Assembly (NCBI GenBank): GCA_023379705.1
Contig: JAMCPS010000148.1
Location: forward strand, 1 to 44,215
DNA: 44,215 nucleotides
Reading direction: 5' to 3'
From: Campylobacterota bacterium
GTDB taxonomy: Bacteria; Campylobacterota; Campylobacteria; Campylobacterales; Sulfurimonadaceae
The notes under the pieces were generated by a model. That model worked only from the letters and a program-made list of their open reading frames with translations. It made no database searches and was not told the DNA's origin. The translations under genes were made by a program, and so were the position numbers. Shown here one piece after another: positions 1 to 44,215 of the stretch (positions are counted from its first letter, which is position 1; each line of letters begins with the position of its first letter).

Positions 1-59
1 GTTAAGGGGAAGAAAGGATAATCCGATAGATGATTATTATTTTTATTTGAAGGCTTTTC

Positions 60-1124
60 GTGTATGAACTGTTAGAGTCATTTTGGTCGTTGAGTCAAGA
101 TATGGGAATCTATATACTGCTTGGTCTTTTGGCGGCGGGTGTACTGCATCAGTTTGTGCGTGAGTCATGGATTCAAAAGCATTTAGGAGCTAAAACGCAC
201 AATGCAGTTTTTAAAGCGGCATTGTTTGGGGTACCTTTGCCATTGTGTTCGTGCAGCGTTATCCCCTTTGCGGCGACACTACAACGTAATGGCGCATCCA
301 AGGGGGCAACACTCTCCTTTTTGATTTCAACACCCATTACGGGAGTAGACTCTATGTTGGCGACGTTTGGAATGTTTGGGGGTGTATTTACTGCATATCG
401 AGTGGCAAGTTCTGTTGTGATCGCAATTACTGCAGGGATGTTGATGAATATTTTCGAACCTGAAGAAGCTCCTAAAAAAGGTTTTTCATTTAGTGCAACC
501 GCTCCACTCAATCCCGTTAAACCAATCCATACAGCGAGTAAAGAGCTACGCCCAAAATTTTCATTGTACGATGTATTCCACTATGGACTGGTTACGCTAT
601 TGGGAAGTTTTAGTAAACCGCTTTTTTGGGGATTGTTGATTGGAGCAATGATTACCGCCGCAATGCCTACAAATCTGCATCAGTTCTTTGGAGACAACCG
701 CTTATTGGGATATTTGATTGCTGTTGCGATTGCGGCACCAATGTATGTGTGCGCTACGGCCTCTTTGCCTATTGCCGCATCATTGGTTCTCGCAGGGGTA
801 TCACCTGGGGCGGCATTTATTTTCTTAAGTGCTGGACCTGCGACGAATACCGTGACGATGAGTGTGGTTAAATCGATGCTGGGGATGCGGGCTCTCTTGA
901 TTTATTTGGGTGTTATTGTAGGAGGAAGTATTTTATTTGGAGCTTTGATTGATATGGGGTTTGACACTTTAAGTATCGAGATGTATACGGATATGCACGA
1001 ACATCATGGTTGGATACAGCAAGGCAGCGCGATTATTATGTTAGGTCTCATTGCTTGGCATTTTGTCAGTGGATGGTTTAAGAAGAAAGAAAAAAGTTGC
1101 GGTGGCGGTTCGTGCTGTTCGTAA
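60..1124 (+). CDS. SO_0444-type heavy-metal efflux permease
   Basis: This is a 354-residue polytopic inner-membrane permease of the DUF318/ArsP-like superfamily, the branch often named SO_0444 family Cu/Zn efflux. Family knowledge suggests export of a soft metal or metalloid; the exact substrate is inference. About eight hydrophobic segments are visible. The family hallmark PLPLCSCSV lies near residues 58-66, with further small-residue motifs (STPITGVDS, and SAGPATNT later on). The C-terminus is cytosolic-looking and Cys-rich (KSCGGGSCCS), a plausible metal-binding tail. The start is a GTG at 60, chosen because GAAGG lies just upstream at a suitable distance; an ATG at 64 is out of frame. A 39-codon secreted peptide gene follows 29 bases downstream and is probably cotranscribed. 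Confidence 0.85.
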   Translation: MYELLESFWSLSQDMGIYILLGLLAAGVLHQFVRESWIQKHLGAKTHNAVFKAALFGVPLPLCSCSVIPFAATLQRNGASKGATLSFLISTPITGVDSMLATFGMFGGVFTAYRVASSVVIAITAGMLMNIFEPEEAPKKGFSFSATAPLNPVKPIHTASKELRPKFSLYDVFHYGLVTLLGSFSKPLFWGLLIGAMITAAMPTNLHQFFGDNRLLGYLIAVAIAAPMYVCATASLPIAASLVLAGVSPGAAFIFLSAGPATNTVTMSVVKSMLGMRALLIYLGVIVGGSILFGALIDMGFDTLSIEMYTDMHEHHGWIQQGSAIIMLGLIAWHFVSGWFKKKEKSCGGGSCCS

Positions 1125-1153
1125 AATACATTTGATAAAAAGGAGAGTGAAAA

Positions 1154-1273
1154 ATGAAATATGCAGTTGCATTTGTTATGTTAGTTACTTTGGTTTTTGC
1201 AGTAGACAGCAATGTCAGTCAAAAAAAGCCGGTTAAAAAAGTGTATCCTAAAGGTACAATAGCCACTCATTAA
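1154..1273 (+). CDS. 39-aa secreted peptide, function unknown
   Basis: A 39-codon reading frame begins at an ATG preceded by a strong AAAGGAGAG ribosome site. The product starts MKYAVAFVMLVTLVFA, a convincing short signal peptide. It is followed by VDSNVSQKKPVKKVYPKGTIATH, a basic, Pro/Lys-containing mature peptide of roughly 20-23 residues. No cysteine, haem motif or lipobox is present. It lies 29 bases after the metal permease, which suggests one transcript and perhaps a periplasmic accessory role; that link is inference. Its last codons overlap the 3' end of the convergent DUF2238-type gene by four bases. I do not recognise a named family. Confidence 0.6.
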   Translation: MKYAVAFVMLVTLVFAVDSNVSQKKPVKKVYPKGTIATH

Positions 1274-1857
1274 ATGGGATTATCGGTTTTCTTTCTATAG
1301 CAGAATAAAAAAGCCAAAATAGTACCTAAATGCCCCAGCGCCATATCTTTTTGAGCATCCCACTCATCTCCCTGCGTCCCTAAAAACGCCGTTCCCAATT
1401 CTGGATTGGTCATTTCGGTTGCGATCCACTCTATGACTTCATATACTCCCGACGAGGCGATAAGAAAGAGAAAAGTGACAATCAATGCTGTTCGTTTTGA
1501 CGTCCAAAAAGAGCTGAAAAGTTCATAAAGTGGGGAAAAGAGTAGAAATCCGAATAAGAAATGGACAAGCCGATCATAATGATTACGTTCAAAGCCAAAT
1601 AGCTCAGTGACGGGTGAGAACCATGGCATTTCACTGTACGTGTAGTGTGAACCGATGCTGTGCAATATGAAAAAGATAAAGAGCATCCATAAGCTCATAG
1701 GTGAAAAATGGAGACGTTTATCAGACCAGAAAATTATCGGAATTGCAATAAAAACGAGAATATTTTCAAGCCACCAGTCATCACGATAGGATGGATCAAT
1801 GGCTAAGAATACCCATATGACGATATAAAATAAAAAAAGTAAATAATTAAGTTTCAT
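1270..1857 (-). CDS. DUF2238/YjdF-type membrane protein
   Basis: This 195-residue integral membrane protein has about five to six hydrophobic helices. It resembles the DUF2238 (YjdF) family in the pattern HSIGSHYTYSEMPWF, followed by FERNHYDRLVHFLFGFLL and YEVIEWIATEM. These carry several conserved polar residues (His, Tyr, Asp, Arg, Glu) buried within or beside helices. The LGTQGDEWDAQKDMALGHLG segment near the C-terminus is also typical. The molecular role of the family is not established to my knowledge. The ATG at 1857 lies about 50 bases downstream of the last tRNA gene on the same strand and no strong promoter is visible between them, so read-through from the tRNA operon is possible. 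Confidence 0.75.
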   Translation of the reverse strand: MKLNYLLFLFYIVIWVFLAIDPSYRDDWWLENILVFIAIPIIFWSDKRLHFSPMSLWMLFIFFILHSIGSHYTYSEMPWFSPVTELFGFERNHYDRLVHFLFGFLLFSPLYELFSSFWTSKRTALIVTFLFLIASSGVYEVIEWIATEMTNPELGTAFLGTQGDEWDAQKDMALGHLGTILAFLFCYRKKTDNPI

Positions 1858-1907
1858 AGATGAATGGTAACATAGAAAGTTGGAAAATTAAGAGGGATGT
1901 AGAATTG

Positions 1908-1984
1908 TGGCGCAGCCGACGAGACTCGAACTCGCGACCTCCTGCGTGACAGGCAGGCGTTCTAACCAACTGAACTACGGCTGC
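1908..1984 (-). tRNA. tRNA-Asp (GTC), copy 2
   Basis: This 77-nt cloverleaf pairs acceptor arms GCAGCCG and CGGCTGC, with discriminator G and an encoded CCA. The anticodon loop CTGTCAC gives anticodon GTC (Asp). The T-loop TTCGAGT and the D-arm GTTCAGTTGGTTAGAAC are standard. It is identical to the copy at 2093-2169 and is the last gene of the tRNA operon. Confidence 0.97.
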
Positions 1985-1996
1985 ACAACTAAATAA

Positions 1997-2072
1997 TGGT
2001 GGGAATTACAAGACTCGAACTTGTGACATCTACCTTGTAAGGGTAGCGCTCTACCAACTGAGCTAAACTCCC
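1997..2072 (-). tRNA. tRNA-Val (TAC), copy 2
   Basis: This 76-nt cloverleaf pairs acceptor arms GGGAGTT and AATTCCC with one G-U pair, discriminator A and an encoded CCA. The anticodon loop CTTACAA gives TAC (Val). It is identical to the copy at 2183-2258. Only 12 bases separate it from the Asp gene downstream. Confidence 0.97.
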
Positions 2073-2092
2073 GAAGAGTAATAAAAATAAAA

Positions 2093-2169
2093 TGGCGCAG
2101 CCGACGAGACTCGAACTCGCGACCTCCTGCGTGACAGGCAGGCGTTCTAACCAACTGAACTACGGCTGC
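2093..2169 (-). tRNA. tRNA-Asp (GTC), copy 1
   Basis: The 77-nt sequence and fold are the same as at 1908-1984, with anticodon GTC and CCA encoded. It sits between two identical tRNA-Val genes, so the operon contains a tandem Val-Asp pair. Confidence 0.97.
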
Positions 2170-2182
2170 ACATTTTGACTAA

Positions 2183-2258
2183 TGGTGGGAATTACAAGAC
2201 TCGAACTTGTGACATCTACCTTGTAAGGGTAGCGCTCTACCAACTGAGCTAAACTCCC
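2183..2258 (-). tRNA. tRNA-Val (TAC), copy 1
   Basis: The 76-nt sequence is identical to 1997-2072, with anticodon TAC and CCA encoded. It is the third gene of the operon in transcription order. Confidence 0.97.
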
Positions 2259-2278
2259 ATGTCTTCTATTTGAACAAA

Positions 2279-2354
2279 TGGCGACCCCTAAAGGATTTGA
2301 ACCTCTGTTCCTACCATGAAGTGATAGTGTCCTTGGCCACTAGACGAAAGGGTC
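2279..2354 (-). tRNA. tRNA-Glu (TTC)
   Basis: This 76-nt cloverleaf carries anticodon loop ACTTCAT (anticodon TTC, Glu), discriminator G and an encoded CCA. The T-loop is TTCAAAT. It is second in the operon, 13 bases downstream of tRNA-Lys. Confidence 0.96.
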
Positions 2355-2367
2355 AATCGACTACACA

Positions 2368-2443
2368 TGGTGTCCCGTGATGGATTCGAACCATCGACCC
2401 CTTCATTAAAAGTGAAATGCTCTACCAGCTGAGCTAACGGGAC
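2368..2443 (-). tRNA. tRNA-Lys (TTT)
   Basis: This 76-nt cloverleaf has acceptor GTCCCGT paired with ACGGGAC, anticodon loop CTTTTAA (TTT, Lys) and an encoded CCA. It is the first gene of the tRNA operon and lies directly downstream of a consensus promoter. Confidence 0.97.
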
Positions 2444-2482
2444 CTCTTCAATCATCATACAAACGGTGATTGGGAGGGCGAA

Positions 2483-2511
2483 ATTATAGGGGAAACGAGC
2501 TTTATTGTCAA
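2483..2511 (-). promoter_or_regulatory. Consensus sigma70 promoter of tRNA operon
   Basis: On the minus strand TTGACA (2506-2511) and TATAAT (2483-2488) are separated by exactly 17 bases, a perfect match to both consensus hexamers. The region just after the -10 box is rich in C and G (TTCGCCCTCCC). Such a discriminator in stable-RNA promoters usually confers growth-rate and stringent control. The first tRNA begins about 40 bases downstream of the -10 box. Confidence 0.92.
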
Positions 2512-2522
2512 GCTAAAATGTC

Positions 2523-3617
2523 TCAATGGGCAAAAAACAATTCTCTGTCGCTGTTAATAAGCATCTTGACGGCCATTAAAACGCTTTGTTCTTGAATGTA
2601 TCGACGGTCTCCATGAAACATAAACCGCTCTGTGTGGACGGATGTTTTAGAGCGTGCGCTGATATAAACGGTTCCTACAGGTTTCGTATCGGTTCCTCCT
2701 GTCGGTCCTGCTATTCCGCTTATTGCGAGAGCATAATCGGCATAGCTTACATTCATGGCTCCCTCAGACATCTGATTGACCACATCTGCACTCACGGCAC
2801 CATGAGTTTCGAGCGATTCATCGTCTACGGCGAGCCAATTGGCTTTGAGGACGTTATCGTAGGTGATTAACGACCCCTCATATATTGATGAAGCACCGCT
2901 GTGCGACGTAAAATAATAGGCAAGTAGGCCACCGCTGCAACTCTCAGCGAAAGAAACTTTTTTGTTATTTTTATGGAGGCGCTCAATGATGAAGGAGGCT
3001 ATGTCTCCTGCTGTGATAACTTTATGGCTCATAAGCCCCTTGGTGGAAGCGATAAATTGAGCGAGGTTACCGTGCTTGCGTGTGTGTATTTTGAGTTTAA
3101 GCCATCCATCAACCAATTCACTGAACTCTAATCGAACATCAAAGGTTTGGGATAAGGGTTCCAGCAGGGTCTGAGCACTGGAAATATCTTCGTTAAAAAT
3201 ATGAATGACGGCATTGCGATGTTCATCTTCGATCAAGATTTGTGGAAGTGGTTTACCTTCGTGTGCTTGAATAACATTGATATCCGAAGAATTGTAGTTG
3301 AGTAAATAACTGCCATTTTCCAAGATACTGGCGCGAGAGGGGATAAGCATTTGGTCTTTTAGGATTTGATTATCGGCCGTAACGGTGCTTAGCAGTTTTC
3401 CGACGATCGTAAAAGTGCTTTTAGTAGTGATGATGATAACTTTTGATTCGTGTTTGAGGAGTTCTTCAAGATGGAGGAATAGCCCCTTGTCCGATTCGTC
3501 AAAATAAGAAATAGAATCAATCGCAGCCAGAGTTGATTTAAGTGTTCGTAAGATGTAGCGTTCGTATGCCTCGTTGAGGGTGAGTCGATTGCCAACAAAA
3601 ATGATATCCCGTTTCAT
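2523..3617 (-). CDS. CinA-family protein (PncC-like C-terminal domain)
   Basis: This protein has 364 residues when started at the ATG giving MKRDIIFVGNRL; a longer frame to 3653 runs into the ileS promoter region. The C-terminal part, about residues 200-360, is a clear CinA/PncC nicotinamide-nucleotide amidase domain: VSFAESCSGGLLA, then SGIAGPTGGTDTKPVGTVY and a terminal FHGDRRYIQEQSV block. Known members convert nicotinamide mononucleotide to nicotinate mononucleotide in pyridine-nucleotide salvage. The N-terminal part occupies the place of the MoCF-like domain of full-length CinA but lacks its usual Gly/Asp-rich core (TGGLGPT.DD), so it is divergent. It is transcribed divergently from ileS. 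Amidase function is probable; the N-terminal role is unknown. Confidence 0.8.
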   Translation of the reverse strand: MKRDIIFVGNRLTLNEAYERYILRTLKSTLAAIDSISYFDESDKGLFLHLEELLKHESKVIIITTKSTFTIVGKLLSTVTADNQILKDQMLIPSRASILENGSYLLNYNSSDINVIQAHEGKPLPQILIEDEHRNAVIHIFNEDISSAQTLLEPLSQTFDVRLEFSELVDGWLKLKIHTRKHGNLAQFIASTKGLMSHKVITAGDIASFIIERLHKNNKKVSFAESCSGGLLAYYFTSHSGASSIYEGSLITYDNVLKANWLAVDDESLETHGAVSADVVNQMSEGAMNVSYADYALAISGIAGPTGGTDTKPVGTVYISARSKTSVHTERFMFHGDRRYIQEQSVLMAVKMLINSDRELFFAH

Positions 3618-3692
3618 GCTTTTTCCGGTAATAAATTTGGAACAGTATAGCATAGCTGTCCATATGACAGCAAAAATTAATCCCCAAACCGC

Positions 3693-3698
3693 TATAAT
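3693..3698 (+). promoter_or_regulatory. -10 box upstream of ileS
   Basis: A perfect TATAAT lies 35 bases before the ileS ATG, inside the 115-base divergent region between cinA and ileS. No good TTGACA stands 16-18 bases upstream. That is common in Campylobacterota, where the -35 element is weakly conserved. Confidence 0.6.
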
Positions 3699-3732
3699 CT
3701 GCCACTTTTATACGCATATTTTAAGGGATGAG

Positions 3733-6486
3733 ATGGATTATAAAGATACCCTCCTACTACCTCAAACACAGTTTCCGATGCGCGGAAATTTGGTTAACAA
3801 TGAGCCGCAGCGTTATGCTGCGTGGATCGCCAAAGATGTTTATGGCAAGATGAAGACCAACCGCAAAGGTGCACCGACCTTTACCCTGCATGACGGTCCC
3901 CCTTATGCCAATGGACATACCCATATAGGTCATGCACTCAATAAAATTCTCAAAGACATTATCGTCAAATACAATTATTTTAACGGTAAATCGGTCCGTT
4001 TTACTCCGGGTTGGGATTGCCACGGTTTGCCAATCGAGCAGCAAGTCGAAAAAAAGCTGGGCGGAAAACAGAAAAAAGAGCTTTTGAGCAAGGCAGAAGT
4101 GCGCAAACTTTGCCGTGCGCATGCGAGTGAATTTGTGGATATTCAGCGTGAAGAATTCAAAAAGCTCGGGGTGATAGCAGATTGGGATAAGCCCTATTTG
4201 ACGATGGATTATAAATTTGAAGCCAATATTTACCGAACACTGTGTTCTGTAGCGAAAAAAGGGCTCTTGATTGAGCGATCCAAGCCTGTTTACTGGAGCT
4301 GGGCTGAGCGTACCGCACTGGCGGAAGCTGAAGTAGAGTACGAAGATAAAGAAGATTACTCAATCTATGTCGCGTTTGAGCTTTCCGATGAAGCAAAAAT
4401 ACGTGCAGGAATGGAAGGTAAAGCGGCAATGGTTATCTGGACGACAACTCCTTGGACATTGCCAGCGAATACAGGTATATCTCTCAATCCTGAAGAGGTC
4501 TATGTTCGCACAGCCGATGGCTACATCGTCGCCGAAAAACGGTACGAAGCGATGCTGGAAGAGGGTGTTTTCACAGGCGCCGTCGTGCAGAAAATCGAAG
4601 CGAAAAAACTGGAAAACCTTTATGCTATCAATCCTCTTAACGGTCGCGGTTCTCATCTCGTACTTGGCGAGCACGTTTTGATGGAAAACGGTTCGGGTTG
4701 TGTTCACACAGCTCCGGGCCATGGTGAAGACGATTATCGCATTGGTTTGGTTTACAATCTCGAAGTAGTTATGCCGGTCGATGAGACGGGATGTTATGAC
4801 AACACGATCGTTACCGAAAAACTGCTTCCGAATCCTGAAAGTTTCGTAGGGACTCATATTTTCAAAGCCAATGAGCCGATTATTGAATTACTGGGTCAAA
4901 GTGCCCTTAAAGTATCCAAATTCCGCCACTCGTATCCGCATTGCTGGAGATCACATACTCCATTGATTTTCCGTGCAACGAAGCAATGGTTTATCAGTGT
5001 CGATGGAACGCCTAATGGTGAATCAAAGACGCTTCGTGAAATCGCGTTGGGCGAAGTGGCAAAAACTTCTTTTTACCCTGAAACAGGCCGTAACCGCCTC
5101 AATGCTATGGTTGAAAACCGTCCTGACTGGTGTATTTCCCGTCAACGCGACTGGGGTGTTCCGATTGCACTTTTCCGTGTCAAAGAGACGGGTGAAGTGA
5201 TTTTGGATGAGAAAGTCCTTAACTTTACCGCGATGATTTTTGAGATGCACGGCAGTGATGCGTGGTACTCGATGAGTATTCCTGAACTTCTTTATCCGGG
5301 ATGTCCTCATAAAGCGGACGATTTGGAAAAAGTAACCGACATTTTGGATGTATGGTTTGACAGCGGTTCGACATGGAATGCAGTGCTTAAATCACGTAAC
5401 TACGATGCGGGAACGTATCCGGCTGATCTTTATGTTGAAGGTTCAGACCAGCATCGCGGATGGTTCCAATCATCACTGTTTCTCAGTACGGCAGTCGAAC
5501 ACGTAGCCCCGTATAAAGCACTTTTAACCCACGGATTTACCGTCGATGAAAAGGGCGAGAAAATGTCCAAGTCAAAGGGTAACGTGGTTGCTCCTGACAG
5601 TGTCTTAAAAGAATACGGATCAGAGATTTTACGTCTATGGGTTGCGATGAGCGATTATCAAGGGGATCTGAAAATTTCAGGTAATATCCTCAAGCAGACA
5701 TCAGAACAGTACCGTAAACTGCGTAATACGTTCCGTATTATGCTGGCGAACATTGATGGATTAGACGCAATTGTACCGTACAGTGAAATGGGTGAGATCG
5801 ATAAATGGATTGTTGCAAAGGCAAAAGAAGTTTTTGATGAAACGCATAGATTGTTTGGCGAATATAATTTTGTACATGGCATGAGCGGTCTAAATTACTT
5901 TATCGTCAATGAACTCAGCGGTGTGTACATCGATATTACCAAAGACCGTATGTATTGTGATGCTAAAGAGTCGATTGAACGCCGTTCAAGTCAGAGTGCT
6001 ATGGCAATCATTGCCCGCTCAATGCTCGGACTCATTGCACCTATTTTGACCTACACGGCAGATGAGATTTTTGAAAATGCTCCTGCAGTTATAAAAGGGG
6101 ATGCAAGCGATATTTTTGACATTACCTACAGTCCGATCGATCCGGTAGAAAGTGATTGGGCCGAAGATCGCGCAAAACTTATTCGCGAGTCTTTTAATGA
6201 AATTGTTGATGGATTAAAAAAAGAAAAAGTGATCAAAAATACCCTTGAGTTGGTAATTTCTACTGATATGCACCCGATGTTTAATAAAGCGGATATTGAA
6301 GAGTTTTTAGTGATCTCTAAATGGTGTAAATGTGAATTGAACGATATTCTAGGAACATTTAACGTTGAAGGATGGACATTTAAAGTAGCTAAAGCTACTA
6401 AAGCAAAATGTCCGCGTTGTTGGAAATACCACAGTGTAGACGAAGAGACAGTCTGTGAGCGTTGTGCATCAGTGGTGGGTGTATGA
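3733..6486 (+). CDS. ileS: Isoleucyl-tRNA synthetase
   Basis: This 917-residue class I synthetase charges tRNA-Ile. The ATG at 3733 is chosen because it follows TAAGGGATGAG and gives the family-typical N-terminus MDYKDTLLLPQT; the open frame extends upstream without a ribosome site. The HIGH-type motif (GHTHIGHAL) is near residues 61-69. The KMSKS motif (GEKMSKSKGN) is near residue 610. The CP1 editing domain lies between them (WTTTPWTLPAN). The C-terminal zinc finger is intact (CPRCW ... CERC). Length matches the bacterial family. It heads a long gene train, and its TGA overlaps the next small ORF as ATGA. Confidence 0.98.
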   Translation: MDYKDTLLLPQTQFPMRGNLVNNEPQRYAAWIAKDVYGKMKTNRKGAPTFTLHDGPPYANGHTHIGHALNKILKDIIVKYNYFNGKSVRFTPGWDCHGLPIEQQVEKKLGGKQKKELLSKAEVRKLCRAHASEFVDIQREEFKKLGVIADWDKPYLTMDYKFEANIYRTLCSVAKKGLLIERSKPVYWSWAERTALAEAEVEYEDKEDYSIYVAFELSDEAKIRAGMEGKAAMVIWTTTPWTLPANTGISLNPEEVYVRTADGYIVAEKRYEAMLEEGVFTGAVVQKIEAKKLENLYAINPLNGRGSHLVLGEHVLMENGSGCVHTAPGHGEDDYRIGLVYNLEVVMPVDETGCYDNTIVTEKLLPNPESFVGTHIFKANEPIIELLGQSALKVSKFRHSYPHCWRSHTPLIFRATKQWFISVDGTPNGESKTLREIALGEVAKTSFYPETGRNRLNAMVENRPDWCISRQRDWGVPIALFRVKETGEVILDEKVLNFTAMIFEMHGSDAWYSMSIPELLYPGCPHKADDLEKVTDILDVWFDSGSTWNAVLKSRNYDAGTYPADLYVEGSDQHRGWFQSSLFLSTAVEHVAPYKALLTHGFTVDEKGEKMSKSKGNVVAPDSVLKEYGSEILRLWVAMSDYQGDLKISGNILKQTSEQYRKLRNTFRIMLANIDGLDAIVPYSEMGEIDKWIVAKAKEVFDETHRLFGEYNFVHGMSGLNYFIVNELSGVYIDITKDRMYCDAKESIERRSSQSAMAIIARSMLGLIAPILTYTADEIFENAPAVIKGDASDIFDITYSPIDPVESDWAEDRAKLIRESFNEIVDGLKKEKVIKNTLELVISTDMHPMFNKADIEEFLVISKWCKCELNDILGTFNVEGWTFKVAKATKAKCPRCWKYHSVDEETVCERCASVVGV

Positions 6487-6604
6487 TCGACGTTACGCAA
6501 AGTGTGCCAATGAGTTTTATCATTGAAACGATTGGCGTTATTTTCGCAGTTATAGCGGTTGGTATTTTAATGGTCAGATATGCAAAACGAACAAAGGAGA
6601 ACAG

Positions 6605-6608
<4 letters not shown>
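6483..6608 (+). CDS. 41-aa single-pass membrane peptide, unknown
   Basis: A 41-codon frame begins at an ATG overlapping the ileS stop codon (ATGA). Its TGA overlaps the TTG start of gatA (TTGA). The product is a short polar N-terminus ([10 protein letters not shown]), one hydrophobic helix of about 20 residues (residues 12-31), then a basic tail [10 protein letters not shown]. This fits an N-out, C-in single-span membrane peptide by the positive-inside rule. The gatA ribosome site (AAAGGAG) lies inside its last codons. The perfect end-to-end coupling between two essential translation genes argues that it is genuinely translated. I do not recognise a named family, and it could act simply as a translational bridge. 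Confidence 0.65.
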
Positions 6609-9396
<2,788 letters not shown>

Positions 9397-9411
9397 ATAG
9401 AAAGGGTAAAC

Positions 9412-10683
9412 ATGCAATTACAAACAGAAGCACTCCACGCTGGCTACGAAAAAGACGGTCAAAGAACAATGGCAGTACCTATGTACATGAGTACGGCATT
9501 TGATTTTGGGAGTACCGATTTTGCGGCGAGTAGTTTTAACCTAGAACAAGGGACCGATAACGTCTATACTCGAGTAGGCAACCCCACAACAGCAGTTTTG
9601 GAAAAACGATTTGCCGTTTTAGAAGGTGGAAGCGGTGCATTAGCTGTAAGCAGTGGAATGAGTGCGATATTTTATAGCATTCTCAATGTCGCACAAGCCG
9701 GTGATAATATTATCGTTGCCAATCAACTCTACGGTGGAACAGTTACTCTATTTTCTCAAACATTAAAACGATTGGGGATTGAAGCTCGTTTCTTTGATAT
9801 TCATTCACCTGATACTGTTGAAGGGTTGGTGGATGATCACACCAAATGTCTATTTTTTGAGAGCATTACGAATCCAAGTATCGATGTTCCAAATTTTGAT
9901 GTATTGATAGCAATAGCAAACAAACATAATATTCTTACGATCGTTGATAACACCGTTGCGACCCCTATGTTATGTCAGCCATTATTATTGGGAGTGGATG
10001 TTGTCGTTCACAGTGCAAGTAAATATACTACAGGGCAAGGGCTTGCAATTGGCGGATTGATCGTAGAGCGAAAGAATCTTGCGGAAAAAATCAAAGGAAA
10101 CCTTCGTTATCCCGATTTTAACGCACCCGAAGTAAGTTATCATGGATTGGTTTTTGCTGATTCTGTTGTGAGCGGTATATTGTTTACCTTTAGAGCCAGA
10201 ATGATATTGATGCGTGATACGGGTGCAGTCTTAAGTCCTTTTAATGCGTGGTTGTTTATTCAAGGGGTTGAGACGTTGTCATTACGGATGAAGCAACACT
10301 CTCAAAGTGCGTTAAGTATTGCCCAATGGCTTGAGAATCATCCTCGTATAAAAAAAGTGAACTATCCGTTGCTTAAAAGTGATAAAAGCCACACCAATGC
10401 ACAGAAATATCTGAGCAAAGGGGCGAGTGGATTGTTGAGTTTTGAAGTAGAAAACTTTGAAATGGCAAAAAAAGTACTGGATAATGTTAATATCTTCTCT
10501 ATCGTAGCTAATATCGGAGACAGTAAATCGATCATCAACCATTCTGCCTCTACAACACATCAGCAACTAAGTCCAGATGAGTTGAAAAAAGCAGGCGTGA
10601 GTGAAGGTTTGATCCGTTTAAGCGTAGGATTGGAAGATTGTGACGATTTAATTGCTGACTTGAAACAGGCATTGGACGCGTAA
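9412..10683 (+). CDS. metY: O-acetylhomoserine sulfhydrylase (MetY type)
   Basis: This 423-residue PLP enzyme of the Cys/Met metabolism (gamma-family) fold joins sulfide to O-acetylhomoserine to give homocysteine. The PLP lysine lies in HSASKYTTGQG at about residue 204. The substrate loop YTRVGNPTTAVLE and the C-terminal SKSIINHSASTTHQQ and RLSVGLED motifs match MetY. The 423-residue length, with an insertion after the PLP lysine, fits MetY better than the shorter MetB/MetC enzymes. metX, which makes the substrate, follows eight bases later, giving a direct sulfhydrylation route to methionine that suits a sulfide-rich lifestyle. Confidence 0.93.
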   Translation: MQLQTEALHAGYEKDGQRTMAVPMYMSTAFDFGSTDFAASSFNLEQGTDNVYTRVGNPTTAVLEKRFAVLEGGSGALAVSSGMSAIFYSILNVAQAGDNIIVANQLYGGTVTLFSQTLKRLGIEARFFDIHSPDTVEGLVDDHTKCLFFESITNPSIDVPNFDVLIAIANKHNILTIVDNTVATPMLCQPLLLGVDVVVHSASKYTTGQGLAIGGLIVERKNLAEKIKGNLRYPDFNAPEVSYHGLVFADSVVSGILFTFRARMILMRDTGAVLSPFNAWLFIQGVETLSLRMKQHSQSALSIAQWLENHPRIKKVNYPLLKSDKSHTNAQKYLSKGASGLLSFEVENFEMAKKVLDNVNIFSIVANIGDSKSIINHSASTTHQQLSPDELKKAGVSEGLIRLSVGLEDCDDLIADLKQALDA

Positions 10684-10691
10684 AGAGACCT

Positions 10692-11792
10692 ATGCTAAAT
10701 CTCCAAACAAAAACGGAACATTTTACAAACCCTCTGTATTTGGAGAGCGGGCGTATTTTAGAACCGTACGATATTGTTTATGAAACATACGGTGAGCTAA
10801 ACGAGGCAAAAGACAACGTGATCGTTGTCTGTCATGCCCTCACAGGTTCACACCATGCTGCAGGGGCGTATGAAGGTGACAATAAACACGGATGGTGGGA
10901 CGGTTTGATAGGTCAGGGAAAAGCGGTGGATACCGACCGTTTTTTCGTGATTTGTGCCAATGTCATCGGGAGCTGTTTTGGTTCAACAGGTCCTATGTCC
11001 CCGCATTACCCGTATAATGAACCGTACCGCTATAAATTTCCGGTAGTGAGTATTTTAGATATGGTTAAAGCACAACGAATACTTTTTGATCGTTTGGGTA
11101 TTCATGAAGTGCACGCTATTATCGGAGGATCAATGGGAGGGATGCAGGCACTGGCCTTTGGTGTCTTTTTCCCTAATTTTGCAAAAAAAATTATTGCCAT
11201 GGCGACCACACATGCTACACAAGCCTGGGCGATTGCTTTTAACAAAGTAGCCCAAGAAGCGATACTTAAAGATCCTGAGTTTAAAAATGGATACTATGAT
11301 CCAAAATCCATCCAAGAAAATGGTCTCAGCGGGATGGCGATCGGACGTATGGCAGGACATATAAGCTTTTTATCACCTCAGTCGATGGAACGAAAATTTG
11401 GACGTGAATACAAGCGGACAGATGGTTTGTTTGAACTGTTTGGAAAGTTTCAGGTGGAGTCGTATCTGGAGTACAATGGGTATAATTTTACAAAATGGTT
11501 TGATCCGTTGTCGTATTTATACATTACAAAAGCGATTAATATTCATGATCTTTCTCGAGGGTTTGACTCGTTGGAAGAAGCTTTGGATAAAATCGTGTCT
11601 GAACTGTATTTGGTGGGATTTGAAAAAGATTTCCTCTTTTTACCCTCAGAAATGGAGCATATTGCAACAACCATGAGAGCATGCGGAAAAGAAAATGTGG
11701 ATTATATTGAGATACAAAGTGATTATGGGCATGATGCTTTTTTAGTTGAAATTGATAAAATTGATCAGTATGTAAGGGATGCACTATGTTAG
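10692..11792 (+). CDS. metX: Homoserine O-acetyltransferase
   Basis: This 366-residue alpha/beta-hydrolase-fold acyltransferase activates L-homoserine with acetyl-CoA, supplying MetY immediately upstream. The nucleophile elbow GGSMGGMQA places the catalytic Ser at residue 147. The oxyanion region CHALTGSHHAAG and GWWDGLIGQGKAVDT near the N-terminus are diagnostic of MetX. The catalytic His sits in the C-terminal SDYGHDAFLVE. Acetyl rather than succinyl specificity is inferred from pairing with metY. It overlaps the xseB start by seven bases. Confidence 0.95.
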   Translation: MLNLQTKTEHFTNPLYLESGRILEPYDIVYETYGELNEAKDNVIVVCHALTGSHHAAGAYEGDNKHGWWDGLIGQGKAVDTDRFFVICANVIGSCFGSTGPMSPHYPYNEPYRYKFPVVSILDMVKAQRILFDRLGIHEVHAIIGGSMGGMQALAFGVFFPNFAKKIIAMATTHATQAWAIAFNKVAQEAILKDPEFKNGYYDPKSIQENGLSGMAIGRMAGHISFLSPQSMERKFGREYKRTDGLFELFGKFQVESYLEYNGYNFTKWFDPLSYLYITKAINIHDLSRGFDSLEEALDKIVSELYLVGFEKDFLFLPSEMEHIATTMRACGKENVDYIEIQSDYGHDAFLVEIDKIDQYVRDALC

Positions 11793-11980
11793 AAGAAGAA
11801 AGTTTTGAAGATAAAATTACCAATGCAAAAGCAATTTTAGAAAAACTCATGGATCCGGCACTTCCAATGAATGAAAGTGTCAAGGCATACGAAGCCGGAA
11901 TGAATGAGCTCAAAATTGCTGAAAAGATGTTGGAGCAAGCGCAGTTGCAAATTCAAATCATTAAAAATCAGGATCAATAA
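11786..11980 (+). CDS. xseB: Exonuclease VII small subunit
   Basis: This 64-residue helical protein matches XseB in length and in its two-helix pattern: FEDKITNAKAILEKLMDP, LPMNESVKAYEAGM, and AEKMLEQAQLQIQII. XseB packs on the large subunit XseA to form the nuclease that degrades single-stranded DNA to oligonucleotides. XseA is not encoded in this window. Its stop and the next start share a base (TAATG), so translation is coupled to the following gene. Confidence 0.9.
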   Translation: MLEEESFEDKITNAKAILEKLMDPALPMNESVKAYEAGMNELKIAEKMLEQAQLQIQIIKNQDQ

Positions 11981-12780
11981 TGCGCTGCGCCATTTTACAG
12001 CTTCCTTCCATTGGAATGGGAAGCAGAACATTGGAAAATTACACAAAAGCAGCGCACCAAAAAGGGGTTAAGCTGATGCTTTTGGGAGAATACCTTCTCA
12101 ACCCTTTTTTTAAAGAGCTAGTGAATACGCCCATTTCGATGATCGCTGAACAAAGTACTCATCAAATCGAAACACTCAAAGCGCTTGCGGCTAAATATGA
12201 GATGGTTTTCATAGCCCCTATTGTGACAGTTAAGAAAAAAGAGTGCTGTAAAATGATTGCTAAAATCAGCGGACGCAGTGTCACGTATTATCCGCAGCAA
12301 TTTTTGATCAATTATCCTCATTGGAATGAAGAGACATTTTTTGCCAATCCAATAGAGCCCGTTAAACCGCCAATGATGTTTTCAATAAATGGTTTTAAAT
12401 TTGCTGTTATGGGCGGTTTTGAAATTCATTTTGATCCAATGTGGGATATGATTAACAGTAAAAGTGTTGATGTTATTTTGTTGCCCAGTGCATCTACTTT
12501 TGAATCACATAACCGATGGCGTGAGCTGATTAAAACCAGAGCGTTTACGCACAATTGTTACATACTGCGAGCAAACCGTGTGGGTGAATATCATGATGAA
12601 GCGCATGCATGGAAGTTTTACGGTGATTCGATGTTAGTTACTCCTGATGGAGATGTTGAGAGTGATTTGGGTAATACGGAAGAGTTATTGATAGTCGATT
12701 TAGATCGAAAGATGCTTCGCGAAGCTCGAAAAGGATGGGGCTTTAACGAAGCGCTTAAAAAACGGAGAATACTTTCATGA
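11980..12780 (+). CDS. Nitrilase-fold protein lacking catalytic Lys and Cys
   Basis: This 266-residue protein has the overall layout of the carbon-nitrogen hydrolase superfamily: an early Glu in LMLLGEYLLNP, the YYPQQFLINYPHW segment, then FAVMGGFEIHFDPMW, LLPSAS and NRVGEY. In active members the triad is Glu-Lys-Cys. Here the Lys position of the Y-x-K-x-H-L motif reads PQQFL, and the nucleophile of the Cys-Tyr/Trp-Asp/Glu motif is Gly (GFEIHF, with the following aromatic-acidic pair kept). It therefore looks like a catalytically dead family member, perhaps a scaffold or binding protein. It lies between xseB and an E1-like gene with overlapping starts. Family assignment is fairly secure; loss of activity is inference. 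Confidence 0.8.
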   Translation: MRCAILQLPSIGMGSRTLENYTKAAHQKGVKLMLLGEYLLNPFFKELVNTPISMIAEQSTHQIETLKALAAKYEMVFIAPIVTVKKKECCKMIAKISGRSVTYYPQQFLINYPHWNEETFFANPIEPVKPPMMFSINGFKFAVMGGFEIHFDPMWDMINSKSVDVILLPSASTFESHNRWRELIKTRAFTHNCYILRANRVGEYHDEAHAWKFYGDSMLVTPDGDVESDLGNTEELLIVDLDRKMLREARKGWGFNEALKKRRILS

Positions 12781-13454
12781 TGCACTATTTTCACAGACAA
12801 GTACAGTTATGGGGCGAGGAGACGCAAACTTTGTTACAAAGTAAGCGTATTGTTATCATCGGCAGCGGCGGTTTAGGTTCTTCACTGGCATTTGCTTTGG
12901 GTGCATCTGGAATCGGTGAGATTCATATGGTAGATTTTGATACGGTAAGTTTGCATAACATTCACCGTCAAATCGCTTTTAAGATGGGCGATGAGAATAA
13001 ATTTAAAGCAGACATAACGGCACAGCTTATCCAAGAGCGTTGCCCGTATGTTAAAAGCTATGCGCATGTATGTAATTTTGAAGAGTTTGCCCTTAAAGAA
13101 ATTGAGGTTGATCTTATAATTGATGCGACAGACAATCTGCCTACGCGCGGAGCTATTAATACCTATGCGAAGAAAATACAAAAACCATGGGTTTATGGGT
13201 CAGTAGAAGCATTTAATGGCCAAGTGTGTTTTTTTGAGAAGGCTTCTTTTACGGAATTGTTTAAAATTACTCAAAAAACTCCAGCAGGTATTGCGGCACC
13301 TATCGTCATGCACATTGCTTCTCTTCAAGCGAATCTTGCATTACGTTATTTGGCTGGACTTTCGGTTAAAAAAGACCAGCTTTCGTATCTATTTTTCAAT
13401 GAAGAGGGAGAACTGATGACTCAAAAGTTCATGCTCCCCCAATCAAATGAATAA
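12777..13454 (+). CDS. ThiF/MoeB/HesA-type E1-like adenylyltransferase
   Basis: This 225-residue Rossmann protein belongs to the E1-like ThiF superfamily, which adenylates the C-terminal Gly of ubiquitin-like sulfur carriers. It begins HRQVQLWGEETQ. The nucleotide loop GSGGLGSSLA is followed by VDFDTVSLHNIHRQ with the family Asp and Arg, and then DATDNLPTRGAIN. The CxxC zinc pairs of MoeB/ThiF are absent and no obvious catalytic Cys follows the crossover loop, so it resembles the shorter HesA/TcdA-like branch. No sulfur-carrier gene is adjacent, so the partner is unknown. The start is ATG at 12777 or 12780, overlapping the upstream stop. It converges on the cytochrome lipoprotein with a one-base gap. 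Confidence 0.85.
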   Translation: MMHYFHRQVQLWGEETQTLLQSKRIVIIGSGGLGSSLAFALGASGIGEIHMVDFDTVSLHNIHRQIAFKMGDENKFKADITAQLIQERCPYVKSYAHVCNFEEFALKEIEVDLIIDATDNLPTRGAINTYAKKIQKPWVYGSVEAFNGQVCFFEKASFTELFKITQKTPAGIAAPIVMHIASLQANLALRYLAGLSVKKDQLSYLFFNEEGELMTQKFMLPQSNE

Positions 13455-13455
13455 T

Positions 13456-14022
13456 TTAGAGTGTTGAAATATATTTGGCTAGAGATTTGATCTGTTCAGC
13501 ACTCAATGATTTAGCTTGTCCTACCATAAGGGCTTTCATCTCTTTTCCGTAGCTGCCTGATTGATATCCATGTAAAGCATCTTCGACCTGAGAAGCTGAC
13601 CATCCTGCAATTACCTGTGACTTCCCTAAGGCAGGTTTTTCTGCCTTAGCACCATGACATGAGGCACATTTTTCTCCATACAGAGCACTTGCATCTGCTT
13701 GTACAGGTTTTTCTTTTACTTCTGCTTTCACTTCTTTTACTACTTTTGGAACAGAAGGTTTTTTAGGTTCGGTTTTAATCTTATCAACAGGTTTTTCTAC
13801 AGGTTTTGATTCAACTATTGGGGTTGACTCTGCTTTAGTTGGGGCAGTTATGGGTTGAGTTGTCTCTGGAACAACAGCAGCTTGTGGTGTATCTGAAGAA
13901 GTTGTATTGACTTCTTGTGTTATTACCTTGGTATTTTCAACGGAAGGGGCCTTTTGAACGGGTGCAGTATCGTTACATCCAACTAAAAAGAGGGTACAGA
14001 TTAATGGCAGAATGGTTTTCAT
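13456..14022 (-). CDS. Lipoprotein with C-terminal cytochrome c domain
   Basis: This 188-residue exported lipoprotein has a short signal peptide ending in lipobox LVGC (Cys16). A low-complexity linker of about 95 residues follows, rich in Pro, Thr, Lys, Val and Glu with repeated KPV/KVVKEVK elements. The C-terminal domain, about residues 110-188, carries the haem c motif CASCH and resembles a small class I cytochrome. A Met in KEMKALMVGQAK is a candidate distal ligand. The linker would let the haem domain reach across the periplasm from a membrane anchor. It has its own -10 box (TACAAT) and ribosome site (AGGAG). Its redox partner is unknown. Confidence 0.88.
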   Translation of the reverse strand: MKTILPLICTLFLVGCNDTAPVQKAPSVENTKVITQEVNTTSSDTPQAAVVPETTQPITAPTKAESTPIVESKPVEKPVDKIKTEPKKPSVPKVVKEVKAEVKEKPVQADASALYGEKCASCHGAKAEKPALGKSQVIAGWSASQVEDALHGYQSGSYGKEMKALMVGQAKSLSAEQIKSLAKYISTL

Positions 14023-14047
14023 GCAGTTCTCCTATTTATTTAGGATA

Positions 14048-14053
14048 ATTGTA
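14048..14053 (-). promoter_or_regulatory. -10 box of the cytochrome lipoprotein
   Basis: On the minus strand TACAAT lies 25 bases before the ATG at 14022, followed by AGGAG next to the start. No convincing -35 hexamer is seen. Confidence 0.45.
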
Positions 14054-14118
14054 CACTATGAATATGATATTTAAGTTTATTTTTTTTGATTGAGAAGATA
14101 AATGAGGGAAAGTGACTC

Positions 14119-14140
14119 GTTTTGCACCGAGGTGCAAAAC
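14119..14140. repeat. Perfect 10-bp inverted repeat after lipoprotein gene
   Basis: Arms GTTTTGCACC and GGTGCAAAAC are separated by two bases, 16 bases beyond the stop codon of the Ala-rich lipoprotein. The position suits a 3' mRNA hairpin or terminator. No T-run follows on either strand, so it may instead be a stabilising stem or a dyad protein site. Confidence 0.6.
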
Positions 14141-14156
14141 TTATCGCTAGAGCTAA

Positions 14157-14381
14157 TTACTTAGCAGCTTCTTCAGCAGCAGCAGGTGCAGCAGCTTCAG
14201 CAGCTTCAGCAGGTGCAGCAGCGTCAGCAGCAGCATCAACAGCAGCAGCGTCAGCAGGCATAGCTTCAGCAGCAGGTGCTACTTCCTCAGTTGCAGCAGG
14301 TGCTACCTCAGTAGTAGCTTCTTCTTTGCTACATCCAATAAACATTGCAGCTAAAAGCATAGCAAGGGCGATTTTCATCAT
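14157..14381 (-). CDS. Ala/Glu-rich small lipoprotein
   Basis: This 74-residue lipoprotein begins MMKIALAMLLAAMFIGC, a signal peptide with a clear lipobox FIGC. It is followed by SKEE and a low-complexity tail of almost only Ala, Glu, Asp, Pro, Val and Thr, ending AAAEEAAK. The acidic, alanine-rich tail is predicted to be disordered or helical. The ATG at 14381 is supported by AAGGAG six bases upstream and by a consensus promoter just before it; a longer frame to 14438 would begin inside the -35 box. Expression is probably high. The function is unknown; structural or cell-envelope roles are possible but unsupported. The GCA/GC-rich codon repeats make replication slippage likely. Confidence 0.8.
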   Translation of the reverse strand: MMKIALAMLLAAMFIGCSKEEATTEVAPAATEEVAPAAEAMPADAAAVDAAADAAAPAEAAEAAAPAAAEEAAK

Positions 14382-14409
14382 GTGTGACTCCTTAATAAAA
14401 TATGGTGGA

Positions 14410-14438
14410 AGTATACACTCAGCCAATAGTTTTGTCAA
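14410..14438 (-). promoter_or_regulatory. Strong sigma70 promoter of Ala-rich lipoprotein
   Basis: On the minus strand TTGACA (14433-14438) and TATACT (14410-14415) are separated by 17 bases. The -10 box is one base from consensus. It lies about 28 bases before the ATG at 14381 and fixes that start. Confidence 0.88.
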
Positions 14439-14743
14439 GAGATTTGCGTATTATTTTTATAAATTCACTGAGATTCCCTATTTTCAGGGATCTTAGAGGG
14501 TATAAATTTCTTTTAGAATGCGTAAAATGGGGTATTTTTATCAAATTACAAAGAGTTTTTTTTACTTTTTTTAGTCAGTTTACCAACTGTTGTCTTTTTT
14601 TAGCTTTGTTTTTTATGGTGATTATGAATAAAATCAGTAAGCTTTGTATCTTGTAAAGGTGTTTGCTTATCTGTTTGGATTTGGATTCTCTATTTCATAG
14701 TATATAATTACGGTCTATTTTATTAAAGAATCGAGTATTTGTC
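14439..14743. other. AT-rich divergent intergenic region
   Basis: No gene is supported in these 305 bases. They separate the minus-strand lipoprotein promoter from the plus-strand deacetylase. The plus strand has several T-runs (seven to eight bases) around 14550-14610 and a weak hairpin (CCCT/AGGG) at about 14474-14489. Frames here are under 20 codons or lack ribosome sites. A promoter for the deacetylase lies at the right end. Confidence 0.5.
14681..14708 (+). promoter_or_regulatory. Promoter of polysaccharide deacetylase
   Basis: TTGGAT (14681-14686) and a perfect TATAAT (14703-14708) are 16 bases apart, 36 bases before the GTG start of the deacetylase. Confidence 0.65.
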
Positions 14744-15517
14744 GTGGCGTTTAAATCCTTACTTTCTCCTCTAGCTTTGTTGGCAACCTTGTGGTTGTCT
14801 GTTCCTGTCTCTGCAGCACAGGGTATTCCTGTGTTGTGTTATCATCGTTGTGGCGATAAGGTCGAAGATTCAATGACCATAAAAACAAAAGATTTTGCGG
14901 CTCAGGTGGAGTGGCTCATTAAAAATGGCTATACAGTAATACCTCTGGATACTGCTGCGCGTTATCTCAAGGGTCAGATCAAATCGATCCCTGCTAAATC
15001 AATTGTTATAACAGCAGATGATGGTCACAAAAGTGTCTACAGTGATATGGCTCCTATTATTAAAAAATATAAGGTTCCTGTAACCTTGTTTATCTATCCA
15101 AGTGCGATCTCCAATGCCAAATACGCGATGACGTGGGATCAGTTACGGGAACTTGAGGCGACAAAGTTGTTTCACGTAGAGTCACATACCTATTGGCATC
15201 CGAATTTCAAACGTGAAAAGAAAATGCTTTCAAAAGAAGAATACGAAAAATCGGTACACGCGCAATTGTATAAATCCAAAGCGACTTTGGAGAAAAAAAT
15301 GGGGCATGGGATCAAGTATCTCGCATGGCCGTTTGGTATCTATGATGAAGATCTTTTGGTAAAAGCAAAAGAAGCAGGATACGAGATGGCATTTTCAATC
15401 GATCATCATCATGCTAAGTCTACGGAACCGTTGATGGCAAAATCACGTTACATGATTATCGACGGCTACAATCTCAAACGATTTGAATCTATCAGCAGCG
15501 GGAAAGAAGATAAGTAA
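14744..15517 (+). CDS. Exported polysaccharide deacetylase (NodB fold)
   Basis: This 257-residue protein has a signal peptide (about residues 1-26, ending VSAA) and a NodB/CE4 domain. The metal-binding motifs are visible: TADDGHKS (in place of the usual TFDDG), VESHTYWHPNF with the paired His residues, and the WPFGIYD barrel motif. IPVLCYHRCG near the N-terminus resembles the N-terminal domain of PgaB-like enzymes. The likely activity is removal of N- or O-acetyl groups from a cell-surface or peptidoglycan sugar polymer in the periplasm; the substrate is unknown. The start is GTG at 14744, the only plausible start giving a complete signal peptide. It has its own promoter. Confidence 0.9.
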   Translation: MAFKSLLSPLALLATLWLSVPVSAAQGIPVLCYHRCGDKVEDSMTIKTKDFAAQVEWLIKNGYTVIPLDTAARYLKGQIKSIPAKSIVITADDGHKSVYSDMAPIIKKYKVPVTLFIYPSAISNAKYAMTWDQLRELEATKLFHVESHTYWHPNFKREKKMLSKEEYEKSVHAQLYKSKATLEKKMGHGIKYLAWPFGIYDEDLLVKAKEAGYEMAFSIDHHHAKSTEPLMAKSRYMIIDGYNLKRFESISSGKEDK

Positions 15518-15525
15518 AAAATCGT

Positions 15526-15553
15526 TATAATATGAGACTATTTATCTCATATT
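15526..15553 (+). promoter_or_regulatory. -10 box overlapped by a perfect dyad
   Basis: TATAAT at 15526-15531 overlaps the left arm of a perfect inverted repeat, AATATGAGA (15529-15537) and TCTCATATT (15545-15553), with a 7-base loop. It lies 13-40 bases before the dapC start. It could be an operator over the dapC-murC promoter, or a 5' hairpin in the message. No T-run follows, so it is not a good terminator. Confidence 0.5.
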
Positions 15554-15565
15554 AAAGACCGTCCT

Positions 15566-16705
15566 TTGCACTTTGAACCGTACCCTTTTGAAAAATTGAC
15601 CTCCCTTTTAGAGGGAATTACCCCCAATGACGCCTATTCGCCTATCGCCCTTACCATTGGTGAGCCGCAGTTTGAGACACCGGCATTTATTCAAAAATCA
15701 CTGGCTATGCATTCCGAAGAGCTGCGCCGTTATCCAAAAACAGCGGGTGAATCGTATCTCAATGAGTCGATGCGTGGTTTTGTCAAGAGCCGTTTTGGCG
15801 TGGAATTAAAACCCAATGAGCTTATTAGCAGTTTTGGAACACGTGAAGTGCTCTTTAATTTTCCACAATATTATCTGTTTGATAAAAAAGAGCCGGTGAT
15901 GGCGTACACCAATCCATTTTACCAGATCTATGAGGGTGCGGCAATCGCGTCACGTTCCAAAGTGATTCATCTTAATCTAACTCAGAACAATGCCTTTAAA
16001 CCTTTGATCAATGAAGAAGAACTGGCTGTTTGTGATTTGGTTATTCTCAATTTCCCCAACAATCCGACTGCTTCGGTATTGTCGGTTGAAGAGTTGGGCG
16101 AATGGGTAAAGCTTGCCCTTAAACATGATTTTTGTCTTATTAACGATGAATGTTACAGCGAAATTTATACGGCTCAAAAAGTTCCATCATTGCTCGAAGC
16201 ATCGGTACATGTCGGGAATACCTCTTTTAAAAATGTCCTCGTGATCAATTCTATCTCCAAACGATCTTCCGCCCCGGGATTGCGCAGCGGATTTATCGCA
16301 GGGGATGCCGTGATTTTAAAAGGGTATACTCAATACCGTACCTATGTGGGATGTGCGTCACCGTTGCCTCTGCAAGCGGCTGCGGCAATGGCGTGGGCGG
16401 ATGATGAACACGTCCAAGTGGCACGTGATGTATATGCTCAAAATTTTAAAGCGGCACGCGAGATATTGGGTGTAGAAACATCGGATGCGACGTTTTACGT
16501 GTGGCTAAAAGTTCCCAATGCACTGGAGTTTACACAACGTCTTTATCGTGACTATAACGTAAAAGTCCTCCCTGGAGAATTTTTAGCACGTGATAATGCA
16601 CAGGGCGAAAATCCTGGGTTAGGGTATATCCGTATCGCGTTAGTCGAGGAAACGACCAAAACAATTCAAGCGCTTATGCGACTTAAGGAGGCACTCAATG
16701 GATGA
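15566..16705 (+). CDS. dapC: Succinyldiaminopimelate aminotransferase
   Basis: This 379-residue fold-type I PLP aminotransferase begins HFEPYPFEKLTSLLEGITP and has TIGEPQFETPAFIQ, both typical of the Campylobacterota DapC group. PLP-binding residues are seen in NFPNNPTASV and NDECYSEIY, with the Schiff-base Lys in SISKRSSAPGLRSGF. It would transfer an amino group to N-succinyl-2-amino-6-ketopimelate in lysine and meso-DAP synthesis, which fits its place two genes before murC. The start is TTG at 15566. The substrate assignment rests on resemblance and context; another acidic aminotransferase role cannot be excluded. Confidence 0.78.
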   Translation: MHFEPYPFEKLTSLLEGITPNDAYSPIALTIGEPQFETPAFIQKSLAMHSEELRRYPKTAGESYLNESMRGFVKSRFGVELKPNELISSFGTREVLFNFPQYYLFDKKEPVMAYTNPFYQIYEGAAIASRSKVIHLNLTQNNAFKPLINEEELAVCDLVILNFPNNPTASVLSVEELGEWVKLALKHDFCLINDECYSEIYTAQKVPSLLEASVHVGNTSFKNVLVINSISKRSSAPGLRSGFIAGDAVILKGYTQYRTYVGCASPLPLQAAAAMAWADDEHVQVARDVYAQNFKAAREILGVETSDATFYVWLKVPNALEFTQRLYRDYNVKVLPGEFLARDNAQGENPGLGYIRIALVEETTKTIQALMRLKEALNG

Positions 16706-17177
16706 GCTCAAGGAAAAGATTTATAACGCACAAGCAGCAGGAGATATAGCGGCACTGTATGTTCTTGAAGCACAGGCGCATGAAGTGTTTGATGATGAAA
16801 CATTGATGGCCTATTATGCCAATATATTGGATTTAGCACTGGAACGGATGACCAATGCACTGGAAAATCTGGAGCGTTTGGACATGAACGAGGTTCAGGA
16901 TTTTGCCACGCTTCGAGCCTTGTATGAGTACGCGATTGAGCATTACAGTGCGGGAAGTACTCATGATGCGAGTGCCCTTTTTGAAGTAATCGGCGGATTA
17001 AGCAAAGATGAGCCCTTTAACGAGGCGATGAAAATGCACCGTGCGGCGTGTGATGCAAAAATTCCGTTTGATGATTTTATCGATGAATACGTGGACATGA
17101 AGGCGACGCAGGAGAGTGGAAGCTTCTATATTAATGAATTTAAAAAATGCATTGAAACAACAGGAGAAACAGAATGA
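16698..17177 (+). CDS. Acidic helical protein, unknown
   Basis: This 159-residue soluble protein is acidic and almost entirely helical by composition. It starts MDELKEKIYNAQAAGD and contains LEAQAHEVFDDETLMAYYANILDLALERM. No signal peptide, membrane span, Cys motif or recognisable domain is present. It overlaps dapC by eight bases, and murC by four bases with an ATGA junction. It is therefore translated as part of the dapC-murC-mutS2 operon and may serve cell-wall precursor synthesis, although nothing in the sequence proves this. Confidence 0.7.
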   Translation: MDELKEKIYNAQAAGDIAALYVLEAQAHEVFDDETLMAYYANILDLALERMTNALENLERLDMNEVQDFATLRALYEYAIEHYSAGSTHDASALFEVIGGLSKDEPFNEAMKMHRAACDAKIPFDDFIDEYVDMKATQESGSFYINEFKKCIETTGETE

Positions 17178-18484
17178 AAATTCATTTTATCGGAATCGGC
17201 GGAATCGGTATCTCAGGGTTGGCTAAATACATGCGTTTTAGCGGTCATGATGTGAGCGGATCAGATATGAAAGAGACTCATATCACCGAGTTGTTGCACA
17301 AACGCGGGATTACGGTGTATATCGGACATGACGCGGCCAATATTCCTGATGATTGTGAACTGGTGATTCATTCAGCGATTATCAAACCAACCAATTCTGA
17401 AATCGTTGAAGCCCATCGCCGCGGGATAGAAGTCCTCCATCGTCGTGATGCACTCTTAAAAATTTTGAGTGAGAAAAAAGTGTATGCGGTGTGCGGTGCG
17501 CATGGTAAAAGTACGACCACGGCAATCTTGGCGGCGATTATGGACGGAAGCGCCATTATCGGTGCGGAATCCAAAGGATTCGGCTCAAATGTCCGATACG
17601 ATGGCAGTACCGATGTATTGCTGTTTGAAGCCGATGAGAGCGATGGAAGCTTTTTGAACTCCAATCCGTACTGTTCGATTGTCACCAATGCCGAGCCTGA
17701 GCACATGGAATACTACAATTACAACATTGATGAGTTCCATAATGCTTATAAACGTTTTATAGAGATGGGAAGCGTACGGGTGATCAATGCCGAGGATCCG
17801 TTTATGGCGACATTGACCTGTGATGCGTTGCGACTGTATCCAAGTACTGATATTACGAATATTACCTATACTCTCATCGATGATGAACCGTACACCCGTT
17901 TTCATCTCAAGGGATTTGGCGAGTTTGAAGTATGGGGATTTGGGGAACACATCGCAATGGATGCCTCATTGGCGATCATGGCTGCGGCACAGACGATGAG
18001 TATCGCCTCTATCCGTGTCCATCTGCTCAATTTTCGAGGGATTAAAAAGCGTTTTGACGTGATTTTTAAAGGCTCTGATCGGGTCATCATCGACGATTAC
18101 GCCCACCATCCAACCGAGATCAAAGCGACCATGCAGTCGCTGACAACCTATGCAAAACTCAAAGAATTTAACCGTGTTATCGCGATATGGCAGCCGCATA
18201 AATACTCACGTACCATTGATAATCTACCAGCGTTTATTGAGTGTTTTGAAGGGGTGGACGAGTTGGTCATTCTCCCTGTATGGCGTGCAGGTGAAGAACC
18301 TAGAGATATTGATTTTGGCGGCGAATTTTCTCGTTATAACCTCATTTTGGCAGACAAACTTCATCGCGAGGGCGATACGATCCAAGTGATTATCGGCGAT
18401 ACGGTATATGCAACGTATGATAAAGATTTGATCGTCGGCTTTGGGGCAGGGGATTTGACCTATCAATTACGGGGGATCAAGTAA
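17174..18484 (+). CDS. murC: UDP-N-acetylmuramate-L-alanine ligase
   Basis: This 436-residue cytoplasmic Mur ligase adds L-Ala to UDP-MurNAc with ATP. The N-terminal UDP-binding GIGGIGISGLAKY lies at residues 6-18. The P-loop is CGAHGKSTTT near residue 107. The Mg-binding FEADESDGSFL follows. The Mur-ligase C-terminal domain begins around DDYAHHPTEIKAT and contains WQPHKYSRT. Length and motifs are normal for MurC. It sits between two genes of unknown function in the dapC-mutS2 operon. Confidence 0.97.
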   Translation: MKIHFIGIGGIGISGLAKYMRFSGHDVSGSDMKETHITELLHKRGITVYIGHDAANIPDDCELVIHSAIIKPTNSEIVEAHRRGIEVLHRRDALLKILSEKKVYAVCGAHGKSTTTAILAAIMDGSAIIGAESKGFGSNVRYDGSTDVLLFEADESDGSFLNSNPYCSIVTNAEPEHMEYYNYNIDEFHNAYKRFIEMGSVRVINAEDPFMATLTCDALRLYPSTDITNITYTLIDDEPYTRFHLKGFGEFEVWGFGEHIAMDASLAIMAAAQTMSIASIRVHLLNFRGIKKRFDVIFKGSDRVIIDDYAHHPTEIKATMQSLTTYAKLKEFNRVIAIWQPHKYSRTIDNLPAFIECFEGVDELVILPVWRAGEEPRDIDFGGEFSRYNLILADKLHREGDTIQVIIGDTVYATYDKDLIVGFGAGDLTYQLRGIK

Positions 18485-18487
18485 ACA

Positions 18488-18817
18488 ATGGGATATTTGC
18501 TCTGGTTTAGTATCGTTATCATTGTCTTTGTTTGGATGCACTACTTTACCGCATTGACATGGCGTCAAAAGTGGATTACTCTTTTGCTCTTGAGCTTGAT
18601 CATTGCCAATGCAGTTCTTTATAATATTATGAAAGACTTGGAAAGCAAACATATCAATGAGATGCAGCTTAAATACACCAATGGCGAAACATTACGATGC
18701 AACGGAATAAACGTTGATAATAAATCATTTGGTTACAGTGTTGGAACGCAAAGTTTTATCGGTAACAAAAACTCTCGTTATCCCAACCAAATTTTTAGTG
18801 CGTCAGAGTGTAAATGA
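18488..18817 (+). CDS. Small membrane protein, unknown
   Basis: This 109-residue protein has two N-terminal hydrophobic helices (about residues 3-22 and 28-46). A polar tail follows: KHINEMQLKYTNGETLRCNGINVDNKSFGYSVGTQSFIGNKNSRYPNQIFSASECK. The tail holds two cysteines (in LRCNG and SECK) that could form a disulfide if periplasmic. It starts three bases after murC and overlaps mutS2 by four bases (ATGA). I do not recognise a family. Confidence 0.72.
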   Translation: MGYLLWFSIVIIVFVWMHYFTALTWRQKWITLLLLSLIIANAVLYNIMKDLESKHINEMQLKYTNGETLRCNGINVDNKSFGYSVGTQSFIGNKNSRYPNQIFSASECK

Positions 18818-21033
18818 CCGCTCTTTCTCCTAATCTTGCCGAGCTTTTCGGAAAGCTCGATCTTCTGCCTCACCTCTATGAGCTAGAGCATTTTTTCTCA
18901 CGTGCGCAAAATGTCGCTATCCCAGGAGATCAAGAACGCCATTATCGTTTTATCCAAGCATTGGATTTGCTGGAATTCAAAGCTCCCTCAAAAAGTATCT
19001 CCTTTGAAACCATCATCAACCATCTCAAAAAGCAGGGTGTTTTGCGGTTTGAGGATATCTTTGAGCTTATTAAAGTAGTCCGCTATTTCCGTACCCTTCG
19101 TAATCGTGAGTTTGCAGGGTTGATCGGGGAGTGGATGGAGACGATCCAGATTCCAGAACCGTTTAATGAGATTGACGACTATTTCGATGAGACAGGAAAA
19201 TTTATCGAATCACGCGATGAAGAATTGCACCGTATTGCACAGCGGATCAAGGCGATCAAGACGGAGATAAGCGAGTCGATGAAACGGCTCTTATATATCC
19301 AAAAACTAGCCCCATACCTCGTCGATACCCAAGTGCACTACATCAATGATGAAGAGTGTCTGCTGCTGCGCGGGGGATTCAACCATGTGTTCAAGGGAGC
19401 GGTGATAGGTCGTACGGCAGGGGGATTTTTTTACGTCGCTCCCGATGCGATCTTACGCTCCAAAGAGCAGTTGCGCCATGTGATGCAGGATCGTGAAGCC
19501 AAGCTCTACGAATATGCCAAGAAATTTTCCTCTAAACTCTCACCGTTGACCCCGTTTATCGGGTTTATTGACCGTGAGTTTGAACGGTTTGACCATTATC
19601 AAGCGCGTGTTTTGTTTGCCCGTTCCAAAGGGTATGCGATTTTAAAACCGCAAAGTGATAACAAGATCATCCTCGAAGAGTTTTCTCATCCTGCTTTGCA
19701 CAAGCCAAAACCTGTCAGTGTGCAGTTTAAAGGCAATTTGTTGATGATTACAGGGGTCAATGCGGGTGGTAAAACGATGCTGCTCAAATCGATCCTCAGC
19801 GCGTGTGCGATGGCCAAATATCTCATTCCGATGAAGCTCAATGCCCATAAATCGCACATCGGCGGTTTTAAACGCATTGAAGCGGTGATCGATGACCCGC
19901 AAAATGTGGGCAATGATATTTCGACGTTTGCGGGACGGATGGTGCAGTTCAGCCATCTGTTTGAGCATAAAAATGCTCTTGTTGGAGTAGATGAGATTGA
20001 ACTCGGAACCGACAGCGACGAGGCGGCAGCACTGTTTGCGATAGTGTTGGATGATCTGATCAAGCGGAGGCAGAAGATCATTGTCACCACTCACCACAAA
20101 CGCCTTGCCGCATTGATGGCGGATCGTGATGATGTGGAGCTGTTGGCGGCGATCTATGATGAAGAACACCGTGTTCCGACTTATGAGTTTTTAAACGGCG
20201 TGATCGGAAAGAGTTATGCTTTCGAGACCGCTTCACGCTACGGTATCAACCAAAACATCATCAGCCGTGCAAAAGTGCTGTATGGTGAGAACCATGAAAA
20301 GCTCAATGTCCTTATAGAGCGTGGAAGTGAACTCGAACGTGCCTTAAAAATAAAGAACAAAGAGGTGGATGAGCGCTTGGAATCGCTCAAATCACAAGAA
20401 CTCGCACTCAAAGAGGCACGTGAAAACCTGCGCAGTGAACTTGATTCCGAGAAAAACCGCCTGCGTGCACTGTACGATGCAGCGACCAATGAGGCTAAAG
20501 AGGCCGCACGAGGCATGGATATGGCCGCCATCCACCGTCAGATGAACAAAGCGGCGTCGATGATCCCCAAAGATCAACCTCTTAAGATCGGCGAACCTGA
20601 GCCGATCGTCTTTACGGTAGGGCAAACGGTGAAATATCGTAATCAACGTGCAACCATCGTGAGTATCGGAAGCAAAGATGCGATGATCGAGGTTGAGGGG
20701 ATGCGGTTGCGGGTCAAACTCTTTGATCTTAAACCCTCTGGTAATCTTCCGAAAAAAGTCAAAACAACGCATACCGCCCAAATTGAGCAAAAAAGCGGTC
20801 TTAAGCTTGACCTGCATGGTTTACGTGGAGAAGAGGCGTGCGAGAGAATGGATAAATTTCTCTCTGATGCGCTTTTGCAGGGGTTTGATGAGGTGATCAT
20901 CTATCACGGGATTGGCACGGGAAAACTCTCCTATGCCGTCAAAGAGTTTTTGAAAGTCCATCCTAGTGTTAAAAGTTTCACCGATGCTCCTCAGCATTTG
21001 GGTGGCTTTGGTGTGAAGATAGTACGATTATAA
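18814..21033 (+). CDS. mutS2: MutS2 endonuclease/ATPase
   Basis: This 739-residue MutS2 protein lacks the MutS mismatch-recognition domain, as the family does. The core and clamp helices lead into the ATPase with Walker A GVNAGGKT near residue 313, and later VDEIELGTDSDEAAAL and VTTHHKRLAAL. A long charged coiled coil runs from about residue 505 to 580. The C-terminal Smr nuclease domain, from about residue 665, carries LDLHGLRGEEA and IIYHGIGTGKL. Known members suppress homologous recombination in Helicobacter, or act on collided ribosomes in Bacillus; which role applies here is not shown. It is the last gene of the dapC-murC operon. Confidence 0.95.
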   Translation: MTALSPNLAELFGKLDLLPHLYELEHFFSRAQNVAIPGDQERHYRFIQALDLLEFKAPSKSISFETIINHLKKQGVLRFEDIFELIKVVRYFRTLRNREFAGLIGEWMETIQIPEPFNEIDDYFDETGKFIESRDEELHRIAQRIKAIKTEISESMKRLLYIQKLAPYLVDTQVHYINDEECLLLRGGFNHVFKGAVIGRTAGGFFYVAPDAILRSKEQLRHVMQDREAKLYEYAKKFSSKLSPLTPFIGFIDREFERFDHYQARVLFARSKGYAILKPQSDNKIILEEFSHPALHKPKPVSVQFKGNLLMITGVNAGGKTMLLKSILSACAMAKYLIPMKLNAHKSHIGGFKRIEAVIDDPQNVGNDISTFAGRMVQFSHLFEHKNALVGVDEIELGTDSDEAAALFAIVLDDLIKRRQKIIVTTHHKRLAALMADRDDVELLAAIYDEEHRVPTYEFLNGVIGKSYAFETASRYGINQNIISRAKVLYGENHEKLNVLIERGSELERALKIKNKEVDERLESLKSQELALKEARENLRSELDSEKNRLRALYDAATNEAKEAARGMDMAAIHRQMNKAASMIPKDQPLKIGEPEPIVFTVGQTVKYRNQRATIVSIGSKDAMIEVEGMRLRVKLFDLKPSGNLPKKVKTTHTAQIEQKSGLKLDLHGLRGEEACERMDKFLSDALLQGFDEVIIYHGIGTGKLSYAVKEFLKVHPSVKSFTDAPQHLGGFGVKIVRL

Positions 21034-21057
21034 GAAAAATATAACAAGGTATAGATA

Positions 21058-21372
21058 GTGGCAAATAATTGGAATATCCCAGCATGGCTTGAAAAAGAGG
21101 TGCGTGAACGAGACAAGTGTTGTGTTTATTGCAGTGCAGAATTTACACCTACCAAAATTTCAAAGAAAACAGCCGCCAGCTGGGAACATATTATTAACGA
21201 TGCTAAAATTATTACGAGAGAAAATATTGCTCTTTGCTGTTGCGGATGTAATGCTAGTAAAGGGCAAAAACAACTTTCAATTTGGTTGCAAACATCATAT
21301 TGTCAAGAACGTGGAATTAATCCAGAAACAGTTGCCCCAATCATTAAAGAAGCAATTAAAAGCGGATTATAA
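21058..21372 (+). CDS. HNH endonuclease-like protein
   Basis: This 104-residue protein resembles small HNH nucleases. It has a first CxxC knuckle (CCVYCSAEF), then WEHIINDAKIITRENIALCCCGCNASKGQK, which matches the second zinc knuckle and the Asn/Lys of the HNH core. The first His of the catalytic motif is probably that in SWEHIIND. The start is GTG at 21058 with a weak AAGG upstream. The gene is more AT-rich than the flanking mutS2 and opens the accessory stretch before ligA. No partner methylase or phage gene is adjacent, so its role is unclear. Confidence 0.75.
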   Translation: MANNWNIPAWLEKEVRERDKCCVYCSAEFTPTKISKKTAASWEHIINDAKIITRENIALCCCGCNASKGQKQLSIWLQTSYCQERGINPETVAPIIKEAIKSGL

Positions 21373-21406
21373 TCGTCTATCAATAAGAGATTCCATAAAA
21401 ACATTG

Positions 21407-21424
21407 TATAATTCTTTGAAGAAT
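21407..21424 (+). promoter_or_regulatory. Promoter/operator-like dyad of first TA pair
   Basis: TATAAT at 21407-21412 overlaps the short palindrome ATTCTT-TG-AAGAAT (21411-21424), 18 bases before the antitoxin ATG. Phd/YefM antitoxins commonly autorepress at dyads of this kind, so it is a candidate operator. Confidence 0.5.
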
Positions 21425-21441
21425 ACTACAAAGGATTAATT

Positions 21442-21732
21442 ATGATCGCATACAGTCGTGAAGAGATGGTATCGGTTACTGATCTGCTCAAAACACTGCG
21501 TCAAACATTGGATAAAATTTCCCATCACAGTGTCGAAAAAATTGCTGTGATGAAAAATAACCGCCCTGAAGCGGTCATGCTAAGTATTGATGAATACGAG
21601 CGTATAAAAGAATTAGCAGATATGGCAGAACATATCGGTTTGGCAGAACTGATCCGTGAACGTAAAGAAACTCCAAAAGAGTCCTATATCCCATTTAATG
21701 ATGTAATGGCAAAAGCGGGCATTGTCCTCTAA
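21442..21732 (+). CDS. Phd/YefM-type antitoxin
   Basis: This 96-residue protein resembles Phd/YefM antitoxins. The N-terminal DNA-binding part YSREEMVSVTDLLKTLRQTLDKI leads into the signature MKNNRPEAVMLSIDEYERIKELAD. The C-terminal arm is extended and would wrap the toxin. It overlaps the downstream RelE-like gene by one base (TAATG), the usual antitoxin-toxin arrangement. It shares clear patterns with the second antitoxin at 24062-24367 (NNRPEAVMLS against NNKPEAVVLS), so both pairs belong to one family. Confidence 0.88.
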   Translation: MIAYSREEMVSVTDLLKTLRQTLDKISHHSVEKIAVMKNNRPEAVMLSIDEYERIKELADMAEHIGLAELIRERKETPKESYIPFNDVMAKAGIVL

Positions 21733-22040
21733 TGGCATACACGCTCAAATTTCATCCTGAAGCTCAAAAAGAGTTTTTAGAGTTGGATAATGGAGTTCGT
21801 GAACGCGTTGCTAAACAGCTTGTGAAAATTTCTGTTTCTCCTGAGTTAGGAGAGGAGTTAGGAAATAGAAACGGGATCGATCTCTCGGGGTATCGAAAGA
21901 TGTATGCCGAAAAAAAGAAGATTCGGATCGTCTATGAAGTGATCGAAGAGGAAATTTTGATCCATATCATGGCGATCGGTGAACGGGACGATATGGCGGT
22001 GTATAAAACGGCATTGAAACGATTAAAAGAAAAAAAATGA
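21732..22040 (+). CDS. RelE/ParE-family toxin
   Basis: This 102-residue protein is of the RelE/ParE superfamily: YTLKFHPEAQKEFLELDNGVRERV, then LSGYRKMYAEKKKIRIVYEVIEEEILIHIMAIGERDDMAVY. The basic/aromatic YRKMYAEKKKIRIVYEV strand and the terminal IGERDD motif fit RelE-type mRNA interferases that cut mRNA at the ribosome. The alternative is a ParE-like gyrase inhibitor. It begins on the last base of the antitoxin gene and forms a type II pair with it. Confidence 0.85.
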   Translation: MAYTLKFHPEAQKEFLELDNGVRERVAKQLVKISVSPELGEELGNRNGIDLSGYRKMYAEKKKIRIVYEVIEEEILIHIMAIGERDDMAVYKTALKRLKEKK

Positions 22041-22100
22041 AGAATAGGGTCATATGATTCCCATGTCATTCATTAGATAATTCAAACAAAAAGAGAAACA

Positions 22101-22556
22101 GTGCACACATATCAAATTTCAGAGTCCGTATTAGATGCGTATAAAAATTATAAACTCAGTGATGAAAGAATCAACTTTTTAATAACACAAGCCAATGAAC
22201 AGCTCGCAGAAATAGCTCAAAACAAAGAACTCTATGAGAGTTTTTTAAACAAAGTGAATGCACCTGAAAGAATAGATAACATCATTCTTTGGATGCTGCT
22301 GATGTCCAATGAAACAATAGGTAGTAAATACATCAGAGAATTCAAAAAAGATTTCAGAAAATTTATCCCGGTCAGTGATCTAGCTGATTTATTACTCTAC
22401 ACTATTCATCTAAAGAAACTCAAAAACATTGAATTGGACGGATTTGACTATTTATTGGAGTACGAAGAAGAAGGTATCGAAGTGATGGATCAATATGCTT
22501 TTACCAATGTCTTGCTCTACATTCAAACATCAAAAGAAGTTCAAATGGAGTTTTAA
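22101..22556 (+). CDS. Hypothetical helical protein (151 aa)
   Basis: This 151-residue soluble protein is acidic, helix-rich and AT-rich in coding. It begins at a GTG at 22101 (HTYQISESVLDAYKNYK) behind AAAGAGAAAC. No signal peptide, membrane segment, Cys pair or catalytic motif is seen. The C-terminal half is markedly acidic (LLEYEEEGIEVMDQY). It follows the first toxin by 60 bases and converges on the membrane protein at 22572 with a 15-base gap. I do not recognise the family. An accessory or defence role is possible only by position. Confidence 0.6.
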   Translation: MHTYQISESVLDAYKNYKLSDERINFLITQANEQLAEIAQNKELYESFLNKVNAPERIDNIILWMLLMSNETIGSKYIREFKKDFRKFIPVSDLADLLLYTIHLKKLKNIELDGFDYLLEYEEEGIEVMDQYAFTNVLLYIQTSKEVQMEF

Positions 22557-22571
22557 CAAAGTTCAGGTAAC

Positions 22572-23180
22572 TCAGATGATCCAGTGTCGAATCCCAATTC
22601 TCATCCTGATTCGATAGCGTATCAACGGGAAAACGACCAAAAAGGACCCGATAGTCATATAGACGGGTAGCAACATATTCTCCAACGTATAGTGTTCGAT
22701 CCCAAAAACGGCGATAAATGATCCCAGAAAAAAGCAGATCCATACCAGTGGTGTCTCCTCATCGGGAGCCGTTATCACAAAGCGCAGTGTCGGCAAGAGA
22801 GCGCAAAAATCTGCGGCTATGGCTATGACAGTAGGCAAGACCCCCGAACTGTTTTTAAAGATGAGCCAAACCACGATGGCACAGAGCCCTATGAGCAGAG
22901 AGAACTTTTCAAGTGTGTCCGGTTTGATATACTCACCCTTGAAGAGGGTCAATACAAAGATCGTCATGGGGTTAATCCAAAAAATAACGGTGAGCATTTT
23001 GGTGACCTGATCAGCGTCCTCGGGAGTGATCAGCCAAAAGGAAAAACCGATCACGCTCCAGATGAACCAGGAAATACGGTTGGGTTTGACGGTACCCAAA
23101 AAGATGCTGATCGTATAAGGGATAATGGAGGCAGCAAGAATGAATTGGGCTGCCAAACCTAGATAGTAGGGTTCTATCAT
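22572..23180 (-). CDS. Polytopic membrane protein, SWEET/PQ-loop-like
   Basis: This 202-residue protein has about six to seven hydrophobic helices. The segment IIPYTISIFLGTVKPNRISWFIWSVIGFSFW, and a later IAADFCALLPTLRFV, resemble the repeated units of small PQ-loop or SemiSWEET-like membrane proteins. I cannot assign it firmly. It contains a short acidic loop (TAPDEETP). It is transcribed divergently from cobB and convergently with the 151-residue hypothetical protein. Substrate and role are unknown. Confidence 0.65.
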   Translation of the reverse strand: MIEPYYLGLAAQFILAASIIPYTISIFLGTVKPNRISWFIWSVIGFSFWLITPEDADQVTKMLTVIFWINPMTIFVLTLFKGEYIKPDTLEKFSLLIGLCAIVVWLIFKNSSGVLPTVIAIAADFCALLPTLRFVITAPDEETPLVWICFFLGSFIAVFGIEHYTLENMLLPVYMTIGSFLVVFPLIRYRIRMRIGIRHWII

Positions 23181-23280
23181 CTTAGTAGATATCCTCTATT
23201 GCGTCATACGATGAATTGTCGAGTGCCATGTACTGATCCTTTGTCGCATTATATATTTCCTACGATTAATCTAGCAGCAG

Positions 23281-23286
23281 TATAAT
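23281..23286 (+). promoter_or_regulatory. -10 box upstream of cobB
   Basis: TATAAT lies 19 bases before the cobB ATG, followed by TATAGGAG as ribosome site. A -35 hexamer is not evident. Confidence 0.5.
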
Positions 23287-23305
23287 TTCTATTATAGGAG
23301 AATTA

Positions 23306-23998
23306 ATGAAAAAAGTTCTTATTTTAAGCGGTGCAGGTATCAGCGCCGAAAGTGGTATCCGAACTTTTCGTGATGCCGACGGTTTATGGGAAGAGTACGA
23401 TGTGATGGAAGTGTGCTCGGTTGAGGGTTTCGCGCGTAATCCCAAACTGGTCGCCGATTTTTACGATGCCAGAAGACGTGATCTGGAAGATAAATCTTTT
23501 AATGCTGCTCATGAGATGGTGGCCCGTTTAAAAGCCAAATACCCGCACCAAATCGATGTTTTGACGCAAAATGTGGATGATCTGTTTGAACGTGCGGGCT
23601 GTGATGAGGTGATCCATCTGCATGGGACGTTGACACAGCTGCGCTGTGAGGATTGCGGACGAGTTTTTTCTATAGGGTATGAGTCTCAAGTTGGAGTCGT
23701 GTGTCCGGGATGTGAAAGTGACCGAATCCGTCATAATGTTGTGATGTTTGGGGAAGCGGCTCCGATGTATGAGAAGCTTCAAGAGTCGGTTGAGGAGTGT
23801 GATATGCTTGTAGTGATCGGGACGAGCGGTCAAGTCATCAATGTAGCAGCAATCGCACAATGGTTTGATCACTCGATTCTAAACAACTACGATTCCGATC
23901 CAATGCTCGATCGCCATTTTAAAACTCGATACATTGAAAAAGCAACGACTGCCGCAGCGAAGATCGAGGCGGATATAGAGAAATTTTTAAGTTATTAA
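23306..23998 (+). CDS. cobB: Sir2-family NAD-dependent protein deacylase (CobB type)
   Basis: This 230-residue sirtuin removes acyl groups from protein lysines using NAD. The NAD site GAGISAESGIRTFRD is at residues 9-23. TQNVDDLFERAG follows, and the catalytic His is in EVIHLHGTL near residue 105. The structural zinc site is intact, with CEDCG and CPGCE. A Tyr-x-x-Arg pair in FYDARRRDLED matches the desuccinylase/desmalonylase signature of CobB and SIRT5, so it may prefer acidic acyl groups. Length and zinc site mark it as a metabolic sirtuin rather than a defence Sir2 domain. It stands alone between the two toxin-antitoxin pairs. Confidence 0.93.
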   Translation: MKKVLILSGAGISAESGIRTFRDADGLWEEYDVMEVCSVEGFARNPKLVADFYDARRRDLEDKSFNAAHEMVARLKAKYPHQIDVLTQNVDDLFERAGCDEVIHLHGTLTQLRCEDCGRVFSIGYESQVGVVCPGCESDRIRHNVVMFGEAAPMYEKLQESVEECDMLVVIGTSGQVINVAAIAQWFDHSILNNYDSDPMLDRHFKTRYIEKATTAAAKIEADIEKFLSY

Positions 23999-24027
23999 CT
24001 TAAGAAAGGAATATATGGTTTTTTATG

Positions 24028-24045
24028 TATAATACTCCGTATAAT
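24028..24045 (+). promoter_or_regulatory. Tandem TATAAT boxes before second TA pair
   Basis: Two TATAAT hexamers (24028-24033 and 24040-24045) lie one helical turn apart within a direct repeat of GTATAAT, 16 bases before the antitoxin ATG. One is probably the -10 element; the repeat may serve autoregulation. Confidence 0.5.
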
Positions 24046-24061
24046 TACACGGGAGATTACG

Positions 24062-24356
24062 ATGGTAGCTTATAAATCTAACGAAATGATGAGCTCGACC
24101 GATGTCGCGAAAAACTTCGGAGCGGTGCTTTCAAAACTCTCAAATCACGAAGTCGATAAGATTTGTGTATTGCGAAACAATAAACCTGAAGCAGTAGTAC
24201 TAAGTGCACTTGAATACGAACAGCTTAGTGATTATCGATATTGGAATACTTTGAGCGAGAAAGAGTACCTTCAAAAAGCATTGGAAAGTAGCGAGAACTC
24301 ACGGAGTTTTACGATTGAAGAGGTAGACGCATATCTGCAACGGGTGATCGAATCAC

Positions 24357-24367
<11 letters not shown>
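24062..24367 (+). CDS. Phd/YefM-type antitoxin (second pair)
   Basis: This 101-residue Phd/YefM-family protein starts MVAYKSNEMMSSTDVAKNFGAVLSKLS, a DNA-binding N-terminus, followed by VLRNNKPEAVVLSALEYEQLSD. The C-terminal tail is acidic and helical (ENSRSFTIEEVDAYLQRV). It overlaps the downstream toxin by 11 bases. It is a distant relative of the antitoxin at 21442-21732. GGGAG upstream at normal spacing fixes the start. Confidence 0.88.
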
Positions 24368-27289
<2,922 letters not shown>

Positions 27290-27309
<20 letters not shown>

Positions 27310-28117
27310 TTCCATCGCCATCGGCGGATTTGACGGGATGCATATCGGGCATCAGCAGTTGTTTAACCAATTGGGAGAACATGGGGCGATCGTAGTTATC
27401 GAGACGGGGTATGCGAACCTGACTCCTGGGTGCGAGCGGGAAAAATACACTCATTATCCAATAGTCTATTATCCTCTTGATGAAATTCGTCATTTAGAGG
27501 GTAAAGAATTTGTAGCCTATCTGCTTATGCAATTTCCCCATTTAAAAAAGATTGTGGTGGGGTATGATTTTCATTTTGGAAAAGATCGCCGCTATTCACA
27601 TAAGGATTTGAAGGGCTTTTTTACGGGTGATGTGTGTGTCATAGAACAAGTCACCATTGACAATGACTCTGTCCATTCTCATAAGATCAGAGCGAAACTT
27701 CAAATCGGGGACATACACGGGGCTAATCGCTTTTTAGGTCATAATTACTGCATCAGCGGAGAGGTCATTGCAGGGCAGGGGATCGGGAAAAAAGAGCTCG
27801 TTCCTACGCTAAACCTCGAATGTAAAGGATTTCTAGTTCCCCAAGAGGGTGTGTATGTTACATTGACGCGAATTGATGATGAAGAACATTATCATCCATC
27901 GGTTGCATTTATGGGGCATCGGGTTTCTACTGATGGTTCCTATGCGATAGAGAGCCATATTTTGGATATGAATGTTCAGCATGTTCAGAGAGCAACGGTC
28001 TGTTTCGTCCGTTTTTTACGTAAAAATCAAAAATATGAAACTTTGGAGCTGCTCAAAAAGGCAATTCAAACCGATATTTTAAACGCAAAAAAAGAGCTTT
28101 GCCATTTGAGTTTATAG
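27290..28117 (+). CDS. ribF: Riboflavin kinase / FAD synthetase
   Basis: This 275-residue protein starts at the ATG at 27290, giving MALSKVDSIAIGGFDGMHIGHQQL; the open frame extends upstream into tlyA but lacks a start with a ribosome site. The nucleotidyltransferase HxGH-type motif (GMHIGH) is near residue 18, with VGYDFHFGKDRR later. The C-terminal part carries the flavokinase pattern in degenerate form (GEVIAGQGIGKKELVPTLNLE, then GVYVT). The Pro-Thr pair that marks the flavokinase metal site is kept. It converts riboflavin to FMN and FAD. It is shorter than typical 300-residue RibF, as is common in Campylobacterota. Confidence 0.88.
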
Positions 28118-28131
28118 AAATATTTTCTAAG

Positions 28132-28190
28132 ATTTATTTTTTTCTTATTATAATGATATATATATAGTTTTATCTTGATTCGGAGGTTTT
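28132..28190 (+). promoter_or_regulatory. Leader and promoter region of cytochrome c gene
   Basis: An upstream T-tract (TTTATTTTTTTCT), a TATA-rich -10-like region around 28160, the element AGTTTTAT, and GGAGG seven bases before the ATG. The same elements recur at nearly the same spacing before the Gly-tailed exported protein at 32974, suggesting shared control. Confidence 0.45.
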
Positions 28191-28193
28191 ATA

Positions 28194-28616
28194 ATGAAGA
28201 CACGTGATGTATTGGTTATTGGATTCGCAGCTTTGTTAATGTCGAGTTACTGCAGTGCAAAAGATTTGGAATCGCCCAGCATGATTTATAAAAACAATTG
28301 TGCCAGTTGTCACGGCGAGAAAGCGGATGGAGTTAAAAAACTCAAAGGGGCATCGGGCATTACAACCAAGCAGAGAGCTGCGCTTGATGTGGCATCGAAA
28401 GGACAAGCTTACGTTTGCGGCGTAGCGTTAAATACTTTCACAGAAAAGGAACTTGTTCGTAAATTGCAAGATATCAGAGCCAAAAATTTTGACGGCAAAT
28501 CGTATCATGCAGTGATGAATAGAAATTTGAAGAAAGTCGAAGAGCGTGAAGGTCAGATTACCGATGAAAAAATGGCGAAATATATTTATACTACTTTCGG
28601 ATTCGGTAGCAAATAA
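28194..28616 (+). CDS. Periplasmic monohaem cytochrome c
   Basis: This 140-residue exported protein has a signal peptide of about 23 residues (cleavage after YCSA) and one haem c motif, CASCHGEKADG. Downstream, YHAVMNRNLK offers a Met as a possible distal ligand. An extra Cys in AYVCGVA is unusual for this small class. It probably shuttles electrons in the periplasm; the donor and acceptor are unknown. It stands as a single gene with its own leader between ribF and atpB. Confidence 0.9.
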   Translation: MKTRDVLVIGFAALLMSSYCSAKDLESPSMIYKNNCASCHGEKADGVKKLKGASGITTKQRAALDVASKGQAYVCGVALNTFTEKELVRKLQDIRAKNFDGKSYHAVMNRNLKKVEEREGQITDEKMAKYIYTTFGFGSK

Positions 28617-28649
28617 TTTGGATTTATAGGAATTTAATCTCTAACGCAT

Positions 28650-28655
28650 TATAAT
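28650..28655 (+). promoter_or_regulatory. -10 box upstream of atpB
   Basis: TATAAT lies 35 bases before the atpB ATG, followed by AAAGGAA as ribosome site. No clear -35 hexamer is visible. Confidence 0.55.
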
Positions 28656-28689
28656 CACGCCAATATTACCGGCAAAGGAACGCTATCTC

Positions 28690-29367
28690 ATGGGCGAATT
28701 GTTTACTTTTTTTGGTCTTTACAGCGAAGATCATGCTTTTATCTTTCTAACACACATGTTGCTTGCAGCGGGAATTGTCATTATTCTTGCACGTATGGCA
28801 ACGGCTAATCTTCGTTTGGTTCCAGTGGGAACACAGAACGTTTTGGAAGCGTATCTTAACGGTGTTTTGGCAATGGGAACAGATGTTATGGGTAAAACGG
28901 AAGCGCGTCGTTACCTTCCTTTGGTTGCAACGATCGGTTTGTTTGTAGGTGTTGCAAACGTAATCGGGATTATTCCTGGTTTTGAAGCACCGAGTGCCTT
29001 TTTGGATTTTACACTTGCTCTTGCATTGGTTGTTTTTACGTATTACAACTTTGAGGGAATCCGTCGTAATGGATTAATCACTTATTTCAAACACTTCATG
29101 GGCCCTGTATGGTGGTTGGCATGGTTGATGTTCCCGATCGAGATCGTTTCTCACATCTCTCGTGTCATCTCTTTGAGTTTCCGTTTGTTCGGTAATGTCA
29201 AAGGGGACGATATGTTCTTGATGGTTATTTTGATGTTGGCTCCATGGTTGTTGCCAATGATCCCTTTTGCGCTTTTGACTTTCATGGCATTTTTACAAGC
29301 GTTTATTTTCATGATGCTTACCTATGTTTATCTTGGTGGTGCAGTACTTCTTAGCGACGATCACTAA
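28690..29367 (+). CDS. atpB: F0F1 ATP synthase subunit a
   Basis: This 225-residue membrane subunit has five to six helices and forms the proton half-channels against the c-ring. The essential Arg lies in [16 protein letters not shown] second conserved helix, near the C-terminus, contains [22 protein letters not shown]. The N-terminal region is short, as in Campylobacterota. No other ATP synthase subunit gene is adjacent, which matches the known separation of atpB from the main atp operon in this phylum. A small membrane protein follows after eight bases. Confidence 0.95.
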
Positions 29368-29375
29368 GAGCTTTT

Positions 29376-29663
29376 ATGAAACCCTACAATGCACGTAACT
29401 CGCTTTTAAGCTTCCTTATAGGGGCTTCTTGGGGATTTGTGATTGTTGGTACTTGGGTGACTTTTCAATCTTTTATCTTCTTGGGTATTGTTACCGCGTT
29501 ATTATTTTCTTTTCTTTTCCTCTTTATAGCATTGTTTTTGATTGTCATTTTGGAAAATCTTTCCATGGCTCGTGATCGACATGATGAGTTATTGAAGCAG
29601 AGTACAATTTTAACGGAAATACGCGATGCCCTTAATTCCAATTCGTCTCCAGCTCGAGAGTGA
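29376..29663 (+). CDS. Two-helix membrane protein with polar tail, unknown
   Basis: This 95-residue protein has two hydrophobic helices (about residues 10-30 and 35-60). A charged helical tail follows: ENLSMARDRHDELLKQSTILTEIRDALN. It lies directly after atpB. The position and two-helix topology recall AtpI/AtpZ-like small proteins of ATP synthase operons, but I see no diagnostic motif, so this is only an idea. It overlaps the next gene by four bases (GTGA). Confidence 0.65.
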   Translation: MKPYNARNSLLSFLIGASWGFVIVGTWVTFQSFIFLGIVTALLFSFLFLFIALFLIVILENLSMARDRHDELLKQSTILTEIRDALNSNSSPARE

Positions 29664-30211
29664 AGTCGTATTTAATTACAGATCCTCTTTTCTACGGTCA
29701 TTCCGTGGAAATGTTGACCGATCGCTTAAAGAATGTACTCGACCGACATACTCCTGATTTTGCCCTTTTTCGTGACAAGGAAACTCCTTTTTACCCTGAA
29801 CTTGCGCGTGTATTTATTGATACATGCCGAGAGAACAAGGTCCCTCATGTGCTGGTGCATAGGGACGCTCTTATCGCTTATCAAGCCGGAGCAGACGGTG
29901 TTCATCTGACTTCTCATCAATTTAGCGAAATTGGACATGCAAAATCACGAGGGTTGTATGTGATTGTCAGTACCCATACCCACATGGAAGCTCTAATGGC
30001 GCAAGGGCTAGGAGCAGATGCTGTGACATACAGCCCTGTTTTTGCTTCTCCAAACAAAGGAGACCCAAAGGGTTTAGAGGATTTAAAAGCAATTGTGGAT
30101 AAAATGGAAATACCTATTTTTGCATTGGGCGGAATACTTTCTCAAGAGCAGATAAACGAAGTCGAAGCAGCCGGTGCCTACGGATTTGCATCGATAAGAT
30201 ATTTTATTTAA
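29660..30211 (+). CDS. ThiE/TenI-like thiamine phosphate synthase family
   Basis: This 183-residue TIM-barrel protein belongs to the ThiE/TenI family. Recognisable parts are [10 protein letters not shown] (Arg/Lys site), [34 protein letters not shown] and IFALGGI. In true ThiE the second element is usually VHLGQ and the third GPIF.T.TK; both are altered here. It may therefore be a TenI-type thiazole tautomerase or a divergent ThiE that makes thiamine phosphate. It is shorter than usual. It starts with GTG overlapping the previous stop, and lies 16 bases before gatB. Confidence 0.75.
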
Positions 30212-30227
30212 TAAGGAATCTATCAAT

Positions 30228-31658
30228 ATGTTTGAAACCATTATCGGATTAGAAGTACACGTTCAGCTTAATACCGAGTCTAAACTTTTTTGTGCATGCC
30301 CTACGAGCTTTAACCACGAACAAAACACGAATACATGTCCGATGTGTTTGGCGCTTCCCGGGGCATTGCCTGTGTTAAATAAAGAAGCTTTGAGAAAAGC
30401 CGGGATGTTTGGTACGGCAGTGGATGCTACGATTAACCGAGTCAGCTTTTTTGATCGTAAGAGTTATTTTTATCCTGACAGTCCGACGGCGTATCAAATC
30501 ACGCAGTTGTATACTCCTATCGTTGAACATGGGAATCTGACTGTTGATTTCGAGGACGGAAGCCAAAAAACGATCCGTATTAACCGTGCTCATATCGAAT
30601 CCGATGCGGGTAAAAATATTCATGAGGGTTCTATCTCAAAAGTAGATTTGAACCGTGCAGGAACACCGCTGGTGGAGATTGTCTCAGAGCCTGACATGCG
30701 TTCGGCAGAAGAGGCGATTTTGTATCTCAAAAAACTTCACTCAATTGTCCGTTATTTGGATATCAGTGATGCAAATATGCAAGAGGGATCGTTTCGTGTG
30801 GATGTCAATGTCTCTATTCGTCCAAAGGGTGATGAAAAGCTTTATACACGTGTCGAGATCAAAAACATTAACAGCTTCCGATTTATCCAAAAAGCGATTG
30901 AACTGGAAGTAGCACGTCAACGCGAGGCATGGGAAGACGGGCTGTATGAGCAGGAGATTGTCCAAGAGACACGTCTTTTTGATCAGACCAAGCAAGAAAC
31001 CCGCTCTATGCGCGGAAAAGAAGGTGCAGCGGATTATCGCTATTTTCCTGAACCTGATTTGCTCAAAGTGGTAGTGGATGATGCGATGTACGCCACGATG
31101 CGTAACATTCCAGAGCTTCCGGATGCTAAAAAAGAGCGTTTTGTGCGCGAGTTTGGTGTACGTCCCTACGATGCTGCGGTGGTTACGGCGACATTGGAAA
31201 GTGCTCAGTATTTTGAAGCAATGCTGGCATGCGGTATTACGGCGCGCAATGCGATCACGTGGCTTACGGTAGAGCTGCAAGGACGTTTGAGCGGCGGAAT
31301 GAGTGCAGTAGATTGTGTTGTGGATGCTCTGACGCTTGGAACGCTTGTAAAGCGCATTGAGGAGAATATTATCAGCGGTAAAGCTGCTAAAGAGGTATTG
31401 GATTATTTACTTAGCAATAACGGCGGGAATGTGGATGAGATTATCGACACATTGGGGCTTAAACAAGTAAGCGATACCGGAGCTCTTGAAGCGTTAATTG
31501 ACGAGATTTTAACGGCGAATGCGGATAAAGTAGCTGAGTACAAGTCAGGTAAAGATAAATTGTTCGGATTTTTTGTCGGTCAAGCGATGAAAGCGTCGAA
31601 GGGTTCTGCAAATCCAAACGCCCTTAATGATATCCTGATTGCTAAATTAGCACAATAA
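30228..31658 (+). CDS. gatB: Asp/Glu-tRNA amidotransferase subunit B
   Basis: This 476-residue subunit binds the misacylated tRNA, activates the acyl side chain with ATP and receives ammonia from GatA. The start is [27 protein letters not shown] ... [13 protein letters not shown] provides the zinc Cys residues. [28 protein letters not shown] and [17 protein letters not shown] are family blocks. The C-terminal YqeY-like helical tail ends [16 protein letters not shown]. GatA is encoded at 6605-7954. Confidence 0.97.
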
Positions 31659-31706
31659 GTATATCGATCCCGTCCGATGTATTGATGGATGCAGTAAGGA
31701 GACGAA

Positions 31707-32597
31707 ATGTCTAAAGTAGGAGTCATTGGAGCAGGTAAATGGGGCGAGGCCCTTGCTTTTGCGATGAGTGAAAAAAATGAAGTGATTGTTACCTCCCGTA
31801 CCAAGCGCGATTGGGATAACTTCCGTACTCTTGAAGAAGTATTGACATGCGATCGTCTTATTATTACGGTTCCGGCACAGCAAGTATCGCAATGGCTCAA
31901 AGAAAATTTTATTTTTTCAGGGCAGAAGATTTTAGTAGCGGCCAAAGGGATTGAAGCCTCCAGCGGAAAATTCTTGAATGAAATTTATACGCAATATGTT
32001 CCTGAAGAGAATTTGGCCTTTTTATCAGGTCCTTCCTTTGCATCCGAAGTGCTCAAGTCATTGCCTACGGCTTTGGTGGTGAACTCTTTGAGTGAACAAA
32101 CAGCCCTTGATCTGGCAGGGTTGTTTCCAAAATACATTCGTACCTATGTGAGTGATGATGTGATTGGCGCCGAGATTACGGGTGCGTATAAAAATGTTAT
32201 CGCCATTGCATCGGGTATATGTGAGGGGCTTGGATTGGGTCATAATGCAGCGGCTTCGCTGATCTCTAGAGGACTCGTTGAGATGCAGCGTTTTGGAAAA
32301 GTGTATGGGGCACAAGACGAAACCTTTTTAGGTCTCAGCGGTGCGGGCGATTTGTTTTTGACGGCGAGTTCCTCTATGTCACGTAATTACCGTGTAGGTC
32401 TTGGATTGGCAAGGGGTAAAACCAAAGAGGCTGTCTGCGAAGAGATCGGAGAAGTGAGTGAGGGGATCGGTACGGCATACGCACTGCATGAGATTGCTAT
32501 TCAAAAAGGGATCTATCTTCCGATAGCAGCAGAAGTGTATGCGATTTTGGAGGGGAAATCCCCGCAACAAAGTTTAAAAGATTTATTAGAGAGATAA
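31707..32597 (+). CDS. gpsA: Glycerol-3-phosphate dehydrogenase [NAD(P)+]
   Basis: This 296-residue enzyme reduces dihydroxyacetone phosphate to sn-glycerol-3-phosphate for phospholipid synthesis. The NAD-binding loop GAGKWGEALAFAM lies at residues 7-19. AKGIEASSGKFL and FLSGPSFASEV follow. The catalytic Lys is in GAEITGAYKNVIAIASGI, and the substrate motif GLSGAGDLFLTASS ends the core. It is slightly shorter than the E. coli enzyme but complete. AAGGAG lies before the ATG, with the Dabb protein gene following after ten bases. Confidence 0.95.
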   Translation: MSKVGVIGAGKWGEALAFAMSEKNEVIVTSRTKRDWDNFRTLEEVLTCDRLIITVPAQQVSQWLKENFIFSGQKILVAAKGIEASSGKFLNEIYTQYVPEENLAFLSGPSFASEVLKSLPTALVVNSLSEQTALDLAGLFPKYIRTYVSDDVIGAEITGAYKNVIAIASGICEGLGLGHNAAASLISRGLVEMQRFGKVYGAQDETFLGLSGAGDLFLTASSSMSRNYRVGLGLARGKTKEAVCEEIGEVSEGIGTAYALHEIAIQKGIYLPIAAEVYAILEGKSPQQSLKDLLER

Positions 32598-32607
32598 GGG
32601 AGAAAAA

Positions 32608-32898
32608 ATGTTAGTACACATCGTTATGTTTGGATTTAAAGAAGAGAACAAAGAAGCCAATTTAGCGCAGGTCAAGAAGATGCTCGAAGCATTGCCAGGC
32701 GCAATTGAGAGTTTGAAAAGCATGGAAGTCGGGATTGATATTGGAAAATCTGAGCGTTCATTTGATTTGGTGTTGACGTCTACGTTTGAAGATCAAGAGG
32801 GCTTGAGTGCGTACGCTATTCATCCAGCACACCTTGAGGTAGTCAACGTGATCAAAGAGGTTACCACGGTTGCCAAAGTGGTGGATTATCTGCAATAA
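32608..32898 (+). CDS. Dabb (stress-responsive A/B barrel) protein
   Basis: This 96-residue dimeric alpha/beta-barrel protein of the Dabb family begins MLVHIVMFGFKEENKEAN, the family-typical first strand. It continues with LEALPGAIESLKSMEVGID and DLVLTSTFEDQEGLSAYAIHPAHLEVVNVI. Family members include plant stress proteins and small-molecule binders; no specific activity can be given. It lies ten bases after gpsA and is probably cotranscribed. Confidence 0.88.
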   Translation: MLVHIVMFGFKEENKEANLAQVKKMLEALPGAIESLKSMEVGIDIGKSERSFDLVLTSTFEDQEGLSAYAIHPAHLEVVNVIKEVTTVAKVVDYLQ

Positions 32899-32914
32899 TA
32901 GAAAAAAATACATA

Positions 32915-32970
32915 TTTATTTTTTTCTCATTTAATTGGACTATAATAGTTTTATACCAATTTGGAGGTTT
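32915..32970 (+). promoter_or_regulatory. Leader and promoter of Gly-tailed protein
   Basis: A T-tract (TTTATTTTTTTCT at 32915-32927), a perfect TATAAT at 32941-32946, then AGTTTTAT and GGAGG (32963-32967). The same order and near-equal spacing appear before the cytochrome c at 28194. Confidence 0.55.
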
Positions 32971-32973
32971 ATG

Positions 32974-33330
32974 ATGAAAGTGTTATGTACCCTATTGACC
33001 GCTTCGGCTCTTTTATCACCGTTTGCATTTGCTGAATCAGCTACAAGTGTTGCCGTTCAGGCCACGCATCAAGCCATGGAACAAGAGAAGGTCCAAAATA
33101 AAGTTCAAAACCGATTTCAAAATGTGAAGACAGATGAGCTTTTGGAAAAGCGTGGAACCATGACACAACAGCAGGAGCGTGAACAGCTTCATAATGAGCT
33201 TAAACTTCGTGAGAAAACAATGACACAGGAACAAAAGCGTAAATTTGATCAGCGTCCCCCTGAAAATCGTGTCAAAAAAGGGATGGGTCCAGGTGGTGGA
33301 ATGGGTGGAGGAGGTAAAGGAGGGCGTTAA
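32974..33330 (+). CDS. Exported Gly-tailed protein, unknown
   Basis: This is a 118-residue product if started at the second of two adjacent ATGs. That start sits six bases after GGAGG and matches the spacing before the cytochrome at 28194; the first ATG is 32971. The signal peptide is MKVLCTLLTASALLSPFAFA. The mature part is a Gln/Glu/Lys/Arg-rich helical region (QEKVQNKVQNRFQNVKTDEL, then EREQLHNELKLREKTMTQEQ). It ends in a short Gly/Met-rich tail (MGPGGGMGGGGKGGR). No cysteine follows the signal peptide. A periplasmic or surface location is likely; the function is unknown. Confidence 0.75.
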   Translation: MKVLCTLLTASALLSPFAFAESATSVAVQATHQAMEQEKVQNKVQNRFQNVKTDELLEKRGTMTQQQEREQLHNELKLREKTMTQEQKRKFDQRPPENRVKKGMGPGGGMGGGGKGGR

Positions 33331-33345
33331 AGCCTCCTTTTAAGC
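33316..33345 (+). terminator. Hairpin terminator between convergent genes
   Basis: An 8-bp stem (AAAGGAGG at 33316-33323, CCTCCTTT at 33333-33340) overlaps the stop codon of the Gly-tailed protein gene and is followed by TTTTAAGCGTTTTT. It lies between two convergent genes, so it may stop transcription on both strands, although its T-run favours the plus strand. Confidence 0.55.
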
Positions 33346-35295
33346 GTTTTTAAGCGCTTCGATTTCCTCTTCTTTTTCTTGTATGGTGAGGAGTTCTTCG
33401 ACTTTTTCTTCGTACAATGCCTTCGTTTGTTCCAGCTCCTGCGCTAAGACAGTGATCCCTATTTTTTCATACTTTTTTGGATCGGCTAGAGAGGCGTTGA
33501 GTTCATCGATTTTTGTTTCAAGCGCATCGATCTCGTGCGGGAGTGTTGAAAGCGCTTTTTGTTCGTTGAAACTGAGTTTGAGTACTTTTGGCTTTTGTGT
33601 CTGTACGGCAACAGGGGCTGCGACTTTGGAAAACTCGGCTTGCATCGCATCCATTTCGGCGAACTCTTTTTCATCTTCGAGGTATTCGCTGTAGGGCTTG
33701 TAGCTCTCTTCGATCGTTCCGTCCCCTTTGAATATAAAGAGCTTTTTGGCGATTTTATCGACAAAGTAACGGTCATGGCTCACAAGGATCACGGCGCCAG
33801 GGAAGTTTTGGAGTTTTTCTTCGAGGATATTGATCGTTGGGATATCCAAATCGTTAGTAGGCTCATCGAGGATGAGACAGTCTACTTTTTTGGTAAACAG
33901 CAGGGCCAGGGCAACACGGTTTTTCTCACCACCGCTTAGGGTTCCTACTTTTTTATCCAAAAATTCTCTCGGGAAGAGAAAATTTTTGAGATAGCCGTAG
34001 ACGTGATAATCCGTACCCTGCGCATCAACGCGGTCACCGCCATGGGGACAGAAGGTTTCGATGAGATTGAGATTGTCATCGAGCATTTCACGGTGCTGAT
34101 CGAAATAGCCGATGGTAATCTCTCCCATTTTGATGATGCCTGATGTGGGTTTCAGACGTCCCAAAAGGGCTTTGAGCAGGGTTGATTTTCCGCTTCCATT
34201 GGGTCCTACGACTGCTATGACGTCTTTTTGCAAAATACGGGTGGAGAAGTCTTTGATCAGAACTTTGTCCCCCAGCGTCAGACCCAGCTTTTCAACTTCA
34301 AACAGCATTTTTTGACGGTTTATCCCCTCGCCACGGTTGAAATGTTTGGCCTCGCGCTCGAGTTCCAAACGCATTTTGTGGATTTTACTGGGGTTATTTT
34401 TCGCATCTTCGCGCAGTTGCAAGACACGCTGTTTGCGCCCTTCGTTTCGCTTGAGACGTGCTTTGACACCTCGGCGAAGCCACTCGTTCTCGGTTTTGAG
34501 CAACTTTAGCATGTTGTCGTGCTGTTGAGCCATGGTACGCAACAGCTCTTGTTTTTGTTCCAGATAGTTGGTGTAACCACCTGTGAATTCACGCAGGGAG
34601 CAGTCTTCTACTTCGATGGTTTTGGTGGCGATTTGATCGATGAAATAACGGTCATGGGAGATAAACAGTAAGGTAAAACGCTCTTTGAGAATCAGCTCTT
34701 CGAGAAACTCGACCATGTAGACATCGAGATGATTGGTAGGCTCATCGAGTAGGAGTATGTCGGGTTTGAGCAGCAGCAAAGATGCGAGTGCTACACGGCG
34801 CTGTTCGCCACCGCTGAGAAGATCGACGTTTTTGGATTCGTATTCGGTGAGCATGAAATGGTGCATGATGCGTTCTATCTTATCATCCAGATTCCAGGCA
34901 TTGTGGTGATCCAGAAAGCTCGTGATACGCGCTTGCTCATCCAATAGTGCTGTATTGTCGTACTGGGTAGCCAAAAGCTGAGATATTTCGTCAAAACGAA
35001 TTTTTGAGGTCCGAAGCTCACCTAAACCTGCTTCCACTGCTTCGCGTACTGTATGGGTTGGGTCAAATTTTGGGACTTGGGAGAGCATTTTGATCTCGAT
35101 ACCCTGACGGGTCATTCGCTCACCCTCATCGGCATCGAGTGTTCCGTTAACGATTTTCATCAGGGTTGATTTTCCACTGCCGTTTTTGCCGACAATAACG
35201 ACACGCTCCCCCTCGTCAATGTGGAAGTTAATGTTTTCTAAGATTTTCTGCGCTTCGTAGTGTTTGCTTACATTGAGTAGATCGACGAGTGCCAT
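33340..35295 (-). CDS. ABC-F family ATPase, Uup-like
   Basis: This 651-residue soluble twin-ATPase protein of the ABC-F family has no membrane domain. First cassette: GKNGSGKSTLMKI, LSGGEQRRVALASLLLLKPD and LLDEPTNHLD. Second: GPNGSGKSTLLKALLG, LSGGEKNRVALALL and LILDEPTNDLD. The TNDLD in the second cassette and the C-terminal coiled-coil region (LPHEIDALETKIDELNASLA to the end) suggest Uup rather than EttA. Uup-like proteins act on ribosomes or branched DNA and limit precise transposon excision in E. coli. The ATG lies four bases after the stop of the small membrane protein gene, so these two genes form an operon. Confidence 0.88.
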   Translation of the reverse strand: MALVDLLNVSKHYEAQKILENINFHIDEGERVVIVGKNGSGKSTLMKIVNGTLDADEGERMTRQGIEIKMLSQVPKFDPTHTVREAVEAGLGELRTSKIRFDEISQLLATQYDNTALLDEQARITSFLDHHNAWNLDDKIERIMHHFMLTEYESKNVDLLSGGEQRRVALASLLLLKPDILLLDEPTNHLDVYMVEFLEELILKERFTLLFISHDRYFIDQIATKTIEVEDCSLREFTGGYTNYLEQKQELLRTMAQQHDNMLKLLKTENEWLRRGVKARLKRNEGRKQRVLQLREDAKNNPSKIHKMRLELEREAKHFNRGEGINRQKMLFEVEKLGLTLGDKVLIKDFSTRILQKDVIAVVGPNGSGKSTLLKALLGRLKPTSGIIKMGEITIGYFDQHREMLDDNLNLIETFCPHGGDRVDAQGTDYHVYGYLKNFLFPREFLDKKVGTLSGGEKNRVALALLFTKKVDCLILDEPTNDLDIPTINILEEKLQNFPGAVILVSHDRYFVDKIAKKLFIFKGDGTIEESYKPYSEYLEDEKEFAEMDAMQAEFSKVAAPVAVQTQKPKVLKLSFNEQKALSTLPHEIDALETKIDELNASLADPKKYEKIGITVLAQELEQTKALYEEKVEELLTIQEKEEEIEALKNA

Positions 35296-35298
35296 GGG

Positions 35299-35622
35299 TT
35301 ATTCCGTAGGTGGTGGGATGGTAAAACAAGCGTTACGTGATAAGTACCATGTTGCGATGGCATAATCGGTGTATTCGTATTCACGTTGGGAAACGGGGAT
35401 GGAGTCATTGCGTAATTTGGAGCGCAGTATCCCAAAAAGGATGTATCCCAGAAGCAGTATGCCAATGGCGATAAACCAATCACTTTTCCACCATACTAGC
35501 AAGGCCATGGCATAGTTACCGAAGCTCAGAGCCCATCCAAGACATCGTGCGAGAAAACGGCATTTACGTGTTGGAAGCGTAGGCGTTGGATCGATGTGAA
35601 AGGTAAAAGGTTCGCTGTTCAT
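35299..35622 (-). CDS. Small two-helix membrane protein, unknown
   Basis: This 107-residue protein has a polar N-terminus (MNSEPFTFHIDPTPTLPTRKCR), two hydrophobic helices (about residues 26-45 and 48-65) and a cytosolic-looking tail ending ACFTIPPPTE. No family is recognised. It lies directly before the ABC-F gene. No ribosome site is visible, and a TATAAT lies eight bases before its ATG, which suggests a leaderless message. Confidence 0.65.
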   Translation of the reverse strand: MNSEPFTFHIDPTPTLPTRKCRFLARCLGWALSFGNYAMALLVWWKSDWFIAIGILLLGYILFGILRSKLRNDSIPVSQREYEYTDYAIATWYLSRNACFTIPPPTE

Positions 35623-35629
35623 GGCGGCA

Positions 35630-35635
35630 ATTATA
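35630..35635 (-). promoter_or_regulatory. -10 box giving a probable leaderless mRNA
   Basis: On the minus strand TATAAT ends eight bases before the ATG at 35622, so transcription should begin at or next to the start codon. No Shine-Dalgarno sequence is present between them. Confidence 0.5.
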
Positions 35636-35660
35636 GCCTAAGAGAGCTTTAACCCTATTC

Positions 35661-38111
35661 TTAGATGCCCAGCCATTTGGACAATACATTTTGCAATACG
35701 ACTTTATCGATCGGTTTGGCGACAAAGTCGTTCATTCCGGCTTCTTGTGCCAGTGTTAGATCGTCTTGTAATACTGCGGCACTCAGGGCGATAATAGGGA
35801 GATCGGCAAACCCGTTGAGTTTTCGGATCTCTTTGGTTGCTGTGAGCCCATCCATAACGGGCATTTGCATGTCCATCAAAATGGCATCAAAGGTTTCCTT
35901 CTGCACCATTTCTACTGCCTCTAAACCGTTGTTAGCGATGGAACAGGTGATCCCCATTTGTTTGAGGCGCTCTGAGGCTACGAGTTGATTGAGGTCGTTG
36001 TCTTCTACAAGTAATATGTGCCATTGTTTGTGGCTTGGAAGGGAAGAAATATCGCTTTGGGTTGTTTTTTGGCTTGATTCATCACTGGCAGCACGCTCAA
36101 AGAGTGCGGTAAACGTAAAGGTACTTCCCTCTCCCGAGGCACTTTCTACAGTGATCTCTCCTCCCATGAGGTCTACGAGCTCTTTGGTGATCATGAGCCC
36201 CAATCCTGAACCACCGTATTTTCGCGTAAAGGAGGTATCCACTTGGGAAAACGGTTGGAAGAGGGAAGTTTGTTCTTGGGGATTCATCCCGATACCACTG
36301 TCACTGATACTAAAGGTAAATTTGTCGCGATTCTCTTGAGGTGTGGCACTAATTGCAATACGGACATAGCCTTTTTCGGTAAATTTGAGTGCATTTACGG
36401 TTAGATTGGTCAAAATCTGCTGCAAACGCAACGGGTCCCCAATGAGCGTGCGGGGAACACTGTCGTCGATGTGTGTTTCGAGCGAAAGATGTTTTTGTTC
36501 GGCTTTATAAGAGAGCATGGCGATAAGATTGTCTATAAGTTCATCTAAATTGAATGCGGTAGATTCGAGCTCCAGTTTGTGCGCTTCGATTTTGGAGTAG
36601 TCTAAGACATTATTGAGAACGTTTAACAGCGCGCGTGAAGCCGCTTCGGATTTGGTGAGATACTCGTATTGCAAAGGATCAAGTTGTGTTTGAAGCAGCA
36701 GTTCGGTCAAACCGATGACCCCATTGAGCGGTGTACGGATTTCGTGTAAAAAGTCACTTTTTATTTTGTTAGCCTGTTCAGCAGCCTCTTGAGCGATGCG
36801 CAGTGTCTTTTCTATATTTTTACTGGCTGTGATGTCTTGGTTGGTTCCGATAATACCTATGGGATTGTTATTTTGATCGTACTTTATTATAGAGGCGGAA
36901 TGGATGTATTTTATACCGCTAGGAACGACGATACGAAAAGATGTTTCAAATGGTTTAAGTTGATCAGCTGACTCCTGAAGTAATTGGACTGCTTCGTGAA
37001 CATCATCCGGATGACATCGGGTAGTCCACTCTTCAAAGTCCAAAGGAGTGTTGACAAGTATAGGACACATTTCATACAGCTCTAATACTTTTGCATCGAC
37101 TGTAAAAGTAGCATTTTTGAAAGAATAAAACCAAATACCGATACCAGCAGCTCGTGTAGCAAGTTGGAGTTGATCACTTGTTTCATTTAGCTCATTATTT
37201 TTAAATTTTAAATCCTCTTGTAGGAGGATTTCCTGTGTGATGTCATGAACCGTCCCCCGAGATCCTTGAGGTGTGCCGTCCTGGGCGTAAAAATTTTCCC
37301 CTTGTTCACGGACGTATTTGATACGGCCATCACGCATCAAGAGCCGATGAATGTAGTTGTAGGTTGTATGATCATCGAGGCTGCGCTGGTATGCTTCGTT
37401 AACGAGTTCCCGATCTTCGGGATGAATAGCGTTTAAAAACCCTTCGTAGGTGGGTTCGTGCATTTTGGGATCGAGTTCAAAGAGTTGATAAATCTCATCA
37501 GACCATTCCAGTTCTCCTGTGAGCAGATTCAGATGCCAGCTTCCGAGCTTGGCGATTTTTTGCGCTTCATTGAGGTACTGGGTTATCATAGCAATTTCAG
37601 GAAATTCACTACCGTCTTTGCGTTTTAAGACGGCATAGTCTGTGAGTCTTCCTGCTTTTTTGAGCTCTGTGAGGTGCTCCATGAAGGACTCATCTTTTTT
37701 CAGCGGACGGCGGAATCCTTCCATCCCTATTGTTTGCATCTCATCTAGCGTATAGCCCAATGTTTTTACAGCAGTTTGGTTGACGTAGTCGATATGAGCG
37801 TCTTTTAGCCGGATCACGAAAATCATCTGGTTGGAATCATTGATAAGCGAGTTGAGCATTGCGAGTTCAGTGTGTCTGGCTGTCAGTATTTGCTGGTTGC
37901 GGATAAAACTTAGGAACACGATGATGACAATGAGATTTAAAATAAATCCGATGCTTCCAATAAAATAAGCTTCAAAAGGGTGATCTTTGTAAAAATGGTA
38001 GGTAATATAAGTGATGAAAGCAGTAAAAAGTATGAAAAAAAGATAGGCACTCTCTTTATTATGCAATAAACGACAATCAGTGTAATTCTTTTGTTTATCA
38101 TTAAATGGCAT
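35661..38111 (-). CDS. Membrane hybrid histidine kinase (PAS x3, HisKA, REC)
   Basis: This 816-residue sensor has two N-terminal transmembrane helices (about residues 22-40 and 46-72) with almost no periplasmic loop, so sensing is probably intramembrane or cytosolic. Three PAS domains follow (about 85-170, 177-295 and 305-435; the PAC motif ends in HDITQ and NQDITASK). The HisKA domain has the phospho-His in FLHEIRTPLNG. The ATPase has N-box LTNLTVNALKF, G1 DSGIGM and GGSGLGLMI. A C-terminal receiver (about 695-812) has ILLVEDNDLNQL and phospho-Asp in AILMDMQMPVMDG. It has no Hpt domain, so a separate phosphotransfer protein is needed. It follows the receiver protein gene by 38 bases on the same strand. 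Confidence 0.93.
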   Translation of the reverse strand: MPFNDKQKNYTDCRLLHNKESAYLFFILFTAFITYITYHFYKDHPFEAYFIGSIGFILNLIVIIVFLSFIRNQQILTARHTELAMLNSLINDSNQMIFVIRLKDAHIDYVNQTAVKTLGYTLDEMQTIGMEGFRRPLKKDESFMEHLTELKKAGRLTDYAVLKRKDGSEFPEIAMITQYLNEAQKIAKLGSWHLNLLTGELEWSDEIYQLFELDPKMHEPTYEGFLNAIHPEDRELVNEAYQRSLDDHTTYNYIHRLLMRDGRIKYVREQGENFYAQDGTPQGSRGTVHDITQEILLQEDLKFKNNELNETSDQLQLATRAAGIGIWFYSFKNATFTVDAKVLELYEMCPILVNTPLDFEEWTTRCHPDDVHEAVQLLQESADQLKPFETSFRIVVPSGIKYIHSASIIKYDQNNNPIGIIGTNQDITASKNIEKTLRIAQEAAEQANKIKSDFLHEIRTPLNGVIGLTELLLQTQLDPLQYEYLTKSEAASRALLNVLNNVLDYSKIEAHKLELESTAFNLDELIDNLIAMLSYKAEQKHLSLETHIDDSVPRTLIGDPLRLQQILTNLTVNALKFTEKGYVRIAISATPQENRDKFTFSISDSGIGMNPQEQTSLFQPFSQVDTSFTRKYGGSGLGLMITKELVDLMGGEITVESASGEGSTFTFTALFERAASDESSQKTTQSDISSLPSHKQWHILLVEDNDLNQLVASERLKQMGITCSIANNGLEAVEMVQKETFDAILMDMQMPVMDGLTATKEIRKLNGFADLPIIALSAAVLQDDLTLAQEAGMNDFVAKPIDKVVLQNVLSKWLGI

Positions 38112-38149
38112 GTGAATTCTCTTTTTGCAATTTTATTGTTTAATGGGCG

Positions 38150-39481
38150 TTAAAAAAACTCAAATCCATCGCCCTCATCCAAGCTCACATCTTCGGAGGG
38201 TGAAAGAAACGACTGTACCATTTGGATGTTCGAAATAATCGAGGCATCCATGTAGTTGACCGATGGGGCGCCATCGTAAAACACACTTTTAAACCATATT
38301 ATCAGATCATTGTTGAAGCTTTTGCATAACGCAGACATTTGCGGTGCCATTTCGATAAACATCGTTTCGTCTTTTTGGATGATCGCGGTCAAATCACGTA
38401 TCGCTATCCCCAGTATTTGGGTTTGGCTGTAGAGCATCAGGATACTGGAAGTGCGTTCAAAAGCATTGACGATTTGGTCAACATCGTCACCATTGAGCTC
38501 GTTACTTCCCATCCACATAAACTGCGTTGCGAGTTCATTGAGCTTGAGTTCCAAAGATGTGAGATCTTCGGGTTCCATAAAATCAAATTTTTGGAGCGAT
38601 TCGGTTTCTTTTTTGTAGGTGACTGTGACCGGTTCTTTTGGTTTCTGGGGAATGATTTCTTCAGCTTTGGATTCGTTTTTGATTTCAAGTTTTATTTGAG
38701 GTTGAGGGGCACGGAATTCCTTTGCTACTTGGAATGAGAGCAAGTTAGAGTCAAGTTTATAGACAGAATTTTCAAGCGATTTTTCGATGAGTTGGGTGAT
38801 TTTTTGAGCAGGAAGTATTTTGGTGTTTAGAATGGAGAAGAAATAAAACGCATCGTTTTCTTCCATGATGATTTGAGGCTGCACTTTTTTGGAGAGCATT
38901 GCACTGCTTAGTTGGTAGATAAAACGGATAAGATCACTTAAAAAATTCGTTCGAACGTTGTCTTTGATGGTAGTTAGCATGGATTCCCATAGTTGTGCCA
39001 AATCTTCTTCGTTTTCGAGCAAATAGGTCGTTTTGTAACAAAAGATCGCATTGGTAAAAGGATTAATGCTTTGTTTGGTGCTCACCGAACCGCGGGAACT
39101 GCCCATGATGTGGAGGTAAAGGTCCAAACGGTGTTTGAATACATCGGGCTGGATAGGTTTGACAAAATAGTCTTTGGCGCCATTGCGCAGTGCTTGGATT
39201 TGGTTTTCCTCATCTCCTTGGGTAGAAACAATGACGATGATCGTATTGGGCTGTATTTGACTGATGTGTTTGGTTGCTTCAATGCCGTTCATGTGCGGCA
39301 TCAAAATATCCATAAAAATCAAATCAAATTTTTCATCCTGACATAAAACGAGGGCTTCAACACCGTTATTGGCGGTTTTGATCTGCATCGTTTCGCCATG
39401 TTGCTCACAATATTGGTTGATGTACGCTTCTAAAATAGTTTGATTGAGGCTTTGGTCATCAACGATGAGTATTTTTTTCAT
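38150..39481 (-). CDS. Response regulator with unknown helical effector domain
   Basis: This 443-residue protein starts at the ATG giving MKKILIVDD; a TTG three codons earlier at 39490 is possible. The receiver (about 1-125) has acidic pocket VDDQ, phospho-Asp in LIFMDILMPHMNG and Lys in YFVKPIQ. The remaining 300 residues carry no DNA-binding, HD-GYP, GGDEF or CheC-type motif that I can see. They form two helical blocks (about 145-255 and 300-430), joined by a Lys/Pro/Glu-rich linker around KNESKAEEIIPQKPKEP. The end is acidic (SLDEGDGFEFF). It sits between two signalling genes on the same strand and is a likely phosphorelay output of unknown type. Confidence 0.82.
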   Translation of the reverse strand: MKKILIVDDQSLNQTILEAYINQYCEQHGETMQIKTANNGVEALVLCQDEKFDLIFMDILMPHMNGIEATKHISQIQPNTIIVIVSTQGDEENQIQALRNGAKDYFVKPIQPDVFKHRLDLYLHIMGSSRGSVSTKQSINPFTNAIFCYKTTYLLENEEDLAQLWESMLTTIKDNVRTNFLSDLIRFIYQLSSAMLSKKVQPQIIMEENDAFYFFSILNTKILPAQKITQLIEKSLENSVYKLDSNLLSFQVAKEFRAPQPQIKLEIKNESKAEEIIPQKPKEPVTVTYKKETESLQKFDFMEPEDLTSLELKLNELATQFMWMGSNELNGDDVDQIVNAFERTSSILMLYSQTQILGIAIRDLTAIIQKDETMFIEMAPQMSALCKSFNNDLIIWFKSVFYDGAPSVNYMDASIISNIQMVQSFLSPSEDVSLDEGDGFEFF

Positions 39482-39486
39482 TTTTA

Positions 39487-40575
39487 TCAATCCTGATATC
39501 GGGTATGTATGGCATGAACTTCATGTAAGTCAGCGGTAAAAAGCTCAACGAGGAGCGGATCAAAATGGATACCTGAGTTTTGTTTTAAATAATCGATCGC
39601 TTCGTCAAACGACCATGCTTTTTTGTAGGGACGTACAGAGGTGAGGGCATCGAAAACATCGGCAATAGCGACTATACGTCCATACAACGGGATTGCTTCA
39701 CCTGCTAGACCTTGCGGATATCCGCTTCCATCGTATTTTTCATGATGGCTTGCGGCGATGATGTGTCCTGCCTGCAAATACGGACTCGTGGAGTTTTGGA
39801 GAATGTCTGCCCCGATGGCGGCGTGCTGACGCATGATTTTCATCTCATGATCATTGAGTTTTCCGGGTTTGAGGAGGATATTGTCGGGAGTCCCGACTTT
39901 TCCCAAATCGTGCAAGGGGGCTGCAAAGTGCAAAATGTTTTGCTCGGCTTCATCAAGCTTTAGACGTTTTGCCATGAGCACGGCATAGCCCGATACGCGT
40001 TTGACATGATTTGAGGTCTCTTCATCTTTGTACTCAGCGGTACGGGAGAGAACACGCAGGGTTTCGTGTTCTTTTTGTTCCAAAGTGATATACGATTCGG
40101 TTAATTCAGCGATGGTTTTATGCAGACTCGCCGTGGCTTTATCCACTTGAGTGCGTAGGTATTTTTCTTGGTCGTTTAGGCGGACGATTGCCCTGCGCAG
40201 TTTGATGAAATTACGAACACGGTTGAGTAGGATTGCTTTGTCAATCGGTTTTTTGATGAAGTCATTGACTCCGGCCATGAGGGCTTTGATTTGAACGGTG
40301 TCTTGGGCATCGCTGGCGGTGACCATGATGATGGGAGCATCGGAATCAATTCTTTTGACAGCGGCGGTGACCTCTATGCCGTTCATTGAGGGCATCTCAT
40401 AGTCGACGAGCACCATGTCAAATGGGTTTTTTTGCATGTATTCAATGGCAGTGAGGGGATCGGTGAAGTTGACAAACGTTGCATCGACCTCCTGCAAATA
40501 GGTTTCAATCAAGAGCAGGTTCATGTCGTTGTCATCAATGTTAATAATGACAAAGGGGTTATTGCAGCAGATCAT
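39487..40575 (-). CDS. Receiver/HD-GYP c-di-GMP phosphodiesterase
   Basis: This 362-residue response regulator has an N-terminal receiver (IINIDDNDMN; phospho-Asp in MVLVDYEMPSMNG; Lys in FIKKPID), a short coiled coil (about 130-180) and an HD-GYP domain. Metal and active-site motifs are intact: HFAAPLHDLGKVGTPDNILLKPGKL, RQHAAIGADIL, HHEKYDGSGYPQGLAG and ADVFDALTSVRPYK. HD-GYP enzymes hydrolyse c-di-GMP to GMP. The ATG overlaps the stop codon of the large hybrid kinase gene (ATGA), so translation is coupled and the kinase is the likely phosphodonor. It probably lowers c-di-GMP in response to the sensor. Confidence 0.94.
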   Translation of the reverse strand: MICCNNPFVIINIDDNDMNLLLIETYLQEVDATFVNFTDPLTAIEYMQKNPFDMVLVDYEMPSMNGIEVTAAVKRIDSDAPIIMVTASDAQDTVQIKALMAGVNDFIKKPIDKAILLNRVRNFIKLRRAIVRLNDQEKYLRTQVDKATASLHKTIAELTESYITLEQKEHETLRVLSRTAEYKDEETSNHVKRVSGYAVLMAKRLKLDEAEQNILHFAAPLHDLGKVGTPDNILLKPGKLNDHEMKIMRQHAAIGADILQNSTSPYLQAGHIIAASHHEKYDGSGYPQGLAGEAIPLYGRIVAIADVFDALTSVRPYKKAWSFDEAIDYLKQNSGIHFDPLLVELFTADLHEVHAIHTRYQD

Positions 40576-43500
40576 ACAAGCTCGCTTTTCATTTGTAAAA
40601 TGATTTTGTGTGTCTCATCTGCCAACTGTGACAAACGATTTGTTTTTTCATCTGCCTCAAGAGCCGGAAGATCTTTTTCAAATGTTTCACACATCATGCC
40701 TAACTCATTAAGAAAAAGATTTCTTGAAATCCCTTTGAGGGAATGAACTGCCATTTTTAATGCTGAGGTATCTTCATGTTCTTCTTTGAATTTGGTTAAA
40801 ATGGCTTGGGCATTGGTGATGAACTTTTTGAATAAATTGAGCACAATTTCCTCAGGCAATTCGATTTTCGAAGCAACAAGCGAGGTCAAGCTTTGATTAT
40901 TAGGGCTAATGGATTTTTGGGTCTTATTTGAAGTAGCTTGCGTAATGGCAATGGAGCTGAAATACTCATTAAGCAATTTTGTAAGTTCTAATCTTCGCAA
41001 GGGTTTGATCAGATACCCATCCAAACCTTTGGAAAGGTAAGAAGTGATGTTTTTGGCAACGGCATCAGCGCTTAGACCGATTATAGGGGTATGTTTTACC
41101 CCCGTTTCATTTTCATATTGCAGTATTTGTCCCGTTGCGGTGATCCCGTCCATATTGGGCATGTTAATGTCCATGAGGACGAGATCGTATCTGTCTGTCA
41201 TGAATTTTTTGACCGCTTGATAGCCATCATGAGCCAGATCATGCTCAATTTTGAGCCGATTTAAAAGCTCTTCGATGTAGAGCTGATTGACCTCATTGTC
41301 TTCCGCAACAAGAACGCGAAGACCCTCAAAGGTAACTTCTATCGGTTCTTGGACAGATGCCTCAACGTGCTGGTCATCAATTTCGAGTCGATGGGCGATG
41401 GTGGAGTAGCTGATCTCTTCATTCAAATAGATGACATTGGGAGCTTCAAACTCTGGATGAGGTGTGCTCATGTGGGAGGGGATGATAAATATTTTAGCGT
41501 GCGCAAAACGTTTGATCACATCGTGTATCTCTTGGACACTCATCATGTCCATGAACACAATAATGTGACTTTGGGACTCATCGGCGAGCGTATCGAGGGT
41601 ACTGTCCCTAAAAACATGAGAATCACAGCAGGCAAATTGGTGAAGATAGCGTTCAACGAGCAAAAATCGCGCCGTTGGTTTGCTCTGAGGTAAATACAAA
41701 TGGGTTGTGTGTACTTGGCATTGGTAATTTGGAGTATCTGCGTTGTAGGTAAACTCAAAGAGGACGTTGAATACGCTTCCGCTTCCAAAGGTACTTTTGA
41801 ACGACATTTTGCCATTCATCGCGGCAATAATACGTGTCACGATGTTTAGACCCAATCCTGTACCGCCAAATTCACGAGCGATGGAGTTGTCGGCTTGAAC
41901 AAACGGTTTGAAAATATTGATTTTGTTTTGAGGGAGTACACCGATTCCCTCATCGGCAACGGTCAATCCAATCGTGACTCTTTGATTTGCGGTTCTAAGA
42001 CTCTTAATCCGAACGTAGACTTTTTTGCCACTTGGGGTAAATTTGATTGCGTTACTGAGCAGATTGATGAGCACTTGTTTGAGGCGCAAGAAATCAACGT
42101 CCACGGTGGTTGGAAGTTTTGGATCGATGAAGACGAGGAGATCCACCTCTTTTTTACGGGCAACGGAATAAAAAGGATAGATGATCGACTCAAGCTCACC
42201 GGTGATGTTGATAGGTTGGAGATGCAGTTCCAATGTTTCACGATCAAATTTCATGACGTCCAAAATGTCGTTGATGATTTGACGCAGGGTTTCTCCGCTG
42301 TATTCAATCGTTTTGAGGTATTTTTTCTGTTGTTCGTCCAGCGGTGTCTCTGCGAGCAACTCGGCAAACCCTAAAATACCGTTAAGCGGAGTGCGGATCT
42401 CGTGACTCATGGTGGCCAAAAATCGGCTTTCAGCCTCTGAGGATTCTTTTGCCTCACGCAGTGCACGGTTGAGTAATGTAATGTCTTCAAAGGAAACGAG
42501 ATAACAGATCCCTTTGGTGAAATTGTTGTCTTGGATTTTTTCGACATGAATGGCAAAGACATGATGATTGAAAAAACGGTCTTTCATGGCCACTTTGATT
42601 AACTGACCGCGCATCTCATACAAACGCTCCAAACAGACCAACCGCTCATTATTATGAATGTAAAAAAGATCGTCTGCATCCAAGAAAAGATCACTGAGGT
42701 TGACAAATCCACACTCTTTTGGGTCCAGACTTTTGATCCCTAAAAACTCCATAAAACTGCTGTTGGACTGGATAACCCCTTTGGATTTGTCCACCATACA
42801 AATGAGACTCTTTTGGGCATCGAGTACGTTTTGGATACGGCGGCGCTGTTCCTCTATCTCATGCTGTTTTTCGATGAGCGAAGTGATGTCATGACGGATA
42901 CTGATATACTCGATAACTTTGTCGTTGTTGTCCATGATTGCTGAAATGGTCGAGTCGACATAGTAGCTGCTGCCATCTTTGCGTCTGTTTTTGATGATTC
43001 CGCGAAATATCTTTTTGCTTTGGATGGTTTCCCACATCTGTTCAAAAAAAAGAGGAGCATTTTCAGGGTGACGGACGATGTTGTGCGGTTTTCCGATGAG
43101 CTCTTCTCTGGTGTATCCGGTAATCTCACAAAAGGCATCGTTGACGTAGGTGATGATGCCTGCAAGATCGGCTTTGGAGACGATGGAACTTTTGTCAATC
43201 ATCGCCTTGAGCTGAGTTGAGAGACTTTGCTCTTGATGGAGTATTTGTTTGTTGATTTGATAGTCAAGGTGATGGGTGATTTTAGAGAGAAGTTTTTCGT
43301 AAGAGTAGGGGCGAATTAAAATACTGTTGATTCCCATACGGTAAAATTTCGAGCTGTAGTGTGTTTGCGCTTCGTTTAGGAGTAAAATCATCGGTACTTC
43401 AGAGAGTTTTGTAATACGGATAAAACGGATCATAGCGAATGCTTGGTCTATGTATTGTGGATTCGTAAAATCAAGAACGAGTAAATCGGGCAGTTCATGG

Positions 43501-44090
43501 GAGTGATCGTCCCATTTTTCCATAAGCGCAGAGCACGACTCTAAAAAACAGAGCCTATAGCCGCGATGAGAAACAAGTTGATTGAATTTTTGTTGAGTAA
43601 AATTGTTGCCGCCAATCATGGTGACGTGATAATTTGCATTATTTCGGATGGCTTCAAATAAACGGATAAGTTCTTCTGCAATGTCTTCTAGCGGTTCATG
43701 TTTGAAAAGATACTCTAAAACCCCGCTTTCAAACAGATATTCGCGTCGTTGGGGGCTGTTGTCCGATGTATAGATGATAACCCCTGCTGAGTCGGGACTT
43801 TTTAGGTACTCATTGAGTTTCGATTCGTTACACGATTCATAGACGGGATCGATAAGGATAAAATCGAGATGTCGTGAAAAAACGTCTGAAATTTCATCTG
43901 ATGAGAATGCCTGCAATACGGTGCACCCAAATGCACGAAGTTTACTAGCAATATAGTTATTAAGAGCTTCATCTGAATCGATGAGCGCAACCGTATAATT
44001 ACAGTTAAAAGAGGGAGCAAAAGTAACCCTAAGTAAATTTTGATATCTCAAAAAATAATGATAAAATAAAGTTATGAATAGTTTAAGCAC
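40572..44090 (-). CDS. Multi-receiver hybrid histidine kinase with Hpt
   Basis: This soluble hybrid kinase has up to 1172 residues. Domains in order: a receiver-like domain (about 31-145, DSDEAL, LIDP); a second degenerate receiver (about 150-280, acidic pocket lost, Lys replaced by Arg in LIRPYS); two PAS domains (about 295-415 and 425-545); HisKA with phospho-His in MSHEIRTPLNGILG; ATPase (NLLSNAIKF, DEGIGV, GGTGLGLNI); a degenerate receiver-like block; an intact receiver (VLVAEDNEVNQL, LVLMDINMPNMDG, YLIKP); and a C-terminal Hpt with His in AVHSLKGISRN. The complete His-Asp-His chain can pass phosphate to the two downstream receivers. The start is doubtful: the GTG at 44090 lies within the repeat structure and has no good ribosome site. 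Confidence 0.9.
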   Translation of the reverse strand: MLKLFITLFYHYFLRYQNLLRVTFAPSFNCNYTVALIDSDEALNNYIASKLRAFGCTVLQAFSSDEISDVFSRHLDFILIDPVYESCNESKLNEYLKSPDSAGVIIYTSDNSPQRREYLFESGVLEYLFKHEPLEDIAEELIRLFEAIRNNANYHVTMIGGNNFTQQKFNQLVSHRGYRLCFLESCSALMEKWDDHSHELPDLLVLDFTNPQYIDQAFAMIRFIRITKLSEVPMILLLNEAQTHYSSKFYRMGINSILIRPYSYEKLLSKITHHLDYQINKQILHQEQSLSTQLKAMIDKSSIVSKADLAGIITYVNDAFCEITGYTREELIGKPHNIVRHPENAPLFFEQMWETIQSKKIFRGIIKNRRKDGSSYYVDSTISAIMDNNDKVIEYISIRHDITSLIEKQHEIEEQRRRIQNVLDAQKSLICMVDKSKGVIQSNSSFMEFLGIKSLDPKECGFVNLSDLFLDADDLFYIHNNERLVCLERLYEMRGQLIKVAMKDRFFNHHVFAIHVEKIQDNNFTKGICYLVSFEDITLLNRALREAKESSEAESRFLATMSHEIRTPLNGILGFAELLAETPLDEQQKKYLKTIEYSGETLRQIINDILDVMKFDRETLELHLQPINITGELESIIYPFYSVARKKEVDLLVFIDPKLPTTVDVDFLRLKQVLINLLSNAIKFTPSGKKVYVRIKSLRTANQRVTIGLTVADEGIGVLPQNKINIFKPFVQADNSIAREFGGTGLGLNIVTRIIAAMNGKMSFKSTFGSGSVFNVLFEFTYNADTPNYQCQVHTTHLYLPQSKPTARFLLVERYLHQFACCDSHVFRDSTLDTLADESQSHIIVFMDMMSVQEIHDVIKRFAHAKIFIIPSHMSTPHPEFEAPNVIYLNEEISYSTIAHRLEIDDQHVEASVQEPIEVTFEGLRVLVAEDNEVNQLYIEELLNRLKIEHDLAHDGYQAVKKFMTDRYDLVLMDINMPNMDGITATGQILQYENETGVKHTPIIGLSADAVAKNITSYLSKGLDGYLIKPLRRLELTKLLNEYFSSIAITQATSNKTQKSISPNNQSLTSLVASKIELPEEIVLNLFKKFITNAQAILTKFKEEHEDTSALKMAVHSLKGISRNLFLNELGMMCETFEKDLPALEADEKTNRLSQLADETHKIILQMKSELV
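43898..44024 (-). repeat. Left arm of 127-bp perfect inverted repeat
   Basis: These 127 bases are the exact reverse complement of 44089-44215, separated by a unique 64-base spacer (44025-44088). The arm encodes residues about 23-64 of the large hybrid kinase. The right arm runs to the last base of the window, so the true outer limit of the repeat is unknown. Confidence 0.97.
44025..44088. other. 64-bp unique spacer with start region
   Basis: This AT-rich spacer lies between the repeat arms. Read on the plus strand it carries TAAAAT (44062-44067) and ATGAATAGTTTAAGC leading in frame into the right arm. Read on the minus strand it is open in frame into the left arm but has only GTG or TTG starts without ribosome sites. 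Confidence 0.7.
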
Positions 44091-44215
44091 TTTTGCTCCC
44101 TCTTTTAACTGTAATTATACGGTTGCGCTCATCGATTCAGATGAAGCTCTTAATAACTATATTGCTAGTAAACTTCGTGCATTTGGGTGCACCGTATTGC
44201 AGGCATTCTCATCAG
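44074..44215 (+). CDS. Partial hybrid-kinase N-terminus (right arm copy)
   Basis: An ATG-started frame, MNSLSTFAPSFNCNYTVAL, continues IDSDEALNNY and runs off the end of the window after 47 codons. From the sixth codon on it is identical to the N-terminal receiver-like domain of the minus-strand 1172-residue kinase. The ATG, with a plausible -10 upstream, looks like a more natural start than that of the minus-strand copy. It may be a real divergent paralogue or the product of an assembly fold-back. Confidence 0.5.
   Translation, partial: MNSLSTFAPSFNCNYTVALIDSDEALNNYIASKLRAFGCTVLQAFSS
44089..44215 (+). repeat. Right arm of 127-bp perfect inverted repeat
   Basis: This is the exact reverse complement of 43898-44024 and ends at the window edge. 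The arm length of exactly 127 bases equals a common largest k-mer in short-read assembly, which points to a graph-end overlap. Confidence 0.97.

Follow-up and report, generated by a model that had tools for sequence, protein, structure and literature searches.

A contig that ends in its own mirror image

One contig of a draft bacterial genome ends in an inverted copy of itself at a kinase gene, raising the question of whether the organism carries a true inverted duplication or whether the fold-back arose during sequencing and assembly. The window, meaning the whole stretch of DNA that we analysed, is the entire contig C148 (G000:C148:1-44215, 44215 bases). The draft, G000, comprises 183 contigs and 2,296,632 bases, with a completeness of 99.9 and a contamination of 7.89. 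The initial annotation described bases 43898-44024 and the last 127 bases as exact reverse complements around a 64-bp spacer, with a right arm that stops only because the sequence stops. Both points are confirmed. The last 318 bases of the window consist of two perfect inverted arms (127 nt, 100% complementary) and the 64-bp spacer, and the right arm runs to the last base of the window, where C148 itself ends. A perfect match of 127 bp is far beyond chance, and this length rules out a chance origin of the arms. The features of the region are as follows, with the basis for each in brackets.

40572..44024, minus strand: hybrid histidine kinase, with its natural first 5 codons in the spacer in opposite orientation (open reading frame and domains; start by way of the relative G010)
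43898..44024, minus strand: left arm of the fold-back; it codes for the N-terminal part of the hybrid histidine kinase and runs on into the remaining gene (127 nt, 100% complementary)
44016..44024, no strand: left copy of a 9-bp inverted repeat, AGCAAAAGT, the likely fold-back site (edge of the stretch common to contig C146)
44025..44088, no strand: 64-bp loop, the same sequence as in the hairpin that opens C146 (comparison with C146)
44025..44088, no strand: in G010, the equivalent of this loop lies between the kinase start and a molybdopterin oxidoreductase gene, whose 3' end it adjoins (comparison with G010)
44074..44076, plus strand: ATG equivalent to the G010 kinase start, reading into the right arm and not the left (comparison with G010)
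44089..44097, no strand: right copy of the 9-bp inverted repeat, ACTTTTGCT (complementarity with the left copy)
44089..44215, plus strand: right arm, a reverse copy of the left arm that is exactly one k-mer (127) long and ends with the contig (self-comparison, contig-end overlaps, simulation)

The arms match the assembly k-mer

Exact end-to-end overlaps between contigs, sought from 20 to 400 bases, were found in 39 pairs, and 39 of 39 measured 127 bp. The assembly is therefore of the de Bruijn type with k=127. Hairpins like the one in C148 recur at 6 of the 240 contig ends examined, the window end included, and their arms measure 127 bp (five ends) or 126 bp (one end):

C148, end: loop 64, arm 127
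C146, start: loop 64, arm 127
C12, start (L059): loop 85, arm 127
C47, start (L114): loop 286, arm 127
C74, start (L141): loop 162, arm 127
C45, end (L112): loop 444, arm 126

The uniform overlaps and the recurring hairpin ends bear out two earlier suggestions, that 127 is the k-mer of the assembler and that the contig was ended at a hairpin in the assembly graph. The 126-bp arm of C45 departs from k. Apart from the pair C148 and C146, the loops are unrelated to each other, giving five different loops at six ends. The count covers 140 of the 183 contigs (280 - 32 - 8 = 240 ends, leaving out 32 ends on 16 contigs of less than 3,000 bases each that read as N, and the 3' ends of 8 long contigs). 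From each end the hairpin test looked back 2,000 bases, or 800 for 20 of the ends.

We also scanned 1,444,275 bases, including 45,556 N, for perfect fold-backs (minimum 31 bp, within 1,200 bases), taking only the first 20,000 bases of contigs longer than 20,000 bases, except for C148 and C146. Nine were found, namely the six hairpin ends and three shorter ones (96 bp in C176, 54 bp from base 4 of C163 and 42 bp in C29). Outside contig ends, no arm of k length turned up in the sequence covered by the scan. The fold-back in C176 (414-732, L043) is an internal perfect inverted repeat whose 96-bp arms enclose a loop of exactly 127 bp, the assembly k.

A second contig folds back at the same spacer

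Searching the genome with the end of the window returned an 82-bp identical stretch at the start of C146 (window 44016-44097, 100%). The shared bases comprise the 64-bp spacer and, to its left and right, the 9-bp stretches that form the inverted repeat AGCAAAAGT / ACTTTTGCT. Positions 1-318 of C146 (L026) are a 127+64+127 hairpin in their own right, with a spacer identical to that of C148 and different arms. The next-best match to the shared stretch in the genome has E = 0.029 over 25 bp. In this draft the 9-bp repeats are present, and both flanks meet both spacer orientations only by way of the hairpins; the same search gave no match joining the kinase side to the C146 side.

The relative G010 has the two flanks next to each other, in single copy each and separated by the spacer, within a single contig of 353,086 bp. 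The stretch compared (L046) holds a kinase ORF at 2565-6032 (minus) that directly adjoins a 673-aa ORF at 6063-8084 (minus) with molybdopterin oxidoreductase domains. Its identity is 88% to C148, as far as window base 44023, and 94% to C146, starting at C146 base 192. The equivalent of the spacer occurs once between the flanks (90% over 79 bp), and the kinase starts with an ATG within this junction. By eye, the perfect 9-bp repeat is absent from G010. Because G010 holds both flanks adjacent, once each, with the same spacer between them, C148 and C146 are most likely natural neighbours that each fold back at one junction.

The adjacency of the kinase and the C146 sequence was found in one of the five relatives compared, G010 only. 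For the remaining four (G021, G028, G030 and G006), the first 3,000 bases of C146 served as the query. In G021 the match to C146 (80%) begins only at query base 2202 and lies some 4 kb away from the kinase. Among the 4.5-9 kb stretches compared for the other three, the one from G030 gave only short C146 matches and no good one, and those from G028 and G006 gave none.

Part of the G010 region covered by C146 (91-94%) is also matched, at 84%, by another contig of the draft, C73. Similarly, C77 and C85 match C45 at 84-88%. Judging from these similarities, a second strain or species, related to the first, may be present in the bin, which would fit its contamination of 7.89.

Relatives are colinear at three other hairpin ends

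Reciprocal hairpins on both sides of a junction were seen only for C148 and C146. At three of the other ends the closest relative again has the arm once, colinear with the loop (G030 for C12, G010 for C74 and G030 for C45). C67, the natural neighbour of C74, starts at the point where the loop of C74 ends; at this junction GGCAAAAATC at the start of C67 forms a 10-bp inverted repeat with the arm. C17, which matches beyond the C12 loop, does not begin at the loop end. C47 had no match in 40 other genomes of the genus. Searches of the draft with the ends of C12, C74 and C47, to which contigs reading as N are invisible, matched only those contigs themselves, and exact 25-mers of these three loops occurred in no other contig compared. 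The C45 loop has 25-mers in common with C77 and C85.

Simulated fold-back molecules reproduce the contig ends

We simulated a de Bruijn graph from fold-back molecules and the two flanks, with read depths and 400-bp fold-back arms of our own choosing. At k=127 the graph contained two 318-bp edges with 127-bp self-complementary arms. The edges shortened to 262 bp with 99-bp arms at k=99, and no such edge formed at k=77. When native reads were added, the single 318-bp edge was replaced by a path over shared edges (245 + 200 - 127 = 318).

Counting the (k+1)-mers of the hairpins on both contigs shows which molecules could have supplied them at k=127. By itself the native order accounts for 73 of 191, and an inverted spacer raises this to 146. 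Native order together with both fold-backs provides 191/191, one fold-back completing just its own side. A final graph built purely from reads would therefore mean that the sequenced molecules included fold-backs of both sides. If the assembler also received contigs of a smaller k, an inverted spacer would be enough, since its supply at k=77 is complete (241/241).

Origin of the fold-backs

We consider it highly likely that the contig end is a sequencing and assembly artefact, with chimeric fold-back molecules arising at short inverted repeats and the k=127 graph cutting them off. The organism itself would carry the kinase, the 64-bp junction and the molybdopterin oxidoreductase gene in that order, once each, as seen in G010, with the 9-bp inverted repeat flanking the junction. 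In the laboratory, single strands might fold or re-prime at this repeat, and the resulting chimeras would read kinase-spacer-kinase' and oxidoreductase-spacer-oxidoreductase'. In a k=127 graph each chimera would become a 318-bp hairpin (k + 64 + k) leading back to the k-mer from which it started, and the contig would consequently end after exactly 127 bases of the second arm. The feature is thus, very probably, not a property of the organism.

The initial annotation had left the choice between a chimeric fold-back and a true duplication open. Arm length shows that the graph set the contig end. It is silent on the true arm length of the underlying molecules and on whether they are chimeric, because the graph would truncate a real duplication at k just the same; the molecules in the simulation carried 400-bp arms, so 127 bp is no counterargument to a long inverted duplication, or to a hairpin-ended or inverted-dimer molecule, at the kinase locus. 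Such a structure would also account for the identity of the arms and for both sides of the junction folding back reciprocally. Reciprocal fold-backs are expected from cruciform resolution or from a template-switching fork. However, the four further hairpin ends have unrelated loops and would call for multiple duplications of this kind in a single genome, G010 carries one copy in colinear order, and the relatives are colinear and single-copy for C12, C74 and C45 too. Together with the spacer shared by C148 and C146, this recurrence and the single copies in relatives favour the chimera and make a real duplication of any of these kinds quite improbable. A hairpin telomere or the end of a linear replicon was set aside on similar grounds (six ends, five different loops, colinear G010).

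Inversion of the 64-bp spacer in part of the molecules, either by real flipping at the 9-bp repeats or through a chimera with two switches, would explain both reciprocal ends at once, with hairpins formed at a smaller k carried up to k=127. Native plus inverted spacer indeed gives all hairpin (k+1)-mers at k=55 (263/263) and k=77 (241/241). Moreover, the spacer contains the kinase ATG and, by eye, an AT-rich, promoter-like stretch, so flipping could matter to the cell. The supply nevertheless falls to 202/219 at k=99 and 146/191 at k=127, while the final k is 127, and an inverted spacer alone is insufficient for the k=127 hairpin. The four other hairpin ends, with loops of different length and sequence, make a dedicated switch unlikely. 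We regard spacer inversion in its general form as improbable, and very improbable the specific version in which the junction is a real, tiny invertible segment with 9-bp repeats that switches the kinase start region in part of the population, the hairpin ends being the assembler's reading of the mixture.

An 82-bp stretch with 9-bp terminal inverted repeats, present at two places with 100% identity, also has the look of a small mobile repeat inserted at two loci. In G010, however, the supposed loci correspond to opposite sides of a single junction, with the homologous stretch once between them (90%, 79 bp), which leads us to reject insertion at two sites, and the next-best match in the draft itself is the weak 25-bp one described above. 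The chance that the shared stretch is mobile is negligible.

The artefact reading fits two published routes. For MDA, Lasken and Stockwell (2007, PMC1855051) give 406 of 475 chimeras (85%) as inverted and more than 70% of junctions as primed at 2-21 complementary nt, and they disfavour self-priming hairpins and template switching as major routes. The resemblance lies in nearby segments joined in inverted orientation at short complementarity, 9 bp here and 10 bp at the C74/C67 junction; unlike the contig ends described here, the cases in that study are single reads, and the present sample may or may not have been amplified. The second route is the PDSM chimera of library preparation, which Chen et al. 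(2024, PMC10908179) attribute to fragmentation and end repair and describe as joining a strand to its own complement at natural inverted repeats. Fold-back at a naturally occurring inverted repeat is common to both systems, but that account concerns low-frequency errors in human tumour libraries, whereas here the events would need to be frequent enough to shape a bacterial assembly (PMC10908179). The fold-backs of the Breakinator report are likewise technical reads that mimic structural variants; they come from long-read platforms, in contrast to the k=127 overlaps of de Bruijn type seen here (PMC12870357). In the titles and abstract openings returned by our literature search we recognised no contig-end arms equal to k, and we make no claim that the observation is unpublished.

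The laboratory step behind the fold-backs may have been amplification, end repair or another. The fold-back reading does not account for the loss of the native C148-C146 link in the assembly. Nor does it explain what made this site a frequent one, because 9-bp inverted repeats of exactly this loop length are common (2 in 131,839 bases) and do not account for folding at this particular site, and folding predictions give a stem-loop of modest stability (-7.1 and -7.3 kcal/mol on the respective strands, DNA parameters).

The start of the hybrid kinase

The gene in both arms encodes PAS, HisKA, HATPase_c, response regulator and Hpt domains, which agrees with the earlier view that each arm holds the N-terminus of one hybrid histidine kinase. 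That view needs refinement in one respect: measured against G010, the spacer is naturally oriented relative to the right arm alone. By the same standard, the long left copy meets the spacer in reverse orientation and is missing its first 5 codons. The GTG start at 44090 of the 1172-aa ORF, which lies inside the fold-back, is for this reason probably spurious. The G010 comparison places the natural start at the ATG of 44074-44076, read toward the right arm. With the kinase as the query, the three closest named relatives were Sulfuricurvum MAGs, at 87, 79 and 72% identity (best segment), and the three remaining loci showed 32-38% identity. These relatives suggest that the draft comes from a Sulfuricurvum-like bacterium.

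Implications

These results call for caution, as 6 of the 240 ends examined in this draft carry an inverted terminal repeat of k length (126 in one case) that is very likely false. Such ends could pass for genuine inverted duplications, terminal inverted repeats or hairpin ends, and they may add spurious gene starts. Useful checks are to compare the arm length with the assembly k, the loop with neighbouring contigs and the copy number with that in a relative. The same checks suggest that C148 and C146 are adjacent in this organism. The mirror-image end of C148 is very probably an ordinary by-product and not a real duplication.
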